From Flavobacteriales bacterium (GTDB taxonomy: Bacteria > Bacteroidota > Bacteroidia > Flavobacteriales > Flavobacteriaceae): DNA of 64,000 bases. Positions 1 through 64,000 of this stretch are shown here, piece by piece (the stretch's first letter is position 1; each line of letters starts with the position of its first letter). A program made the translations under genes and the position numbers. The notes under the pieces were generated by a model. It had not been told where the DNA came from and did not search any database. It saw only the letters and a program-made list of their open reading frames with translations. Where the stretch lies: assembly GCA_003331305.1 (NCBI GenBank), contig QOQB01000002.1, positions 1-64,000 on the forward strand, read 5' to 3'.

Positions 1-261
1 AATAAAATTGATGCATATACTCCAGAGGCTTTTGACGAAACCGATTTGATTGCTGTTCGGGGGAGTGAACATTATTCGCTTGATGAATGGAAAGAAACCT
101 GGATGGCAAAAACTCAAGGCGAATCGGTATTTATATCAGCAGCAAAAAAAACAAACATAGTGCACTTTAGGCAACGCCTATACCAAAGAGTAAGAGAACT
201 ACATGTGACCCGTTTTCCATATAACCACTTTCTTTATCCTGAAATTGAGGTAGATGAGTAG
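1..261 (+). CDS. hflX: GTPase HflX, C-terminal fragment
   Basis: The reading frame is open from base 1 and gives 86 residues ending in a TAG stop, so this is the 3' end of a gene that starts outside the window. The fragment opens with NKID, the G4 guanine-specificity motif of a TRAFAC GTPase, then has VFISAAKKTN (the G5 SAK-type motif) and ends with HVTRFPYNHFLYPE, the typical flavobacterial HflX tail. HflX is a ribosome-associated GTPase that splits stalled or stressed 70S ribosomes. The residues before NKID are not visible, so the call rests on the G4/G5 spacing and the tail. An internal TTG at 46 is not a real start. The downstream neighbour is convergent. Confidence 0.85.
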   Translation, partial: NKIDAYTPEAFDETDLIAVRGSEHYSLDEWKETWMAKTQGESVFISAAKKTNIVHFRQRLYQRVRELHVTRFPYNHFLYPEIEVDE

Positions 262-325
262 CGTTACACCAGCACTCTAGACAATTCCAAAAATTGGCTC
301 AGGGCCGTTTTTAAAAAATGACTTA

Positions 326-1207
326 CTACAACGTCATTCGTACACCTACCCCGAATACCTCACGAACCTGTAAGCGTTGTATGGCATTGTCATCATATAC
401 GAGCTGAAGAATAAGGTTAGTAGAAATGTATTCGTTTACTTTTAGTTCAGCAGCAATTTGATAATCTAAATCCACATTCTCAGCCTTATCTAAATAGTCA
501 GAATAGAGCCCAAGGCGCTGTTCTAATGTCATGTTTTCCATAGGAGAAAACTGATAAAATGCATTTACTGAAGCACCCAGCTCAAAGCGGTGATTATCGC
601 CTTGGCGGACACCAAAATACTCTTTTCCCTCTGCTAAATCCATGGTAAATTTTCGACTTACTAATGTAAGTCGTTGGGTAAAAGGTGCAATGTTTACCCA
701 CAAATTTTTTGACTTTTTCCAATATAAACCCACCCCTAACTGGATATAAACAGGTGAGAAAAAATGGGTTCTAAGGGTTCGGGTTTCTGTGCCATTCTCA
801 TCTTCTCCGTAAGTATAGCCGCGTGCAAATTGCGTTTTTACCCCAAACACGGTGGAATAGCTCCAGGTAGGGCTAAACTTTTTCCCCAAAAAAGATTGTA
901 AGTCAAACCGGTCGTTTGTTTTGCGCAAAAACTCTGTTCCGCTGAGTTTAGTCAACCCAAAATCACCCAAAAACTTGGTGTCCCAGTTCCAGCCATTTTT
1001 ACTATAGCTTAGATCGTAATCTGTGTGAAAACTTAACGAAATACTATTTTGACCTCCAGAAGCCCATTCGCTAAACGCTGCTTGATTAAAAAGAAGTTTC
1101 GCTACACCCCCTCTTTTCCAATCTTTCTCAGGCGTTTGTACGGAGTCGTTTTGGGCATATGACATGGTATTAAAAAGGAAAAAACAAAGGGCAATGGTTT
1201 TATTCAT
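326..1207 (-). CDS. DUF3078 secreted/outer-membrane protein
   Basis: 293 residues. The N terminus (MNKTIALCFFLFNTMSYAQ) is a signal peptide with a cleavage site just after AQ. The mature part has WKRGGVAKLLFNQAAFSEW and repeated amphipathic, aromatic-rich strands (for example WNWDTKFLGDFGL and LYWKKSKNLWVNIAPF), ending in a strand with a terminal aromatic/hydrophobic pattern (GVGVRMTL), as in outer-membrane beta-barrels. This matches the DUF3078 family, common in Bacteroidota and of unknown function. It is the last gene of the suf-led gene run, 3 bases after the DUF2480 gene, so it is probably co-transcribed, although nothing in the protein suggests a role in iron-sulfur assembly. Start ATG chosen because the signal peptide begins there. 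Confidence 0.8.
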   Translation of the reverse strand: MNKTIALCFFLFNTMSYAQNDSVQTPEKDWKRGGVAKLLFNQAAFSEWASGGQNSISLSFHTDYDLSYSKNGWNWDTKFLGDFGLTKLSGTEFLRKTNDRFDLQSFLGKKFSPTWSYSTVFGVKTQFARGYTYGEDENGTETRTLRTHFFSPVYIQLGVGLYWKKSKNLWVNIAPFTQRLTLVSRKFTMDLAEGKEYFGVRQGDNHRFELGASVNAFYQFSPMENMTLEQRLGLYSDYLDKAENVDLDYQIAAELKVNEYISTNLILQLVYDDNAIQRLQVREVFGVGVRMTL

Positions 1208-1210
1208 GGA

Positions 1211-1720
1211 CTATTTAGATTTTGAATACAAAGGGACAGAAGAGCAGGCTTCGCCATATGATAGTTTTCGGACTTCAGGAATTAGTTTTGCCGCTAATAG
1301 ACCCATGGCTTGTTGCGGCACAGGCTTATTGGCACAGCCTTTAATCATCACCAAACCATTTTGGTAGGGCGTAATATCAAAATCATGTAGTTTTTCAATA
1401 AAAAGAAAACGTTCCAAATCATCAAGAGTACCCACTACTACAGTTTGCGTAACAGGGCTCAAATAACGTACCAAAAGTAATGTAGCCCATTGTGGAACCA
1501 GTATATCATCTGGGCAATGCACTGCTACAAAATGATCCTCATAAGATTTCCAATCGTGGTCTTGCAAACGCGCTCTAAACGACTGTTCACGCAACAACAC
1601 GCCATCGTCTAAAAAAGCGGTAATGGAAAGTAACGTACGGATTCCCTCTTCGTAAAATTCTTCTAAGTCAATTACTTGAAGGGTACTGTTTGCCACGCGA
1701 TTGACAATTTCTTTTGCCAT
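1211..1720 (-). CDS. DUF2480 family protein
   Basis: 169 residues, soluble, no signal peptide. The sequence MAKEIVNRVANSTLQVIDLE, the central DWKSYEDHFVAVHCPDD stretch and the cysteine-containing MIKGCANKPVPQQA match the DUF2480 family, which is restricted to Bacteroidota and typically sits in the suf gene neighbourhood. The function is unknown; two conserved-looking cysteines (VHC and KGC) could bind metal, but that is inference. It overlaps the DUF59 gene upstream by one base (stop of one, start of the other), which indicates translational coupling within the suf operon. Confidence 0.8.
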   Translation of the reverse strand: MAKEIVNRVANSTLQVIDLEEFYEEGIRTLLSITAFLDDGVLLREQSFRARLQDHDWKSYEDHFVAVHCPDDILVPQWATLLLVRYLSPVTQTVVVGTLDDLERFLFIEKLHDFDITPYQNGLVMIKGCANKPVPQQAMGLLAAKLIPEVRKLSYGEACSSVPLYSKSK

Positions 1721-2034
1721 TATAAAAATCCGAGTTCAAGTTTTGCTTCTTCGCTCATTAGGTCGCGCGTCCATGGTGGGTCAAAAGTAAGTTCCAACTC
1801 TACTTCGTTTACCTCGTCCAAAGACCGTACTTTTTCTTTTACTTCTTGTGGAAGGGATTCTGCCACAGGACAATTGGGCGTTGTAAGGGTCATGAGTATT
1901 TTTACATCGCTGTCTTCATTGACAAACACATCGTAAATCAGACCCAATTCGTAAATATCTACAGGAATTTCAGGGTCGTAAATAGTTTTTAAGACCTTAA
2001 CAATTTTTTCCCCAAGTGCAGCAGTATCCATCAT
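1720..2034 (-). CDS. sufT: SufT-like DUF59/MIP18 iron-sulfur assembly protein
   Basis: 104 residues. The DUF59 (MIP18) signature is clear: YDPEIPVDIYELGLIYDV at residues 19-36 and MTLTTPNCPVAESLP with the conserved Cys55, followed by LTFDPPWTRDLMSEEAKLELG. Proteins of this family act as auxiliary factors in iron-sulfur cluster maturation or transfer to client proteins. Placement directly after sufE, with a 4-base overlap (2031-2034), supports a role in the SUF pathway. Two adjacent methionines could start translation; the first gives the ATGA-type overlap with sufE. The symbol sufT is used in the sense of a stand-alone DUF59 protein encoded in a suf operon. Confidence 0.85.
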   Translation of the reverse strand: MMDTAALGEKIVKVLKTIYDPEIPVDIYELGLIYDVFVNEDSDVKILMTLTTPNCPVAESLPQEVKEKVRSLDEVNEVELELTFDPPWTRDLMSEEAKLELGFL

Positions 2035-2456
2035 GATGTAAGTTGCGTTTGGTACGCTATGGCGTACATTTTTAATTGCTTAATCATGGAAACCAGGCCG
2101 TTTGCCCGTGTAGGCGAAAGATGTTCTTTAAGTCCAATTTCATCAATAAATGCAGTGTCAGCAGCTAATATATCTTTGGGATGTTGATTAGAAAATACGC
2201 GAATAAGAATAGCAATAATCCCTTTTGTGATGATGGCATCGCTATCGGCAGTAAATGCGATCTTATTGTTATCAAGGTCAGCATGTACCCAAACTTTACT
2301 CTGGCAACCTTTAATAATGTGGTCGTCTGTTTTGTATTCGGAAGCAATTAACGGTAACGATTTTCCAAGTTCAATCATATACTCATAGCGCTGCATCCAG
2401 TCGTCAAACATGGCAAATTCAGATACAATTTCTGCTTGTTGTGCTGCTATATTCAT
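2031..2456 (-). CDS. sufE: SufE cysteine desulfuration protein
   Basis: 141 residues from the ATG at 2456. An upstream in-frame start at 2501 would add 15 residues reaching into sufS and is not supported by family length. MFDDWMQRYEYMIELGKSLP and DHIIKGCQSKVW are hallmark SufE motifs; Cys51 is the persulfide acceptor and falls at the same number as in the enterobacterial enzyme. SufE takes sulfane sulfur from SufS Cys369 and passes it to the SufBCD scaffold. It lies 16 bases downstream of the sufS stop and overlaps the DUF59 gene by 4 bases. Confidence 0.93.
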   Translation of the reverse strand: MNIAAQQAEIVSEFAMFDDWMQRYEYMIELGKSLPLIASEYKTDDHIIKGCQSKVWVHADLDNNKIAFTADSDAIITKGIIAILIRVFSNQHPKDILAADTAFIDEIGLKEHLSPTRANGLVSMIKQLKMYAIAYQTQLTS

Positions 2457-2472
2457 AGGATAAAGATACGGA

Positions 2473-3708
2473 TTAACGCAACATACTAACTGCTTTTTCA
2501 ACGCCAGTTATAAATCGCTCTACTTCTTCATGGGTGTTGTAAAAGGCAAACGAAGCGCGCACCGTTCCTGGAATTTGATAAAAATCCATAATCGGTTGGC
2601 AGCAATGATGCCCTGTCCTTACGGCAATTCCCATTTTGTCAAGGAGCGTTCCTATATCGTAAGGATGTAATCCATCTACATTAAATGAAATTACGGCTAC
2701 TTTGTTTTGCACATCACCATAAATACGCAGGCCTTCAATTTTGTTTAGCTTTTCTGTGGCGTGCTGTAGTAAGTCGTTTTCGTGGGCTGCAATAGTTTCA
2801 AAGCCAATACCGTTCATATAATCTATAGCAGCACCAAAGCCTACCCCACCCGCAATGTTGGGTGTCCCGGCTTCAAATTTATGTGGCAGATCGGCATAGG
2901 TTGTTTTTTCAAAGGTTACTTGGTCTATCATTTCACCACCTCCTTGATAGGGTGGAAGTTTGCGTAGCCATTCTTCTTTGCCGTAAAGCATACCAATTCC
3001 TGTTGGACCACAGATTTTATGTGCAGATGTAGTATAAAAATCCGCATTCAGCGCTTGCACATCGGGAATCAAATGCGGCGTAGCTTGTGCACCATCAATG
3101 AGCACTGCTGCCCCAACCGCATGGGCTTTTTCGATAATCTGCTCAATGGGATTAATAACGCCTAATGCATTGGAAACGTGATTCACAAAAACCACTTTGG
3201 TATGTGCGTTAACAAGTTGGTCAAAGGCGTCCATATCTAAGATTCCCGCGTCTGTCATTGGAATAACCTTGAGCGTTGCGCCAGTGCGCTGACAAAGCAT
3301 TTGCCACGGTACAATATTAGCGTGATGTTCTAACGCAGATACAATGAGTTCATCTCCTTGTTTTAGCAATGATGCAAATCCATTTGCTACTAAATTAATA
3401 GCATGGGTAGTTCCCGAAGTTAAAATAATTTCGTGCGCATGCTTGGCATTAAAATGCTGCTGAATTTTTTGTCTTGCGGCCTCGTACTGATCTGTAGCTT
3501 CTTGGCTTAATGCATGTACGCCCCTGTGAATATTGGCATTGGTGTGCTTGTAATAATTACTAATAGCATCAATTACGGGTAGGGGTGTTTGGGATGTTGC
3601 AGCATTATCCAAATACACCAGTGGCTGTCCATTTACCTTTCGATGTAATATGGGAAAGTCATTTCTAATTTGCACTAAATCAAGGGAGGTATCAAACATC
3701 AAATCCAA
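2473..3708 (-). CDS. sufS: Cysteine desulfurase SufS
   Basis: 411 residues, the normal length for a type II (SufS/CsdA) cysteine desulfurase. It is a PLP enzyme that converts L-cysteine to alanine and carries the sulfur as a persulfide. YLDNAATSQTP (32-42), ALEHHANIVPW (125-135), the PLP lysine Lys231 in TTSAHKICGPTG, and the catalytic Cys369 in RTGHHCCQP are all present; the doubled cysteine is a minor oddity. The ORF starts MDLM, overlapping sufD by 17 bases; a second start at Met4 would reduce this to 8. It passes sulfur to SufE, encoded immediately downstream. Confidence 0.95.
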   Translation of the reverse strand: MDLMFDTSLDLVQIRNDFPILHRKVNGQPLVYLDNAATSQTPLPVIDAISNYYKHTNANIHRGVHALSQEATDQYEAARQKIQQHFNAKHAHEIILTSGTTHAINLVANGFASLLKQGDELIVSALEHHANIVPWQMLCQRTGATLKVIPMTDAGILDMDAFDQLVNAHTKVVFVNHVSNALGVINPIEQIIEKAHAVGAAVLIDGAQATPHLIPDVQALNADFYTTSAHKICGPTGIGMLYGKEEWLRKLPPYQGGGEMIDQVTFEKTTYADLPHKFEAGTPNIAGGVGFGAAIDYMNGIGFETIAAHENDLLQHATEKLNKIEGLRIYGDVQNKVAVISFNVDGLHPYDIGTLLDKMGIAVRTGHHCCQPIMDFYQIPGTVRASFAFYNTHEEVERFITGVEKAVSMLR

Positions 3709-5008
3709 TATTTACACCCAACTTATTGGCAATTAACTTATTGATACGTTTTTTCACCGAATCAATCTGAACACTTTGTAAGATATTATTGGCAAAGGCA
3801 TAGGTCAATAATCCGCGCGCTTCTTTTTTGGGAATACCGCGAGTTTGCAAATAGAATAATGCATCTTCATCCAATTGACCAATCGTACACCCGTGGCTGC
3901 ACTTTACATCGTCTGCAAAAATTTCAAGCTGTGGTTTGGTATTGATGCTTGCCTTGTCGTCCATCAAAATATTATTGTTTTGCTGAAAGGCATTTGTTTT
4001 TTGAGCTTCTTTTTCAACAATGATTTTTCCATTGAAAACACCTGTTGCATTTTCAGCATATATGCCTTTGTAATCCTGATGACTTTCGCTGTTGGGCTGC
4101 GCGTGATGCACTAGTGTGTGATGATCTACAAATTGCTTCCCTTCAATGAGTGTAATGCCCTTCATCGTAGAATTGATTTCGGGTTCCTTGTGATAGAAAT
4201 TTAGGTTGTTACGAGTAAGCTTACCACCAAATGAAAACGTATGTACTTTAGCATGGCTGTGTTTTTGCTGAGCAATATAAGTGCTGTCTATTAGTGATGC
4301 TTCGAAGTTGTCGTTTTGGATTTTGTAGTAATCCAATTGCGCGTTTTGTTCCGTAAATATCTCAGTAACCACGTTGGTAAACGTAGCCTCAGATGTCAAG
4401 CTTTGGTGACGTTCTACAATTTGTATTTCAGCATTTTTCTCCAACACAATCAAATTGCGAGGTTGCAAAATCATGTTAGGATTTTTATCGGTGGCAAAAT
4501 GAATAATTTGAACAGGTTTTTCTACAACCTTACCTTCAGGGACATAAATGTATGCTCCTTCTTTGGTAAAGGCTGTATTCAGCGCTGTTAATGACGCTTC
4601 CTTTTCGGCAATTTGATTAAAGTATTTTTTAATTACTGGAGCAAATTTTCGTTTCGTCAGTGCAGCCGACAACAAGCAAACGTCTATGCCGTCGTGCGTG
4701 GTTTCAGATAAATACGCATTGTAAATACCATCTACAAATACAATTTTGAAGGTGTCAACGTCCTGTAAAATGTACGGCTTAACCTCTTCAAGTTTAAGAT
4801 TAACTTCCTCTTTTGGAAACACTGAAAAATCATTTTTTGTAAGCGTTCTAAGTGACGTATATTTCCAATCCTCTAGTTTTTTTGTGGGAAAACCTTGTTG
4901 TTCAAATACTTCAATGGCAGCGGCGCGTTCGTCTTGTAACTTACGTTGTGGGCCGTCTTGAGCATCAAATGCCAAATACGAAGACAATAAGGTTTCTTTT
5001 AAGTCCAT
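3692..5008 (-). CDS. sufD: Fe-S assembly scaffold subunit SufD
   Basis: 438 residues of the SufB/SufD family. The N-terminal helical part (PTKKLEDWKYTSLRTL, about 40-55) is the usual substrate-proximal region and the C-terminal half is the right-handed beta-helix with KGIYAENATGVFNGKIIV and DDVKCSHGCTIGQLDEDALFYLQTRGI, the strongly conserved SufD end. With SufB and SufC it forms the SufBC2D complex that builds clusters. The start codon shares one base with the sufC stop (5008), a tight coupling typical of an operon. The protein is acidic and soluble with no signal. Confidence 0.95.
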   Translation of the reverse strand: MDLKETLLSSYLAFDAQDGPQRKLQDERAAAIEVFEQQGFPTKKLEDWKYTSLRTLTKNDFSVFPKEEVNLKLEEVKPYILQDVDTFKIVFVDGIYNAYLSETTHDGIDVCLLSAALTKRKFAPVIKKYFNQIAEKEASLTALNTAFTKEGAYIYVPEGKVVEKPVQIIHFATDKNPNMILQPRNLIVLEKNAEIQIVERHQSLTSEATFTNVVTEIFTEQNAQLDYYKIQNDNFEASLIDSTYIAQQKHSHAKVHTFSFGGKLTRNNLNFYHKEPEINSTMKGITLIEGKQFVDHHTLVHHAQPNSESHQDYKGIYAENATGVFNGKIIVEKEAQKTNAFQQNNNILMDDKASINTKPQLEIFADDVKCSHGCTIGQLDEDALFYLQTRGIPKKEARGLLTYAFANNILQSVQIDSVKKRINKLIANKLGVNIGFDV

Positions 5009-5754
5009 TATGCTCCTTGTTTAATCCAGTCGTAGCCTTTTTCTTCAAGTTCCAGCGCCAATTCTTTGGTGCCTGATTTTACAATTCTACCTTCGTGTAA
5101 TACATGAACAAAATCAGGAACAATATGGTCCAACAATCGCTGGTAATGCGTTATAACTACAATAGCGTTATCTTTTCCTTTAAGCTTATTTACGCCGTTT
5201 GCCACAATGCGTAGCGCGTCAATATCAAGTCCAGAGTCCGTTTCATCTAAAATGGCAAGTTTGGGTTCAAGCATTGCCATTTGAAAAATTTCATTTCGCT
5301 TTTTTTCACCTCCCGAAAAGCCTTCGTTAAGGGAGCGCGATAAAAACCGTGAATCAATTTCTAAAAGGGCAGCTTTTTCACGAATTTTCTTTAGCATTTC
5401 GTTCGCAGGCATATCGTCAAGCCCTTGTGCTTTACGGTTTTGGTTGATAGCCGTTTTGATAAAATTAGTGACCGATACCCCAGGGATTTCTACAGGATAT
5501 TGAAATGATAAAAAGATTCCTTTATGGGCACGTTCGTCTGCGCTAAGTTCTTCAATATCTTCACCGTCAAATAAAATACTTCCTTGTGAAACGTCGTATT
5601 CCTCGTGTCCAGCAATTACCGTTGAAAGCGTGCTTTTACCAGAACCATTAGGCCCCATAATGGCATGAACCTCACCAGGTTTTACGTCTAAATTTATTCC
5701 TTGAAGAATCGTTTTGCCTTCGCAACCGGCATGTAAATTGTCAATGCTGAGCAT
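5008..5754 (-). CDS. sufC: Fe-S assembly ATPase SufC
   Basis: 248 residues, an ABC-type ATPase without membrane partner. Walker A GPNGSGKST at 34-42, Q-loop in FLSFQYPVEIPGV, the SufC-type signature FSGGEKKR (146-153) and Walker B LAILDETDSGLD (167-178) are intact, with the H-loop in VVITHYQRLL. It drives conformational change in SufB-SufD during cluster assembly. It begins 3 bases after the small lipoprotein gene and its stop meets the sufD start. No missing residues. Confidence 0.96.
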   Translation of the reverse strand: MLSIDNLHAGCEGKTILQGINLDVKPGEVHAIMGPNGSGKSTLSTVIAGHEEYDVSQGSILFDGEDIEELSADERAHKGIFLSFQYPVEIPGVSVTNFIKTAINQNRKAQGLDDMPANEMLKKIREKAALLEIDSRFLSRSLNEGFSGGEKKRNEIFQMAMLEPKLAILDETDSGLDIDALRIVANGVNKLKGKDNAIVVITHYQRLLDHIVPDFVHVLHEGRIVKSGTKELALELEEKGYDWIKQGA

Positions 5755-5757
5755 GAG

Positions 5758-6111
5758 TTAGTTGGGTTTGAGAATAGTATTATCTGAAGGATTCACTAAT
5801 GAATCTATTGATGTGATTTTAATGCGTTTGTCCCAACCTTCTTCGTCGGGTTGTTTGTTTTCTACCATTCCCTTAACATAAACGGGAATCATATCGTATT
5901 CGTCGCGCTTTATTGGGCTACAGAGCTCTTGCAACTCTAGCATTTTATCGTCGATAATAACCCCATAAATTTCAGTACCTGTATTTAGCACTGCAGCATC
6001 TGCTAAATATAAAAACTCACCGTAAAATTGTGGATTTGCATCTGTTTTTTTTGGCGATTGAGTACATGATGTCGCAAAAGCGATAAGTGTAATAAAAATT
6101 AATGTTCTCAT
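5758..6111 (-). CDS. Small lipoprotein encoded inside the suf operon (NlpE OB-fold-like)
   Basis: 117 residues. MRTLIFITLIAFATSC is a lipoprotein signal peptide with the acylated cysteine at 16. The mature domain of about 100 residues contains YGEFLYLADAAVLNTG, EIYGVIIDDKM and DMIPVYVKGMVE, a strand pattern that resembles the C-terminal OB-fold domain of the copper/envelope-stress lipoprotein NlpE (which has a GEYVYMADAA-like segment); this resemblance is from memory and not a search. The gene sits between sufB (10 bases upstream) and sufC (3 bases downstream), so it must be co-transcribed with cytosolic iron-sulfur machinery although the product is exported. Function unknown. Confidence 0.65.
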   Translation of the reverse strand: MRTLIFITLIAFATSCTQSPKKTDANPQFYGEFLYLADAAVLNTGTEIYGVIIDDKMLELQELCSPIKRDEYDMIPVYVKGMVENKQPDEEGWDKRIKITSIDSLVNPSDNTILKPN

Positions 6112-6121
6112 GACTTAGGAT

Positions 6122-7567
6122 TTATCCAACAGAGCCTTCAAGTGAAATTTCAAGTAGTTTTTGAGCTTCCACTGCAAACTCCATGGGTAGTTTATTCAAC
6201 ACTTCTTTACTAAAACCATTCACGATAAGTGCAATGGCTTTTTCGGTATCAATTCCTCGTTGATTACAATAAAAAATTTGGTCTTCACCAATTTTACTGG
6301 TGGTAGCTTCATGCTCAATTTTGGCAGTTTTGCTTTTTGCTTCAATATATGGGAAGGTGTGCGCGCCACATTTGTTCCCCATAAGGAGCGAGTCGCATTG
6401 CGAAAAGTTACGTGCATTTTTGGCATTAGCACCTACTTTTACCAGTCCGCGGTAGCTGTTTTGTGAGTGTCCAGCAGAAATTCCTTTGGAAATGATGGTA
6501 CTCTTGGTACGTTTCCCCAAATGAATCATTTTAGTCCCTGTATCGGCTTGCTGATAATTGTTGGTTAGTGCAATGGAATAAAACTCCCCAATACTATCGT
6601 TGCCTTTCAAAATACAAGACGGATATTTCCAGGTAACGGCAGAGCCTGTTTCGACTTGCGTCCACGAAATTTTAGAGCGTTCATGGCAAATACCACGTTT
6701 GGTTACAAAATTAAAAACCCCTCCTTTTCCGTCTTTGTCGCCTGGAAACCAGTTTTGAACGGTAGAGTATTTGATTTCAGCGTCGTCAAGCGCAATGAGC
6801 TCTACTACCGCCGCATGCAGCTGATTTTCATCTCGAGCAGGTGCGGTACACCCCTCCAAATAACTCACGTAACTGCCTTCGTCCGCAATCACTAATGTGC
6901 GCTCAAACTGCCCTGTTCCTGCTTGATTAATGCGGAAATAGGTAGAAAGTTCCATAGGACAATGCACCCCTTTGGGAATGTAGCAAAATGATCCGTCGGA
7001 AAATACAGCCGAATTTAAAGCCGCAAAATAGTTGTCCGTTCTAGGAATGACGGAGCCGATGTATTTTTGGACCAATTCGGGGTGTTCTTGAATGGCTTCT
7101 GAAATAGAACAGAAAATAATGCCTTTTTCAGCTAAGGTATCTTTGAACGTGGTGGCTACCGAAACAGAGTCCATCACAATATCAACAGCAACACCAGCTA
7201 ATTTTTTTTGTTCTTCGAGTGAAATACCTAGTTTTTCAAAAGTTTTAAGCAACTCAGGATCAACCTCGTCGAGGCTGTCGTATTTCACTTGTGACTTGGG
7301 CGCAGAATAGTAAGCGATTTCTTGCAACTTAGGTTTGGGATACGTTACGTTTGCCCAATCGGGCTCTTCCATTTGTTGGAATTTTTCATAGGCATCTAGC
7401 CGCCATTTAAGCATCCAATGTGGCTCGTTTTTACGCGCAGATATAGCACGAATAACATCTTCGTTTAATCCAATGGGGAACGTATCCGATTCAATATCGG
7501 TGTAAAAACCATACTCGTACTCTTTGGTTTCGAGTTCTTTTTTTAATTCCTCTTCTGTGTATGCCAT
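6122..7567 (-). CDS. sufB: Fe-S assembly scaffold subunit SufB
   Basis: 481 residues, full length. Recognisable SufB segments include [18 protein letters not shown] (about 47-64), [38 protein letters not shown] and the C-terminal [20 protein letters not shown] plus [20 protein letters not shown], which carry the cysteine and glutamate residues implicated in cluster building. SufB is the scaffold on which the nascent [4Fe-4S] cluster forms in the SufBC2D complex. It follows sufA by 9 bases in the operon. Confidence 0.96.
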
Positions 7568-7576
7568 AGCATTTTT

Positions 7577-7906
7577 TTAAAGCGAAAAACTTTCTCCACA
7601 CCCGCAGGTTCTGTTGGCGTTGGGATTGTTAAATACAAATCCTTTGCCGTTTAAACCTCCTGAATACTCAAGGGTAGTTCCAACAAGATACAAAAAGCTT
7701 TTTTTATCTACGACAATCCGCACTTCATTATCTTCAAAAATCTTGTCATTTTCACCCAAAGCTTCATCAAATGTTAGTTCATAGGACAAGCCCGAGCATC
7801 CACCACTCTTGACACCAACGCGCACAAAATGTGACTGCGAATCAACGCCGTCTTGTTGCATCATCTGCACCACTTGGTCTCGTGCTTCCGGAGAAACTTT
7901 AATCAT
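7577..7906 (-). CDS. sufA: A-type Fe-S carrier SufA/IscA family
   Basis: 109 residues from the ATG at 7906. The three A-type ligands are present: Cys37 in KSGGCSGLSYEL and Cys101/Cys103 in TCGCGESFSL. A-type proteins accept clusters from the scaffold and deliver them to apo-proteins. An in-frame start at 7945 would add 13 residues, but it would lie inside the promoter-like TATATTTG element at 7934-7941, and the family normally begins MIKVSPEA, so 7906 is preferred. First gene of the suf operon. Confidence 0.92.
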   Translation of the reverse strand: MIKVSPEARDQVVQMMQQDGVDSQSHFVRVGVKSGGCSGLSYELTFDEALGENDKIFEDNEVRIVVDKKSFLYLVGTTLEYSGGLNGKGFVFNNPNANRTCGCGESFSL

Positions 7907-7933
7907 AGCCTTATTTGGATTAATTCCAAAGTA

Positions 7934-7962
7934 CAAATATACCACATTTCACGATGATACAA
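7934..7962 (-). promoter_or_regulatory. suf operon promoter
   Basis: On the minus strand there is TTG (7960-7962), an 18-base spacer and TATATTTG (7934-7941), matching the Bacteroidota primary sigma consensus (TTTG or TTG, about 19 bases, TAnnTTTG). Transcription would start near 7928, leaving roughly 20 bases of leader before the sufA ATG at 7906. No obvious Fur or IscR/SufR-like palindrome was recognised beside it. Confidence 0.6.
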
Positions 7963-8038
7963 TAGCAATCCTATTAGGTTTGCTAATAGTACAATAACAC
8001 ATAGCTTCATAGCGCCAGCATATCACAACAAAATACGC

Positions 8039-8046
8039 TAAGTTTG
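8039..8046 (+). promoter_or_regulatory. thiL -7 promoter element
   Basis: TAAGTTTG fits TAnnTTTG exactly. Its final G is only 4 bases before the thiL ATG at 8051, so transcription would begin at or next to the start codon (a leaderless or near-leaderless message). No clear TTG upstream partner was seen at the right spacing. Confidence 0.45.
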
Positions 8047-8050
8047 CGCC

Positions 8051-9088
8051 ATGATTGAAGACCAAAAACCTTCCAAAACTCCATTAGAAGCGCTGGGCGA
8101 ATTTGCCCTTATCAAACAACTTACAAAAGCCGCACAAGCGAGCTTACCATCAACCAAACTTGGTATTGGCGACGATGCTGCCGTGTTATCTCACGATGGC
8201 GAAACCGTTGTGAGTACCGATATGCTTGTCGAGGGTGTTCACTTTGACTTGGGCTATATGCCACTCAAACATTTGGGTTACAAAGCGGTGGTGGTAAACC
8301 TGTCGGATATTTATGCGATGAATGCGCAAGCAACACAAGTTCTACTGTCAATTGCGGTTTCAAATCGCTTTATCCTTGAGGCTCTTGAGGAATTGTATGC
8401 AGGGGTGCATCTGGCATGCAAAACCTATGGTGTGGATTTGGTAGGTGGCGATACGACTTCATCGAAACAGGGGCTTCAACTATCTGTTACAGCAATAGGT
8501 AAAGTGCCCAAAAAAGGGGCTGTACTGCGTAGTGGTGCTAACGAAAATGATTTATTGGTTGTTTCTGGTGATTTGGGCGCTGCGTATATGGGCTTGCAAG
8601 TTTTGGCTAGAGAAAACGAAGTATTTAAAGTAAACCCCAATCATAAGCCTGACTTAGCCCCATACACTTATTTGGTAGAGCGTCAACTCAAACCTGAAGC
8701 CCGAAAAGATATTGTTTCACTTCTTGAAGTATTGGAAGTCAAGCCAACCTCCATGATTGATATTAGCGATGGATTGTCTTCAGAAGTGCTTCATTTGTGC
8801 AAACAAAGTGAATTGGGCTGTAGGGTGTATGAAGAAAAAATCCCATTAGACCCACAGTTTATTTCTGTATGCGAAGAATTTAAAGTTGACAGCACGACTA
8901 TAGCATTAAGCGGAGGGGAAGACTATGAATTGCTCTTTACCATCAAACAAGAAGACTTTGACAAGATTAAAGGCAATCCAAATCTAAGTGTTATTGGGCA
9001 CATGACTGCCAAAGGCGACGATGCTAATTTGGTTACGCGTGGCAACGAGGTTATTCCATTAAAAGCCCAAGGCTGGAAGGCGTTTTAG
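8051..9088 (+). CDS. thiL: Thiamine-monophosphate kinase ThiL
   Basis: 345 residues. ThiL phosphorylates thiamine monophosphate to thiamine diphosphate with ATP. Motifs of the PurM/SelD/ThiL fold are clear: GIGDDAAVL (38-46), STDMLVEGVHFD (55-66), VGGDTTSS, MIDISDGL and LSGGEDYELLFT. Length is normal. The gene stands alone, divergent from suf, and is not in a thi cluster. The start ATG lies directly behind a TAnnTTTG element. Confidence 0.95.
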   Translation: MIEDQKPSKTPLEALGEFALIKQLTKAAQASLPSTKLGIGDDAAVLSHDGETVVSTDMLVEGVHFDLGYMPLKHLGYKAVVVNLSDIYAMNAQATQVLLSIAVSNRFILEALEELYAGVHLACKTYGVDLVGGDTTSSKQGLQLSVTAIGKVPKKGAVLRSGANENDLLVVSGDLGAAYMGLQVLARENEVFKVNPNHKPDLAPYTYLVERQLKPEARKDIVSLLEVLEVKPTSMIDISDGLSSEVLHLCKQSELGCRVYEEKIPLDPQFISVCEEFKVDSTTIALSGGEDYELLFTIKQEDFDKIKGNPNLSVIGHMTAKGDDANLVTRGNEVIPLKAQGWKAF

Positions 9089-9168
9089 GCGTTCATCAAC
9101 GCCTCGATTTCGTCTCTAAAGCACTGCTGTTTTACTAGAATCATGCGTTGATTAGGTTTGTTTAATCC
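9085..9168 (-). pseudogene. Remnant resembling the 3' end of pepP
   Basis: A minus-strand open stretch of 27 codons ends in DEIEALMNA and a TAA stop; it begins after an in-frame TGA and has no credible start or promoter. Its DEIEALM codons (9094-9114) match those at the end of the intact pepP (9641-9661) at 18 of 21 bases, and the three differences are all synonymous (GAC/GAT, ATC/ATT, TTG/CTG). This suggests a displaced or duplicated gene end rather than a gene. The upstream codons do not clearly align with PepP. It overlaps the thiL 3' end by four bases. A hairpin, AGGCGTT-CATC-AACGCCT (9087-9104), covers the same bases. Confidence 0.35.
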
Positions 9169-9201
9169 CAGTCATCGTATGAGTTTATTCAATAAAATTG
9201 T

Positions 9202-9216
9202 ATTTTTAATAAAAAT
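9202..9216. promoter_or_regulatory. Possible hicBA operator palindrome
   Basis: ATTTTTA-A-TAAAAAT is a perfect 7+7 inverted repeat with a 1-base centre, 7 bases upstream of the hicB ATG. Toxin-antitoxin operons are normally autoregulated by binding of the antitoxin complex to such a palindrome. This short HicB has no obvious separate DNA-binding domain, so the role is uncertain, and the site is pure A/T. Confidence 0.3.
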
Positions 9217-9223
9217 TTAGAGT

Positions 9224-9439
9224 ATGAAACTAACAGCACTTATTGAAAAATCAGAAGACGGCTGGTTTGTTGGGCAATTAGAAGAGTTCCCCGAAGTGCT
9301 ATCGCAAGGCAAAACACTAAGCGAAGTAAAATCTAACTTATTAGATGCATTAAGCGTATTGGTAGATGCCAATCGTGAAAGTGTAGCGTTTAACAACAAA
9401 GGAAAAACCGTTATTCGAGAGCAACTAGAGGTTGTATGA
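9224..9439 (+). CDS. hicB: HicB-family antitoxin
   Basis: 71 residues. The sequence MKLTALIEKSEDGWFVGQLE followed by EFPEVLSQGKTLSEVKSNLLDAL is the classic partial RNase H-like HicB fold (EDG-W-V-P/L-E-G/V-SQGKT-EA pattern). HicB binds and neutralises the HicA mRNA interferase. The protein is the short form, lacking an obvious C-terminal ribbon-helix-helix or HTH. Gene order here is antitoxin first, and the stop overlaps the toxin start by 4 bases (ATGA, 9436-9439), so expression is coupled. Confidence 0.85.
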   Translation: MKLTALIEKSEDGWFVGQLEEFPEVLSQGKTLSEVKSNLLDALSVLVDANRESVAFNNKGKTVIREQLEVV

Positions 9440-9624
9440 AACGGAGTGATTTTATCAAACACCTTAAAAAGCACAAGTGTATTTTGCACAGAGAGGGTGG
9501 TAATCATTCCATTTATAAAAATCAATCGAATCAAAGACAATCTGCCGTTGGCAGACACCGAGAATTGTCAAATCTGCTATGTAAGAAAATCTGCAAGCAA
9601 CTAGATATCCCAACAATTAAATAG
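9436..9624 (+). CDS. hicA: HicA-family mRNA interferase toxin
   Basis: 62 residues with the double-stranded-RNA-binding-like HicA fold: MKRSDFIKHLKKHKCILHRE, then GGNHSIYKN with the catalytic histidine at 24, a basic middle and a C-terminal LCKKICKQLDIP helix. HicA cleaves mRNA in translation-dependent or -independent fashion when released from HicB. The catalytic histidine is kept, so the toxin looks functional. The gene is convergent with pepP, whose stop is 7 bases away, leaving no room for a terminator. Confidence 0.85.
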   Translation: MKRSDFIKHLKKHKCILHREGGNHSIYKNQSNQRQSAVGRHRELSNLLCKKICKQLDIPTIK

Positions 9625-9631
9625 GGCTATG

Positions 9632-10915
9632 CTACTGTCGCATCAGCGCCTCAATTTCATCAGCATCAATGGGAATATTGCACATTAAATTTACAGGGGC
9701 TCGTTTTTCTTGCACCACCACATCGTCTTCAAGGCGTATACCAAAGCCTTCATCGGGGATATAAATACCGGGTTCAACAGTAAAAACCATATTGGCTTGC
9801 ATGGGTTTGTTAAGAAGTCCGTAGTCGTGGGTGTCTAAGCCCAAGTGGTGTGAGGTGCCGTGCATAAAATACTTTTTATAGGCCTCAGCGTTTTCGGAAA
9901 CTTCGTTTTTGGTGAGTAGTTTTAAATCAACAAGTGTGCTGCTCATCAGTTTTCCCACTTCTTTGTGGTACTCCTTCCAAAGTGTTCCTGGCACCAATAA
10001 TTTTGTAGCTTCGTTTTTGACGTTGAGTACGGCATCGTAAACCGCGCGCTGGCGCGTACTAAATCGTCCAGATACAGGTATGGTTCTAGTCATATCGGAT
10101 GAATAATTACCGTATTCAGCACCCACATCCAAGAGCAGCATATCGCCTTCTTTGCACTCCCGACAATTTTCAATATAATGCAACACATTACTATTGGCGC
10201 CCGAAGCAATGATAGGTGTGTAAGCAAATCCTTTGGAGCGGTTGCGTAAAAACTCATGTGCAAACTCTGCCTCAATTTCATGCTCCCAAACGCCTGGTTT
10301 TACATAACGCAAAATTCGCCTAAACCCTTTTTCGGTAATATTACAAGCTTGTTGAATATGAGCAATTTCTTCAGGGTCTTTAACGCCTCGTAAGGCTTGT
10401 AAAATAAGATTACTTTTTTGAAAAGTGTGGTTTGGAAACAGCTCTTTGCTTCGGGCGATAAAACGATCTTCTCTTGTTTGGGTTTCTACTTTAGCACGGT
10501 AATGTTCGTTGGTATTGATGTAGATGTTCTCGGCATTTTTTGCTAAATCCAAAAATGCATTTTCAAATTCATTTGTCCATAAAACGGTTTTTATGCCAGA
10601 AACTTTAGTGGCTTCCTCTTTGTTAAGTTTATGCCCTTCCCAAACGGCAATATGCGCATTGGTTTCACGGACAAAAACAATTTCTCGGTGTGCAGGGTTT
10701 TCTGCGTCTGGATACAAAATTAGTACAGTTTCTTCCTGGTCTATACCGCTTAAATAAAACAAATCACGGTGTTGCGCAAAAGGCAAGGTGCTATCGGCGC
10801 TTATGGGGTAAATGTCATTGGAGTTAAAAACAGCCATGCTGTTGGGTTTTAGCTCTGCCATAAAACGTTGGCGGTGGTGGCTAAAAACAGATGCGGGGAG
10901 TGGTGTATATTTCAT
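9632..10915 (-). CDS. pepP: Xaa-Pro aminopeptidase (M24B)
   Basis: 427 residues from the ATG at 10915 (MKYTPLPASVFSHHRQRF); an in-frame ATG nine codons upstream would intrude into the divergent promoter region. The N-terminal creatinase-like domain is followed by the pita-bread catalytic domain with metal ligands in LLLDVGAEYGNYSSDMTRT, HGTSHHLGLDTHD, VFTVEPGIY and FGIRLEDDV. It removes N-terminal residues preceding proline in peptides, using a dinuclear Mn centre. The last codons (IDADEIEALMRQ) are mirrored by a remnant beyond hicBA at 9085-9168. Cytosolic; no signal peptide. Confidence 0.93.
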   Translation of the reverse strand: MKYTPLPASVFSHHRQRFMAELKPNSMAVFNSNDIYPISADSTLPFAQHRDLFYLSGIDQEETVLILYPDAENPAHREIVFVRETNAHIAVWEGHKLNKEEATKVSGIKTVLWTNEFENAFLDLAKNAENIYINTNEHYRAKVETQTREDRFIARSKELFPNHTFQKSNLILQALRGVKDPEEIAHIQQACNITEKGFRRILRYVKPGVWEHEIEAEFAHEFLRNRSKGFAYTPIIASGANSNVLHYIENCRECKEGDMLLLDVGAEYGNYSSDMTRTIPVSGRFSTRQRAVYDAVLNVKNEATKLLVPGTLWKEYHKEVGKLMSSTLVDLKLLTKNEVSENAEAYKKYFMHGTSHHLGLDTHDYGLLNKPMQANMVFTVEPGIYIPDEGFGIRLEDDVVVQEKRAPVNLMCNIPIDADEIEALMRQ

Positions 10916-10956
10916 ATCGTAAAGTAAAAAAATTATCTTCACATAAAATTAGAACC

Positions 10957-13776
10957 ATGAAATACATTGTATTACTTCTTGGATTTGCAGTTGCTACAGC
11001 TCAGCCACGTCCTACAACAGCTGCTGAAATACGTGAAGCAACAGCTACCATAGACACATTGGTTGCGCAGTCTATGGTGGCAAAATTACCACTAACAAGT
11101 ATTGGCCCCAGTGTAATGAGTGGTCGTGTTACTGACTTAGCGGTAAACCCAAATGCCACTTATGAGTTTTACGTTGCCTATGCTTCTGGTGGATTATGGT
11201 ATACCAATAATAATGGCACCACATTCAGGCCTGTTATAGACAACAGCCCCACACAAAATATCGGTGATATTGCCGTGCATTGGCCCACGCATACCATTTA
11301 TGTGGGCACAGGAGAAAACAATGCTTCCCGATCTTCGTATGCAGGAATTGGAATCTTAAAATCTACAGACAGAGGGGAAAGCTGGCAACATTTGGGGTTA
11401 GAAGACGCTCATCATATTGGAAAAATTGAAATTAACCCAAACAATCCTGACGAAGTAATTGTGGGTGCAACAGGTCATCTGTACTCTGAAAATACAACCC
11501 GTGGTGTTTTTAAATCTATGGATGGAGGACTAACATGGCAACATACGTTAACATTAGAAAACATAACGGGAATTATAGAAATTACCGTTGCCCCAGAAGA
11601 CTTTAATATCCAGTATGTTGCGGCTTGGGAAAAAGATCGTAAAGCATGGCATTTTAAAGGAAGTGGAAGTAATTCAGGAATTTATAAAAGTACCGATGCT
11701 GGGCAAACATGGCAAAAAAGTACAACCCTAAATAGTGGTTTTCCACAAGGCAAAGGCGTTGGACGCATAGGCTTAGCGGCATTTGATGCAAAAACCATTT
11801 ACGCAATTGTTGACAATCAAGACAGACGCCCTAGCTCAGCGGAGACCAGAAAAAAATTAACTAAAAAGGATTTTGAAGGGATATCGTTGGAAGCTTTTAT
11901 GGCAATAGACGTCAAATTGCTAGAGACCTTTCTAAAAGAAAACGGCTTTCCTAAAGAACATTCGGCAAAAAGTATACGCAAAGCTGTTCGAAATGGAGCG
12001 CTTAAACCCTCTGATATCGCACTGTATCTAAGCGATGCGAATGCGGATTTATTCGATACGCCTGTTGTTGGTGCACAAGTATATAAAAGTGAAAACGGCG
12101 GACAATCTTGGACAAAAACACACGAAGGGTTTTTGGATGATATCTATTACAGTTACGGCTATTATTTTGGGATGATACACGTTGATCCCACAGATAGCAA
12201 TCGCATATACATATACGGCGTACCCATGCTCACTTCACCCGATGGTGGTAAAACATTCAGCACATTAGACGCACCTAATGCACATGTAGATCACCATGCG
12301 CTTTGGATAAATCCAAACAACCCAAAACATCTAATCAACGGAAATGATGGCGGTGTCAATATCAGCTATGACGGAGGCGCAAACTGGATAAAGGCAAATC
12401 AGCCTGCTGTAGGACAATTTTATACGGTCTATGCTGACAACCAAAAACCCTATCATGTATATGGTGGTTTGCAAGACAATGGTGTATGGGAAGCACCTCA
12501 CAATGCGAAAGAAAGCGTAGCATGGCATCAATCCGGACACAATCCTTGGACAAGTATTATGGGAGGCGATGGCATGCAAATTCAAGTAGATAAACGCAAC
12601 ACAAATATCGTTTACACAGGATATCAGTTTGGTAATTATTTTCGAATAAACAAGGAAACAAATAAGCGCACATATATTCAACCAAAGCATAAACTAGGCG
12701 AGGCATCACTGCGGTTTAATTGGCAAACTCCCATTTTGCTATCTACACATAACAACGATATACTGTATTTGGGCAGTAATAAACTGCATCGCTCTATGGA
12801 TAAGGGAGATCAGTGGACAACCATTTCGAACGACCTAACCACTGGAGGAAAAAAAGGGAATGTTCCATATGGCACCATTACTACTATTGATGAGTCTGTT
12901 TTTACTTTTGGTCAGCTTGTGGTGGGTTCTGACGACGGACTAATTCATCTTACTAAAGATGGCGGTACTTCGTGGGCGTGTATTAGTAAAACCTTACCCC
13001 AAAATTTATGGGTGAGTAGAGTGCAGTTTTCAACACATGACCCATCTCGGATTTATGCGACGTTAAACGGCTACCGATGGGATGATTTTACACCCTACGT
13101 GTATATTTCGGAAGATTTAGGTGCAAGCTGGCGCAATATTTCCGCTAACCTTCCCAAGTCTTCTGTAAATGTTATTCGGGAAGATGCAACCCATGAACAA
13201 TTGCTTTATGTTGGGACAGACAATGGATTATATGTCGGAGTGGATAAAGGCGCTGACTGGTATTTATTTGACGAGAATATTCCACGAGTAGCAGTACACG
13301 ATTTGTTTATTCAAAAAGAAGAAAACGATTTGCTTGTAGGCACACATGGTCGTTCGATTTATCTATTGGAGTTAGAAGCCGTGCAGCAGTTACCTGAACT
13401 GGTAAAACAACCATTTGTCATACTCCAACCCAAAGCTCAAAAGCACAATAAAAGATGGGGGCAAAAAAAAAGAGTTTGGTACGATGCCTTCAAGTCCAAA
13501 TTTGAATGGACTTTCTTTTCCAAGACTCAATCCGATGGCGTTTGGACGCTTACTTCTGAAAAAGGAGTTGTGGTGTATGAAGAAGCAATTCAGTTATCAA
13601 AGGGACTTCAAAAAATTCCCTATGCATTACACATACAGCCAGAAGCGGTTAAATCATTTAATCGAAAACATAAAACAAAGCTTTCCCCAAAAGATGACGG
13701 AAACATCTATTTGCCCAAAGGAGCATATACTATTTTGTGGAACGATGAACCGCAAACCTCCTTAATAATAGAGTAG
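10957..13776 (+). CDS. Secreted Asp-box (BNR/VPS10-like) beta-propeller protein
   Basis: 939 residues from ATG 10957, where a signal peptide (MKYIVLLLGFAVATA) starts; the longer ORF start at 10891 lies inside pepP. At least ten Asp-box motifs (S-x-D-x-G-x-x-W type) are spread along it, such as KSTDRGESWQ, KSMDGGLTWQ, KSTDAGQTWQ, ISYDGGANWI, LTKDGGTSWA and ISEDLGASWR, which indicates one or two beta-propellers like sortilin/VPS10 or sialidase-type WD40/YVTN/BNR proteins. The N-terminal IGPSVMSGRVTDLAV segment is typical of the large bacterial members of this family annotated as glycosyl hydrolases without proof. No C-terminal sorting domain is visible. Substrate unknown. Confidence 0.8.
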   Translation: MKYIVLLLGFAVATAQPRPTTAAEIREATATIDTLVAQSMVAKLPLTSIGPSVMSGRVTDLAVNPNATYEFYVAYASGGLWYTNNNGTTFRPVIDNSPTQNIGDIAVHWPTHTIYVGTGENNASRSSYAGIGILKSTDRGESWQHLGLEDAHHIGKIEINPNNPDEVIVGATGHLYSENTTRGVFKSMDGGLTWQHTLTLENITGIIEITVAPEDFNIQYVAAWEKDRKAWHFKGSGSNSGIYKSTDAGQTWQKSTTLNSGFPQGKGVGRIGLAAFDAKTIYAIVDNQDRRPSSAETRKKLTKKDFEGISLEAFMAIDVKLLETFLKENGFPKEHSAKSIRKAVRNGALKPSDIALYLSDANADLFDTPVVGAQVYKSENGGQSWTKTHEGFLDDIYYSYGYYFGMIHVDPTDSNRIYIYGVPMLTSPDGGKTFSTLDAPNAHVDHHALWINPNNPKHLINGNDGGVNISYDGGANWIKANQPAVGQFYTVYADNQKPYHVYGGLQDNGVWEAPHNAKESVAWHQSGHNPWTSIMGGDGMQIQVDKRNTNIVYTGYQFGNYFRINKETNKRTYIQPKHKLGEASLRFNWQTPILLSTHNNDILYLGSNKLHRSMDKGDQWTTISNDLTTGGKKGNVPYGTITTIDESVFTFGQLVVGSDDGLIHLTKDGGTSWACISKTLPQNLWVSRVQFSTHDPSRIYATLNGYRWDDFTPYVYISEDLGASWRNISANLPKSSVNVIREDATHEQLLYVGTDNGLYVGVDKGADWYLFDENIPRVAVHDLFIQKEENDLLVGTHGRSIYLLELEAVQQLPELVKQPFVILQPKAQKHNKRWGQKKRVWYDAFKSKFEWTFFSKTQSDGVWTLTSEKGVVVYEEAIQLSKGLQKIPYALHIQPEAVKSFNRKHKTKLSPKDDGNIYLPKGAYTILWNDEPQTSLIIE

Positions 13777-13863
13777 TTTTGTTGGATGTATTTTAAACAT
13801 TCTGCTTTGGTATCAAACAAAAAAAGTAAAGCTTGTTAAAATCGTACTAAATAACCCAAAACC

Positions 13864-13895
13864 TTTGGCATTCAGGCGTTCAGCACCTAATTTTG
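13864..13895 (+). promoter_or_regulatory. sdh operon promoter
   Basis: TTTG (13864-13867), a 20-base spacer and TAATTTTG (13888-13895) match the Bacteroidota consensus at both elements. Transcription should start about 13900-13902, giving a leader of about 15 bases before the sdhC ATG at 13917. This placement also argues against the upstream in-frame start at 13893, which overlaps the -7 box. Confidence 0.6.
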
Positions 13896-13916
13896 TACCG
13901 AACAAATGTTAAAACT

Positions 13917-14576
13917 ATGGGCGTGAACTTATCTTCAACCATTCTTAGAAAAGTAGCCATGGCGCTGTCAGGCATTTTCTTAATGGTCTTTTTGCTACAA
14001 CACTTTGTCATTAATATTACTTCGGTTTTTAGTGCAGCTACTTTTAATCAGTTTTCACACTTTATGGGGACTAACCCTGTAGTACAGTTTTTACTACAAC
14101 CGGTCCTTATTTTTGGTGTAGTATTTCATTTTGTTTTGGGATTTGTCCTTGACATTAAAAACAAACGTGCCCGAGGTACGCGATATGCCGTTTATAAAGG
14201 AAGCGCAAATGCAAGTTGGGTTTCTCGGAACATGATTATTTCTGGTGCTACAGTATTAGCGTTTTTGGCCCTACACTTTTACGATTTTTGGGTGCCTGAG
14301 ATGAACTATAAATACGTAGAAGTATTGCCTGAAGACCTTAATCGTTATTACGAAGAATTGGTGCATAAGTTTGAAGACTTAACCCGTGTGGTGCTATACG
14401 TGATTTCCTTTTTCTTTCTTGCATTGCATTTGTCACATGGTTTTTCATCTGCATTTCAATCTATGGGTTTCAATAACAAATACACACCTGCTGTAAAGTC
14501 TTTTGGAAAACTTTACGCTGTTGGAATTCCATTTGGATTTGCATTCATCGCTATTTTTCATTTTTTAAATCACTAA
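13917..14576 (+). CDS. sdhC: Succinate dehydrogenase cytochrome b subunit
   Basis: 219 residues, a single membrane subunit of the di-heme type used with menaquinone. [19 protein letters not shown] is the usual start; five hydrophobic segments follow. Candidate heme-ligand histidines lie in [28 protein letters not shown] and [15 protein letters not shown]. It anchors SdhAB in the inner membrane. The gene precedes sdhA by one base (stop TAA then A ATG), so they are translationally coupled. Confidence 0.93.
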
Positions 14577-14577
14577 T

Positions 14578-16581
14578 ATGGCAACATTAGACGCTAAAAT
14601 TCCCAAAGGTCCTATTGCCGAAAAGTGGACCAATCACAAAAACAATATCAATCTTGTAAGCCCAGCAAACAAGCGTCTGATTGACGTTATTGTTGTTGGT
14701 ACTGGTCTTGCCGGAGGTTCTGCTGCTGCTACACTTGCCGAGTTAGGCTACAACGTAAAAGCATTCTGTTTTCAAGATTCACCCAGACGTGCGCACTCCA
14801 TTGCAGCACAGGGAGGAATCAATGCAGCAAAAAACTATCAAGGTGATGGTGACTCCGTGCACCGCTTGTTTTATGACACTGTAAAAGGAGGCGACTACCG
14901 TTCTCGCGAAGCCAATGTACACCGCTTGGCAGAGGTATCCACCAATATTATTGACCAATGTGTGGCACAAGGCGTTCCTTTTGCCCGAGATTATGGCGGT
15001 TTGTTAGACAACCGTTCGTTTGGTGGGGTGTTGGTTTCCAGAACATTTTATGCCAAAGGACAAACAGGTCAGCAGTTGCTTTTGGGTGCATATTCTGCCA
15101 TGAATCGTCAAATTGGACGCGGAAAAATTAAAATGCATAGCCGTCACGAAATGCTAGACCTTGTAAAAGTGGATGGCAAAGCGCGAGGGATTATCACACG
15201 AAATTTGGTGACTGGGGAAATAGAACGTCATGCCGCGCATGCGGTTGTTATTGCTTCGGGCGGATACGGCAACTTGTTTTATTTGTCCACCAATGCTATG
15301 GGAAGTAACGTTACAGCAGGATGGAAAATTCATAAGCAAGGAGCTCATTTTGCAAATCCCTGCTTTACACAAATCCACCCAACATGTATTCCTGTTTCAG
15401 GCGACCACCAATCTAAATTAACATTGATGTCTGAATCGCTACGAAATGACGGGCGTATTTGGGTACCCAAAAAGAAAGAGGACGCTAAAGCAATTCGTGA
15501 TGGGCAATTAAAACCCACCGATTTGGCAGAAGAAGACCGCGACTATTATTTGGAGCGTCGTTATCCTGCTTTTGGAAACTTAGTACCTCGAGACGTCGCG
15601 TCGCGTGCAGCAAAAGAACGCTGTGACGAAGGCTATGGCGTGAACAAAACAGGTGAGGCCGTATTTCTAGATTTCGCAGCTGCTATTGAGCGTTACGGAA
15701 AAGAAAAAGCTCACGTAAAAGGCTTGGACGAAAACGACACAGTACTCGTTGAAAAGTTAGGAAAACAAGTTGTTAAAGCAAAGTATGGAAACTTATTCCA
15801 GATGTATGAGAAAATCGTAGATCAAAATCCGTACGAAACGCCTATGATGATTTATCCAGCGGTACATTATACCATGGGTGGCGTTTGGGTAGATTATAAC
15901 CTTATGACCACTGTTCCAGGTTGTTTTGCCATCGGCGAAGCCAACTTCTCCGATCACGGGGCAAACCGATTGGGAGCATCGGCTTTGATGCAAGGATTAG
16001 CAGATGGTTATTTTGTGTTGCCGTATACCATTGGAGATTATTTGGCAGACGATATTCGTACCGGACCGATTTCTACAGCTTCGCCAGAATTTGAAGAAGC
16101 GGAACAACGTGTACAGACTCAAATAGATGCATTTATCAACAATAAAGGCACAAAAACAGTGGATTATTTCCACCGCAAATTGGGTAAAATTATTTGGAAT
16201 AAATGCGGAATGTCACGTAATGAGACAGCGCTTAAAGAAGCCATGGCTGAGGTAAAAGCACTCCGTGAGGAGTTTTACAAAGATGTATTTGTCCCTGGAA
16301 CAGCAGATTCATTTAACGAGCCATTGGCAAAAGCACTCCGTGTTGCGGACTTTTTAGAATTGGGTGAATTATTTGCCAAAGATGCGTTAGTGCGTACGGA
16401 ATCTTGTGGAGGTCACTTTAGAGAAGAATCTCAAACTCCTGAAGGAGAAGCACTTCGTGATGATGATAATTTTACTTTTGTCTCTGCTTGGGAATACAAA
16501 GGGGAACCTAGTGATGCGAAACTTCATAAAGAAGCATTGAACTACGAAAATATTGAACTTAAAACACGATCGTATAAATAG
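14578..16581 (+). CDS. sdhA: Succinate dehydrogenase/fumarate reductase flavoprotein subunit
   Basis: 667 residues, the length typical for the Bacteroidota non-classical (type B-like) enzyme. The FAD site is [15 protein letters not shown] (41-55) and the covalent FAD histidine is His73 in [10 protein letters not shown]. Active-site segments include [10 protein letters not shown]-like [26 protein letters not shown] and [11 protein letters not shown], with [18 protein letters not shown] near the C-terminal third. It oxidises succinate to fumarate in the TCA cycle. The partner sdhB is not adjacent: a 369-bp four-helix-bundle gene lies in between, bounded by inverted repeats of which the left one overlaps this stop codon. 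Confidence 0.96.
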
Positions 16582-16602
16582 GCAATAGTGAATAGGCAAT
16601 AG
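16577..16602 (+). repeat. Left repeat pair of the sdh intervening element
   Basis: Two direct copies of the 12-mer AATAGGCAATAG lie at 16577-16588 and 16591-16602, a 14-base period. The first overlaps the sdhA TAG stop. Both are exact reverse complements of CTATTGCCTATT at 16979-16990, so they bracket the four-helix-bundle gene as inverted repeats. Confidence 0.85.
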
Positions 16603-16609
16603 TTAAAAG

Positions 16610-16978
16610 ATGACACACATTCAATCATATAAAGATTTGTTGATTTGGCAAAAAGGGGTGGCCTTGGTCAAATCAGTTTACCTATTGTGTGAGCAATTAC
16701 CGAAAGAAGAAGTTTACGGTTTGCAAAGCCATATGAAACGTGCCGCTATTTCTATTCCTTCTAATATTGCTGAAGGCTACGGACGAAATTATACGCAAAA
16801 CCATGTTCAATTTTTACGAATAGCACGCGGCTCATTACTTGAGTTGGAAACCCAACTCATTATTTCTAAAGAGCTAAAATTAGTTGGAAACAAATTGTAC
16901 CAAAAAGTACAAGGGTTAATTACAGAAGAAAATAAAATGTTAAATGCCTTTATAAAGTCAATAAGCAAGCTAAAATAG
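16610..16978 (+). CDS. Four-helix-bundle protein (23S rRNA intervening-sequence family)
   Basis: 122 residues. The family signature is complete: SYKDLLIWQKGVALVKSVY, then YGLQSHMKRAAISIPSNIAE, GYGRN, and FLRIARGSLLELETQL, ending in a last long helix. This family (S23/IVP, TIGR02436; also related to the Avd protein of diversity-generating retroelements) is best known from open reading frames in intervening sequences of 23S rRNA, but also occurs elsewhere in Bacteroidota. It has no known catalytic activity; the basic faces of the bundle suggest nucleic-acid binding. Here it is inserted between sdhA and sdhB in the same direction, with inverted repeats immediately before (7 bases) and immediately after the stop. 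It would be transcribed as part of sdh mRNA. Confidence 0.88.
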   Translation: MTHIQSYKDLLIWQKGVALVKSVYLLCEQLPKEEVYGLQSHMKRAAISIPSNIAEGYGRNYTQNHVQFLRIARGSLLELETQLIISKELKLVGNKLYQKVQGLITEENKMLNAFIKSISKLK

Positions 16979-16990
16979 CTATTGCCTATT
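16979..16990 (-). repeat. Right inverted repeat of the sdh intervening element
   Basis: CTATTGCCTATT starts at the base after the TAG stop of the four-helix-bundle gene and is the exact reverse complement of the two left copies. In RNA it can pair with either left copy to make a 12-bp stem closing a loop of almost 380-390 bases, the same architecture as a rRNA intervening sequence. Confidence 0.85.
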
Positions 16991-17014
16991 GTCTTTTGGC
17001 TAATAAACGAGATG

Positions 17015-17761
17015 ATGAAACTGACATTAAAAATTTGGCGTCAAGAAAACGCTACCGCAAAAGGAAGTATGCAAACCTATTCGTTGGACGGAGTTTCTCC
17101 AGATATGTCATTTTTGGAGATGATGGATGTGCTAAACGAACAGCTCATGTCGCAGGGCATAGACCCAGTAGCATTCGACCACGATTGTCGTGAAGGCATT
17201 TGTGGATCTTGCTCTATGTTTATTAACGGGGAAGCACACGGACCAGATAGACTCGTTACCACATGCCAACTGCATATGCGTAAATTCAAGGACGGTGACA
17301 CCATTCATATTGAACCGTTTCGTGCGCAACCGTTTCCCGTAATTAAGGATTTGGTAGTTGATCGTTCTGCTTTTGATCGTATCCAACACGCTGGCGGCTT
17401 TGTCTCCGTGAATACTTCTGGAAACACCCAAGACGCAAATGCCATCCCAATTGAAAAAGCAGATGCCGATAAAGCATTTGACGCAGCTACTTGTATTGGT
17501 TGTGGTGCATGTGTCGCAACTTGTAAAAATGCATCCGCTATGCTGTTTGTTTCAGCAAAAGTTTCTCAGTATGCGCTATTGCCACAAGGGCAAGTAGAAG
17601 CTACGGATCGTGTATTAAATATGGTCAAGCAAATGGACGATGAAGGCTTTGGAAACTGTACCAATACAGGTGCGTGCGAAGTAGAATGTCCAAAAGGAAT
17701 TTCACTGGAAAACATTGCTCGCATGAACCGGGAATATCTCTCGGCGAATGTGAAGGGTTAA
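17015..17761 (+). CDS. sdhB: Succinate dehydrogenase iron-sulfur subunit
   Basis: 248 residues from ATG 17015 ([10 protein letters not shown]); an ATG one codon earlier is equally possible, while the longer ORF from 16982 runs through the inverted repeat and is not credible. Ligands: [2Fe-2S] Cys58, 63, 66, 84 ([19 protein letters not shown]); [4Fe-4S] Cys160, 163, 166 and [3Fe-4S] Cys170, 215, 221 with Cys225 ([25 protein letters not shown]). It relays electrons from SdhA FAD to SdhC hemes and menaquinone. The stop shares a TTAA with the convergent VOC gene. Confidence 0.95.
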
Positions 17762-18186
17762 AGCGGCGAACTCACCATCCATTGAACGCCAAAAGCATCG
17801 GTGCACATCCCCCAACACGAACTCCAAAAGGTTTCCGCTATTGGTATCAGGACAGCTCCACCTTCTGAGAGACCATTAAAAACACGGTCGGCTTCTTTTC
17901 TGTTTTCGACATGTAACGAAACAGCATAATTATTTCCTTGCACAAATCTTGCGCAAGCATCTCCAGCAGCATCGCTTCCCATTAGGGTAACATTTTCGTT
18001 GAGCGGTAGTGTGCAGTGCATAATGCGGTTGTGGAATTCTTCCGCTACTTGGTGCATCCCTGTATTTGGTGGCGCATCGGCATATGTTAACGATTCAGAC
18101 AATTCGCTTTTTAAAACTTTTGCATAGTGCGCAAATGCCTCTGCACAATTGCCATTGTAGTTGATATAAACATGTAAAGTTTTCAT
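17758..18186 (-). CDS. PhnB-like VOC family protein
   Basis: 142 residues from the ATG at 18186. [20 protein letters not shown], the central [20 protein letters not shown] and [11 protein letters not shown], and the C-terminal [17 protein letters not shown] match the PhnB/3-demethylubiquinone-methyltransferase-like branch of the vicinal oxygen chelate superfamily. Most members have unknown substrates and weak metal-binding sites. It is a single gene convergent with sdhB, overlapping it by 4 bases at the shared TTAA. Seven extra codons upstream (to 18207) are possible but not family-like. Confidence 0.82.
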
Positions 18187-18237
18187 AATGATAAGATTTA
18201 GATTCATTCAAACCTACAAAAATTCTATTTTTATACA

Positions 18238-19011
18238 ATGAAAACCCTTCATACCGCCTTACTTCAAACCAACTTGCATTGGCACAACCCTGCTGAAAAT
18301 CAATTCGTATTTGAGCAGCTTATAGCGAAATTACCTAAAGCTGTGAGCCTTATCATACTCCCAGAAATGTGGGCTACGGGCTTTACGATGACACCCGCCG
18401 AAGTTGCTGAACCTATGAGCGGCAGCTCTGTTGCGTGGATGCAGTACATGGCAAAACAACATAACGCAGCCGTTTGCGGAAGCCTTGCCATTAAAGAAAA
18501 GGATGTCTTTTACAACCGCTTTATTTTTGCACATCCAAATGGGAAATTAGACACCTATGACAAAGCACACCCCTATACGTCATCTGGCGAAGCACGGGTT
18601 TACAAAGCCGGAGTAGAAAGTGTGTTGATTGATTATGCAGGTTTTCGCATTCGTCCGTTGGTGTGTTACGATTTGCGTTTTCCTGTTTTTGCACGAAATA
18701 CAGACCATTACGATCTGCTTATTTGTGTAGCCAATTGGCCTGAGGCGCGTATTCAAGCGTGGAACACATTATTACGTGCGCGAGCTATAGAAAATATGGC
18801 ATTTTCAGCGGGAGTTAATCGGGTTGGGAAAGATTCGTACCGTCTCCAATATTCAGGTGCGTCTGCGGCATATAATGCCCTTGGGGATGAGCTGGCTTTT
18901 GCAGAAGCATCGGAGTCTGTAGTCTTAGTTGAATTTGATAAAAAGGAACTCTACAACCTGCGAGAAAAACTACCATTCTTGGAAGATCGCGATGATTTTA
19001 CTCTAACATAA
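18238..19011 (+). CDS. Nitrilase-family amidohydrolase (omega-amidase type)
   Basis: 257 residues of the carbon-nitrogen hydrolase superfamily. The catalytic triad is complete: Glu43 in ILPEMWATGF, Lys109 in YDKAHPYT and Cys143 in VCYDLRFPVF. The LPEMWATGFTM and CYDLRFP segments are those of the YafV/NIT2-type omega-amidases, which hydrolyse alpha-ketoglutaramate or related metabolite-repair substrates. A TATTTTTA box (one mismatch to TAnnTTTG) precedes the ATG. The 3' end overlaps the convergent Ig-like gene by 14 bases. Confidence 0.88.
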   Translation: MKTLHTALLQTNLHWHNPAENQFVFEQLIAKLPKAVSLIILPEMWATGFTMTPAEVAEPMSGSSVAWMQYMAKQHNAAVCGSLAIKEKDVFYNRFIFAHPNGKLDTYDKAHPYTSSGEARVYKAGVESVLIDYAGFRIRPLVCYDLRFPVFARNTDHYDLLICVANWPEARIQAWNTLLRARAIENMAFSAGVNRVGKDSYRLQYSGASAAYNALGDELAFAEASESVVLVEFDKKELYNLREKLPFLEDRDDFTLT

Positions 19012-20593
19012 ATTGCTCTTGTAATTCCCAATTGGCTCGCACGTCGAGTAAGGGAGGAAAGTGATATACCGCTTCGGGTTTTTTGCCCTCCAAATAATTA
19101 CCGGTATCCCACTTGCCATTCGCGTTCTCATCTACTCGAATACGCACGTAGTATTTGCTTGGTTGTAAGTATGCAAACCTATACAAGCCGCGTTCCTCTT
19201 TGATATACTTACTGCGAATAATCTCCTCTTTTTCGTTAGTTATATCAATAAAAATGGGATAGGAAGGCACATTGCCTAAACGCAATGATAGATTGCCATA
19301 ATCTACCCTACTTTTTGTGTTTAAGGAAACTGAAAGACTATCGTTTGAGACATCAAAAAAATCTGTTACAGTTCCGGGGAGAAGTTCGAGTTGATATTTC
19401 TCGTTTGGAAAAACATCAAACATTACATGTAACTCATGCATGCCTTTTTGAGAAATTGTAAAAGGCACCAAAGTGGAATCTTTGGCACGTAAGCTCATGG
19501 AGTCTTGCACATACTGTTTAATGGGTGTATTGGCGATAAGTTTAAGGGTGTCTGTAAGGTCTAACGTGCCTCTAGGCTCATAAGAGACTTGCAACGAATC
19601 GGGTGCTGCTTTTCGCACTCGAAAAGCATAATCCATCGACATGGTGTCGTGACGCAATGTAAAACGCAGCGAGTCCGTGTCTATCCCCTTATACCAATAA
19701 TATAACGTATCAGCTTCCTTGTCGCGTGACACCACCGAAGTAAAGCTATCACCAACTTGTTCGTTAAGTTCAATTGTAATCGCATCATTTCCTTTGTATC
19801 CAAACCCCACACGCTGCTCACCTGCTTGATAAGCTTTTCCAAAGTCAAATGCCAACTCTTCTTTAAAAAGAGACAATTGAAAAAGACTGTCGTTTGGTAG
19901 GGTTATGACGTGTTGTATAGCATCAACTTTATCTACTGAAGGATCAAACACATAATTTTTAGACACGTCTTTTACAGCAGCCAAAAGATACGCTCCTGCT
20001 TTCAGATTGGGAATCGAAAATTCAATTAAACTATCGAGGGTATTGGTGTAATAAAGAGGTTTGTTTTTGTAAATAACTGAGTCAGTAAAGGTGCTGTCTA
20101 CAGGGTAAAGCATGACCGAAACAAAGGATTCAGGAGAACGTGCAATAGCATCAGAAATAGTGCCACGTACAGTTAACGAATCAATGGCTGGGCCAGACGA
20201 AAATACGTAAGAGAAAAATGAAAACGGATTGCCTTCATTGTTATCTATGACACTTTCTCCAAAATTGAAGGTGTAGGTGGTATTAGGCGCCAGCGAATCT
20301 AAAAATGCGATTTCAATATATTTTGCGGCTTGACTTTGAGGAGAAATCACATATGCAGTTTGTTCTAATGGAGGTGAAACCACCAGCTGTTCGTTTATTT
20401 TTTCCAGTTTGATGTATTCATCAAAATAAATACGAACGCGATCTTGCTTGAAGTTTACGTTTCGCTGTGGTGGATCTGCTCGTAACACTACAGGAGGCGT
20501 TTCGTCTTCTGGACCACCAGTAGGCGAACCACGACGGGCACACTGCATAAACACACTGCAAATAAGTAATGAAACAAAAAGCCGTTTTAGCAT
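18998..20593 (-). CDS. Ig-like domain lipoprotein
   Basis: 531 residues. MLKRLFVSLLICSVFMQC is a lipoprotein signal with acylated Cys18, followed by ARRGSPTGGPEDETPPVV, the stereotyped N terminus of a Bacteroidota family annotated as Ig-like domain-containing. An SbsA/Big_5-type Ig domain spans roughly 35-130 (PPQRNVNFKQDRVRIYFDEY, NTTYTFNFGESVIDNNEGN). The rest is beta-rich, with DENANGKWDTGNYLEGKKPE near the end, a pattern found in carboxypeptidase-regulatory-like folds. Probably an outer-membrane-anchored surface or periplasmic protein; the function is not known. The start is 27 bases downstream of the broken comF. Confidence 0.8.
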   Translation of the reverse strand: MLKRLFVSLLICSVFMQCARRGSPTGGPEDETPPVVLRADPPQRNVNFKQDRVRIYFDEYIKLEKINEQLVVSPPLEQTAYVISPQSQAAKYIEIAFLDSLAPNTTYTFNFGESVIDNNEGNPFSFFSYVFSSGPAIDSLTVRGTISDAIARSPESFVSVMLYPVDSTFTDSVIYKNKPLYYTNTLDSLIEFSIPNLKAGAYLLAAVKDVSKNYVFDPSVDKVDAIQHVITLPNDSLFQLSLFKEELAFDFGKAYQAGEQRVGFGYKGNDAITIELNEQVGDSFTSVVSRDKEADTLYYWYKGIDTDSLRFTLRHDTMSMDYAFRVRKAAPDSLQVSYEPRGTLDLTDTLKLIANTPIKQYVQDSMSLRAKDSTLVPFTISQKGMHELHVMFDVFPNEKYQLELLPGTVTDFFDVSNDSLSVSLNTKSRVDYGNLSLRLGNVPSYPIFIDITNEKEEIIRSKYIKEERGLYRFAYLQPSKYYVRIRVDENANGKWDTGNYLEGKKPEAVYHFPPLLDVRANWELQEQFMLE

Positions 20594-20620
20594 GACACAA
20601 AATAACGACTATTTTCTTGC

Positions 20621-21307
20621 TTACGGAAGGATGTTTTGTGCAAACGCCATTCCCATCACAGAAATTTTATCGCAAGCACCGTTAAGCAGAATATTCCCGC
20701 AAGCCGTTAGGGTTGCGCCCGTGGTGATGACATCATCAACCAGTAACAAATGCTTGTACTCTTTTCTGGGTTGAATAGAAAAGGCGTTTTTTACCTCTTC
20801 CCAACGAGATTCGCGAGACATATGCACGAGTGTTCTAGTTTGATTTTTCCGTAATAATAGGTGGTCTAAAAAGGGAACATCCAGTCGGGTTGCCCTGTAT
20901 TGTCCAAAGCCGGTAACTTGATTAAAGCCTCACTTTCGTTGTCTGGAGTGGTGTAGCGGTACGGGAACTATGCCATCGCATTGCAAAACGGGATGCTCTT
21001 TTGGAAGAAGCTCTGCGCTCTGTTGCGCCATCCAATGGGCTATTCTCTTCTTTCCCTGATATTTTAGGGCATGGATAAGTGCCTGAATGGGTGATTGCTC
21101 CAAAAAATAAAACGGCGCGTATGCTCCCTCTAAAGGAAGGTATTGGCGTAGTAACAGCTTAAGTGCATTGTTTTGTTGATGCTCAAAATAGGTTTTTGGA
21201 AGCTGTGTAGAACAGCTTACACAAAGCCATTTTTGTTCTAAAGCAAGTGGCTGTTTGCAATTCCAACAGCACTGCGGCAACCAAACGGAAAGCAAATCAT
21301 TAAGCAT
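20621..21307 (-). pseudogene. comF: ComF family phosphoribosyltransferase interrupted by one in-frame TGA
   Basis: Codons 1-125 give a ComF N terminus with zinc-finger cysteines (CCWNC 13-17, CVSC 29-32) and IVPVPLHHSRQRK. Codon 126 is TGA at 20930-20932. Reading straight on in the same frame gives GFNQVTGFGQYRATRLD and the PRPP-binding motif LLVDDVITTGATLTAC, ending at 20621. The total is 229 codons, the normal family length, with no frameshift. The family consensus at the stop is a basic residue before G(F/Y)NQ, so a single CGA-to-TGA change is the simplest explanation. ComF proteins are linked to competence/DNA uptake. Either a recent nonsense mutation or a sequence error. Confidence 0.8.
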
Positions 21308-21354
21308 AGGCTAAGGTTCCAAAAGGGGTACGGTGTAAATTAGTAAACTTATAC

Positions 21355-21362
21355 TATTTTTG
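21355..21362 (+). promoter_or_regulatory. glyS -7 promoter element
   Basis: TATTTTTG fits TAnnTTTG; only 4 bases separate it from the ATG at 21367, again predicting a leaderless or nearly leaderless transcript. No clear TTG lies 18-20 bases upstream. Confidence 0.45.
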
Positions 21363-21366
21363 CCCC

Positions 21367-22905
21367 ATGGCAGACCAAGATTTGTTTAAAAAAGTATTGT
21401 CCCATGCCAAAGAGTATGGGTTTGTATTTCCTTCAAGTGAAATTTACGACGGCCTTAGTGCTGTATATGATTACGGTCAGCAAGGTGTTGCCCTGAAAAA
21501 AAACTTGCGCGAGTATTGGTGGAAAGCCATGGTGCAGCTCAATGATAATATTGTAGGCTTAGATGCGGCCATTTTAATGCATCCCACCACGTGGAAGGCA
21601 TCGGGCCACGTGGATGCTTTTAATGACCCACTTATTGATAACAAAGATTCCAAAAAACGTTACCGCGCCGATGTGTTAGTTGAGGATTATGTTGGAAAAC
21701 TGGACACCAAAATCGAAAAAGAAGTTAAAAAGGCGGCCAAGCGTTTTGGCGATGCATTTGACAAAGCACAATTTTTGAGTACCAATCCGCGAGTAGTAGG
21801 GTATAAGGAAAAAGGGGACGCCATTTTAAAGCGCTTGGGAAAATCGTTAGAAAACGAAGATTTGGTAGACGTAAAAGCTCTCATTGAAGAATTAGAGATT
21901 TCGTGCCCTTTGTCAGGATCGAAAAATTGGACAGAAGTCAAGCAATTTAACCTGATGTTTGGCACCAAATTAGGCGCTTCTGCTGAAAGTGCAACGGAAT
22001 TGTATTTACGTCCAGAAACGGCACAAGGAATTTTTGTAAACTTCTTAAATGTGCAAAAAACAGGGCGCATGAAACTGCCATTTGGTATTGCCCAAACGGG
22101 GAAAGCGTTCCGCAATGAAATCGTTGCACGCCAGTTTATTTTCCGTATGCGTGAGTTTGAACAAATGGAAATGCAGTTTTTTATTCCTCCTGGAACACAA
22201 AAAGAGTGGTATGCACACTGGAAAGAAACACGCCTAAAATGGCACCATTCGTTTGGATTGGGAGCAGAGAATTACCGTTTTCATGACCACGAAAAATTAG
22301 CACACTACGCAGATGCAGCTTGTGATATCGAGTTTCGTTTCCCGTTTGGCTTTAAGGAATTGGAGGGGATTCATTCAAGAACAGACTTTGATTTGAGCAG
22401 TCACGAGGAATTTTCAGGTAAAAAACTACAGTATTTTGATCCTGATCGACAAGAAAACTATGTGCCTTATGTGTTGGAAACTTCGATTGGTTTAGACCGA
22501 TTATTCTTGGCAGTTTTTTCAAATGCCTTACAAGAAGAAACACTTGAAGATGGTTCTTCTCGTACCGTATTGCGTTTGCCTGCTGTGGTGGCACCTACCA
22601 AAGTAGCGGTATTGCCTTTGGTCAAAAAAGACGGGCTTCCTGCTATTGCCAAGAAATTGGCCGATGAACTAAAATGGGACATGACGGTATCTTATGACGA
22701 AAAAGATGCAGTTGGTCGTCGTTACAGACGCCAAGATGCGCTAGGAACGCCATTTTGTATTACGGTAGATCATCAAACGGTGGAAGACCAAACGGTAACC
22801 CTTCGCTATCGTGATACCATGGCACAAGAACGTTTGACCATGACTGAAGCAAAAGCAAAAATCAGCGAAGCGACCGCTTTTGAAAACTGGCTTAAGGAAA
22901 TTTAA
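21367..22905 (+). CDS. glyS: Glycyl-tRNA synthetase (dimeric, class II)
   Basis: 512 residues, the eukaryote/archaeal-like alpha2 GlyRS used by Bacteroidota (single chain, often named glyS or glyQS). It charges tRNA-Gly. Class II motifs are clear: SSEIYDGLSAVYDYGQQG near the N terminus, YLRPETAQGIFVNF and FGIAQTGKAFRNEI (motif 2), MREFEQMEMQFFI, and motif 3 in YVLETSIGLDRLFLAVF, then an anticodon-binding domain (VAPTKVAVLPLV). The stop overlaps the convergent OMP gene by 4 bases (TTAA). Confidence 0.95.
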   Translation: MADQDLFKKVLSHAKEYGFVFPSSEIYDGLSAVYDYGQQGVALKKNLREYWWKAMVQLNDNIVGLDAAILMHPTTWKASGHVDAFNDPLIDNKDSKKRYRADVLVEDYVGKLDTKIEKEVKKAAKRFGDAFDKAQFLSTNPRVVGYKEKGDAILKRLGKSLENEDLVDVKALIEELEISCPLSGSKNWTEVKQFNLMFGTKLGASAESATELYLRPETAQGIFVNFLNVQKTGRMKLPFGIAQTGKAFRNEIVARQFIFRMREFEQMEMQFFIPPGTQKEWYAHWKETRLKWHHSFGLGAENYRFHDHEKLAHYADAACDIEFRFPFGFKELEGIHSRTDFDLSSHEEFSGKKLQYFDPDRQENYVPYVLETSIGLDRLFLAVFSNALQEETLEDGSSRTVLRLPAVVAPTKVAVLPLVKKDGLPAIAKKLADELKWDMTVSYDEKDAVGRRYRRQDALGTPFCITVDHQTVEDQTVTLRYRDTMAQERLTMTEAKAKISEATAFENWLKEI

Positions 22906-23478
22906 AATCTTTTCCCAATCGATATACCAAAACGCCCATGGGCTTCTGGTTGATTATGATCTTCTGTTTCTCTATTGATAAAATAGCGCCCAACTCCGGC
23001 AAATAACTCAAATGTTAATCCATTTTGATTAACCCATTTTTTACCCAACCCCACGCCCATAGAAAATTGAAATTCATTAGAGTTGCTGCTACTTTCTTCA
23101 TCAAAATCAACAGTTGAAAATGAGCTAAAAGCCTCAACAAAAAGTCCGTTAGCTCCGTAATCTTTTCTGTTTAAGAAATAGAATCGGTAGTAAGGAGTAA
23201 TTGAAAAATTTTGCTTGGTAAATTCAGCATCACCAAAATTCACAAACAAGGATACGCCATAGCCGTTAGACTCACTTAGAAGCCTTTCGTAAGCAATACT
23301 AAGTGCGGGCTGTACAATTAAATCAAGTGCATTAAGCCGAATCTCATTTTTTTCAAACAGTTCAACTTCCTCAAATTGATTTACGTTTTTATAAACGTTT
23401 ATATCTTCCTCATAACCTTGGGAATAACTACAGAAAATTCCAAGTGAAAAAAAAACAGGCGACAAGTACTTTATTCAT
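22902..23478 (-). CDS. Outer-membrane beta-barrel-like protein, frameshifted in its signal peptide
   Basis: The long open frame (187 codons from a TTG at 23465) lacks an ATG and begins in the middle of a hydrophobic core. An ATG at 23478 in another frame encodes a signal peptide start (MNKVLVACFFF) but stops after 16 codons. Removing one base from the run of nine A (plus strand, 23447-23455) joins the two frames into a clean signal peptide ending FCSYSQ and a 191-residue protein. The mature part has alternating aromatic beta strands (YGVSLFVNFGDAEF, ITPYYRFYFLNRKDYG, FELFAGVGRYFIN) and ends GISIGKRF, typical of small outer-membrane barrels. Family not recognised. Slippage-controlled expression, a recent mutation or an assembly error are all possible. 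Confidence 0.65.
23447..23455. repeat. A9 homopolymer inside the OMP signal-peptide codons
   Basis: Nine consecutive A on the plus strand (T on the coding strand) lie in codons for the hydrophobic core of the signal peptide. The gene is in frame with eight and out of frame with nine. Confidence 0.85.
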
Positions 23479-23543
23479 AATTATAAGAATTGGTTATGTC
23501 AAATATACATAAATTTTAACCCTTAGTTTGTATTTTAGCAGTC

Positions 23544-24308
23544 ATGCAAATCATCTCATACAACGTTAATGGAATTCGTGCTGCGCTTAACAAAGGCTTT
23601 TTGGACTGGTTAAAAGCAGCTTCCCCAGATGTCCTTTGCTTACAAGAAACAAAGGCACGTCCCGAACAGCTCGATCTTTCGGTTTTTGAGAATGCGGGCT
23701 ATCCGTATCACTATTGGTTTTCGGCTCAAAAGAAAGGCTACAGTTCTGTGGCAATTTTGTGTAAGGAAAAACCCAAGAATGTGGCATATGGAACGGGCAT
23801 TGACTATATGGATTTTGAGGGGCGCAATTTGCGCGTAGATTTTGACAATGTTTCTGTCATGAGTTTGTATTTGCCTTCTGGAACCAACCCCGCCCGTTTG
23901 GAGTATAAGTTTACGTACATGGACGACTTTCAATCCTACATAACAAACCTAAAAAAAGAAATTCCAAACCTAGTTATTTGTGGCGATTATAATATTTGTC
24001 ATGAAGCCATAGATATTCACGATCCTGTACGCAATGCAAAAGTTTCGGGTTTTTTGCCCGAAGAACGCACGTGGCTAGATGGTTTTATTCAAAGCGGTTT
24101 TGTGGATTCTTTTCGGCATATAAATAAAGAGCCTCACCAATACAGTTGGTGGAGCTACCGTGCCAATTCCCGTGCCAATAACAAGGGCTGGCGCATTGAC
24201 TACGCCATGGTTTCTGAGCCTTTAAAAAACAATATCGAACGTGCCTTTATCCTTCCCCAAGCTGTCCACTCTGACCACTGCCCCGTCGGCGTAACACTTG
24301 CAATCTAA
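23544..24308 (+). CDS. xth: Exodeoxyribonuclease III
   Basis: 254 residues of the EEP (exonuclease-endonuclease-phosphatase) family. Motifs for AP endonuclease/3'-exonuclease activity: NVNGIRAALNKGF, Glu35 in CLQETKA (Mg ligand), CGDYNICHEAIDIHDP, GWRIDYAMVS and the final SDHCPVGVTL with the catalytic His. It acts in base-excision repair on abasic sites. The aldo/keto reductase gene starts 3 bases later and is probably co-transcribed. A TATTTTAG box just upstream is one base off the promoter consensus. Confidence 0.94.
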   Translation: MQIISYNVNGIRAALNKGFLDWLKAASPDVLCLQETKARPEQLDLSVFENAGYPYHYWFSAQKKGYSSVAILCKEKPKNVAYGTGIDYMDFEGRNLRVDFDNVSVMSLYLPSGTNPARLEYKFTYMDDFQSYITNLKKEIPNLVICGDYNICHEAIDIHDPVRNAKVSGFLPEERTWLDGFIQSGFVDSFRHINKEPHQYSWWSYRANSRANNKGWRIDYAMVSEPLKNNIERAFILPQAVHSDHCPVGVTLAI

Positions 24309-24311
24309 CAG

Positions 24312-25349
24312 ATGAAATACACAACTATTCCGCACACCGACATTCGGGTGAGCAAAATTTGCCTAGGTACCATGACTTGGGGCAATCAAAACACACAAGA
24401 AGAAGGCTTTGAACAAATGGATTACGCCCTAGAGAAAGGGGTGAATTTTTTTGACTCAGCCGAATTGTATCCCGTGCCTGCAAATGTAGAAACCTATGCC
24501 GATACGGAGCGCATTATAGGCCATTGGTTTACTCAACGAAAAAACCGAGATAAGGTGGTGTTGGCAACCAAAATTGCGGGACCGGGTGCTTATACTGCCC
24601 ACATCCGAACTACGGGCTTTACCCCCGATAGCCTTCGTGAGGCATTGGAAGGAAGCTTGATGCGCTTAAAAACAGACTACATAGACCTATACCAATTGCA
24701 TTGGCCCGAACGCAACGCTAATTTTTTTGGAAAACGAGATTATACACAAGACGAAAATGAGCAATGGGAAATCAATTTTCAGCAAATATTAGAAACGCTA
24801 GATGGTTTTATAAACGAAGGAAAAATAAAACACATTGGACTATCAAATGAAACGCCATGGGGCGCAATGAAGTATTTAACCCTTTCTGAACACAAAAACC
24901 TTCCCCGAGCGAAAACGATTCAAAACCCGTACTCCTTACTCAATCGTACTTTTGAAGTGGGAAATGCAGAGGTTTCGCATCGGGAGCAACTGGGGTTATT
25001 GGCTTACTCACCCTTAGCCTTTGGTGTTCTTTCTGGAAAATACCGCGGTGGAAATCTTCCTGAAAAAAGTAGGTTAAAATTATTCCCACGGATGAAAAGA
25101 TACAGTGGAAATGAAGCCGTAGCTGCTACGGAAGCCTATGCTAAAATTGCCGAAAAGCATCGGTTATCACTCACGCAATTGGCATTGGCGTTTGTTACCG
25201 ATCGCCCTTTTGTTACGTCTAATATTATCGGTGCTACAACAATGGAACAGCTAGCTGAGAATATTGCTACTGCAAACGTTACGTTATCGGATGAAATTTT
25301 AGCAGAAATAGATGCGGTGCATAATCAAATACCCAATCCTGCGCCTTAA
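24312..25349 (+). CDS. Aldo/keto reductase (Tas-like)
   Basis: 345 residues, TIM-barrel oxidoreductase using NADPH. The AKR tetrad is complete: Asp48 and Tyr53 (NFFDSAELYP), Lys87 (LATKIAG) and His130 (LYQLHWPE). LGTMTWGNQN near the start and SLLNRTFEVGNAEV in the middle are typical of the Tas (AKR11/12-like) branch. The physiological substrate is unknown. It follows xth by 3 bases and shares a TTAA stop with convergent radA. Confidence 0.9.
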   Translation: MKYTTIPHTDIRVSKICLGTMTWGNQNTQEEGFEQMDYALEKGVNFFDSAELYPVPANVETYADTERIIGHWFTQRKNRDKVVLATKIAGPGAYTAHIRTTGFTPDSLREALEGSLMRLKTDYIDLYQLHWPERNANFFGKRDYTQDENEQWEINFQQILETLDGFINEGKIKHIGLSNETPWGAMKYLTLSEHKNLPRAKTIQNPYSLLNRTFEVGNAEVSHREQLGLLAYSPLAFGVLSGKYRGGNLPEKSRLKLFPRMKRYSGNEAVAATEAYAKIAEKHRLSLTQLALAFVTDRPFVTSNIIGATTMEQLAENIATANVTLSDEILAEIDAVHNQIPNPAP

Positions 25350-26695
25350 AACAAATGCGTCACTACTTCTTGAATGGTAGCCAACCGAATAAGTTCTAAG
25401 CCTTTAGGCGCTGTGGTTACTTTTTGCGCCACTACCATACGTTCAAAACCCAATTTTGTAGCTTCTTGCATGCGTTGTTCCATTTTGGGAACGTTGCGCA
25501 ACTCGCCCGAAAGCCCTACTTCGGCAGCAAACGTATAGCCTTTGGGAATGGCCACGTCCAAACTGCTAGACAGAATGGCAACCATAACGGCCAAATCTAA
25601 CCCTGGATCGTCTAAGCGAATGCCGCCCGCAAGGTTTAGAAACACATCTTTTGACCCCAATTGAAAACCGGCGCGTTTTTCAAGCACTGCAAGTAGCATG
25701 TTTAGGCGTTTATTATCAAATCCTGTACTGCTACGCTGCGGCGTGCCATAGACTGCAGAGCTTACAAGTGCTTGCGCTTCAATCAGCATGGGTCTAATAC
25801 CTTCAACAGTAGTGCCAATAGCGTGTCCGCTAAGCCCAGCGCTTTCCGAAGAAATAAGCAGTGCACTGGGGTTGGCAACAGGCAAAAGGCCTTCTTGTGC
25901 CATGGTATAAATGCCGAGTTCGGCAGTGGTACCAAAACGGTTTTTGTGAGCGCGTAAAATGCGATATACATGATTTCTGTCGCCCTCAAAATGAAGTACG
26001 GTATCTACCATGTGTTCCAATACTTTTGGTCCGGCTATAGCTCCGTCTTTGGTGATATGCCCCACCAGAAAAACAGGTGTTTGGGTGTTTTTGGCAAATT
26101 GGATCAATTCTGCCGTACAAGCACGAATTTGTGACACACTTCCTGCAGTGCTGTCAATAACATCGGAGTGCAAGGTTTGTATGGAATCAATAACGACAAG
26201 TGCCGGCTGGAGTTTCCCCAAATGATGTAAAAGCGACTGCGTATGCGTTTCGGCAAGTAAATAACATTCGCTACTTTCTTCGGTTACGCGTGCACTACGC
26301 AATTTGATTTGCTGTTCGCTTTCCTCGCCTGAAACATAAACTACTTTCCCTTTTAGAGAAAGGGCAACTTGTAACAGCAATGTAGACTTTCCAATTCCGG
26401 GTTCTCCACCAACAAGCATTATAGCGCCAGGAACAATACCACCCCCCAATACACGATCTAGCTCGGTGTCACCCGAAAATAAGCGTTGAATCGCATCTAT
26501 GGCCACATCTTGAATACGTACGGGACTTGCTTTAACAGGAGCAGTTTTTTCGCTTTGCCATGCAGGAGTTTTTGGGTTGTCCAACACTTCTTCTTGAAGT
26601 GTGTTCCAACTTTTACAAGAGCTACATTGCCCTTGCCATTGGGCGTGTTGGTGACCACAATGTGTACAGAAAAATGCTTTTTTGACTTTTGCCAT
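25346..26695 (-). CDS. radA: DNA repair protein RadA
   Basis: 449 residues, full length. Order: C4 zinc finger Cys10, 13, 24, 27 (CTHCGHQHAQWQGQCSSC), RecA-like ATPase with Walker A GGEPGIGKST (96-105), the diagnostic KNRFGTTAELGIY motif, and a Lon-protease-like C-terminal domain (GGIRLDDPGLDLAVMVAILS) lacking proteolytic function. RadA promotes branch migration during recombination. It is followed upstream by the flippase-like gene at 13 bases, in the same direction. Confidence 0.96.
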   Translation of the reverse strand: MAKVKKAFFCTHCGHQHAQWQGQCSSCKSWNTLQEEVLDNPKTPAWQSEKTAPVKASPVRIQDVAIDAIQRLFSGDTELDRVLGGGIVPGAIMLVGGEPGIGKSTLLLQVALSLKGKVVYVSGEESEQQIKLRSARVTEESSECYLLAETHTQSLLHHLGKLQPALVVIDSIQTLHSDVIDSTAGSVSQIRACTAELIQFAKNTQTPVFLVGHITKDGAIAGPKVLEHMVDTVLHFEGDRNHVYRILRAHKNRFGTTAELGIYTMAQEGLLPVANPSALLISSESAGLSGHAIGTTVEGIRPMLIEAQALVSSAVYGTPQRSSTGFDNKRLNMLLAVLEKRAGFQLGSKDVFLNLAGGIRLDDPGLDLAVMVAILSSSLDVAIPKGYTFAAEVGLSGELRNVPKMEQRMQEATKLGFERMVVAQKVTTAPKGLELIRLATIQEVVTHLF

Positions 26696-26708
26696 TGGAC
26701 GAAGCTAC

Positions 26709-27665
26709 TTATTTTTTAGAAAAAATAGGGAGCAGTAAAAAAGAAAGGCTGCCAAATACCACAACCATCAGGGTTTGTCCTGTCCACATCACCCATCCAA
26801 AAGCTAACGCCTGAGTGTATGGAATATCAAAAGCCTGTAGCACTGCAGCTACAGCCAACGGATATAATCCGATTCCGCCATTGGTAGCAGACATCGCAAA
26901 ACCTCCGGCAATAAAAGCGGGAATAATAGCCGAAAGAGATAGTCCGCTTGTTTCGGGAAGCGCAAAAGTGACCACCCAAAACATCATCAAGTACATGAGC
27001 CAAATAAATAAGGTATGTCCTATAAATGCCCATTTGTTTTTCATGGTACTCACCGATAACATTCCCGTCCAAAGCCCATTAAAAAAATCAACTATTTTTA
27101 TTGCCCATGCTTTTTGAGAACGTTTCAGTTTTCGAATGCATACAAAAAACAACAACAAAGCTCCTGCCACCCAAAACAATGAATAGGTGTTGAAAGTTGG
27201 ATTTCCAATGACCTCTAAGAGCAGTTCGCGTTGGAGCAAAAAGCCAAAACCGATAAAGGAAAACAATAAAATTAGGTCGATAATACGTTCGGTTACTATG
27301 GTGCCAAATCCTTTTTGGAACGGAACATCGGAATATGTTGCCAATGCGGTAGCCCGCAAGACTTCTCCAGAGCGCGGGATACCTAGATTTGAGAAATAGG
27401 AGATCATCACAGTTAAGGTTCTAAGAAAAAACGAAGGTTGATAGCCAAGGGGTTTGAGTAGAAAATTCCAGCGATAGGCACGCGACAAGTGGCTAAGTGC
27501 GCCAAAAACCAACGATAAAAACACATATTTTAAATCGGCTTGTTTAATGGCTGCAAAAATTTGGGCGCGATCTTCTTCAGAGGTATTGGCAAACGAATAA
27601 TAGACCAAATAAAGCCCAAGCCCTAAAGGAACAATATTTTTAAGGAGCTTTAGGAATTTAGACAT
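26709..27665 (-). CDS. LPG-synthase/UPF0104-like membrane protein
   Basis: 318 residues with about eight hydrophobic segments (for example NIVPLGLGLYLVYYSF at the start and TLMVVVFGSLSFLLLPIF at the end). LSRAYRWNFLLKPLGY, YFSNLGIPRSGEVLRATALA and ATNGGIGLYPLAVAAVLQAF match the flippase-like domain of the lysylphosphatidylglycerol synthase transmembrane family (UPF0104/DUF2156-less). No C-terminal synthetase domain. It probably moves or modifies lipids. The start follows panD by 4 bases, so panC-panD-this gene-radA form a compact minus-strand run. Confidence 0.83.
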   Translation of the reverse strand: MSKFLKLLKNIVPLGLGLYLVYYSFANTSEEDRAQIFAAIKQADLKYVFLSLVFGALSHLSRAYRWNFLLKPLGYQPSFFLRTLTVMISYFSNLGIPRSGEVLRATALATYSDVPFQKGFGTIVTERIIDLILLFSFIGFGFLLQRELLLEVIGNPTFNTYSLFWVAGALLLFFVCIRKLKRSQKAWAIKIVDFFNGLWTGMLSVSTMKNKWAFIGHTLFIWLMYLMMFWVVTFALPETSGLSLSAIIPAFIAGGFAMSATNGGIGLYPLAVAAVLQAFDIPYTQALAFGWVMWTGQTLMVVVFGSLSFLLLPIFSKK

Positions 27666-27669
27666 GGAG

Positions 27670-28020
27670 TTAGTCCAGGGTGTTGGTAGAGGTGTTTGGA
27701 AAAATTAAGGTAGGCGCAAATGATTTTGCTTCTTCAAATGGAAGGGCAGCGTAGCTGATTATTATGACAATATCTCCTTTTTGCACTTTTCGGGCAGCAG
27801 GTCCATTTAAGGTGATTTCGCCCGAGTCAGCCAAACCTTCGATAACGTATGTTTCAAGTCGCTCACCGTTGTTTACATTTACCACCTGTACCTTTTCGCC
27901 TGCAATGATATTAGCTGCATCCATCAGGGTTCTGTCAATGGTAATGCTACCTATATAATCTAACGCTGCACCGGTTACGGTAACGCGATGAATTTTGGAT
28001 TTTAAAACCTCAATTTCCAT
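27670..28020 (-). CDS. panD: Aspartate 1-decarboxylase
   Basis: 116 residues. PanD makes beta-alanine for coenzyme A synthesis. It is a pyruvoyl enzyme that self-cleaves between Gly24 and Ser25, seen here in [13 protein letters not shown]. The [13 protein letters not shown] and [17 protein letters not shown] segments complete the double-psi beta-barrel. It lies 13 bases downstream of panC, the next enzyme of the pathway. Confidence 0.95.
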
Positions 28021-28033
28021 GTCGCAAATGTAC

Positions 28034-28870
28034 TTATTTTAATGCGATATTATCAATCAATCTAACCCCTTCTACAGTAGTCGCTACAAAGATGCGTTGC
28101 TTTTTCTTGGTATTTACTTCATAAACTTCTTTTAGGGTGTCCTCGTTCACACACAAAGCATAGTGGAGGGTAAATGTAGGATGCTTGCCAAACGCATGCG
28201 CAATATGAGAGTAGATAGCAGCCTTTTGTAATCCATTAGTAACGCAATATTTCAGCGTATTGTAAATAAAACCCGCTTCTTTCCTTGTCTTTTTTGACAG
28301 TAATTCGTTTCGCGAACTCATAGCAAGTCCGTTAGCTTCTCGAACAATAGGACATGGCACAACAGCTGTGGAAATGTCTGCTGTTTTTACCCAATTAGTG
28401 ATGATTTGTAGTTGTTGAAAATCTTTTTCCCCAAAATAAGCGCGATGAGGCTTAATAGCTTCAAATAGCTTAGACACAATGGTAATAACACCCTCAAAAT
28501 GACCTTCCCTGTCTTTCCCCTCCATTTCTGTATTGAGCCCATTAAACAGGTATTTTGTTGCTGTCACCTTTTCTGGATACATTTCTTTTGTGGAGGGAGC
28601 AAAAATGTGAATGCTTGGATCTATTTGATGTATGGCTTTCACATCTTCCATTAGACGTTCAGGGTATTTATCTAAATCAGAGGAGTTATTAAATTGGGTT
28701 GGATTTACAAAAATGGTTACCCAAACATATTCATTTTCTTGTTGTGCTTTCGTAATAAGAGCAAGGTGTCCTTGATGTAATGCGCCCATGGTGGGCACCA
28801 GGCCGCACGTATATGCCTGCTGTTTATGACGTGTCGTATAAACCTCTTTTAAATTACGATATAGTGGCAT
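28034..28870 (-). CDS. panC: Pantothenate synthetase
   Basis: 278 residues. PanC condenses pantoate with beta-alanine using ATP. The HIGH-like nucleotide motif is [14 protein letters not shown] (26-39); [33 protein letters not shown] and the KMSKS-equivalent MSSRNELLS are present. Followed by panD in the operon. The gene is divergent from the GT5-like gene at 28958 across an 87-base gap. Confidence 0.96.
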
Positions 28871-28917
28871 AGCTTGTGCACAAACTGGTTAAGGGCAAAA
28901 GTCGTGTAAATTTTTAG

Positions 28918-28925
28918 TAAATTTG
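28918..28925 (+). promoter_or_regulatory. -7 promoter element for the GT5-like gene
   Basis: TAAATTTG fits TAnnTTTG and lies 32 bases before the ATG at 28958 on the plus strand. No TTG at standard spacing upstream. Confidence 0.4.
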
Positions 28926-28957
28926 CGTTTTAATCCACAAATACGACTTGCGCGTTT

Positions 28958-29761
28958 ATGAAAGACAAAAAGATATTATACATATCATCAGAAGTCGTGC
29001 CCTATCTTCCACATAGTGAACTTTCTAATTTGGCCTTTGAAATCCCAAAAATGGTTAACGATCGTGGAGGTCAAACACGTATTTTTATTCCTAAATATGG
29101 ATTAATTAATGAACGACGTCATCAACTACATGAAGTAATTCGTCTTTCAGGAATGAATTTGGTGGTCAATGACATAGACATGCCACTGATTATTAAGGTA
29201 GCTTCTATTCCAAAAGAACGCATGCAAGTTTACTTTATTGACAACGAAGACTACTTTAAAGGACGCGGGTTGTATGCTGACGAAAGTGACAAACTATATC
29301 CTGATAATGAAGAACGCGCAATTTTCTTTGCTAAAGGCGTTATCGAAACGGTAAAAAAATTGAATTGGTCGCCCGATATTATTCATGTTCAAGGATGGAT
29401 TGCGGCCTTGGTACCACTGTATTGTAAATTTTATTACAAAGACGAGCCGCTGCTTGCCAACACCAAAATTGTAACATCTTTCTTTGCGCCTCCTTTCGAA
29501 GGGAAGTTAAAAGGAGATTTGTTTTCAAAAATAGCTTTTGATGGTATCGAAGCTGATCACATGATGAACTTAAAAAACCCCTCACTTGACGAAATGCTTT
29601 CCAATGCAGTAAATCATTCAGATGGTATCATTTTTGCCAGCGATAATGTTAGTGAGGCAGTTAAAAAGACAGCTTATGACTCTGCAAAACCAATCTTAGA
29701 ATTGAGTAAAGAATCCGATGTTCTTGAAGCCCACGAAAACTTTTACCAGACCGAATTTTAA
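28958..29761 (+). CDS. GT5 (glycogen synthase)-like N-terminal domain protein
   Basis: 267 residues, about half a glycogen/starch synthase. ILYISSEVVPYLPHSELSNL, RIFIPKYGLINERRHQLHEV, YFIDNEDYFKGRGLY and PDIIHVQGWIAALVPLY follow the GT5 N-terminal Rossmann domain in order. The KTGGL-type ADP-glucose motif after SEV is replaced (PHSELSN), and the whole C-terminal GT-B nucleotide-binding domain is missing; the stop is clean and the following DUF4270 gene starts 7 bases later. It is therefore unlikely to be an active synthase. Similar short proteins are, as far as I recall, regular in Flavobacteriia next to panC and DUF4270, which argues for a conserved non-catalytic role. Confidence 0.75.
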   Translation: MKDKKILYISSEVVPYLPHSELSNLAFEIPKMVNDRGGQTRIFIPKYGLINERRHQLHEVIRLSGMNLVVNDIDMPLIIKVASIPKERMQVYFIDNEDYFKGRGLYADESDKLYPDNEERAIFFAKGVIETVKKLNWSPDIIHVQGWIAALVPLYCKFYYKDEPLLANTKIVTSFFAPPFEGKLKGDLFSKIAFDGIEADHMMNLKNPSLDEMLSNAVNHSDGIIFASDNVSEAVKKTAYDSAKPILELSKESDVLEAHENFYQTEF

Positions 29762-29768
29762 TACCCAG

Positions 29769-31481
29769 ATGATTAAAAAATTTCTCCCCATTGCACTTTT
29801 GCTTGTCCTGGCATCTTGTGATAAAAAATTTAAAGAAATAGGCGCTGATGTGTTGCCTTCTAACCCTATTCAAGGGAGTAAAGCACTTTACCCGGTCAAG
29901 GTATCGCATACCTTAATCAATGATGTACAAACAAATGCGGGTTCGCTGTTACAACTTGGCCAACGACAAGATAAGTTGTTTGGAACTACCTCGGCTGCTA
30001 TAGTCTCTCAGTTTAATCTAAGTTCTTACGCGCCTTTTTTTGGCGCTTTTACGCACCAACGTGAAATAGACAGTACTTTTAATGAAATGGAAACCGTCAC
30101 GGATGTGTGGCTTGAAATACCATTTTACACCAATCAAAACGATGCGGACGGCGATGGACTAATTGATCTTTATGATATAGATGATTCTGACATAAACAGC
30201 GATTCTGATGGAGACGGCGTTAGCGACATTAATGAGCTAAATAATGGTACTGATCCTACTAACCCTGATACCGATGGAGATGGAACTCCAGATGGTGAAG
30301 ACACTGAAACCGTAAATCCAAATCCAGACAAAAAATGGTATGCTATAGATTCTCTTTTTGGAAATAGAGAGGCAACTTTCCATGTGGAAATAACCAAGCT
30401 TAACTACTTTTTACGCCAATTAGATCCAGCTCAAAATTTTGAACAATTTCAGCCCTACTATTCGGACTTTGATATTGCTTCTCATAAAGAACAACTACTT
30501 GGAAGTGGGAGTGTTCAATTGGATTTCAATGAAATTGTTGTTGAAGGTGAAAATGCTCAAAACTTGACACCAAGGCTGCGCGTACCTTTAGATAAAACTA
30601 TTTTTCAACAACTTATTATTGATAAAGAGGGAGCTACTGAACTATCTACAGCAGAACTTTGGCAAAATTACTTCAAGTCTATTTCCATAGAGACACGTGA
30701 TTTTAGCGCGCCACTACTTATGTTACTGAATTTTAACGGGATGGTTATTAGAGTTGCCTATACGTATAAATCAGAAGACACAGAGGCGGACCCTGTTGAA
30801 ATTGTAGATAAAGACTCAGAATTTTTAATCAATGCTGGGGGTCTAAAATTTAATACTGTTACAAAAACATCTGTAGCAGCTCCAGAACTTAACAATATTG
30901 TTTCGGCAGTTGCTCCTGCTCAAATCGCTTTGAGTGGCGGACTAGGAAGCGTAGCTACTATTACCCTTTTTGAAGACAATGAGGTGTTGGAGGCAATTAA
31001 AGGGCAGCATTGGCTACTTAACGAAGCAAACCTTACTATGTATGTAGATAAGCAAGCCGTTGAGCAATATAGTTTATCACTTCCCGAACGCTTGTATTTG
31101 TACAATGCCAATACCAACGCACCCATCATAGATTATTTAGAAGACGGAACATCTACAAGTACATTAAGCAAGCTAGTGTATGGAGGATTTCTACTAGAGG
31201 AAGATGAAAAGCAATACTATAAGATTCGATTAACGAGTCATTTGCGCAATCTAATCAAGAATGATTCGATTAACGCGCCTTTGCGATTATCACTCATCAA
31301 TACCCTCAGTAATCAAGGAAATGTGCCGATGGCAAAAGTGGAAAATTCAACATTGGCTAAAATTCCCTCTAGTACAGTTTCATCACCAAAATCAGCTGTA
31401 CTCATAGGGCCAAGCCCAACAGATCCAGTACTTGCGGATCTTAAATTGCAGCTGGAGGTATTCTACACGGAGATTAACTAA
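29769..31481 (+). CDS. DUF4270 lipoprotein with an inserted thrombospondin type-3-like repeat block
   Basis: 570 residues from ATG 29769, the start of a lipoprotein signal (MIKKFLPIALLLVLASC, Cys17). FKEIGADVLPSNPIQGSKAL and later VTKTSVAAPELN-type strands match DUF4270, a Bacteroidota outer-membrane-associated family of unknown function. Residues 124-187 (30138-30329) are an Asp/Gly-rich block (DADGDGLIDLYDID, DSDGDGVSDINE, DTDGDGTPDGED) of the thrombospondin type-3 calcium-binding kind inserted in the middle. A longer ORF start at 29718 would overlap the GT5-like gene and hide the signal peptide. The two genes are only 7 bases apart. Confidence 0.82.
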   Translation: MIKKFLPIALLLVLASCDKKFKEIGADVLPSNPIQGSKALYPVKVSHTLINDVQTNAGSLLQLGQRQDKLFGTTSAAIVSQFNLSSYAPFFGAFTHQREIDSTFNEMETVTDVWLEIPFYTNQNDADGDGLIDLYDIDDSDINSDSDGDGVSDINELNNGTDPTNPDTDGDGTPDGEDTETVNPNPDKKWYAIDSLFGNREATFHVEITKLNYFLRQLDPAQNFEQFQPYYSDFDIASHKEQLLGSGSVQLDFNEIVVEGENAQNLTPRLRVPLDKTIFQQLIIDKEGATELSTAELWQNYFKSISIETRDFSAPLLMLLNFNGMVIRVAYTYKSEDTEADPVEIVDKDSEFLINAGGLKFNTVTKTSVAAPELNNIVSAVAPAQIALSGGLGSVATITLFEDNEVLEAIKGQHWLLNEANLTMYVDKQAVEQYSLSLPERLYLYNANTNAPIIDYLEDGTSTSTLSKLVYGGFLLEEDEKQYYKIRLTSHLRNLIKNDSINAPLRLSLINTLSNQGNVPMAKVENSTLAKIPSSTVSSPKSAVLIGPSPTDPVLADLKLQLEVFYTEIN

Positions 31482-31552
31482 ACCCTTAATTTTTCGTAAA
31501 ACATACAGAAGGGTAAAATTTGTATTTTTAAAATTCCCTAAAATTTAAAAAT

Positions 31553-31819
31553 ATGATAGATGGACTACTTATTCTTGCTGTTACATTCCTTGCTTTACTT
31601 GCCTTAAATTATGTTTCAATACGCGCATTTAAACTTCCGAAACAAAAACGGGAGCGGTTGCGTAAAATCTCATTAATCATCTATGCTCTTTTTATTGTCT
31701 TCTTAGGGTTGTTTAATATAATTGAAGAGAATAATACTATTTTCGGCTGGGGGCAAATTCTTATCGGAGTAGCTTTCTTTTTAGCAGACAAATACGATAG
31801 GAAAAGAAAAAACCTATAG
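31553..31819 (+). CDS. Small three-helix membrane protein
   Basis: 88 residues, three hydrophobic segments: GLLILAVTFLALLALNYVSI, SLIIYALFIVFLGLFNII and WGQILIGVAFFLADKY, with a basic loop PKQKRERLRK after the first (positive-inside) and a basic tail DRKRKNL. I do not recognise a family. A GTATTTTTA box lies about 25 bases before the ATG, and the inverted pair ACCCTT/AAGGGT between it and the DUF4270 stop may mark a weak terminator for the latter. Convergent with rpoN, overlapping 6 bases. Confidence 0.6.
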   Translation: MIDGLLILAVTFLALLALNYVSIRAFKLPKQKRERLRKISLIIYALFIVFLGLFNIIEENNTIFGWGQILIGVAFFLADKYDRKRKNL

Positions 31820-33262
31820 CTCTTTCCGTAGCCGCGCCACGGGAGCACCAATCATTTCGCGATATTTCGCCACGGTTCTGCGTGCGATAGGATAGCCTTT
31901 TTCATTCATGATATTCATCAGTTGCTCATCGGTAAGGGGACTGGTTTTGTCTTCAGCAGCAATGGCATCGCTCAAGGCTTTTTTTACCTCAATAGTCGAA
32001 ACGTCTTCACCTGCAGAATTGGTAATGCCCTCAGAAAAAAACCATTTTACCAACTTGGTGCCATAAGGGGTATCCACATATTTGCTGTTGGCAACACGAG
32101 AAACAGTTGAAATGTCCATATCGATACGGTCTGCAATATCTTTTAGAATCATAGGTTTTAGCTTATGTTCATCGCCTGTAAGAAAATAGTCATGCTGAAA
32201 ATCCATGATGGTTTTCATGGTTTCATAAAGCGTGTGTTGCCGTTGTTTTATGGCATCAATAAACCAACGTGCAGCATCTAGTTTTTGCTTGATAAATTGT
32301 ACCGCTTTTTGCTGTTCTTTACTTTTCTTGTTGGCTTCCTTATAGCCCGATAGCATGTTGCGATACTCAGAGGAAACATGTAATTCTGGTGCATTGCGTC
32401 CATTTAGCATAAGATTTAGCTTTCCATCAATTAACTGAATGGTAAAATCTGGTACGATTTGCGCATTCATTTTGGTATCACTCCCATATGCCGCACCAGG
32501 TTTTGGATTGAGTTTTTCAATTTCGTACATGCAGTCTTTTAGCTGCTCGTCATCAATTTTAAGCCGCGATTTAATTTTACTAAAATGCTTTTTAGCAAAC
32601 GCTTCAAATTGACTAGTCAGAAGAGAAATGGCTGTTGAAACTGCAGGGCTTTGTGACTTTCGTCTAAGCTGAATCAACAGACAGTCTTGCAAATCCAAAG
32701 CGCCAACTCCTGATGGGTCAAGTTGTTGTACAGACTGCAATACTTTGTTGACCTCATCTTCGGTCACAAAAATATTTTCCGTAAATGCCAAATCATCTAC
32801 AATATCAATTAATTCCCTTCTGATATAGCCACTATTATCGATGCTGCCGACCAAAAAAGAAGCAATACGATATTCTTGTTCTGAAAACGTAAAGGTGTCT
32901 AATTGTGCCATCAACTGTTGGTGGAAGCTTACCCCAGCAGCATAGGGGGTGTGTTTTTCTTCATCATCTGAGCTGTAGTTTTGCGCACGAAGTCGATATT
33001 CAGGAATTTCGTCATCACTTAAGTAAGCATCAATATCGATATCGTTTGCCTCTATAATTTCGCCACTATCCTCTTCAGAGTTGCCAAACTCATCATGTTC
33101 TTTTTCGTTATCTTTCCCCGACGCTAGTGCTGGATTTTCTTCAATTTCACGTAATATCTGCTGTTCGAATGACTGAATGGGAAGTTGTATCAACTTCATC
33201 AGCTGAATTTGCTGTGGCGATAGCTTTTGAGAAAGCTTAAATTGAAGGTGCTGTTTGAGCAT
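31814..33262 (-). CDS. rpoN: RNA polymerase sigma-54 factor
   Basis: 482 residues. The N-terminal activator-interacting region I is LQFKLSQKLSPQQIQLMKLI (about 5-24), followed by an acidic linker, the core-binding domain (LDPSGVGALDLQDCLLIQLR), the HTH region (DIADRIDMDISTVSRV) and the RpoN box IARRTVAKYRE near the end. It directs polymerase to -24/-12 promoters and needs an AAA+ activator; no such activator is encoded in this window. Single gene, 49 bases from the asnS stop. Confidence 0.96.
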   Translation of the reverse strand: MLKQHLQFKLSQKLSPQQIQLMKLIQLPIQSFEQQILREIEENPALASGKDNEKEHDEFGNSEEDSGEIIEANDIDIDAYLSDDEIPEYRLRAQNYSSDDEEKHTPYAAGVSFHQQLMAQLDTFTFSEQEYRIASFLVGSIDNSGYIRRELIDIVDDLAFTENIFVTEDEVNKVLQSVQQLDPSGVGALDLQDCLLIQLRRKSQSPAVSTAISLLTSQFEAFAKKHFSKIKSRLKIDDEQLKDCMYEIEKLNPKPGAAYGSDTKMNAQIVPDFTIQLIDGKLNLMLNGRNAPELHVSSEYRNMLSGYKEANKKSKEQQKAVQFIKQKLDAARWFIDAIKQRQHTLYETMKTIMDFQHDYFLTGDEHKLKPMILKDIADRIDMDISTVSRVANSKYVDTPYGTKLVKWFFSEGITNSAGEDVSTIEVKKALSDAIAAEDKTSPLTDEQLMNIMNEKGYPIARRTVAKYREMIGAPVARLRKEL

Positions 33263-33311
33263 GAGTTACCATTGGGTTTCTAAAAATACAAAAAACCCAA
33301 ACATTCTTTTT

Positions 33312-34712
33312 TTAAAATGCGGCATTCAGTGGAGTTCTAGGATATGGGATCACATCTCTAATGTTAGACATTCCCGTGGCATAGAGTACTAATCGCTCGA
33401 ACCCAAGACCAAAACCAGCGTGTACGGCAGTGCCAAAACGGCGTAAATCTGTGTACCACCACAATTCTTTCTCGTCTATATCCATGGCGCGCATGCGCTC
33501 GACCAGTTTGTCTAGACGCTCTTCTCGCTGCGACCCGCCAACCATTTCGCCCACACCCGGGAACAATACATCCATTGCACGAACGGTTTTACCGTCTTCG
33601 TTCATGCGCATATAAAACGCCTTTATTTCGGCAGGATAATCAAATAAAATCACGGGGCTGCTAAAGTGTTTTTCAACCAGATAGCGTTCGTGTTCACTTT
33701 GAAGGTCGGCGCCCCATGCATCAATAGGGAATTTAAATTTTTTCTTTTTATTTGGTTTTGAATTACGCAGAATCTCTATGGCTTCGGAATATGAAACACG
33801 TATAAACTCATTTTGGGTAACAAATCGTAATCGTTCCAAAAGACCCATTGGGCTGCGCTCAAGCTGTGGTTTTCTAGCCTCCTCTTGTACAAAGCGTTGG
33901 TCTAAAAACGCCAAATCTTCCTTGCAATTTTCCAACACATAACTAAGCACGTCTTTTATAAAATCTTCAGCTAAGTCCATATTGTCATCCAAGTCGTTAA
34001 AGGCAACCTCGGGTTCAATCATCCAAAATTCTGCCAAATGCCTTGAGGTGTTGGAGTTTTCGGCTCTAAATGTAGGGCCAAATGTATAGACTTTACCCAA
34101 TCCCATAGCATAGGTTTCGGCCTCCAATTGCCCAGAAACAGTAAGATTGGTTTCTTTGCCAAAAAAGTCAGGCTCATCTGATTTATGATTTGAATCTAAT
34201 GTAGTTACACGAAACATTTCGCCAGCTCCTTCAGCGTCACTGCCTGTAATAATAGGAGTATGCACTTGGTAAAATCCATTTTTTGTAAAATATTGGTGTA
34301 CGGCAAAAGACAACGCAGCACGCACACGCATTACGGCAGCAAAGGTATTGGTACGAACACGCAAATGGGCTTTCTCGCGTAAAAACTCTAACGTGTGCTT
34401 TTTGGGTTGTATTGGGTATTCATCTGGATTAGAGGTGCCGAGAATCGTAATATTATCCACTTGTATTTCAACACGTTGCCCTTTGCCTTGACTTTCAACT
34501 AGTGTGCCTGTTATTTCAAGCGCTGCTCCAGTATTGATTTCCGCAAGTACAGCTTCTGGTGTTTGTTCAAAATCTACCACGCATTGCAAGTTGGCTAAAC
34601 ATGAGCCATCGTTCAAGGCAATAAACCGATTGGCTCGAAAGGTACGCACCCAACCGCTAACACATACTTTTTGATTGAGCTGTGCTCCTAAAAAAAGCTG
34701 ACGGATATCCAT
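33312..34712 (-). CDS. asnS: Asparaginyl-tRNA synthetase
   Basis: 466 residues, class IIb. An N-terminal OB-fold anticodon-binding domain ([20 protein letters not shown]) precedes catalytic motifs: [21 protein letters not shown] (motif 2 region), [32 protein letters not shown] and motif 3 [15 protein letters not shown]. It charges tRNA-Asn directly. Normal length, no disruptions. Confidence 0.95.
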
Positions 34713-34734
34713 AGATATGATTTAAAATCAGCAA

Positions 34735-34742
34735 CAAATATA
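34735..34742 (-). promoter_or_regulatory. asnS -7 promoter element
   Basis: On the minus strand TATATTTG (CAAATATA on plus) ends 22 bases before the asnS ATG. It lies in the 36-base gap between asnS and the RND gene, so it could drive asnS separately from the upstream run. It overlaps the last codons upstream only marginally. Confidence 0.4.
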
Positions 34743-34748
34743 GCGGAA

Positions 34749-37133
34749 TTATTCCGCTTCGTTCTCGGGCAAAATTTGAAACTTGGGCTCTTTTAAAATC
34801 TTCTCATTTGCTATTTGTTTTTCCAAGGAAAGCAATAGCGCAGGCAGTAAAATTAAGTTTGCTAGCATAGCAAAAAGCAATGTTGCTGACACTAAACCAC
34901 CAAGAGCTACAGTGCCCCCGTAACTTGAAATCATAAATACAGAGAATCCAAAAAATAACACTATCGAGGTGTAGAACATACTTACGCCTGTTTCTCGTAG
35001 TGCTGCATAGACTGATTTTTTAACATTCCATTTTGTGGCTTGCAGTTCTTGCCGGTACTTTACTAGGTAGTGAATGGTGTCGTCTACTGAAATACCAAAA
35101 GCAACACTAAATACCAGAATGGTTGATGGCTTAATAGCAATACCCAAAAAGCCCATCATGCCTGCTGTAAGAATAAGCGGGATTACATTTGGAAGCAATG
35201 AGATAAGAATCATGCGGAACGAGCGGAACATATAGGCCATAAAAAGCGCAATAAGTAAAATGGCAAGACTGAGCGACACCACCAAATTACGCACTAGAAA
35301 GCGAGTGCCTTTGAGGTAACCCAAAGCTTTTCCAGTTATAGAAACATCAAAACGATTGGCAGGAAAATATTTATCAATACTTTTTTGTATTTGCTGTTCA
35401 ATGGCCTCCATGCGCTCTGTGCTTACGTCTTGAAGCATGACTGTAATTCGGGCAAACTGGCCTGTTTTGTCTACCAATCGGGTTAGAAAATTGGTTTCAT
35501 CTCCTAAGTTTTTGGCATGTGCTCGAATAAAATTATTTTCCTGATTAGTGGGCAGTTGAAAGTATTTCGGATTGCCGTTGTAGAACGCTTGCTTCAAATA
35601 CTTTGCTACGGCTACCGCCGAAACAGGATTGGACAGTTCGGGAATTTCACGCAAATCGTTTTCAAGTCGGTTGATACGACTTAATGTTGACAGACGCGTT
35701 GCCCCGTTTTTACGTTTGGTATCTACCATAATTTCAATAGGCATAACTCCTTTGAAGTGCGTTTCAAAAAACCGAATGTCTTTATAAAAATCTGCTTTTT
35801 TGGGCATGTCATCCACAATAGTTCCCGAAAGGCGAATTTCATACATCCCAATAATGCTAAGCATGAGCGCAATGACCGCAATAAAATATACCGACACACG
35901 GTGTTGCTTCACCATGCGTTCCATCCATGCCACAAAGCCCGACATCCACTTCCTATTGAGGTGTTCCAAATGTTTTTTCTTGGGGATTGACATAAAGCTG
36001 TAAATGATAGGAATCATAAGTAGTGATAGCACAAATATCATCATGATATTGATGGAGGCTACTATCCCAAATTCGCGCAACAGCGTACTATTGGTAAGCA
36101 TAAACGTAGCAAAACCACAAGCGGTAGTCATGTTGGTCATGAGTGTGGCGTTTCCAACTTTTGAAATAACACGCTGTAGTGAACGTGCTTGATTGCCGTG
36201 TTTTTTGATTTCGTTTTGGTACTTATTGATAAGAAAGATGCAATTGGGTACACCAATCACAATAATTATAGGTGGGATAAGTGCCGTGAGAACCGTTATT
36301 TCAAAGCCCAATAAACCAATTATACCGAATGCCCACATCACGCCAATAACTACGATAGCCATGGAAATGAATGTAGCTCGATATGACCTAAAAAAGAAAA
36401 AGAATATGAGCGTAGTAACTAACGTTGCAGCAACAACAAATAAACCGATTTCGTTTAAAATCATTTTCGCATTTATGGTGCGGATATACGGCATTCCCGA
36501 TACGCGAACATCAATTCCTGTCATGGCCTCAAATACTGTTATTTTAGGTATTAGCACATCATCTACAAAAGCCTGTCGTTCTCCGCTATTTACTACCTCA
36601 GGGCGCAAATACACACCAGTCTGTATCACGTCAGTTTCTTTGTTAAACAGCAATTCATTGTAGAGGGGTTGCTGCTGAAATAACCATTGTTTTAGTGCGG
36701 TTGCTTCCTCATTTGTTTTGGGTTGCTGATAGGGAATTGGTGCCACTTCAAACAGACGTTTTTTGGTATTGCGTTTGAGCTGCGTTAATTCACTGATGCC
36801 CACCACATGTGCGATACTTGGAGACGCTGCTAAACTATCGCCAAGCGCTTTCCATGCGGCGAGTTTTTTTGGGGTGAAAAATTGCCTGTCTTGTACTGCA
36901 ATAACCACCATATTTCCCTCTTCACCAAAACGGTCTAAAAAGCGTTCGTAATAGGTATTAAACGGATGATTGTCAGGTAAAAGGTTTGCTTCAGTAAAAC
37001 TAAACCGAATGTTTCCCCATTGCGTTGATAGGAAAAATGTAGTCGCCGCAATGGCCACTAAAAACAGTATACGGTTACGGAGGATAAGCCGTGCCACGCT
37101 TCCCCAAAAGCGTGTATTAATCCATTTTATCAT
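34749..37133 (-). CDS. RND/MMPL family exporter
   Basis: 794 residues, two symmetrical halves. Each half has a single N-terminal membrane helix, a periplasmic loop of roughly 200 residues, and a cluster of about five to six helices; the half boundaries are near FVAWMERMVKQHRVSVYFIA. Sterol-sensing/MMPL motifs: GVPNCIFLINKYQNEI (first half) and the charged GISVDDTIHYLVKYRQEL (second half), with paired acidic residues as in proton-coupled transporters. This is the hopanoid/lipid-transport-like or DUF-RND group without known substrate. It lies 24 bases downstream of frr on the same strand. Confidence 0.88.
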   Translation of the reverse strand: MIKWINTRFWGSVARLILRNRILFLVAIAATTFFLSTQWGNIRFSFTEANLLPDNHPFNTYYERFLDRFGEEGNMVVIAVQDRQFFTPKKLAAWKALGDSLAASPSIAHVVGISELTQLKRNTKKRLFEVAPIPYQQPKTNEEATALKQWLFQQQPLYNELLFNKETDVIQTGVYLRPEVVNSGERQAFVDDVLIPKITVFEAMTGIDVRVSGMPYIRTINAKMILNEIGLFVVAATLVTTLIFFFFFRSYRATFISMAIVVIGVMWAFGIIGLLGFEITVLTALIPPIIIVIGVPNCIFLINKYQNEIKKHGNQARSLQRVISKVGNATLMTNMTTACGFATFMLTNSTLLREFGIVASINIMMIFVLSLLMIPIIYSFMSIPKKKHLEHLNRKWMSGFVAWMERMVKQHRVSVYFIAVIALMLSIIGMYEIRLSGTIVDDMPKKADFYKDIRFFETHFKGVMPIEIMVDTKRKNGATRLSTLSRINRLENDLREIPELSNPVSAVAVAKYLKQAFYNGNPKYFQLPTNQENNFIRAHAKNLGDETNFLTRLVDKTGQFARITVMLQDVSTERMEAIEQQIQKSIDKYFPANRFDVSITGKALGYLKGTRFLVRNLVVSLSLAILLIALFMAYMFRSFRMILISLLPNVIPLILTAGMMGFLGIAIKPSTILVFSVAFGISVDDTIHYLVKYRQELQATKWNVKKSVYAALRETGVSMFYTSIVLFFGFSVFMISSYGGTVALGGLVSATLLFAMLANLILLPALLLSLEKQIANEKILKEPKFQILPENEAE

Positions 37134-37157
37134 AGCAATCTTCTATTCACGAGCCGC

Positions 37158-37709
37158 CTACACGGTCATGATTTCTTTTTCTTTCACCACATATTTTTCG
37201 TCTATTGTGGCAATGTATTTATCGGTCTTATCCTGGACATCGACCTCAGCATTCTTAAGTTCGTCTTCAGAAAGATCTAATTTTTTTAGTTCGGTATTGG
37301 CGTCCTTACGGGCATTACGTACCCCAACTTTGGCGTGCTCAGCTTCCGCTTTGGCTTGTTTCACCAATTCGCGGCGGCGTTCTTCGGTTAGTGGCGGAAT
37401 ACTGATAATAATTGACTCACCGTTATTCATAGGGTTAAGCCCCAAATTGGCAACCATAATCGCTTTTTCAATTTCGGGTATGAGTGTCTTTTCCCAGGGC
37501 TGCACCGACAGCGTTTGTGCATCAGGAGTGTTTACATTCGCTACTTGACTAAGTGGCGTTTGCGCTCCGTAATAATCTACTTTCACCGATGAAAGCATTA
37601 CCGGATTCGCTTTTCCAGCGCGAATATTAATAAAAGATTTGTCAAGGTGCTCTAGCGCCTTGTCCATGGCTTCCTCAGTCGTTTCGAGTACAAAAGTTAG
37701 CTCTTCCAT
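37158..37709 (-). CDS. frr: Ribosome recycling factor
   Basis: 183 residues, one three-helix bundle plus a beta/alpha domain. LDKSFINIRAGKANPVMLSS near the N terminus, YYGAQTPLSQVANVNTPDAQ, NLGLNPMNNGESIIISIPPL and LTEERRRELVKQAKAEAEHA are canonical. RRF with EF-G splits post-termination ribosomes. It starts 3 bases after pyrH, the usual partner. Confidence 0.97.
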   Translation of the reverse strand: MEELTFVLETTEEAMDKALEHLDKSFINIRAGKANPVMLSSVKVDYYGAQTPLSQVANVNTPDAQTLSVQPWEKTLIPEIEKAIMVANLGLNPMNNGESIIISIPPLTEERRRELVKQAKAEAEHAKVGVRNARKDANTELKKLDLSEDELKNAEVDVQDKTDKYIATIDEKYVVKEKEIMTV

Positions 37710-37712
37710 AGC

Positions 37713-38420
37713 TTATAAATTTACTAATGTTCCGATGGCTTCACCCATCACAACTTTTTTCAAATTACCAGGTTTGTTCATGTCAAATACAATAATAGGT
37801 AATTCATTTTCTTGACTTAATGTAAATGCAGTCATATCCATGACTTTAAGCCCTTTGCTTAGCACATCAGTAAAGGAAATATTGTCAAATTTCTGCGCCG
37901 ATTTGTCTTTTTCTGGATCGGCAGTATAAATACCATCCACACGGGTTCCTTTAAGTATTACTTCGGCATTTACCTCAATGGCACGCAGAACGGCTGCGGA
38001 GTCGGTAGTAAAAAATGGATTTCCAGTGCCAGCCCCAAAAATAACTACGCGTCCTTTTTCTAAGTGGCGTACCGCCCGACGTTTAATATATGGCTCTGCA
38101 ACAGCTTCAATTTTTAATGCGGTTTGCAACCGCGACGGCACATCGGCGTCTTCCAATGCACTTTGAAGCGCTAAACCATTGATGCAAGTGGCCAACATTC
38201 CCATATAATCGCCCTGTACGCGATCCATGCCGTTACTTGCTGCTGCTACCCCGCGGAATATATTTCCACCACCAATAACTACAGCTACTTCTACACCTAA
38301 ACCTACAATTCCTTTGATGTCTTGCGCGTACTCGGCAAGTCGTTTGGGGTCAATACCGTGGGTACGTTCGCCCATGAGTGCTTCGCCGCTGAGTTTAAGT
38401 AGTATTCGTTTGTATTGCAT
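37713..38420 (-). CDS. pyrH: UMP kinase
   Basis: 235 residues of the amino-acid-kinase fold. [18 protein letters not shown] (phosphate site), [10 protein letters not shown] (UMP/ATP loop), [18 protein letters not shown] and [19 protein letters not shown] are hallmark PyrH segments. It makes UDP from UMP in pyrimidine nucleotide synthesis. Starts a pyrH-frr-RND transcription unit with a TATATTTG box 14 bases upstream of the ATG. Confidence 0.97.
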
Positions 38421-38434
38421 GAAGTATATTTATG

Positions 38435-38442
38435 CAAATATA
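38435..38442 (-). promoter_or_regulatory. pyrH -7 promoter element
   Basis: TATATTTG on the minus strand (CAAATATA on plus), 14 bases before the pyrH ATG. The nearest TTG (38466-38468) is 23 bases away, somewhat beyond the usual spacing. Confidence 0.45.
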
Positions 38443-38475
38443 GCAAGTTAGCGCTGATTGTTAATCAAGTGTGGT

Positions 38476-39909
38476 TTACTTCATTTCTGAATGTATAGTA
38501 GGAAAATCGGGAATGAGTTTTTTGATTTCATTTTTACTGAACAAATTTTTTGGAATAACGCTGTGTTCCAAACTAAATGCATCAAATTCTACCTTGGAAA
38601 TTGGTGTAAATGAATTGAAATAGACACTTTTACTACTGGTTTCTTTAACTCTAAAATTAACATCCATCGATAGTACATTTTGTCTGTTCCTGCCTTTGAC
38701 TATTTTGTTTTTTTCAATGATTTTAAAGGGTCTTTTTATTCCTGCAAATTGTTGAAACTCTTCATACATATGATACAAAGTGTATTTGCCTAAATGGTCT
38801 TTTAAAAAAGTGTAGGTCCTGTTATTTAGTTTCTCCTCAAAAAACAACCCAAACAATTTTATCCTAGCCTCGTGTTTATTGCTTTGATACATAATCTTAT
38901 GCACACCAAAGTCTTCCAAATTCACTAGTAAATAGCCGTTGTAATCTTTTCTTTTTTTGGAGCTAAAGCGGATTTTATAAACAGGAACGCTCAAGTGGTA
39001 TTCGATGCCTTCATTTAAAAAGTTATATTTTTTTGGATTTGCTAAAAAGGGCAACACCCAATTTTTATCTTCAAACAAATTTTTAGTTGCTAATCGCTGC
39101 AAGTTACCTAGTTGACTTGCCGCATATTTTTTTGGGGTTAGTTTTGATTTTGCTTGTTCTACAGAATCCATCTCTTTTGAAGGATTATCTATTTTAGTAG
39201 TAATCAGTGGTCCTGATTTTACTTTAAAATAAGAGTCTTTTTTTACCCTTTTTTTGAGAATCTTATTTATGGTTTTTTCCATGGAATCAAATTGATTATC
39301 TATAAGCGAATCCCGAAGTATTGCAGCTTGCAACACTTGTAGCTTATGATATTTCATTCCCCCGCCATCTCTAAACCATTTGCTTTTGACGAACGACTCA
39401 TCTCTTTCATTTTTTGGGACTTGTGTTAAAATTTCATCCACAAACGATTGGTCAAGCTCAGGAATGGTTGACTTTTTAATTTCAATATCTGTTTTTTGGA
39501 TATCAACCAAATCAATTGCGTGAACAAATACTTCACTCGATGAAAGTCCAAAGTCAACATTTCTTTGCGTATTTACTTTTACACTATCCATAATTTCTTC
39601 AGCTGTAAGAATTCGATTGCTGACCATTACAGGTAAAAGTTCTACCGCTTTGGGCAGCATATACAGGGTGTCATTTAGTTTCGTAGCAGGAATTATTTTT
39701 GATTTATAACCTAAGCATGACAAGGTAAAGTGATCAAAATCAGCGTTGTCCCAATAAAATACACCAGCCGAATTAGCAATCACACCTGTTTTACCGTCAT
39801 AAATACTCGCATGTGGAATGGGTTCACGTGTAATACTATCAATGATTATAATTTGTTGGGCTTTCACTAAAGAAGAAAAAGCAACAATCAACAGTAATAT
39901 ACCCCTCAT
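38476..39909 (-). CDS. Secreted carboxypeptidase-regulatory-like domain protein
   Basis: 477 residues with a signal peptide (MRGILLLIVAFSSLVKAQQ). Residues 20-95 form a CarboxypepD_reg-like beta-sandwich (IIIDSITREPIPHASIYDG, then GVFYWDNADFDHFTLSCLGYK), the module common in surface and TonB-linked proteins of Bacteroidota. The remaining 380 residues are lysine-rich and mixed alpha/beta (KVRFSSKKRKDYNGYLLVN, KIMYQSNKHEARIKLFGLFF) and match no family I can name with certainty, though the layout recalls DUF5686-related proteins. It has a more A/T-rich feel than its translation-gene neighbours and breaks the usual tsf-pyrH adjacency. A strong terminator separates it from tsf. Confidence 0.65.
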   Translation of the reverse strand: MRGILLLIVAFSSLVKAQQIIIIDSITREPIPHASIYDGKTGVIANSAGVFYWDNADFDHFTLSCLGYKSKIIPATKLNDTLYMLPKAVELLPVMVSNRILTAEEIMDSVKVNTQRNVDFGLSSSEVFVHAIDLVDIQKTDIEIKKSTIPELDQSFVDEILTQVPKNERDESFVKSKWFRDGGGMKYHKLQVLQAAILRDSLIDNQFDSMEKTINKILKKRVKKDSYFKVKSGPLITTKIDNPSKEMDSVEQAKSKLTPKKYAASQLGNLQRLATKNLFEDKNWVLPFLANPKKYNFLNEGIEYHLSVPVYKIRFSSKKRKDYNGYLLVNLEDFGVHKIMYQSNKHEARIKLFGLFFEEKLNNRTYTFLKDHLGKYTLYHMYEEFQQFAGIKRPFKIIEKNKIVKGRNRQNVLSMDVNFRVKETSSKSVYFNSFTPISKVEFDAFSLEHSVIPKNLFSKNEIKKLIPDFPTIHSEMK

Positions 39910-39937
39910 ATCAATGGATTTGGAATATTAAAAATAA

Positions 39938-39966
39938 AAAAAGACCTCCACACTGGAGGTCTTTTT
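39938..39966. terminator. Bidirectional rho-independent terminator downstream of tsf
   Basis: AAAAAGACCTCCA (39938-39950), loop CAC, TGGAGGTCTTTTT (39954-39966): a perfect 13-bp stem flanked by A and T runs. It lies 26 bases beyond the tsf stop and serves as the end of rplM-rpsI-rpsB-tsf; it also insulates the gene at 38476. Confidence 0.9.
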
Positions 39967-39992
39967 AACATTTTTAACAAATCAAGAATGGG

Positions 39993-40820
39993 TTATCCCA
40001 GCGCTAAGCGTTTAAATCCAGTAACCACTAAGTCGGGGTTTACCGACTTTACGTAGGCCGCAACACTTTGCTTGCTGTCTTTAATATAATCTTGATTTAC
40101 CAGTGTGTTGTCTTTAAAAAATCGTTTGATTTTTCCTTTGGCAATGTTGTCCAACATCGCCTCAGGCTTGCCTTCGGCGCGTAATTGGTCTTTTGCAATC
40201 TCAATCTCTTTTTCAATAACCGCAGCATCAACTCCTTCTTCGTTTAACGCGATAGGGTTCATGGCAGCAGCTTGCATCGCGACGTTCTTTGCGGCCTCGG
40301 CTGCTCCTTCAACAGATGCAGATAAACTCACAAGTGTAGCAATTTTATTTCCTGCGTGGATATATGACCCAACGAATGGCGCATCAAGGCGTTCAAAACC
40401 TCCGATTTCAATTTTCTCACCAATCACACCTGTTTGCTCGGTAAGTTTGTCAGCAACCGTAAGGTCACCTTCAAACGTAGCCGTTAAAAAAGCTTCTTTT
40501 GAGCTCTGTCCAAGCGCAATATCAGCAAGTTTGTTAGCAAGTGCTACATAGCTGTCATTTTTAGCAACGAAATCCGTTTCGCAGTTTACTGAAACAACAA
40601 CGCCAATAGTAGCATCGTCATTAACACGAGCAATAACAGCTCCCTCAGACGAATCGCGATCGGCACGGTTTGCCGCTACTTTTTGACCTTTTTTACGGAG
40701 CAACTCAATAGCAGCGTCGAAGTCACCTTCGGCTTCTACTAAGGCTTTTTTACAATCCATCATTCCAGCACCAGTAGCTTGGCGTAATTTATTTACTTCA
40801 GCAGCAGTAATTTTTGACAT
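39993..40820 (-). CDS. tsf: Translation elongation factor Ts
   Basis: 275 residues. MSKITAAEVNKLRQATGAGM followed by MDCKKALVEAEGDFDAAIELLRKKG is the EF-Ts UBA-like N terminus; GVVVSVNCETDFVAKND (about 72-88) is the core motif that contacts EF-Tu. EF-Ts exchanges GDP on EF-Tu. It follows rpsB by 11 bases and ends just before a strong terminator. No anomalies. Confidence 0.97.
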   Translation of the reverse strand: MSKITAAEVNKLRQATGAGMMDCKKALVEAEGDFDAAIELLRKKGQKVAANRADRDSSEGAVIARVNDDATIGVVVSVNCETDFVAKNDSYVALANKLADIALGQSSKEAFLTATFEGDLTVADKLTEQTGVIGEKIEIGGFERLDAPFVGSYIHAGNKIATLVSLSASVEGAAEAAKNVAMQAAAMNPIALNEEGVDAAVIEKEIEIAKDQLRAEGKPEAMLDNIAKGKIKRFFKDNTLVNQDYIKDSKQSVAAYVKSVNPDLVVTGFKRLALG

Positions 40821-40831
40821 AGCGTTTTAGT

Positions 40832-41806
40832 TTATTTGTCTTCTGTTGGTTCTTCTGGCTCTACTTCAGATGTTTTCTCTGCTTCGGCAGGCTGAGCAAC
40901 TTCTTCAGTAATTTCTTCTGCAGTAGCGTTTTTATCTACTTCCTCTGTAACTTCTTCTTGAATATCTTCCGTAACAGCCTCTTCAATAACTTCCTTGGCA
41001 GTTGGCTCCTCAGTAGGCTTATCTACCGTTTCAGTTTTGTCTACTGGGCTTGCCGAAGTGGACTCTGCGGCAACTACTTCGCCTTCGCTTGCAGCAGCAT
41101 CAGCTTCTGCTTTGTCTTGCTGACGTTCACGTAACCCTTCTGCAACGGCATCGGTTACTAGCGCCATTATTTTTTCAATAGATTTTGATGCATCGTCATT
41201 GGCAGGGATAACATAATCTACGTCACGCGGGTCTGCGTTGGTATCTACCATAGCAAAAATGGGAATATTTAATTTTTGCGCTTCCTTAACGGCAATATGC
41301 TCGCGACGAATATCCACGATAAAAAGGGCACCTGGAAGCCGTGTCATATCTGAAATTGAACCTAAGTTCTTTTCAAGTTTTGCACGAAGTCGGTCTACTT
41401 GTAACTTTTCCTTTTTAGATAAAGTGTTAAATGTACCATCGGCTTTCATTTTATCAATAGCTGCCATTTTTTTCACCGCCTTGCGGATGGTAACAAAATT
41501 GGTAAGCATACCTCCAGGCCAGCGCTCTGTAATGTAAGGCATGTTTACGTTAGCTACTTTTTCAGCGACGATATCTTTTGCTTGTTTTTTAGTAGCGACG
41601 AACAAAATTTTACGTCCCGAAGCCGCTATTTTCTTTAGCGCTTCGTTAGCCTCTTCGATTTTAGCAACTGATTTGTACAGGTTGATGATGTGGATTCCAT
41701 TGCGCTCCATATAAATGAAGGGCGCCATATTGGGGTTCCACTTGCGGGTAAGGTGACCAAAATGCACTCCGGCATCTAATAGGTCTTTAACTTCTATTTT
41801 AGACAT
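40832..41806 (-). CDS. rpsB: 30S ribosomal protein S2 with long acidic C-terminal tail
   Basis: 324 residues from ATG 41806; eleven extra codons upstream (to 41839) precede the normal MSKIEVKDLLDAGVHFGHLT. Residues 1-230 are a standard S2 (FIYMERNGIHIINLYKS, TERWPGGMLTNFVTI, DTNADPRDVDYVIPANDDA). Residues 231-324 (40835-41116) form a low-complexity tail rich in Glu, Ala, Thr, Val and lacking aromatic residues, with short near-repeats such as VIEEAVTED, EEVTEEVDK and EEITEEVAQ. Such tails occur in some Bacteroidota S2 proteins; this one is long. Co-transcribed with tsf. Confidence 0.95.
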   Translation of the reverse strand: MSKIEVKDLLDAGVHFGHLTRKWNPNMAPFIYMERNGIHIINLYKSVAKIEEANEALKKIAASGRKILFVATKKQAKDIVAEKVANVNMPYITERWPGGMLTNFVTIRKAVKKMAAIDKMKADGTFNTLSKKEKLQVDRLRAKLEKNLGSISDMTRLPGALFIVDIRREHIAVKEAQKLNIPIFAMVDTNADPRDVDYVIPANDDASKSIEKIMALVTDAVAEGLRERQQDKAEADAAASEGEVVAAESTSASPVDKTETVDKPTEEPTAKEVIEEAVTEDIQEEVTEEVDKNATAEEITEEVAQPAEAEKTSEVEPEEPTEDK

Positions 41807-41945
41807 TTTTGTTGATAGTTTACGTTCCCTGATTAGCAATACCTAAGTGGCGATGTCTCGGCCTTACGTATTTAGATGCTAAACTAATGGCAACAAATTA
41901 ATGGTATTTAAATGAACTTTATGTTGCGTAAGCGCAACGGTAAGG
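41807..41945 (-). promoter_or_regulatory. rpsI-rpsB intergenic region with hairpin, possible S2 leader
   Basis: The gap between rpsI and rpsB (139 bases) is long for a ribosomal-protein operon. It holds a 6-bp hairpin GTTGCG-TAAG-CGCAAC (41923-41938) right after the rpsI stop and a second foldable stretch around 41845-41870 on the minus strand (TAAGGC pairing toward GCC-CTTA). No TAnnTTTG promoter was found here. It could be an autoregulatory S2 leader or a processing site. Confidence 0.3.
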
Positions 41946-42332
41946 TTAACGTTTCGAGAATTGGAATTTTTTTCGTGCCTTCTTTTGACCAAACTTTTTA
42001 CGCTCCACCATTCTTGGGTCACGAGTAAGTAGTCCTTCTGGCTTAAGTACCAAACGATGCTCTTCATCAATAGCACAAAGTGCTCTTGAAATGGCAAGGC
42101 GAACGGCCTCAGCTTGACCGTTTGGACCTCCACCAACAACAGTAGCTGACAAGTTATATTGTCCTGCTGTTTCTGTTAAGGCAAAGGGTTGGTTTACTTT
42201 GTATTGTAATGTGGCTGGCGCAAAATACACAGCCAATGGCTTTTTATTTACCGTAATTTCACCTTTACCTTCAGTAAGGTAAACACGTGCAATAGCTGTT
42301 TTGCGGCGACCAATTTTGTGGATGGTTTCCAT
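41946..42332 (-). CDS. rpsI: 30S ribosomal protein S9
   Basis: 128 residues. METIHKIGRRKTAIARVYLT at the start, VVGGGPNGQAEAVRLAISRA in the middle and the basic tail KKARKKFQFSKR ending in the conserved SKR, which reaches the P-site tRNA anticodon. Start is 1 base after the rplM stop, the standard L13-S9 pair. Confidence 0.97.
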   Translation of the reverse strand: METIHKIGRRKTAIARVYLTEGKGEITVNKKPLAVYFAPATLQYKVNQPFALTETAGQYNLSATVVGGGPNGQAEAVRLAISRALCAIDEEHRLVLKPEGLLTRDPRMVERKKFGQKKARKKFQFSKR

Positions 42333-42333
42333 A

Positions 42334-42789
42334 TTAGTTTAACTCGTTGATGTTTAATTCGTTGGGTTGCTGACCGCCATGCGTATGCTCTGCACCAGCA
42401 AATACATACAAGTTACGGAACAATTCAGCACCTAATTTGTTTTTTGGAAGCATGCCCTTAATCGCTTTTTCTACAACGCGAGTTGGGTCTTTTTCAAAAA
42501 CTTCAGTGGCAGTTAAACTACGCTGACCACCTGGATAGCCCGTGTGGCGGATGTATGTTTTTTCTGTCCATTTGTTACCGGTAAGTTTGATTTTATCGGC
42601 ATTAATCACAATAACGTTGTCGCCACAGTCCACGTGAGGCGTGAAGCTAGGCTTGTATTTGCCCCGCAACAGCTTGGCTACTTTTGATGAGAAGCGACCT
42701 AATACTTGGTCAGCAGCATCAACTACAACCCACTGTTTATCAGCGTTTTGCTTGTTGATTGATACGGTTTTATAACTTAATGAGTCCAA
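42334..42789 (-). CDS. rplM: 50S ribosomal protein L13
   Basis: 151 residues. DQVLGRFSSKVAKLLRGKYK, DCGDNVIVINADKIKLTGNK, RHTGYPGG and MLPKNKLGAELFRNLYVFAG are diagnostic. First gene of the rplM-rpsI-rpsB-tsf unit. The C-terminal ELNINELN extension is normal in Bacteroidota. Confidence 0.97.
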   Translation of the reverse strand: MDSLSYKTVSINKQNADKQWVVVDAADQVLGRFSSKVAKLLRGKYKPSFTPHVDCGDNVIVINADKIKLTGNKWTEKTYIRHTGYPGGQRSLTATEVFEKDPTRVVEKAIKGMLPKNKLGAELFRNLYVFAGAEHTHGGQQPNELNINELN

Positions 42790-42845
42790 TGTGTACGTTT
42801 TTGCTCGTTATTCCGCTACAGTATTGACCTCTGTTTGGCGGGCTG

Positions 42846-42876
42846 CAAATGTACAAACTATCCCCAATATTGCAAA
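42846..42876 (-). promoter_or_regulatory. rplM operon promoter
   Basis: On the minus strand TTTG (42873-42876), a 19-base spacer and TACATTTG (42846-42853): an exact match to both parts of the Bacteroidota consensus. Start of transcription near 42840 leaves a leader of about 50 bases before rplM at 42789, room for a small regulatory structure but none was recognised. Confidence 0.6.
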
Positions 42877-42904
42877 TGCTATTTAAGGTTTTTGTTTTAA
42901 GCTT

Positions 42905-45709
42905 CTAATGCGCTTCCAGCCAGTTATGCCCTACACCGATGTCAACCGTTAGCGGCACGTGCAATTTGTAGGCGTTTTCCATCTCTGTTTTTACAAGCTT
43001 CGTTAGGGCATCTAATTCTGATTTTGGACATTCAAAAACCAATTCATCATGTACTTGTAGTAGCATTTGTGCCTTGAATTGTTGCTCTCGCATCTTGTCA
43101 TATATACGGAGCATAGCAATTTTGATAATATCGGCGGCACTTCCTTGAATAGGGGCATTAACAGCGTTGCGTTCGGCAGCGCCACGTACTATAGCATTTC
43201 TAGAATTGATGTCTTTTAGGTACCTGCGTCTTCCCAGAACTGTGGAGACATAGCCTTGCTCACGGGCAAAATCTACTTGCTCACTCATATACGACTTAAG
43301 CTTAGGATAATTTTCGTAATAGGTGTCTATAAGGGCTTTGGCTTCGGAGCGTGAAAGAGTGGTTTGATTGCTAAGTCCAAAGGCAGAAACGCCATATATA
43401 ATTCCAAAATTAACCGTTTTGGCTTGGCTACGTTGTTCACGGCTTACTTCTTCAAGCGGCACGCCAAATACTTTTGCAGCGGTGGCTGCGTGGATATCTT
43501 CGTTGTTGTTAAATGCCGCTACCATGCTGGGGTCTTCGCTTAGCGAAGCAATAATACGCAATTCAATCTGAGAGTAATCCGCTGCCATAAGCACATGTTG
43601 ATTGTCTTTGGCAACAAAAGCTTTACGGACTTGTTGTCCTCGAGGCGTACGAATAGGAATGTTCTGTAAGTTTGGATGATTACTACTCAATCGCCCTGTT
43701 GCTGCAACAGCCTGATTATAAACAGTATGCACACGATTCGAATGTGTATTTACGTCTTGTGGCAATGCCGAAACATAGGTGTTATTGAGTTTTTGTACGC
43801 TACGCCATTCCAAAATATCTGCTACTATGGGGTGGTTTTTCGCAAGGGTAGATAGCACTTCCTCTGCAGTGGAATATTGACCGGTTTTTGTCTTTTTGGG
43901 TTTATCTACCAATTTGAGCTTGTCAAATAATATAGGCCCCAATTGTTTAGGCGATGCTAGATTAAAGGTTTCTCCGGCTTGATCAAAAATCCGTTGCGCC
44001 AATTGTTGCGCTTCATGTTCCAATTGGGTTGCCATATTGTTTAGATACGGGACGTCTAACGAAATTCCTGCCAATTCCATAGCTGCCAAAACCCTAACAA
44101 GCGGTAACTCTACCTTGTTCAGCAATTCACGTTGCTCATTTTTACCTAGTTCTTGTTCAAAGTGCTCTTTAAGCTGCCATGTAATATCGGCATCCTCAGC
44201 GGCATATTCAGTTTGTTGATCTAGTGGCACATCGCGCATTGACCCTTGATTCTTTCCTTTTTTACCAATCAAGTCCGAAATGGGTTTAGGCCTATAATTC
44301 AAATAGGTTTCGGCAAGTATATCCATATTGTGGCGCATATCAGGGTTGATAATATAATGCGCCAACATGGTATCAAAAAGTGGTCCTTTGACGGCAATAC
44401 CGTGTTGGTGCATTACCTTAATATCGTACTTTAAATTTTGCCCTACTTTTTCAATTGTTTCGTTAGCGAAAAAAGGCGCTAAATCTTTTAGAGTTTCATT
44501 ACGTTGGGCTTCATCTTTAGATATAGGAACATAATAGCCGGTACCTGCTTGCCAGCTGAAGGCAATCCCAACAAGCGATGCATTAATAGCGTCTAAACCT
44601 GTGGTTTCGGTATCAAAGCAAACGCTTTTTTGGCGCATCATGGTTGCCACCAAAAGGCTGCACTCTATAGGTGTTTGAACGCACTGATAGTGATGTGGAG
44701 TGTTAGCTAAAGTTTTGTGTTCGAAGGTGTTTTCTAACTGCCCACTTCCTGGTTGATGGAACAAATCAAACGCAACTGGTGCAGTTGCGGGCGCAGTTGG
44801 TTCAGGTTGTGAAGGCGCTTCGTTGGGCGCAAAAACCTTTATAAAGGTTTCGCTGAGGCGTCTGAATTCCAATTCTTGAAAAAGCTCTTTCACCGCAGGA
44901 ATGTCAGGCTGACTAAGCTGGTAACTTGAGGCATCAAATTGAACAGGAACATCCAATAAAATACGAGCTAGTTTTTTAGAAAGCAATCCCAATTCTTTGT
45001 TGGCTTCCACTTTTTCTTTCATTTTACCTTTTAGCTCGTGCGTGTTTTCCAAAAGCGCTTCCATGCTTCCATATTCTGCTAAGAATTTTTTTGCTGTTTT
45101 GTCGCCAACTCCGGGCAGCCCAGGGATGTTATCTACCGCATCGCCCATCATACCCAAATAATCAATAACCTGTTCGGGATGATCTATTTCAAACTTTTTT
45201 TGTACTTCGGGGATACCCCAAATCTCAATACCATTGCCCATGCGTGCAGGACGATACATAAAAATATTATCGGAAACCAATTGAGCAAAGTCTTTATCGG
45301 GCGTTACCATAAACACCTGAAAATCTTCTTTTTCAGCCTGTTTGGCAAGTGTGCCAATAATATCATCTGCTTCAAATCCTTCAAGCTCAACAACAGGAAT
45401 ATGTAGTGCTTTTAGTAAGTTTTGAATGTAAGGAACCGCAATTTTTATGGCTTCGGGTGTTTCAGAGCGATTGGCTTTGTAGTCAGGAAACATGTCGTTT
45501 CGTACTTGCGAGCCACCTTTGTCAAATGCCACGGCAAGGTAGTCTGGACGCTCGCGCTTGATTACATCAAACAGGGAGTTTGTAAATCCCAAAATGGCAC
45601 TAGTATCCATCCCTTTTGAGTTAATGCGTGGGTTTTTTATAAAGGCATAATAACCACGAAAAATAAGGGCGTAAGCGTCTAAAAGAAAAAGGCGGTTTTG
45701 ATTGGCCAT
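42905..45709 (-). CDS. polA: DNA polymerase I
   Basis: 934 residues with all three domains. 5' nuclease: LFLLDAYALIFRGYYAF, EGFEADDIIGTLAKQAE, MMGDAVDNIPGLPGVGDKTA. Proofreading 3'-5' exonuclease appears active: SVCFDTETTGLDA keeps the DxE pair. Polymerase: motif A MAADYSQIELRI, motif B/O-helix RSQAKTVNFGIIYGVSAFG, motif C LLQVHDELVFECP. Acts in Okazaki-fragment maturation and repair. A TATTTTTG box lies 25 bases upstream, divergent from the phosphoesterase gene. Confidence 0.97.
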   Translation of the reverse strand: MANQNRLFLLDAYALIFRGYYAFIKNPRINSKGMDTSAILGFTNSLFDVIKRERPDYLAVAFDKGGSQVRNDMFPDYKANRSETPEAIKIAVPYIQNLLKALHIPVVELEGFEADDIIGTLAKQAEKEDFQVFMVTPDKDFAQLVSDNIFMYRPARMGNGIEIWGIPEVQKKFEIDHPEQVIDYLGMMGDAVDNIPGLPGVGDKTAKKFLAEYGSMEALLENTHELKGKMKEKVEANKELGLLSKKLARILLDVPVQFDASSYQLSQPDIPAVKELFQELEFRRLSETFIKVFAPNEAPSQPEPTAPATAPVAFDLFHQPGSGQLENTFEHKTLANTPHHYQCVQTPIECSLLVATMMRQKSVCFDTETTGLDAINASLVGIAFSWQAGTGYYVPISKDEAQRNETLKDLAPFFANETIEKVGQNLKYDIKVMHQHGIAVKGPLFDTMLAHYIINPDMRHNMDILAETYLNYRPKPISDLIGKKGKNQGSMRDVPLDQQTEYAAEDADITWQLKEHFEQELGKNEQRELLNKVELPLVRVLAAMELAGISLDVPYLNNMATQLEHEAQQLAQRIFDQAGETFNLASPKQLGPILFDKLKLVDKPKKTKTGQYSTAEEVLSTLAKNHPIVADILEWRSVQKLNNTYVSALPQDVNTHSNRVHTVYNQAVAATGRLSSNHPNLQNIPIRTPRGQQVRKAFVAKDNQHVLMAADYSQIELRIIASLSEDPSMVAAFNNNEDIHAATAAKVFGVPLEEVSREQRSQAKTVNFGIIYGVSAFGLSNQTTLSRSEAKALIDTYYENYPKLKSYMSEQVDFAREQGYVSTVLGRRRYLKDINSRNAIVRGAAERNAVNAPIQGSAADIIKIAMLRIYDKMREQQFKAQMLLQVHDELVFECPKSELDALTKLVKTEMENAYKLHVPLTVDIGVGHNWLEAH

Positions 45710-45734
45710 GGTAAAATTGCTAAGCAGTATGTTT

Positions 45735-45742
45735 CAAAAATA
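45735..45742 (-). promoter_or_regulatory. polA -7 promoter element
   Basis: TATTTTTG on the minus strand (CAAAAATA on plus), 25 bases before the polA ATG at 45709. Confidence 0.4.
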
Positions 45743-45764
45743 GAATTAAATTTATAAAGACATG

Positions 45765-45793
45765 TTGGTTTGAACAGATTCCTTTTACTTTTG
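45765..45793 (+). promoter_or_regulatory. Phosphoesterase gene promoter
   Basis: TTG (45765-45767), 18-base spacer, TACTTTTG (45786-45793). The ATG follows after 5 bases, so the message should be leaderless or nearly so. Confidence 0.55.
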
Positions 45794-45798
45794 TCGAA

Positions 45799-47013
45799 AT
45801 GTGGCGTTTCATTCTTTTTATTTCTTGCTTCTTTTTAATCTCGTGGTATGCTTTTCAGAGCATACGAACGCAAACTTCCATTAAGTGGGTTTTTGTATTG
45901 TATTGGGCAATCTGTTTAGCAGTGATTCTAAATTTTATTCTTCAATTCAGATTCTTTACCAATCAAGACAACGATGTAGCTCGATTTTTTTCTTTTGGGT
46001 ATCTCATGATCCTGCTAATTACACAACTCATTTTAATTGTTTTTTTGGTGGCAGAAGACACCTACCGTATTTTACGTGCCATTGTCAATTTTGCCTTTCC
46101 TTCCCCTTCCGAAACATGGGTTGGACGAAGAGAATTTATTAGCAAAATGGCTCTGGGGTTGGCGGCTCTTCCCTTTACAGGGCTTTTGTATGGCATATTT
46201 AAGGGGCGTTATAATTATAAAGTTTTGCATCACACCATAGCATTTGACGACTTGCCTGAAGCTTTTGATGGCTATACCCTAACCCAAATTTCCGATTTCC
46301 ATTGCGGGAGTTTTGATCGATATGACAAAGTAAAATACGGTATCGACTTGATAAATGCGCAAGGCTCCGATGTTATTTTTTTCACTGGGGATATGGTAAA
46401 TAATAAAGCTGTGGAGCTAAACAGATGGATTGAATTATTTTCAACACTTTCGGCCAAAGACGGCGTATTTTCTGTATTGGGCAATCATGACTATGGCGAT
46501 TATACTTCCTGGGATACTCCAGAGAAGAAAGAAGAGAACTTAAAAAAACTTGTGAGCCTTCAAGAACAGATGGGGTTTCAATTATTACGCAACGAACATA
46601 CCACCCTTCAGCGAGGCGATGCCCAACTTGATGTAGTTGGTGTTGAAAATTGGGGGAAAGGCGGATTTAAAAAAGCAGGAGATTTAGACAAAGCACTGTC
46701 AAAAACAACTTCAAATGGCTTTAAAATACTGATGAGTCACGACCCGTCACATTGGGAAATGATTGTTCGAAATCACCCAACACATATTCCATTAACCCTT
46801 AGTGGGCATACACATGGAATGCAGTTTGGCATTGATATTCCAGGTTGGATAAAATGGAGTCCAGCCAAGTGGCGCTACCCTTATTGGTCTGGGCTGTATA
46901 ATGAAAAAGATCAGCATCTTTATGTCAATCGTGGTTTTGGTTATTTAGCTTATCCTGGAAGACTTGGTATGTGGCCCGAAATAACAGTAATCACTCTGCG
47001 AAAAGCCACATGA
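45799..47013 (+). CDS. Membrane-anchored metallophosphoesterase
   Basis: 404 residues. The first 150 contain four hydrophobic helices (FILFISCFFLISWYAF, WVFVLYWAICLAVILNFIL, FFSFGYLMILLITQLILIVF, MALGLAALPFTGLLYGIF). The calcineurin-like domain has every metal motif: QISDFHCGSFD, FTGDMVNN, VLGNHDYG, LMSHDPSHW and LSGHTHGMQFG. This is the YkuE/YaeI-like group; some members hydrolyse UDP-2,3-diacylglucosamine or phospholipids, but the substrate here is unknown. Domain placement indicates an active site outside or at the membrane face. Confidence 0.9.
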   Translation: MWRFILFISCFFLISWYAFQSIRTQTSIKWVFVLYWAICLAVILNFILQFRFFTNQDNDVARFFSFGYLMILLITQLILIVFLVAEDTYRILRAIVNFAFPSPSETWVGRREFISKMALGLAALPFTGLLYGIFKGRYNYKVLHHTIAFDDLPEAFDGYTLTQISDFHCGSFDRYDKVKYGIDLINAQGSDVIFFTGDMVNNKAVELNRWIELFSTLSAKDGVFSVLGNHDYGDYTSWDTPEKKEENLKKLVSLQEQMGFQLLRNEHTTLQRGDAQLDVVGVENWGKGGFKKAGDLDKALSKTTSNGFKILMSHDPSHWEMIVRNHPTHIPLTLSGHTHGMQFGIDIPGWIKWSPAKWRYPYWSGLYNEKDQHLYVNRGFGYLAYPGRLGMWPEITVITLRKAT

Positions 47014-47035
47014 GCTATTATTTGTCTAAATAATG

Positions 47036-47043
47036 TATTTTTG
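47036..47043 (+). promoter_or_regulatory. -7 element for the thioredoxin-fold gene
   Basis: TATTTTTG, 33 bases before the ATG at 47077; no TTG at correct spacing. Confidence 0.4.
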
Positions 47044-47076
47044 CCCTAGACCAACAGTGCTATAAATAAGTATGTC

Positions 47077-47373
47077 ATGTCAAAATTTGGTGACTTAATT
47101 GACGCTAATATTCCGATTCTGTTAAGTTTTTACACGGACTGGAACGACCCCTCTATGGAAATGCATCCTGTGTTACGCGATGTAGCTGCTGCTCTGGGCG
47201 ACACGGGTAAGGTGGTCAAAATAGATTTGGACAAGAATCCCAAATTAGCCGAAGCCCTTCGTATAAAAGGATTACCTACCTTAATGATTTATAAATCGGG
47301 AGAAATGGTTTGGCGTCAAAGTGGTGAGCAAGATGCCAATACGCTTATCGGATTGATGAAAGATTTTGTTTAA
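47077..47373 (+). CDS. Thioredoxin-fold protein lacking the CxxC motif
   Basis: 98 residues with a thioredoxin outline: ILLSFYTDWNDPSMEMHPVL in place of the WCGPC region, VVKIDLDKNPKLAEALRIKG, the cis-proline loop GLPTLMIYKSGE and the final helix. The active-site pair is replaced by WNDPS (residues 22-26) and there is no cysteine anywhere in the protein, so it cannot do dithiol exchange. Likely a binding or scaffolding protein. Stop overlaps convergent DUF2723 gene by 4 bases (TTAA). Confidence 0.82.
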   Translation: MSKFGDLIDANIPILLSFYTDWNDPSMEMHPVLRDVAAALGDTGKVVKIDLDKNPKLAEALRIKGLPTLMIYKSGEMVWRQSGEQDANTLIGLMKDFV

Positions 47374-50300
47374 TCTGACGTATAGAGACCCGTTGCTTTT
47401 CTGAAATCTTTGTTTGCCTCCGATACGCTATCTAAGTTAGGCTCAAGTATCTGATAACGTTCCAAAATTCTTTGATACGCAAGTATCTCAAGTTCAATAC
47501 TTTCTTTGTAATAAGTAAGCTCTTCCTCGGGGACTTGGCTAAACAATGTTAACCGATTTTGATATACTTGTGCGATACCGTTATATAGAAGTCTTCCCGA
47601 TTCGGGCATGTCTGCTGCAAAAAGTTCAGAAACATACGATGTCATAGGGGTGTAATACTCGTAGGCAGAATACAACGGGGCAAATTGACGGGTATTTTCA
47701 ATAAAGTCTTTGATTAGCGTGCTTGCGGCGGCGGTGTCCTTGGCATTAACGGCGACATCCACCACGGCACGGTAGCGCTCTACATCCACCAAAATAGTTT
47801 CCGCATAGAGTTGTTGGTCTGCTGCGCTAAACGATTCGTAATATGACAACTTATCTGCATATTTTTCGGCAAGTTGTGTGGCAAGTTTACCTCCTTTTTC
47901 AGCACTTCCTGCCCTGTAATACGTGGCTGCAATAGGCGTAATCAAGCTGTAGTATCCAAAATAATCCAAAGGCATTTTTTCCATGGCCAAATCCAACACT
48001 TCAATGGCCTTTTGAGGTTGCTTTTCATTAACAAGCTGCTCTGCCAATCGTGCTAAATTACTGCGAAACGAAATGCTATTTTTTCGTGTTTCGGGGTCGT
48101 GATAAATGTCTGGGCTATTGGCATTACCCCAACCCCATTTTTTTACAATATCGAACATATTGTCGGAGTCAATCCGCCCCATTTGATACGGATTTTCTGG
48201 GTTTTCAGGAGTTTTGATGGGGACAAGCTTATACACTAATCCTTCGAGCTGGAGGTACTCTTTCATCCATATGTATTCCTCGTCATCATAACTACCACCC
48301 GTAAAATAAATTGGTCTTTTCCAATCGTTGTTGCGCAAAATATCGAGCATCATCACCCGGTTTTTATACAATCCAGATGTTGGCAGGTCAATATCGATAT
48401 AATCCACGATAAGGTCGGCATCTTCGGGTTTTACTATTCCACTTTTTAGGACATTTTCTTTGTTTACGGGAACTCTTACTTTGTTGGTAGGATAATATAC
48501 CAAGTTTTGAGTCCCCTCAGGAACTTGATTTACATCCACTTCATATTGCTGTAACAAATGTTTGTAGCGTGTACGTGGATTGTCACTTGCCACCCAATCC
48601 ATAAAATCTCCTAAACCCCAACGAACCGAATCAATAAGCGCTTCAAATTTGATATAATCACGAGTGCCATAAGCATATTGTTTGTGTACGAGTTGCGACG
48701 GAATAGCAGTACTTTCGTAGGTTTTTCGCTTGAGTTGGTCAATGTACCAGTCGGTTGCTAAAAGCTGTGTGTTTATACTGCGTACATCGGTACGATATCC
48801 TTCAATTTCTTGCGCATACCAAAGGGCAAACGTATCGTTATCGCCTATGGTAAAAATCATGGCGTCTTTGTCTTTATCAATAGAATCTAGGTAGGCTTTT
48901 GCGGTAGATTGTGCTGTGTAACGGTTAGATCGATCGTGATCGTCCCAATTTTGGGAGCCCATGAGTACAGGCACGGCTAGTAAGCAAAGCCCAATGGAAA
49001 GGGGAGCTGCTACACGCAACGACACATGTTTTTTTAGCGATTCTGCAAAAGCAACCACACCAATACCAATACACATGGCAAATACATAAAACGATCCTAC
49101 GAGGGCGTAATCGCGCTCGCGCGGTTCAAAAACTCTCTCGTTGAGGTATACTTTAAGGGCCAATCCCGTAAAGAGGAAAAACACCAACAATACCCAAAAA
49201 CGTTTTTTGTCTTGCTGATATAAAAACAACGCACCGAGTACTCCTAAAAACAAGGGCAACATATAATAGGTGTTGCGGCCTTTATTGTTTTTGGCATCGC
49301 CGTATAAGTTCTTCTGCGGGCCCAGCCGGAAGCTATCTAGCCAAGAAATTCCACTAATCCAATTGCCATCGAAAGGGTCTAAATTACCTTGTTCGTCGTT
49401 TTGTTTTCCTGCGAAATTCCACATAAAATAACGGAAATACATATAGTTTATTTGGAAAGTAAACAGGTAGTTTAGATTATCAATCAGACTTGGCTTTTCA
49501 ATATCCAAATAGGATCCGAAGCGTTGTAAAAACTGATGGTATCCGTTGGCATCCACTTCACCATTATTGACGCGAGAAATAAAATCGTTTATGGCATCTA
49601 TCAGCTGTGTTTGGGTGCTGTATTCTGGCTTGATGTCAAAATTTGGTGCGCCAAAATAGGTGATATAATTTACTGCATTTCCCGAGCTCCACATGCGTGG
49701 TAGCAGCCCGGTGTGCTTACTGTTGGCATTGATGCGCGCATCTTCCCATGCGTTTACCACCACATAGCGTCCTTTTTTGTAGTCTTTTTCATACTTGGGT
49801 TTGTCGTCCTTATACGGGTTGTCTTCGTCTTGCCCTGCGTACATATCGGTGTACATGGGGCCATAAAACAAATGCGTTTCAGGGTATTGCTCAAGGTTGT
49901 AATAAGCCAATAATGCACGTGCATCTGTGGGCGCATTTTCGTTGATAACCGTATTGGCATTAGCGCGAATGGGCAGCATAATCCATGACGAAAATCCAAC
50001 TAAAATAAACACCACACACCATAAACCTGTATTGGCTTGCACCCATTTTTTTTGTTGCGTAAAACGCAATCCCCAAATAAAAAACGCCAAAATAGACAGC
50101 CCTGCAATGATAGTTCCTGAGTTAAAGGGCAGCCCAAAACTGTTGACAAAAAACACTTCAGCATTTCCAAAATAGGCTAAGGTTAGGGGAAGGAGTAACT
50201 TAAAGATAAAAAGCAATATGGCCACCGAGACCACATTGGCCACTACAAACGATTTCCACGAAAAAGGGTAGTGCTTAAAGTAAAATAACATTCCTATTGC

Positions 50301-50891
50301 TGGCACGGTAAGCAACCCCATAAAATGCACCCCAAACGACAAGCCAATTAAAAAAGCAATAAGTACCAGCCAGCGATCGCCGCGTGGTTTGAGCATATCT
50401 TCTTCCCAGCGCAATCCCAACCAAAACATGGCAGAAGTAATGAGCATCGCCATGGCATATACTTCAGCTTCTACGGCATTATACCAAAAGCTATCTGAAA
50501 ATGTATAACTAAGCGCACCTACAACACTAGCGCCTAATACCAAAATAGCTTGTATGCCAGATGGACTAGGGTCTTTGAGTATAAATCTTGTAATAATTCG
50601 GGTAAGCGACCAAAACAGAAATAAAATGGTAAAGGCACTTGCCAATACCGACATCATATTTACCCAAAACGCCACACGCTCTGGACTACTGGCAAAAGAG
50701 GAGAAGAATGCGCCCATCATTTGAAATAGTGGTGCGCCAGGCGGATGTCCAACCTGTAGCTTAGCAGCTGTAGCAATGTATTCGCTACAGTCCCAGTAGC
50801 TTGCTGTAGGTTCTACGGTGAGGTAGTAGGTGACTAGGGCAACACAAAAAACAAACCAGCCTGTGAGGGTGTTTCCTTTAGAGTAGTTCAT
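47370..50891 (-). CDS. DUF2723 protein O-mannosyltransferase-like membrane protein
   Basis: 1173 residues from ATG 50891 (MNYSKGNTLTGWFVFCVALV); the ORF extends 15 codons further but those precede the usual start. N-terminal half: about ten or more membrane helices with YLTVEPTASYWDCSEYIATA and VGHPPGAPLFQMMGAFF in the first extracytoplasmic loops, the DUF2723 signature with acidic residues like GT-C glycosyltransferases (family GT117). C-terminal half: soluble, including IFTIGDNDTFALWYAQEIEG and helical repeats (LARLAEQLVNEKQPQKAIEVL) of TPR type. It is probably involved in protein or lipid glycosylation at the periplasmic face. Start lies 102 bases from the divergent tRNA-Gln. Confidence 0.87.
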   Translation of the reverse strand: MNYSKGNTLTGWFVFCVALVTYYLTVEPTASYWDCSEYIATAAKLQVGHPPGAPLFQMMGAFFSSFASSPERVAFWVNMMSVLASAFTILFLFWSLTRIITRFILKDPSPSGIQAILVLGASVVGALSYTFSDSFWYNAVEAEVYAMAMLITSAMFWLGLRWEEDMLKPRGDRWLVLIAFLIGLSFGVHFMGLLTVPAIGMLFYFKHYPFSWKSFVVANVVSVAILLFIFKLLLPLTLAYFGNAEVFFVNSFGLPFNSGTIIAGLSILAFFIWGLRFTQQKKWVQANTGLWCVVFILVGFSSWIMLPIRANANTVINENAPTDARALLAYYNLEQYPETHLFYGPMYTDMYAGQDEDNPYKDDKPKYEKDYKKGRYVVVNAWEDARINANSKHTGLLPRMWSSGNAVNYITYFGAPNFDIKPEYSTQTQLIDAINDFISRVNNGEVDANGYHQFLQRFGSYLDIEKPSLIDNLNYLFTFQINYMYFRYFMWNFAGKQNDEQGNLDPFDGNWISGISWLDSFRLGPQKNLYGDAKNNKGRNTYYMLPLFLGVLGALFLYQQDKKRFWVLLVFFLFTGLALKVYLNERVFEPRERDYALVGSFYVFAMCIGIGVVAFAESLKKHVSLRVAAPLSIGLCLLAVPVLMGSQNWDDHDRSNRYTAQSTAKAYLDSIDKDKDAMIFTIGDNDTFALWYAQEIEGYRTDVRSINTQLLATDWYIDQLKRKTYESTAIPSQLVHKQYAYGTRDYIKFEALIDSVRWGLGDFMDWVASDNPRTRYKHLLQQYEVDVNQVPEGTQNLVYYPTNKVRVPVNKENVLKSGIVKPEDADLIVDYIDIDLPTSGLYKNRVMMLDILRNNDWKRPIYFTGGSYDDEEYIWMKEYLQLEGLVYKLVPIKTPENPENPYQMGRIDSDNMFDIVKKWGWGNANSPDIYHDPETRKNSISFRSNLARLAEQLVNEKQPQKAIEVLDLAMEKMPLDYFGYYSLITPIAATYYRAGSAEKGGKLATQLAEKYADKLSYYESFSAADQQLYAETILVDVERYRAVVDVAVNAKDTAAASTLIKDFIENTRQFAPLYSAYEYYTPMTSYVSELFAADMPESGRLLYNGIAQVYQNRLTLFSQVPEEELTYYKESIELEILAYQRILERYQILEPNLDSVSEANKDFRKATGLYTSD

Positions 50892-50954
50892 AGAATTTCT
50901 AAAGCCACTAAAGTACAATATATTGGAAAACCACAAACAAGATTGTTGAAACTA

Positions 50955-50984
50955 TTGGTGCAACAAAAAGTTTGTTTATTTTTG
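50955..50984 (+). promoter_or_regulatory. tRNA-Gln promoter
   Basis: TTG (50955-50957), 19-base spacer, TATTTTTG (50977-50984), with the mature tRNA beginning 10 bases after the box. Both elements match the consensus at ideal spacing. Confidence 0.65.
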
Positions 50985-50993
50985 CATCCGCAT

Positions 50994-51066
50994 TGGCCTA
51001 TGGTGTAACTGGCAACACGTCTGATTTTGGTTCAGAAGAGTCTAGGTTCGAGCCCTAGTAGGCCAA
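50994..51066 (+). tRNA. tRNA-Gln (TTG anticodon)
   Basis: A 73-base cloverleaf: acceptor stem TGGCCTA/TAGGCCA (50994-51000 with 51059-51065), D stem GTGT/ACAC, anticodon stem TCTGA/TCAGA with loop TTTTGGT giving anticodon TTG, T stem CTAGG/CCTAG with loop TTCGAGC, discriminator A. All stems pair perfectly. The U1-A72 start is typical of Gln tRNAs. CCA is not encoded and must be added. Stands alone between a consensus promoter and a strong terminator. Confidence 0.95.
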
Positions 51067-51067
51067 C

Positions 51068-51099
51068 AAAAAACCCGTTCAAATAAGATCGGGTTTTTT
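51068..51099 (+). terminator. tRNA-Gln terminator
   Basis: AAAAAACCCG (51068-51077), 12-base loop, CGGGTTTTTT (51090-51099): a 10-bp stem with T-tail, immediately after the tRNA. Confidence 0.85.
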
Positions 51100-51103
51100 A
51101 GTT

Positions 51104-51157
51104 TTATCTTAATGCATCAGCTATTTCTGCTTTAAAGTGTTCCCAATCGGAGAAGAT
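51104..51157 (-). other. Short coding-like remnant beyond the tRNA terminator
   Basis: Minus-strand frame reads 17 codons with a protein-like sequence (IFSDWEHFKAEIADALR) and a stop, but is preceded by an in-frame stop and has no start. It may be the decayed 3' end of a lost gene. The rest of 51158-51231 shows nothing recognisable apart from A/T-rich sequence. Confidence 0.2.
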
Positions 51158-51231
51158 TTAGCTAAACAACAAAAAGGTTAGTATAAATAGTATAATTTGT
51201 AAAATTTGCTTGTCATTCAATTTTAAATGAT

Positions 51232-51342
51232 TCACAGCGCATTGTTTTGATAAGGGTTAAGAACTCCAGAAACAAAATGAAATAACAGCTCGGCAATAAA
51301 AAGTATAAACACAATTAAAAAAAGTAGTTTTAGGGTTTTCAT
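51232..51342 (-). CDS. Tiny predicted membrane protein (36 aa)
   Basis: ATG at 51342 to TGA: one hydrophobic helix (LKLLFLIVFILFIAELLFHF) after a basic MKTLK start, then SGVLNPYQNNAL. It begins one base after the stop of the 59-residue ORF upstream, so the two may be a mini-operon. No family recognised. It could be a leader or stress-type small membrane protein; evidence is limited to the coupling and the membrane helix. Confidence 0.4.
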   Translation of the reverse strand: MKTLKLLFLIVFILFIAELLFHFVSGVLNPYQNNAL

Positions 51343-51343
51343 A

Positions 51344-51523
51344 CTATTTTAAAAGTTTTATAAAAGCGTCATAATTGACTAAAAACAGCAGAAAAACGCC
51401 AACAACTATAAATACAAGATCTGATTTTTTTGACCTTTTAAGGAGATTTTTAACATAAAAAGCAGGCATTATCAACAAACAAGCCATAATGCGATAAAGA
51501 ACCGAGTTGTTTTCTTTTTTCAT
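51344..51523 (-). CDS. Small predicted membrane protein (59 aa)
   Basis: ATG at 51523 to TAG. Residues: basic/polar start MKKENNSVLYR, a first hydrophobic stretch (IMACLLIMPAFYV), a basic loop KNLLKRSKKSD, and a second helix (LVFIVVGVFLLFLV), ending NYDAFIKLLK. The two-helix hairpin with a strongly positive loop follows the positive-inside rule. A TATATTTG box on the same strand lies at 51585-51592. I do not recognise a family. Confidence 0.5.
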   Translation of the reverse strand: MKKENNSVLYRIMACLLIMPAFYVKNLLKRSKKSDLVFIVVGVFLLFLVNYDAFIKLLK

Positions 51524-51584
51524 AACACAAGATTTAAGTCAGTAAAGGGTTAAGTTTAAATATAGATTTTAACGTTGGGCATAT

Positions 51585-51592
51585 CAAATATA
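51585..51592 (-). promoter_or_regulatory. -7 element for the small membrane ORFs
   Basis: TATATTTG on the minus strand (CAAATATA on plus), 61 bases before the ATG at 51523 and divergent from the rimP promoter 20 bases away. Confidence 0.4.
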
Positions 51593-51611
51593 CAAAATCC
51601 AATATTATTGC

Positions 51612-51619
51612 TATATTTG
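51612..51619 (+). promoter_or_regulatory. rimP-nusA-infB -7 promoter element
   Basis: TATATTTG fits TAnnTTTG; transcription would begin near 51625, just ahead of or inside the first leader hairpin. No TTG at 18-21 bases upstream. Confidence 0.45.
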
Positions 51620-51664
51620 CCCCGTTTAACGGGAAGAGGTAGGGGGACAAAGTCCTCTTTTTTA
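51620..51664 (+). promoter_or_regulatory. Structured leader of rimP, attenuator-like
   Basis: Two adjacent inverted repeats: CCCGTT/AACGGG (within 51621-51633) and AAGAGG/CCTCTT (51634-51639 with 51654-51659), the latter containing an inner GGAC-AAA-GTCC and running directly into six T. A terminator-shaped hairpin 4-10 bases before the start of rimP suggests premature termination or antitermination control of the operon, which encodes NusA itself. Confidence 0.5.
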
Positions 51665-51668
51665 TTTT

Positions 51669-52142
51669 ATGGAATTTACGAAAAGCGTACATGATTTGCT
51701 AGACGAAGCACTTGCCGAACAGCCATCGCTGTTTTTGGTAGATGCGCATATCGATAGTGCATCACACATCCGTGTGGTTTTAGATGGCGATCAAGGTGTG
51801 ACCTTAGAGCAATGTATGCAAGTAAGTCGTCATATCGAGCACAATTTGGATCGTGAAGAACACGATTTTTCGCTTGAAGTAGGTACGGCTGGTGCGGCTT
51901 CGCCGCTCACAATTCCACGTCAATACAACAAACATGTAGGGCGTATTTTAGCCATCATAACCAACGATGACCAAAATATAAAAGGAACCTTGACCACGAC
52001 TAACACAAACGGCATAACGCTGCAATGGAAAGCACGTGAGCCCAAACCTATTGGAAAAGGAAAACATACGGTTACCAAAGAGGCCGAAGTTTCCTTTACA
52101 GACATTAAAAAAGCAACTGTTCAAATTCAATTCAATAAGTAA
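51669..52142 (+). CDS. rimP: Ribosome maturation factor RimP
   Basis: 157 residues. DSASHIRVVLDGDQGVTLEQ and CMQVSRHIEHNLD, then DFSLEVGTAGAASPLTIPRQ, follow the RimP N-terminal domain (normally EVSSPGLDRPL), with a C-terminal SH3-like domain ending VQIQFNK. RimP helps 30S assembly. In the usual rimP-nusA-infB order; nusA begins 2 bases after the stop. Confidence 0.93.
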   Translation: MEFTKSVHDLLDEALAEQPSLFLVDAHIDSASHIRVVLDGDQGVTLEQCMQVSRHIEHNLDREEHDFSLEVGTAGAASPLTIPRQYNKHVGRILAIITNDDQNIKGTLTTTNTNGITLQWKAREPKPIGKGKHTVTKEAEVSFTDIKKATVQIQFNK

Positions 52143-52144
52143 GT

Positions 52145-53380
52145 ATGGAAAATCTGGCACTTATAGAGTCTTTCTCGGAATTCAAGGATGAAAAATTCAT
52201 CGACCGTGTAACGCTCATGTCCATTTTGGAAGAAGTATTTCGCGCTACATTAAAGAAAAAATACGGCACCGATGAGAACTTCGATATCATCATCAACCCA
52301 GACAAAGGGGATTTGGAAATTTGGCGTAACCGCATTGTGGTGGAAGACGGCGAAGTAGAAGAGCCCAACGAAGAAATCGAACTTTCTGAAGCACGTAAAA
52401 TTGAGCCCGATTTTGAAGTTGGAGAAGACGTTTCTGAAGAGGTGAAATTGGCACAATTAGGTCGCCGAATGGTATTGTCGTTACGCCAAAATTTGGTAGC
52501 GCGCATCCACGAGCATGACAACACCATTATTTACAAGCAGTTTATTGATTTAGTTGGCGAGATTTACACCGCAGAGGTACATCACATTCGCAACCGTGTA
52601 GTTATTCTATTAGACGATGAAGGCAATGAAATCATCTTGCCAAAAGATCGTCAGATTCCATCCGACTTTTACCGCAAAGGTGATAACGTTCGCGGGATTA
52701 TTGAAAGTGTTGAACTTAAAGGAACCAAGCCTAGCATTATTATGTCTAGAACGGCACCCAAGTTTTTGGAAAAACTCTTTGAGCAGGAAATTCCAGAAGT
52801 TTTTGACGGACTGATTACCATCAAAAAAGCCGTTCGTATCCCTGGCGAAAAAGCAAAAGTAGCCGTAGACTCCTACGACGATCGTATTGACCCAGTTGGT
52901 GCTTGTGTGGGTATGAAAGGATCGCGTATTCATGGTATTGTGAGAGAATTAGGGAATGAAAATATTGACGTTATCAATTACACCAACAACACGCAACTAT
53001 TGATTACAAGAGCTTTGAGTCCAGCTAAGGTTGCCTCATTGAAAATTGACGAAGACAACAAGCGCGTTGAGGTAATGATGGATCCAAGCGAGGTATCCAA
53101 GGCTATTGGTCGTGGAGGGTTTAACATCCGACTAGCAGGACAACTTACAGGGTACGAGATTGACGTGTATCGTGAGGGTATGGAGGAAGATGTAGAACTT
53201 ACAGAATTCTCTGATGAAATAGAAGCATGGATAATTGAAGAGTTTAAAAAAGCAGGATTAGATACTGCAAAAAGCGTGTTGGAACAAGATATAGAGGACT
53301 TAGTAAAACGCACCGACTTGGAAGAAGAAACCATTCAGGACGTGCGTAAAGTACTAAGCGCAGAGTTCTCTAACGAATAA
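52145..53380 (+). CDS. nusA: Transcription termination/antitermination protein NusA
   Basis: 411 residues: an N-terminal RNAP-binding domain (EVFRATLKKKYG, 28-45), S1 domain (GEIYTAEVHHIRNRVVIL), and KH1/KH2 (DPVGACVGMKGSRIHGIVRE, IGRGGFNIRLAGQLTGYEID). An acidic C-terminal tail follows; the E. coli-type acidic repeats are absent, as is usual in Bacteroidota. It modulates pausing and termination. A terminator-like hairpin before rimP would be a natural target for autoregulation. Confidence 0.96.
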   Translation: MENLALIESFSEFKDEKFIDRVTLMSILEEVFRATLKKKYGTDENFDIIINPDKGDLEIWRNRIVVEDGEVEEPNEEIELSEARKIEPDFEVGEDVSEEVKLAQLGRRMVLSLRQNLVARIHEHDNTIIYKQFIDLVGEIYTAEVHHIRNRVVILLDDEGNEIILPKDRQIPSDFYRKGDNVRGIIESVELKGTKPSIIMSRTAPKFLEKLFEQEIPEVFDGLITIKKAVRIPGEKAKVAVDSYDDRIDPVGACVGMKGSRIHGIVRELGNENIDVINYTNNTQLLITRALSPAKVASLKIDEDNKRVEVMMDPSEVSKAIGRGGFNIRLAGQLTGYEIDVYREGMEEDVELTEFSDEIEAWIIEEFKKAGLDTAKSVLEQDIEDLVKRTDLEEETIQDVRKVLSAEFSNE

Positions 53381-53417
53381 ACGCGTATTTTTTTAATTTT
53401 GAGCGCACAAACATTTT

Positions 53418-56057
53418 ATGGCTGATTTAAAAACAATTCGAATAAACAAAGTACTTCGCGAGTTAAACATCTCGTTGGATCGTGCAGTGGAGCACCTTGC
53501 CGAAAAGGGGTTTCAGGTAGAGGCGCGACCCACTACCAAAATCTCGCAACAGGAGTATGAGCTTCTTTTGGGCGCTTTCCAAACGGATCGCTCTAAAAAA
53601 GAAGCTTCACATGAGGTGTTCGAAGAAAAGCGCAAAGAAAAAGAAGCCATACGAGAACAAACTCAAAAAGAAGCCCCACCAGAGCCTCCCGCACCAAAAC
53701 CCGATACGGTAGTACGAGCGCAAAGTAAATTAGAAGGGCTAAAAACGGTTGGTAAAATTGATTTAAAACCAAAACCAAAACCAGCTCCAGCGCCTAAAGT
53801 TGAAGCGAAAAAAGAAGAAGCTCCAGCGCCTGCTCCAGCACCTAAAGTTGAAGCGAAAAAAGAAGAAGCTCCAGAGCCAGCACCAGCACCCACTGTTGAC
53901 AAAAAAACCCCAGAACAGCCGAGTGGTAAAATAGAAACGCAGTATAAAAAACTTAGCGGACTTAAAGCCACAGGTCAAAAAATCGATCTTGCACAGTTCA
54001 AAAAACCCGCGCCTAAAAAACCCGCTGAAGGAGAGGGGAATAAGCGCCGTAGAAAGCGAATTACTAAAGATACGGGGCCCGGAAACCGCAAGCCATCGCA
54101 AGGCAGGGGCGGACAAAAACAACAACGCCCAGTAGTTCAAAAAGAAGAGCCGACTGAAGAAGAAATCCAAAAGCAAATTCGAGAAACACTCGAAAAGCTT
54201 CAAGGAAAAACAACGAAGTCCAAAGGGGCAAAGTACCGACGCGAAAAGAGAGACTCTCACCGTCAAAAATCGGAGGAAGAAGAAGCACAACAAGAAGCCG
54301 AAAATAAAATCTTAAAAGTTACCGAATTCGTTACGGTTGGCGAAGTAGCCACTATGATGGACATAAGCTCTACCCAAATTATTTCTGCGTGTATGACGTT
54401 AGGAATTATGGTAACTATGAATCAACGTTTGGATGCTGAAACCCTTTCCGTAGTAGCAGAGGAGTTTGGTTATGAAGTGGAGTTTGTGACATCTGATATT
54501 GAAGAAGCTGTTGAAGAAATTGAAGACAAACCCGAAGATCTAAAACCACGCGCCCCTATTGTAACAGTAATGGGACATGTTGACCACGGAAAAACATCGT
54601 TACTAGATTATGTGCGAAATGCCAATGTAATAGAGGGTGAGTCGGGAGGAATTACGCAACACATAGGTGCGTATAGTGTGTCCTTAAAAGATGGGCAGAA
54701 AATAGCATTTTTAGACACACCTGGTCACGAGGCCTTTACTGCCATGCGAGCTCGTGGTACTCAGGTTACTGACTTAGTCATTATTGTTGTTGCTGCTGAT
54801 GATGACATCAAGCCACAAACAAAAGAAGCAATTAGCCATGCCCAAGCGGCATCAGTCCCCATAGTGTTTGCTATAAACAAAGTAGATTTACCTACGGCAA
54901 ACCCCGATAAAATCAAAGAAAGTTTGGCGGGGATGAATTTGCTTGTTGAAGATTGGGGTGGAAAAATCCAGTCCCACGATATTTCTGCAAAAACGGGTCA
55001 AGGTGTAGAAGAGTTGTTAGAAAAAGTATTGCTGGAAGCAGAGTTGTTAGAGTTAAAAGCTAATCCTGACAGGGCTGCGCAAGGCACAGTCGTGGAGGCC
55101 TTTTTGGATAAAGGCCGTGGCTATGTTTCTACCATTTTGGTACAGGCTGGAACGCTACAGGTTGGGGATTATATTTTGGCAGGACGCCACAGCGGAAAAG
55201 TACGCGCTATGCAAGACGAGCATGGACGTGAGGTTGCCGAAGCTGGGCCGTCAACACCCGTTTCAATTCTTGGACTTGACGGGGCGCCACAAGCAGGAGA
55301 TCGATTTAATATTTACACAGACGAGCGCGAGGCGAAGCAAATTGCCGCAAAACGCACACAACTTGTTCGCGAGCAATCGGTTCGAACGCAACGCCACATT
55401 ACACTAGATGAAATTGGACGTCGTATTGCATTGGGAGACTTTAAAGAACTCAATATCATTCTAAAAGGAGATGTAGACGGCTCTGTTGAGGCATTGACCG
55501 ACTCATTCCAAAAGCTTTCTACCGAAGAAATTCAAGTAAATATTATTCATAAAGGAGTTGGCGCGATTACGGAATCGGACGTCCTACTTGCATCGGCATC
55601 AGACGCTATTGTCATTGGATTTAATGTACGCCCAATGGGAACGGCGCGTCAGTTGGCAGAAAAAGAGGAAATCGATATTCGTAGCTACTCCATTATTTAC
55701 GATGCCATTAATGATCTTAAAGATGCCATGGAAGGCATGCTGTCACCCGAATTTAAAGAAGAGATTACAGGGAATGCAGAAATCCGTGAGACATTTAAAA
55801 TATCAAAAATTGGAACTATTGCAGGTTGTATGGTGACCGATGGGAAAATTTTACGCAATTCGGGTGTTCGTATAATACGAGAAGGTGTAGTGATTTACAC
55901 CGGATCTTTAGAGTCACTCAAGCGTTTTAAAGACGACGTTAAGGAAGTGAGCAAAGGCTATGATTGTGGATTGCAAATCAAAGGATTTAACGACATTAAA
56001 GAAGGAGATGTTGTTGAAGGATACCAAGAAGTTGCCGTCAAGAAAAAGCTGAAATAA
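53418..56057 (+). CDS. infB: Translation initiation factor IF-2
   Basis: 879 residues. The N terminus ([20 protein letters not shown]) and a long charged linker of Ala/Pro/Lys/Glu repeats (about 80-290) precede the IF-2 N domain and the GTPase: [19 protein letters not shown] (G1, near residue 386), [17 protein letters not shown] (G3), AINKVDLP (G4). Domains II to IV follow, ending [16 protein letters not shown]. It delivers fMet-tRNA to the 30S subunit. Last gene of the rimP operon. Confidence 0.97.
53793..53880 (+). repeat. 48-bp tandem repeat in the infB linker
   Basis: Copies starting at 53793 and 53841 share at least 34 identical bases in phase, encoding [16 protein letters not shown]-like 16-residue units. 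Length polymorphism by slippage would keep the frame. Confidence 0.8.
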
Positions 56058-56059
56058 GC

Positions 56060-56443
56060 CTAAGGCTTTAAAACAAAAGCGGCTTTAAAGCGTCGTTTTA
56101 CCCGAGTCAAAACCGCTAATGCTTCTCGCTCTGTGGCAAAACTTCCTGCTCTTATTTTGTAGTTAGGTGTTTCGAAAATCATCTCCGCAACTAGCTCCGG
56201 AAACAACGCATTGAATTGTTCAAGTACTTCAGTTGTTGATTCATGCACACCATAGTATACCTGAATAGTAAAGCGCTTTTTCGCAGCGTCTTCAAGGTCT
56301 AATGCTATTTTTTTCTGCAGCAGTGTATCTAATTTTGCAGGCGCTTTAAGGATTGTTTTTGCCTCTTGGGCAAATAATGATGCATTCAAAACACACAGCA
56401 TGCATATAATCAAGTGGTTAAAAGTTGTTTTGTAACATTTCAT
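56060..56443 (-). CDS. SPOR-domain protein
   Basis: 127 residues from ATG 56443, where a signal peptide starts (MKCYKTTFNHLIICMLCVLN then ASLFAQ); the 24 extra codons upstream are not signal-like. The C-terminal part, RFTIQVYYGVHESTTEVLEQ to YKIRAGSFATEREALAVLTR, is a SPOR fold, which binds denuded peptidoglycan glycans. The gene regularly sits between infB and the act operon in Flavobacteriaceae. Convergent with infB, stops 2 bases apart. Confidence 0.82.
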   Translation of the reverse strand: MKCYKTTFNHLIICMLCVLNASLFAQEAKTILKAPAKLDTLLQKKIALDLEDAAKKRFTIQVYYGVHESTTEVLEQFNALFPELVAEMIFETPNYKIRAGSFATEREALAVLTRVKRRFKAAFVLKP

Positions 56444-56604
56444 ATCGGCACAAAAATACACGAATATTTGATTAATTTTTGTTAAAAATAGCCTAAACAC
56501 ATTTTTTGTAAACATCTTAAAATCAATTAATTAGTAAGTTATTTAGACGAAATATAAATTACATCTTTAATTGCGTTGTGGTTTTTAAAATGAGGTCTGT
56601 GTCG

Positions 56605-56612
56605 TAATTTTG
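56605..56612 (+). promoter_or_regulatory. act operon -7 promoter element
   Basis: TAATTTTG fits the consensus and lies 46 bases before the actA ATG at 56659. TTG triplets at 56571 and 56576 are 26-31 bases away, so the upstream element is not ideal. Confidence 0.45.
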
Positions 56613-56658
56613 CATAGGAATTCATAAGAAGTGAATTTTATCAACAACTAAGCCACCT

Positions 56659-57924
56659 ATGCACAAGGACAGCTTTCTGGCTCACCTTCCGTTACTGATT
56701 CTCTCTTTTTGTTTCAGCTTTGTTGTTGCCGCACAAGAACCCGATGTTCAAAAAGGAAAAGCATTATTTAATGCAAACTGTGCAGCATGTCATAAATTAA
56801 ACAAACGTGCTGTAGGCCCAGCTCTGGCTGGCGTCAGTGCCAAGTACGATAAAGAGTGGCTTTACACTTGGATTAAGAATTCAACAGCAATGGTTAAATC
56901 TGGTGACGCGCAAGCCGTTGCCATTTATGAGGAATACAATGGCTCTGTCATGACCTCTTATCCACAGTTATCTAACGAGGATATTGACAATATTTTAGCC
57001 TACACAGACTACACACCACCACCTCCTGCTCCAGGCACTATGCCTGCTGCAGTCGCCGTTGAGTCTGAGAGCAGCTTAACTAACGACCTTGTTTTAGGCG
57101 TACTTGTACTTGTACTTGCCGCACTTGTGATTATGCTCCTCTTGGTTACAAAAACCCTTAGGCAAATTGCTGCTGCTAATGGTGTTGAAGTCGTTAAAGC
57201 AGAAAAACCAAAACGCATACCCCTTTGGAAAGCCTATGCACAAAATCCATTTTTGGTATTTGTATCGGTAATCTTCTTATTGCTTTCAAGCGCCTATGTG
57301 GGGTATAGTTATCTCATGCAAGTGGGAATTGATCAAGGATATATGCCCATCCAACCCATCCATTATTCACACAAAATTCACTCCGGCGACAATCAAATTG
57401 AGTGTAAGTATTGCCACTCATCTGCTCGTGTTTCTAAACATTCGGGCATACCATCGTTAAATGTGTGTATGAATTGTCACATGAACATTGCGGAGTATAA
57501 CGGCGATGAAGATTTAGAAAAAGGATACACCAAAGAATTTTACACCAACGAAATCAAAAAGCTTTACAAAGCAGTTGGCTGGGATGAAAATACGCAAAGC
57601 TATACAGGCGAAACTCAGCCTGTTAAATGGGTACGTATCCACAACCTGCCAGACTTTGTATACTTTAATCACGCACAGCACGTTTCGGTTGCTGGAGTGG
57701 ATTGCCAAAAATGTCACGGTCCAGTTGAAGAAATGGAGATTATGTACCAACATTCCTCGCTAACCATGGGATGGTGTATTAACTGTCACCGCGAGACAAA
57801 CGTGAATGTAAAAGACAATGCATATTACACCAAAATTCACGAGGAATTATCTAAAAAATACGGAGTAGAAAAACTGACTGCTGCCCAAATGGGAGGATTA
57901 GAATGCGGTAAGTGTCACTATTAA
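56659..57924 (+). CDS. actA: Alternative complex III cytochrome c subunit ActA, with fused monoheme domain
   Basis: 421 residues. Six CxxCH heme sites: residue 41 (CAACH), 249 (CKYCH), 270 (CMNCH), 349 (CQKCH), 373 (CINCH) and 416 (CGKCH). Residues 28-115 form a class I cytochrome c (GKALFNANCAACHKL, GPALAGV, Met in MTSYPQLS) joined by a Pro-rich linker and two membrane helices (LVLGVLVLVLAALVIMLLL; FLVFVSVIFLLLSSAYVGYS) to the pentaheme ActA domain. Signal peptide at the start. ActA accepts electrons in the menaquinol:cytochrome c oxidoreductase ACIII. The fusion makes a hexaheme subunit. Confidence 0.92.
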   Translation: MHKDSFLAHLPLLILSFCFSFVVAAQEPDVQKGKALFNANCAACHKLNKRAVGPALAGVSAKYDKEWLYTWIKNSTAMVKSGDAQAVAIYEEYNGSVMTSYPQLSNEDIDNILAYTDYTPPPPAPGTMPAAVAVESESSLTNDLVLGVLVLVLAALVIMLLLVTKTLRQIAAANGVEVVKAEKPKRIPLWKAYAQNPFLVFVSVIFLLLSSAYVGYSYLMQVGIDQGYMPIQPIHYSHKIHSGDNQIECKYCHSSARVSKHSGIPSLNVCMNCHMNIAEYNGDEDLEKGYTKEFYTNEIKKLYKAVGWDENTQSYTGETQPVKWVRIHNLPDFVYFNHAQHVSVAGVDCQKCHGPVEEMEIMYQHSSLTMGWCINCHRETNVNVKDNAYYTKIHEELSKKYGVEKLTAAQMGGLECGKCHY

Positions 57925-57934
57925 GAACGAAAAT

Positions 57935-60900
57935 ATGCCCAACCAAAAGAAATACTGGAAAAGCGAAGTTGAGCTCAACGAGAAATCTACTTTGGTGGAA
58001 GAATTAAGCCAAAAAGAGTTTGCGCAAAAACTTCCTGAAGATCTTCTCGGATCTACTGAACTACCAGAAAGTGATACTTCACGACGCGACTTTTTAAAAT
58101 ATATGGGCTTTAGTACAGCGGCGGCAACCTTAGCCGCTTGTGAAGGCCCAGTAAATACGTCAATTCCTTACGTTGTTCAGCCAGAACAGATTATACCCGG
58201 GATTGCAAATTACTACGCAACTACTATTGTTGATGGTTTTGATACGGCAAGTATTCTTATTAAAACGCGAGAGGGTCGCCCGATTAAGGTTGAAAACAAC
58301 ACGGAAGCTCCTGTGAACAACATCGCTAATGCGCGTGTTCATGCATCAGTATTGTCTTTGTATGACAGCATGCGTGTACAAGGGCCAACCCAAGCAGGCG
58401 TTGACGTGAGTTGGGAAACCCTAGAAGCTAATGTTGCTCAACAATTGACGCAATTGGCAGATGAAAAATCGCCTGTTGCGCTTATTACTCCTTCTCTGGC
58501 AAGTCCAACAACTGCTCAAATCATACGTGATTTTCAAGCAAAATTCCCAAACGTAACGCATTACGCTTACGATGCTGTTTCTGAAACGGCAGCGCTAAAC
58601 GCTTTTGAACGCGCATACGGCAAGCGTGCCCTTCCAAACTATGATTTTAGCAAGGCAACTTGTATCGTATCCATCGGGGCAGACATTTTAGGCGATTGGC
58701 AAGGCGGAGGTTTTGAATCAGGATACGCCAAAACACGTGTACCCAAAGGCAAAAAAGGTAATGCTGAAATGTCAAAACACTATCAGTTTGAGGCAAATAT
58801 GACGCTGTCTGGTGCCAATGCCGATTATCGTATTCCCACTTCGGCTGTTGAACAACAGTTTATTCTTGCAGCACTTTATGGGGCATTAACCAACCAAACT
58901 TTCCCAACCCCCCTTAGTGCTGAATTAAAGAAAAAAGTAACAACAATTGCCGCTGAACTTAAAGCTGCTGGAAATGGTGCGGTTGTAGTCACAGGTCTTC
59001 AAAATGAAGATGCTCAACGCGCTGCTTTAGCAATAAACGACGCGCTAGGATCGGCAGTTATTGAGGCACAATACAACACACAATTACGTCAAGGAGATGC
59101 GGGTGTTATTAACCAACTGGTTAATGACATGAGCGATGGAAAAATTGGTGGCGTAATTATGGCAGGTGTAAATCCAGCATATACGTTACCAAATGCCGAT
59201 GCCTTTATAGCTGGACTCAAAAAAGCGAAGCTGTCGCTTGCTTTTAGTATGAAAAACGATGAAACAGCCATCCACAGTCAGTGGGTTGCTGCTACGCCAC
59301 ATTACTTAGAGTCATGGGGAGATGTAGAGATGAAAACAGGTCATTTTGCACTGACCCAACCAACCATTCGTCCACTTTTTGATACCAAACAATTTCAAGA
59401 TGTTTTGTTATCCCTAAGCGGTAGCTCACAAAATTATGATGATGCGATTAAATCATATTGGGCTTCTACTATATTGAGCGGTACATCTTTCAATGAAGCC
59501 TTACACGATGGGTATTTTGTAGGGAATCAATCGGATAATTTACGTTATAGCGATAATGTTGATGCTCTTGTTCAGCGACTGGCACGTGCAAAGGCAAAGG
59601 CTGGTTTAGAGTTGCATTTGTATACCAAAACGGGTATTGGCGACGGACAACAAGCCAACAATCCATGGTTACAAGAATTCCCAGATCCCATTACCCGTAT
59701 TACTTGGGATAATTACCTTACTGTTTCTAAGGCAGACGCAGAGGCGCTTGATCTTAAAAATATTAATCAATCGGACGGTGCTCTTGATGGCAGTATTGCC
59801 GAAATTTCGCTCAACGGAACGACCGTAAAAGCTCCTGTACTAATCCAGCCTGGTCAGGCTAAAGGAACCGTTGGACTCGCATTGGGTTATGGAAAAACAG
59901 CGGGGATGAAGTCCGAAATGCAAGTAGGAACTAACGCATATCCATTGTATCAGAATTTTAGCCCGGTTCAAACCGTTACAGTTACTGCTTCAGAGGGCAT
60001 GCATGAGTTTGCGAGCACGCAGTTGCAAAACACGTTAATGGGTAGAGGCGAGATTGTTCGTGAAACCACTCTTGAAATATTTAACACAAAAGATGCGAAG
60101 TACTGGAACGCTATGACTCAGGTTTCGCGCGACCATGAAGAAATAGATGTTACCTCTAAGGAAGCAGATATGTGGCAAGCATTTGATCGCTCTATTGGAC
60201 ATCACTTTAATCTGTCTATCGACTTAAATGCTTGTACGGGCTGTGGTGCTTGTGTGATTGCATGTCACGCTGAAAATAACGTGCCAGTAGTTGGAAAACG
60301 TGAAATTCGTAAGTCACGCGATATGCACTGGTTACGTATTGACCGTTACTACTCATCCGAAGAAACGTTTGAAGCAGATTTAGAAAAAGTAGACAACATC
60401 AGTGGTTTAGGCGAATCACTTTCTACATTTGGTAAAATGGAAGACCCTTCTGCAAATCCGCAGGTCACCTTCCAGCCGGTAATGTGTCAACACTGTAATC
60501 ACGCTCCGTGCGAAACGGTTTGCCCTGTTGCAGCAAGTTCACACGGTCGTCAAGGACAAAATCACATGGCGTATAACCGCTGTGTGGGAACACGGTATTG
60601 TGCAAATAATTGTCCGTATAAAGTACGTCGCTTTAACTGGTTCTTATATAACAAGAACGATGAGTTTGATTACCATATGAACGATGATTTGGGCCGTATG
60701 GTGCTCAATCCTGATGTGGTAGTTCGCTCAAGGGGAGTAATGGAAAAATGTTCTTTGTGTATTCAAATGACGCAAAAAACAATTCTTGACGCAAAGCTTG
60801 AAGGTCGTGAAATTAAAGATGGTGAATTCCAAACAGCTTGCTCTAATGCTTGTGGTACTGGAGCGCTCGCATTTGGAGATATCAATGACAAGGAAAGTAA

Positions 60901-61000
60901 AGTGGCACACCTCAAAGAAGATAAGCGAATGTATCACTTATTGGAAAGTGTAGGAACTGAACCTAATGTAATGTATCAAGTAAAGGTTAGAAATACTTAA
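57935..61000 (+). CDS. actB: Alternative complex III iron-sulfur/molybdopterin-like subunit ActB
   Basis: 1021 residues. Tat motif SRRDFLK at 49-55 is followed by a short hydrophobic run ending LAAC (Cys69), which looks like a lipobox. Residues 75-740 resemble a molybdopterin oxidoreductase large subunit without cofactor; the C-terminal third is a four-cluster ferredoxin (CTGCGACVIAC near 767, CQHCNHAPCETVC near 851, CVGTRYCANNCPYKV, CSLC and CSNACGTGAL). Homologous to ActB1-ActB2 fused. It sits on the periplasmic side next to ActC. Starts 10 bases after actA. Confidence 0.94.
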   Translation: MPNQKKYWKSEVELNEKSTLVEELSQKEFAQKLPEDLLGSTELPESDTSRRDFLKYMGFSTAAATLAACEGPVNTSIPYVVQPEQIIPGIANYYATTIVDGFDTASILIKTREGRPIKVENNTEAPVNNIANARVHASVLSLYDSMRVQGPTQAGVDVSWETLEANVAQQLTQLADEKSPVALITPSLASPTTAQIIRDFQAKFPNVTHYAYDAVSETAALNAFERAYGKRALPNYDFSKATCIVSIGADILGDWQGGGFESGYAKTRVPKGKKGNAEMSKHYQFEANMTLSGANADYRIPTSAVEQQFILAALYGALTNQTFPTPLSAELKKKVTTIAAELKAAGNGAVVVTGLQNEDAQRAALAINDALGSAVIEAQYNTQLRQGDAGVINQLVNDMSDGKIGGVIMAGVNPAYTLPNADAFIAGLKKAKLSLAFSMKNDETAIHSQWVAATPHYLESWGDVEMKTGHFALTQPTIRPLFDTKQFQDVLLSLSGSSQNYDDAIKSYWASTILSGTSFNEALHDGYFVGNQSDNLRYSDNVDALVQRLARAKAKAGLELHLYTKTGIGDGQQANNPWLQEFPDPITRITWDNYLTVSKADAEALDLKNINQSDGALDGSIAEISLNGTTVKAPVLIQPGQAKGTVGLALGYGKTAGMKSEMQVGTNAYPLYQNFSPVQTVTVTASEGMHEFASTQLQNTLMGRGEIVRETTLEIFNTKDAKYWNAMTQVSRDHEEIDVTSKEADMWQAFDRSIGHHFNLSIDLNACTGCGACVIACHAENNVPVVGKREIRKSRDMHWLRIDRYYSSEETFEADLEKVDNISGLGESLSTFGKMEDPSANPQVTFQPVMCQHCNHAPCETVCPVAASSHGRQGQNHMAYNRCVGTRYCANNCPYKVRRFNWFLYNKNDEFDYHMNDDLGRMVLNPDVVVRSRGVMEKCSLCIQMTQKTILDAKLEGREIKDGEFQTACSNACGTGALAFGDINDKESKVAHLKEDKRMYHLLESVGTEPNVMYQVKVRNT

Positions 61001-61010
61001 GAAACGATTT

Positions 61011-62396
61011 ATGGCAAGTCACTACGAAGCACCCATTAGAAAGCCCTTAGTTACAGGGAATAAATCGTATCATGATGTTACGGTTGATATTGCTGCGCCA
61101 GTTGAAACCCCCCCAAATAAACTATGGTTTTTGGCATTCGGAATTGCACTTACTGCATTTTTGTGGGGATTAGGTTGTATCATTTATACCGTATCAACAG
61201 GAATTGGTGTCTGGGGATTGAATAAAACTATCGGCTGGGCATGGGACATCACCAATTTTGTATGGTGGGTAGGTATCGGTCACGCGGGAACGCTAATTTC
61301 GGCGGTACTGTTATTGTTCCGTCAAAAATGGCGTATGGCCATTAACCGTTCTGCCGAGGCCATGACTATATTTTCGGTTATCCAAGCCGGATTATTTCCC
61401 ATTATTCACATGGGGCGTCCTTGGTTGGCGTATTGGGTATTACCGATTCCAAACCAATTTGGTTCGTTGTGGGTAAACTTTAACTCGCCTTTACTTTGGG
61501 ATGTATTTGCGATTTCAACGTATTTATCTGTATCGCTCGTATTTTGGTGGACGGGACTACTTCCTGACTTTGCCATGATTCGTGATAGAGCCATCAAGCC
61601 TTTCCAAAAGAAAATTTACGGATTATTGAGTTTTGGTTGGAGTGGACGCGCCAAAGACTGGCAACGCTTCGAGGAAGTGTCATTGGTGTTGGCTGGTTTA
61701 GCTACCCCACTTGTACTTTCTGTACACACTATTGTATCGTTTGACTTTGCCACTTCGGTTATCCCAGGTTGGCACACCACTATTTTCCCTCCATACTTTG
61801 TTGCGGGAGCCATTTTCTCTGGCTTTGCCATGGTAAACACGCTACTCATAATTATGCGTAAGGTTTCTCGATTGGAAAATTACATCACCTTGCAGCACAT
61901 TGAATTGATGAATATCGTTATTATGATAACGGGTTCTATCGTTGGGGTCGCCTATATCACGGAACTTTTCATCGCCTGGTATTCAGGAGTAGAATACGAA
62001 CAATACGCTTTCCTAAACCGGGCTACAGGTCCTTACTGGTGGGCATATTGGGCCATGATGACTTGTAACGTTTTCTCACCACAGTTGATGTGGTTTAAAA
62101 AACTAAGAACAAGTATTATGTTCTCGTTTATCATTTCGATTGTGGTAAATATTGGAATGTGGTTTGAGCGATTTGTGATTATCGTAACGTCACTACACCG
62201 CGATTATTTACCATCTTCTTGGACGATGTTCTCGCCAACATTTGTAGATATTGGAATTTTTATTGGAACGATTGGATTCTTCTTCGTGTTGTTCTTGCTT
62301 TACGCACGTACTTTCCCTGTAATTGCACAGGCTGAAGTAAAATCGATTTTGAAAACATCGGGAGATAAATACAAAAACACCCATAGCCATGAGTAG
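61011..62396 (+). CDS. actC: Alternative complex III quinol-binding subunit ActC (NrfD/PsrC-like)
   Basis: 461 residues with about ten membrane helices (for example LWFLAFGIALTAFLWGLGC, WWVGIGHAGTLISAVLLLF, TYLSVSLVFWWTGLLPDFAM). PsrC-type residues such as the His in GIGHAGT and the Asp in LPDFAMIRD are present. It is the menaquinol-oxidising membrane subunit of ACIII. Overlaps actD by 8 bases. Confidence 0.94.
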   Translation: MASHYEAPIRKPLVTGNKSYHDVTVDIAAPVETPPNKLWFLAFGIALTAFLWGLGCIIYTVSTGIGVWGLNKTIGWAWDITNFVWWVGIGHAGTLISAVLLLFRQKWRMAINRSAEAMTIFSVIQAGLFPIIHMGRPWLAYWVLPIPNQFGSLWVNFNSPLLWDVFAISTYLSVSLVFWWTGLLPDFAMIRDRAIKPFQKKIYGLLSFGWSGRAKDWQRFEEVSLVLAGLATPLVLSVHTIVSFDFATSVIPGWHTTIFPPYFVAGAIFSGFAMVNTLLIIMRKVSRLENYITLQHIELMNIVIMITGSIVGVAYITELFIAWYSGVEYEQYAFLNRATGPYWWAYWAMMTCNVFSPQLMWFKKLRTSIMFSFIISIVVNIGMWFERFVIIVTSLHRDYLPSSWTMFSPTFVDIGIFIGTIGFFFVLFLLYARTFPVIAQAEVKSILKTSGDKYKNTHSHE

Positions 62397-62919
62397 TAAA
62401 TTAGTACATGCCGTTTATGACGATGATGATACGCTTTTACACGCAGTGAAAGATGTTAAAAAAGCGGATTATCGTATTGAGGAGGTTTTCACGCCGTTTC
62501 CTGTGCACGGACTTGATCACGCCATGGGATTAGCGGGTACGCGTATTGCCGTTATGGCTTTTATGTACGGAATCTTAGGGTTTGCAGTTGCCATTACCAT
62601 GATTAACTACATCATGATTGAGGATTGGCCACAAAATATTGGTGGAAAGCCAAGCTTCTCTTTTCTGGAAAACTTACCTGCATTTGTCCCTGTAATATTT
62701 GAAATGACTGTGTTTTTTGCAGCACACCTTATGGTGATTACATTCTATTTACGCAGCCGACTGTGGCCCTTCAAAAAAGCAGAAAACCCAATGCCAGAAA
62801 CTACAGACGATAAATTCTTAATGCAAGTAGCGCTTGAGGGTGACGAGAAAAAATTAATGAGTCTGTTAAAAAAATCAGGCGCAATTGATGTCAGTATTCA
62901 CGAAAACGATAACGCATGA
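62389..62919 (+). CDS. actD: Alternative complex III subunit ActD (DUF3341)
   Basis: 176 residues. VHAVYDDDDTLLHAVKDVKK, YRIEEVFTPFPVHGLDHAMG, two membrane helices (IAVMAFMYGILGFAVAITMI; FVPVIFEMTVFFAAHLMVIT), then a cytoplasmic tail EGDEKKLMSLLKKSGAIDVS. This is the DUF3341 ActD family, a structural membrane subunit. Translationally coupled on both sides (8-bp overlap with actC, ATGA overlap with actE). Confidence 0.94.
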   Translation: MSSKLVHAVYDDDDTLLHAVKDVKKADYRIEEVFTPFPVHGLDHAMGLAGTRIAVMAFMYGILGFAVAITMINYIMIEDWPQNIGGKPSFSFLENLPAFVPVIFEMTVFFAAHLMVITFYLRSRLWPFKKAENPMPETTDDKFLMQVALEGDEKKLMSLLKKSGAIDVSIHENDNA

Positions 62920-63461
62920 AAAATATAATTCTTTTGTTTGTTTTGAGTTCGCTGTTGTTGGTGTCTTGTTTTGACGCATCAAAACCTAATTACCAATATT
63001 TTCCCAATATGTACGAATCGGTAGGCTATAAAACCTATGCAGAGTCTACGGCGTTTAGAAATGGTATTGAAGCACAATTACCTGCTCCAGGATCTGTTGC
63101 TCGCGGTTGGGCCCCTTACGATTATCCCGATACCAATGACGGTTATGAAGACGCAAAAGCTAATCTTATTTCACCACTAGAGTTGACTGATGCGCACCGC
63201 GCAGAAGGCAAAGAACTCTACGGAGTTTATTGTGCGGTATGCCACGGCTCAAAAGGAGACGGTCAAGGTATTTTGATGACACGTGAAAAGTTTTTGGGAA
63301 TTCCAAGCTATGCCGATAGGGATATCACAGGAGGAAGTATTTACCATGTATTGATGTATGGTAAAAATGCAATGGGCTCACACGCAGGGCAGGTAAATGC
63401 TACCGAGCGCTGGCAAATTGCCCAACATGTAATGTATTTACGTAACGAATTGACAAAATAA
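62916..63461 (+). CDS. actE: Alternative complex III monoheme cytochrome c subunit ActE
   Basis: 181 residues. Lipoprotein signal MKNIILLFVLSSLLLVSC with Cys18 lipidated; the single heme site is Cys106-Cys109-His110 in YCAVCHGSKGDGQG, with the distal Met in MYGKNAMGSHA. It takes electrons from the ActA hemes toward the oxidase. The region between signal and heme (PNMYESVGYKTYAESTAF) is the standard ActE spacer. Starts within the actD stop. Confidence 0.93.
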   Translation: MKNIILLFVLSSLLLVSCFDASKPNYQYFPNMYESVGYKTYAESTAFRNGIEAQLPAPGSVARGWAPYDYPDTNDGYEDAKANLISPLELTDAHRAEGKELYGVYCAVCHGSKGDGQGILMTREKFLGIPSYADRDITGGSIYHVLMYGKNAMGSHAGQVNATERWQIAQHVMYLRNELTK

Positions 63462-63467
63462 TTGGCC

Positions 63468-64000
63468 ATGTATACCTTTGCTCAACGACTAAAAATTACT
63501 GCCTTTGCTCTTATGGGGCTTGGCTTTATTGGGTTAGCTATTGGTTTTGCTAGCGCACCTTCTACGGTGGCCGAAGCACAGGCCATGGTTGCCGGTGCGC
63601 ACGGCGGACACGTAGATGCACACGGAAGCGAACACAGTTCACATGACAACCACTCGAGTGATACCCACAAAGAAAAAAACCATCACGACGATGCACATGC
63701 TACAACAGACACTCATGGAGAACACCATGCTGATGAGGCACACGGAGAAGATCACCACGGCGAACATCTGTTACACCAATTGCAAAATAAGCCTTGGGCA
63801 GCGCTTTATGTAGCCGCCTTCTTTTTCTTTATGATTGCGCTCGGAACATTAATGTTTTATGCCATTCAACGGGCTGCACAAGCAGGATGGCCTATTTTAC
63901 TCTTCCGTGTAATGGAAGGAATCACGGCTTATTTGGTGCCTGGCTCTATTATTATTTATGTGTTTTTAGTGCTTACCGGACTTCACGCCAACCACCTTTT
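63468..64000 (+). CDS. actF: Alternative complex III membrane subunit ActF, 5' part, with His-rich loop
   Basis: The ATG at 63468 is 6 bases after actE; 177 residues are visible and the frame is still open at the window end. It begins with a helix (ITAFALMGLGFIGLAIGFAS), then residues 45-103 (63600-63776) contain 18 histidines plus many Asp/Glu/Gly, then NKPWAALYVAAFFFFMIALG, QAGWPILLFRVMEGI and further helices typical of ActF (a shortened ActC paralogue). The His-rich loop is not part of the core fold. Missing 3' end lies outside the window; about 270-300 more residues are expected. Confidence 0.88.
   Translation, partial: MYTFAQRLKITAFALMGLGFIGLAIGFASAPSTVAEAQAMVAGAHGGHVDAHGSEHSSHDNHSSDTHKEKNHHDDAHATTDTHGEHHADEAHGEDHHGEHLLHQLQNKPWAALYVAAFFFFMIALGTLMFYAIQRAAQAGWPILLFRVMEGITAYLVPGSIIIYVFLVLTGLHANHL

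Follow-up and report, generated by a model that had tools for sequence, protein, structure and literature searches.

A lipoprotein gene with an NlpE OB-like domain is confirmed inside the suf operon of a flavobacterium, and across its family this NlpE_C-like SUF-linked lipoprotein gene (hereafter LP) keeps one position, at the junction between sufB and sufC. A second, unrelated family of exported lipoproteins, lactonase-like in sequence, is found at the same junction, and one or both families stand at 154 of the 241 junctions that could be resolved. The fixed place of LP at sufB-sufC is more than chance, as judged from its position in 137/137 copies and from its dN/dS ratios.

The window, the whole 64,000-nucleotide stretch of contig QOQB01000002.1 analysed here, carries on its minus strand the close-packed genes sufA-sufB-LP-sufC-sufD-sufS-sufE together with a FeS_assembly_P gene (Table 1). 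Pfam identified the neighbours of LP as SufB and SufD (SUFBD_core), SufC (ABC_tran), SufS, SufE, SufA and FeS_assembly_P, the last of which is presumably SufT-like. LP itself opens at an ATG and lies 10 bases from sufB (end 6122) and 3 bases from sufC (start 5754), the spacing that the preliminary description had given for a lipoprotein between these two genes and with which the ORF coordinates agree. The sufA ORF opens at a GTG at 7945; translation more likely begins at the ATG at 7906. Just upstream of sufA stands a candidate promoter, TTG-N18-TATATTTG, which by its motif may resemble the housekeeping promoter of Bacteroidota.

Table 1. The suf region of the window, and the junction loci that hold a lactonase-like gene
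Feature	Position	Strand	Basis
LP, 117 aa	5758..6111	-	ORF; A1 and A2 alignments; genome census
LP signal peptide and lipobox, predicted lipidated Cys16 (codons 1-16)	6064..6111	-	Sequence; Cys aligned in 137/137
LP predicted OB-fold domain, residues 28-106	5794..6030	-	AlphaFold2 model; fold match to NlpE C-terminal domain
sufB	6122..7567	-	Pfam SUFBD_core 6.7e-79
sufC	5008..5754	-	Pfam ABC_tran; conserved place between SufB and SufD
sufD	3692..5008	-	Pfam SUFBD_core 7.4e-86
sufS, cysteine desulfurase	2473..3708	-	Pfam Aminotran_5
sufE	2031..2501	-	Pfam SufE
FeS_assembly_P protein	1720..2034	-	Pfam PF01883
sufA	7577..7906	-	Pfam Fe-S_biosyn on 7577-7903
Promoter-like TTG-N18-TATATTTG, upstream of sufA	7934..7962	-	Motif by sequence
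Junction loci with lactonase-like gene (1): L045, L070, L071, L082, L084-L086, L092, L097, L100, L102, L107			
Junction loci with lactonase-like gene (2): L116, L123, L156, L157, L165, L186, L199, L200, L207, L219, L221, L282			

A protein search of 60 genomes found LP in the window's own genome, in 14 of 16 congeners (small and incomplete genomes) and, among the remaining genera of the family, in 11 of 20, but in none of 23 genomes from other families of the order Flavobacteriales. The larger census covered 249 Flavobacteriaceae genomes, own included, and identified 137 carriers at E 6.4e-19 or better; a further nine, whose matches were all weak (E 4.5e-5 to 9.1e-4), were scored as lacking LP, and among the matches listed five of these nine span profile positions 1 to 38-51, that is, the signal-peptide end. 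Gene surroundings were inspected for all carriers and for the 109 of the 112 remaining genomes that had a SufB match. LP lies downstream of sufB in all 137 carriers, with sufC beyond it in 136 and a contig end in one. The arrangements are sufB-LP-sufC in 129 genomes (where the median spacing is 14 bases on the sufB side and 3 on the sufC side), sufB-lactonase-LP-sufC in six, sufB-LP-lactonase-sufC in one and sufB-LP at a contig end in one; among genomes without LP, 17 have sufB-lactonase-sufC, 87 have sufB-sufC with neither gene, five have sufB without sufC in the DNA retrieved around it, and three have no sufB match. At 104 of the 241 junctions that were resolved LP is thus missing, and SUF therefore works without it. 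The preliminary description had called for a survey of flavobacterial suf operons and would have been refuted by presence in this species only; the survey found LP well beyond one species.

Searching a sample of the order with the A2 alignment gave matches in seven of 246 genomes, own included and all of them Flavobacteriaceae; this sample is weighted to few genera (82 in 246), and with about 17 candidates scored per genome a very diverged copy could escape. In a sample of the class, four of 247 genomes matched. Two of these lie outside the family and are weak (E 2.3e-7 and 8.8e-7, over 78-82 N-terminal profile positions); both are lipoproteins, 199 and 328 aa long, the DNA retrieved around them holds no suf gene, and we judge them to belong to another family. 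Among the 23 genomes from other families of the order, 22 have sufB and 20 also show sufC; 18 of those 20 junctions are free of any ORF of at least 70 aa, and the other two hold an ORF that, by eye, lacks an evident signal peptide.

Within Flavobacteriaceae, the 87 junctions with neither lipoprotein family include 82 without an intervening ORF of at least 70 aa, three with a 23S_rRNA_IVP gene (L069:2973-3200, L128:1506-1880 and L129:1479-1832) and two with another lipoprotein, of 127 aa. The latter occurs in two genomes of one genus (L118:2962-3345 in G276, and L281 in G019); it falls into no clear family, the best Pfam match, for the L118 copy, having E 0.027, under the cut-off, and to the eye it could be an OB lipoprotein that has diverged strongly.

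The distribution of LP largely follows the phylogeny of its operon. On a FastTree phylogeny of SufB and SufC from 237 of the 249 genomes, from which unresolved junctions and SufB stretches below 380 aa had been dropped, LP requires 19 changes, against a mean of 77.5 and a minimum of 64 in 500 sets of shuffled labels; LP has therefore been mostly inherited, with losses or gains in particular lineages. In addition, LP distances track those of SufB (Mantel r 0.48, p 0.001, 134 genomes), although LP evolves far faster, with a median identity of 36% against 90% for SufB. Over 15 congener pairs, several of them with dS above 1, its dN/dS was 0.023-0.254, compared with 0.007-0.029 for SufC, and these ratios indicate that LP is under purifying selection.

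The product is predicted to be exported. Its signal peptide ends in ATSC, within a lipobox ...FATSC that places the Cys at residue 16, and this Cys is aligned in 27/27 rows of A1, 45/45 rows of A2 and all 137 family carriers. By a custom rule, which requires a hydrophobic stretch and a small residue before the Cys and from which lipidation is predicted, all 137 copies have a signal peptide with a lipobox Cys, in keeping with the exported lipoprotein of the preliminary description. Lipoproteins of Bacteroidota that are exported to the cell surface are described as bearing a motif (LES) after this Cys, K-(D/E)2 or Q-A-(D/E)2 (PMC5080379). Just seven of the 137 LP copies have the motif, the window's copy not among them, and a periplasm-facing anchor is therefore the likelier place. 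By its motifs, then, LP appears to be an exported, lipid-anchored protein that more likely faces the periplasm.

The relationship to NlpE was examined by profile and by predicted fold. LP of the window matched Pfam NlpE_C (PF17185) with E 0.24 and 12.2 bits, below the curated cut-off of 22 bits, and an NCBIfam scan of it gave no match; alone, the Pfam score is a mere hint that becomes firm only with the relatives. NlpE_C matched 13 of the 27 aligned members in A1 (window LP included) at E<=1, with a best value of 1.3e-6, and 32 of the 45 more diverse representatives in A2 (window LP again included, from 46 picked) at the same threshold, with a best value of 1.8e-8; the next family matched 8 of 45. 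The NlpE OB-like sequence named in the preliminary description was thus recovered by profile search through the relatives of the window's protein. Conversely, searching the 60 genomes with the NlpE_C profile returned three matches, all above the cut-off and all LP; the 23 other LP carriers among the 26 in those genomes gave none at E<=0.001, nor did the LP carriers G000, G164, G193 and G212 of a phylum sample match NlpE_C. By this profile the family is therefore borderline. A profile comparison of LP with four NlpE_C proteins of other Bacteroidota gave E 2.1e-4 and a probability of 46%, and a PDB sequence search with the A1 profile returned three chance-level matches (E 0.084-0.46), none of them NlpE.

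An AlphaFold2 model built from alignment A3 (the window and eleven loci) has a mean pLDDT of 84, with block means of at least 90 across residues 31 to 110. It shows the order strand-strand-strand-helix-strand-strand, with strands at 28-36, 39-43, 48-51, 75-85 and 95-106 and a helix at 55-67. In VIA-align, the top solved match was E. coli NlpE (2z4h_A, residues 114-209; Z 10.1, rmsd 3.5, 89 aligned), followed by 2z4i_A at Z 10.0, and the next entries were other OB proteins at Z 6.9 and lower. Foldseek placed NlpE chains at ranks 2, 4 and 6, with 2z4i_A second at E 0.025 and nothing below E 0.001. On this model, the predicted fold of LP is an OB fold of the NlpE C-terminal type.

The second occupant of the junction, the lactonase-like lipoprotein, is about 283-303 aa long (one ORF opens further upstream) and unrelated to LP. 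One member was scanned and matched Lactamase_B at 6.8e-17, and its best NCBIfam model was AttM-type acyl-homoserine lactonase (1.1e-30, under the cut-off); the solved relatives of the protein are mostly lactonases. At E<=1e-70, 25 of the 249 genomes carry the gene, 24 of them at the sufB-sufC junction, where it adjoins LP at seven sites. The lone copy elsewhere (L294:4860-5708) belongs to genome G035, which has LP at its sufB-sufC junction (L026). On the tree, the lactonase-like gene requires 22 changes for 24 carriers against 23.1 for shuffled labels and therefore comes and goes; its distances follow SufB (Mantel r 0.26, p 0.045, 24 genomes) more weakly than those of LP. In raw counts the two genes seem to avoid each other (both 7, LP only 126, lactonase only 17, neither 87; Fisher p 0.008). 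This avoidance vanishes in phylogenetically independent pairs, and mutual exclusion is therefore not claimed.

A published operon offers a counterpart to this second family. In Muricauda olearia Th120, momL is located between sufB and sufC, and its co-transcription with suf was inferred from similar qPCR levels (PMC5484670). According to the same source, indole raised momL nearly 7-fold with an iron chelator and 3-4-fold with H2O2, and its authors termed the momL-suf arrangement unreported elsewhere (PMC5484670). The case resembles LP in that a gene for an exported protein stands at sufB-sufC and is reported as co-transcribed with suf. MomL, however, is an acyl-homoserine lactonase unrelated to LP, and the word lipoprotein is absent from the main text of PMC5484670. 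Matched by place and family, the lactonase-like gene is probably the counterpart of MomL. Since such a gene stands at the junction in 24 of 249 genomes, the momL-suf operon is probably one case among several.

A further parallel comes from Riemerella anatipestifer: the locus tag of RAYM_06482, which its annotation names outer membrane lipoprotein nlpE, falls between those of SufB (06467) and SufD (06507) (PMC5609570). This nlpE-named gene, sufA, sufB and sufD appear in a table of genes raised in iron restriction, for which the text of the source gives a ratio of at least 2 and the entries start from about 1, in ambiguous units (PMC5609570). The main text of PMC5609570 mentions nlpE once, within that table, and RAYM_06482 is likened to LP by its name, its tag among the suf genes and its iron-table entry. 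In the same source the tag of a four helix bundle gene falls between those of sufA and sufB. Literature searches on suf operons with a lipoprotein or NlpE in Flavobacteria, Bacteroidetes or Riemerella, with subscription journals mostly outside their reach, found neither LP nor the general junction pattern among the papers listed.

NlpE_C domains also occur away from suf. In two Bacteroidota genomes, stand-alone NlpE_C lipoproteins (L291:1414-1779 and L292:1411-1791) resemble LP in having a single NlpE_C domain and a signal peptide with Cys. They differ from it in carrying two extra cysteines besides the lipid Cys and were not seen beside suf. Each directly follows a lolCE-like permease gene, at distances of 9 and 2 bases (TIGR02212 matches at E 1.3e-64 and 3.3e-67, under the cut-off); this neighbourhood is striking, given that lipoprotein transport is among the things that NlpE senses in E. 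coli. Another NlpE_C domain (42 bits) forms the N-terminal end of a 397-aa protein (L290:1372-2565), the remainder of which has, by eye, the look of a mechanosensitive channel.

How far does the likeness to E. coli NlpE (CutF) extend? LP shares with the C-terminal domain of that protein (2z4h, 2z4i; PF17185) the predicted OB fold, a predicted lipid anchor and, in its relatives, the NlpE_C matches; it differs in being suf-linked and in the parts that it lacks. The LP ORF holds the OB domain only, without the NlpE N-terminal domain, and the profile of the latter, PF04170, has no match in the window's genome (86% complete; the E. coli control was positive). In E. coli, copper and transport sensing are described as needing the N-terminal domain, and the C-terminal domain as implicated through its disulfide (PMC6593411). 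The cysteine pair of this disulfide is missing in 136 of 137 LP copies: besides the lipidated Cys, 128 copies have no Cys, eight have one, the window's LP included, and one has two. No His column of the LP alignment exceeds 34% and no Cys column other than the lipid Cys exceeds 10%. The CpxA sensor domain, CpxA_peri, was found in 0 of 40 genomes, with a positive E. coli control; another kinase could take its part. On these grounds copper or Cpx sensing was rejected as the main reading, and it is very improbable that LP senses envelope stress or copper in the manner of NlpE and signals to a kinase, even with the NlpE C-terminal fold and the NlpE_C matches in relatives to speak for it. The preliminary description had pointed to NlpE as a sensor of envelope and copper stress and had suggested a link between envelope metal stress and cluster repair. 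Its suf linkage stands and its copper component is not supported; by analogy, iron limitation and oxidative stress appear to be better-supported links than copper.

Could LP simply be a passenger? The sufB-sufC junction would then simply tolerate extra genes: the operon is well expressed, and unrelated genes would stay there for the sake of expression, with no functional tie to SUF. Several unrelated gene types do stand there (LP, the lactonase-like gene, 23S_rRNA_IVP genes in three genomes and the 127-aa lipoprotein in two), two of the 20 resolved junctions in other families hold the ORFs without an evident signal peptide, and the scatter of the lactonase-like gene on the tree is nearly random; the non-exported 23S_rRNA_IVP genes, at 3 of 87 junctions, mean that the spot tolerates passengers. 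Yet LP and the lactonase-like gene, which are exported but unrelated, hardly occur anywhere else in those genomes (137/137 and 24/25 at this junction), and LP is largely vertical and under purifying selection. Three of the four junction gene types are lipoproteins, a remark made without statistics that points the same way. We consider a passive passenger unlikely. It is quite unlikely that LP is a ligand-handling protein, its OB domain capturing iron, heme, sulfide or some cofactor on the periplasmic side and so helping to supply or protect the Fe-S pathway. The constant link to SUF and the conserved aromatic and acidic positions (Y49 96%, D73 96%, W93 99%) are consistent with such a role, but apart from the lipid Cys neither Cys nor His is conserved in LP, which therefore has no classical metal site, and because the family profile met no relative in the PDB, homology suggests no ligand. 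A direct accessory of SufBCD, with its mature domain retained in, or brought back to, the cytosol or with a nascent chain that tethers SUF translation to the membrane, is hardly credible. That LP sits among the genes of a single complex, almost without gaps, invites the idea; against it, the lipobox Cys is present in every copy, and a component of the SUF complex would be cytosolic and found in all suf operons, whereas LP bears an export signal and is missing from the 104 operons noted above.

The reading we prefer, and to which we give about an even chance, is that LP is a periplasm-facing NlpE_C-type lipoprotein co-expressed with SUF, the envelope arm of a response to iron and oxidative stress. 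The protein would consist of a single small OB domain of the NlpE_C type, held on the periplasmic side by its lipid anchor, and would work outside the SufBCD complex. We infer that LP is transcribed together with the suf genes, and its amount should therefore rise when SUF is needed, under iron limitation or oxidative stress; by analogy with the momL-suf operon and the Riemerella iron table, it may be produced alongside SUF when iron is limiting or peroxide is present. Its place of action would be the envelope, where its OB domain would most likely bind a partner protein or a small ligand. The fixed position, the mostly vertical inheritance, the purifying selection, the export signal and the predicted fold count for this reading; independent support comes from the other, unrelated family of exported lipoproteins, which 24 of 25 carriers hold at this junction, and from the momL and Riemerella cases. 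The junctions without LP, its faster evolution than SufB and the 23S_rRNA_IVP genes count against it. A bolder version, which we regard as unlikely, is that flavobacterial suf operons have an envelope slot at sufB-sufC, filled by exported lipoproteins of unrelated folds, and that LP is a sensor or adaptor coupling cytosolic iron and oxidative stress to the envelope, a circuit not described before.

Fe-S assembly by SUF is usually seen as a cytosolic task. If the junction is kept for envelope lipoproteins, as its occupancy in more than half of the resolved cases may suggest, cluster assembly and the state of the envelope are probably managed together in these bacteria. The momL-suf case would then be part of a broader junction pattern, and LP would offer a small, testable handle on the link between SUF and the envelope.
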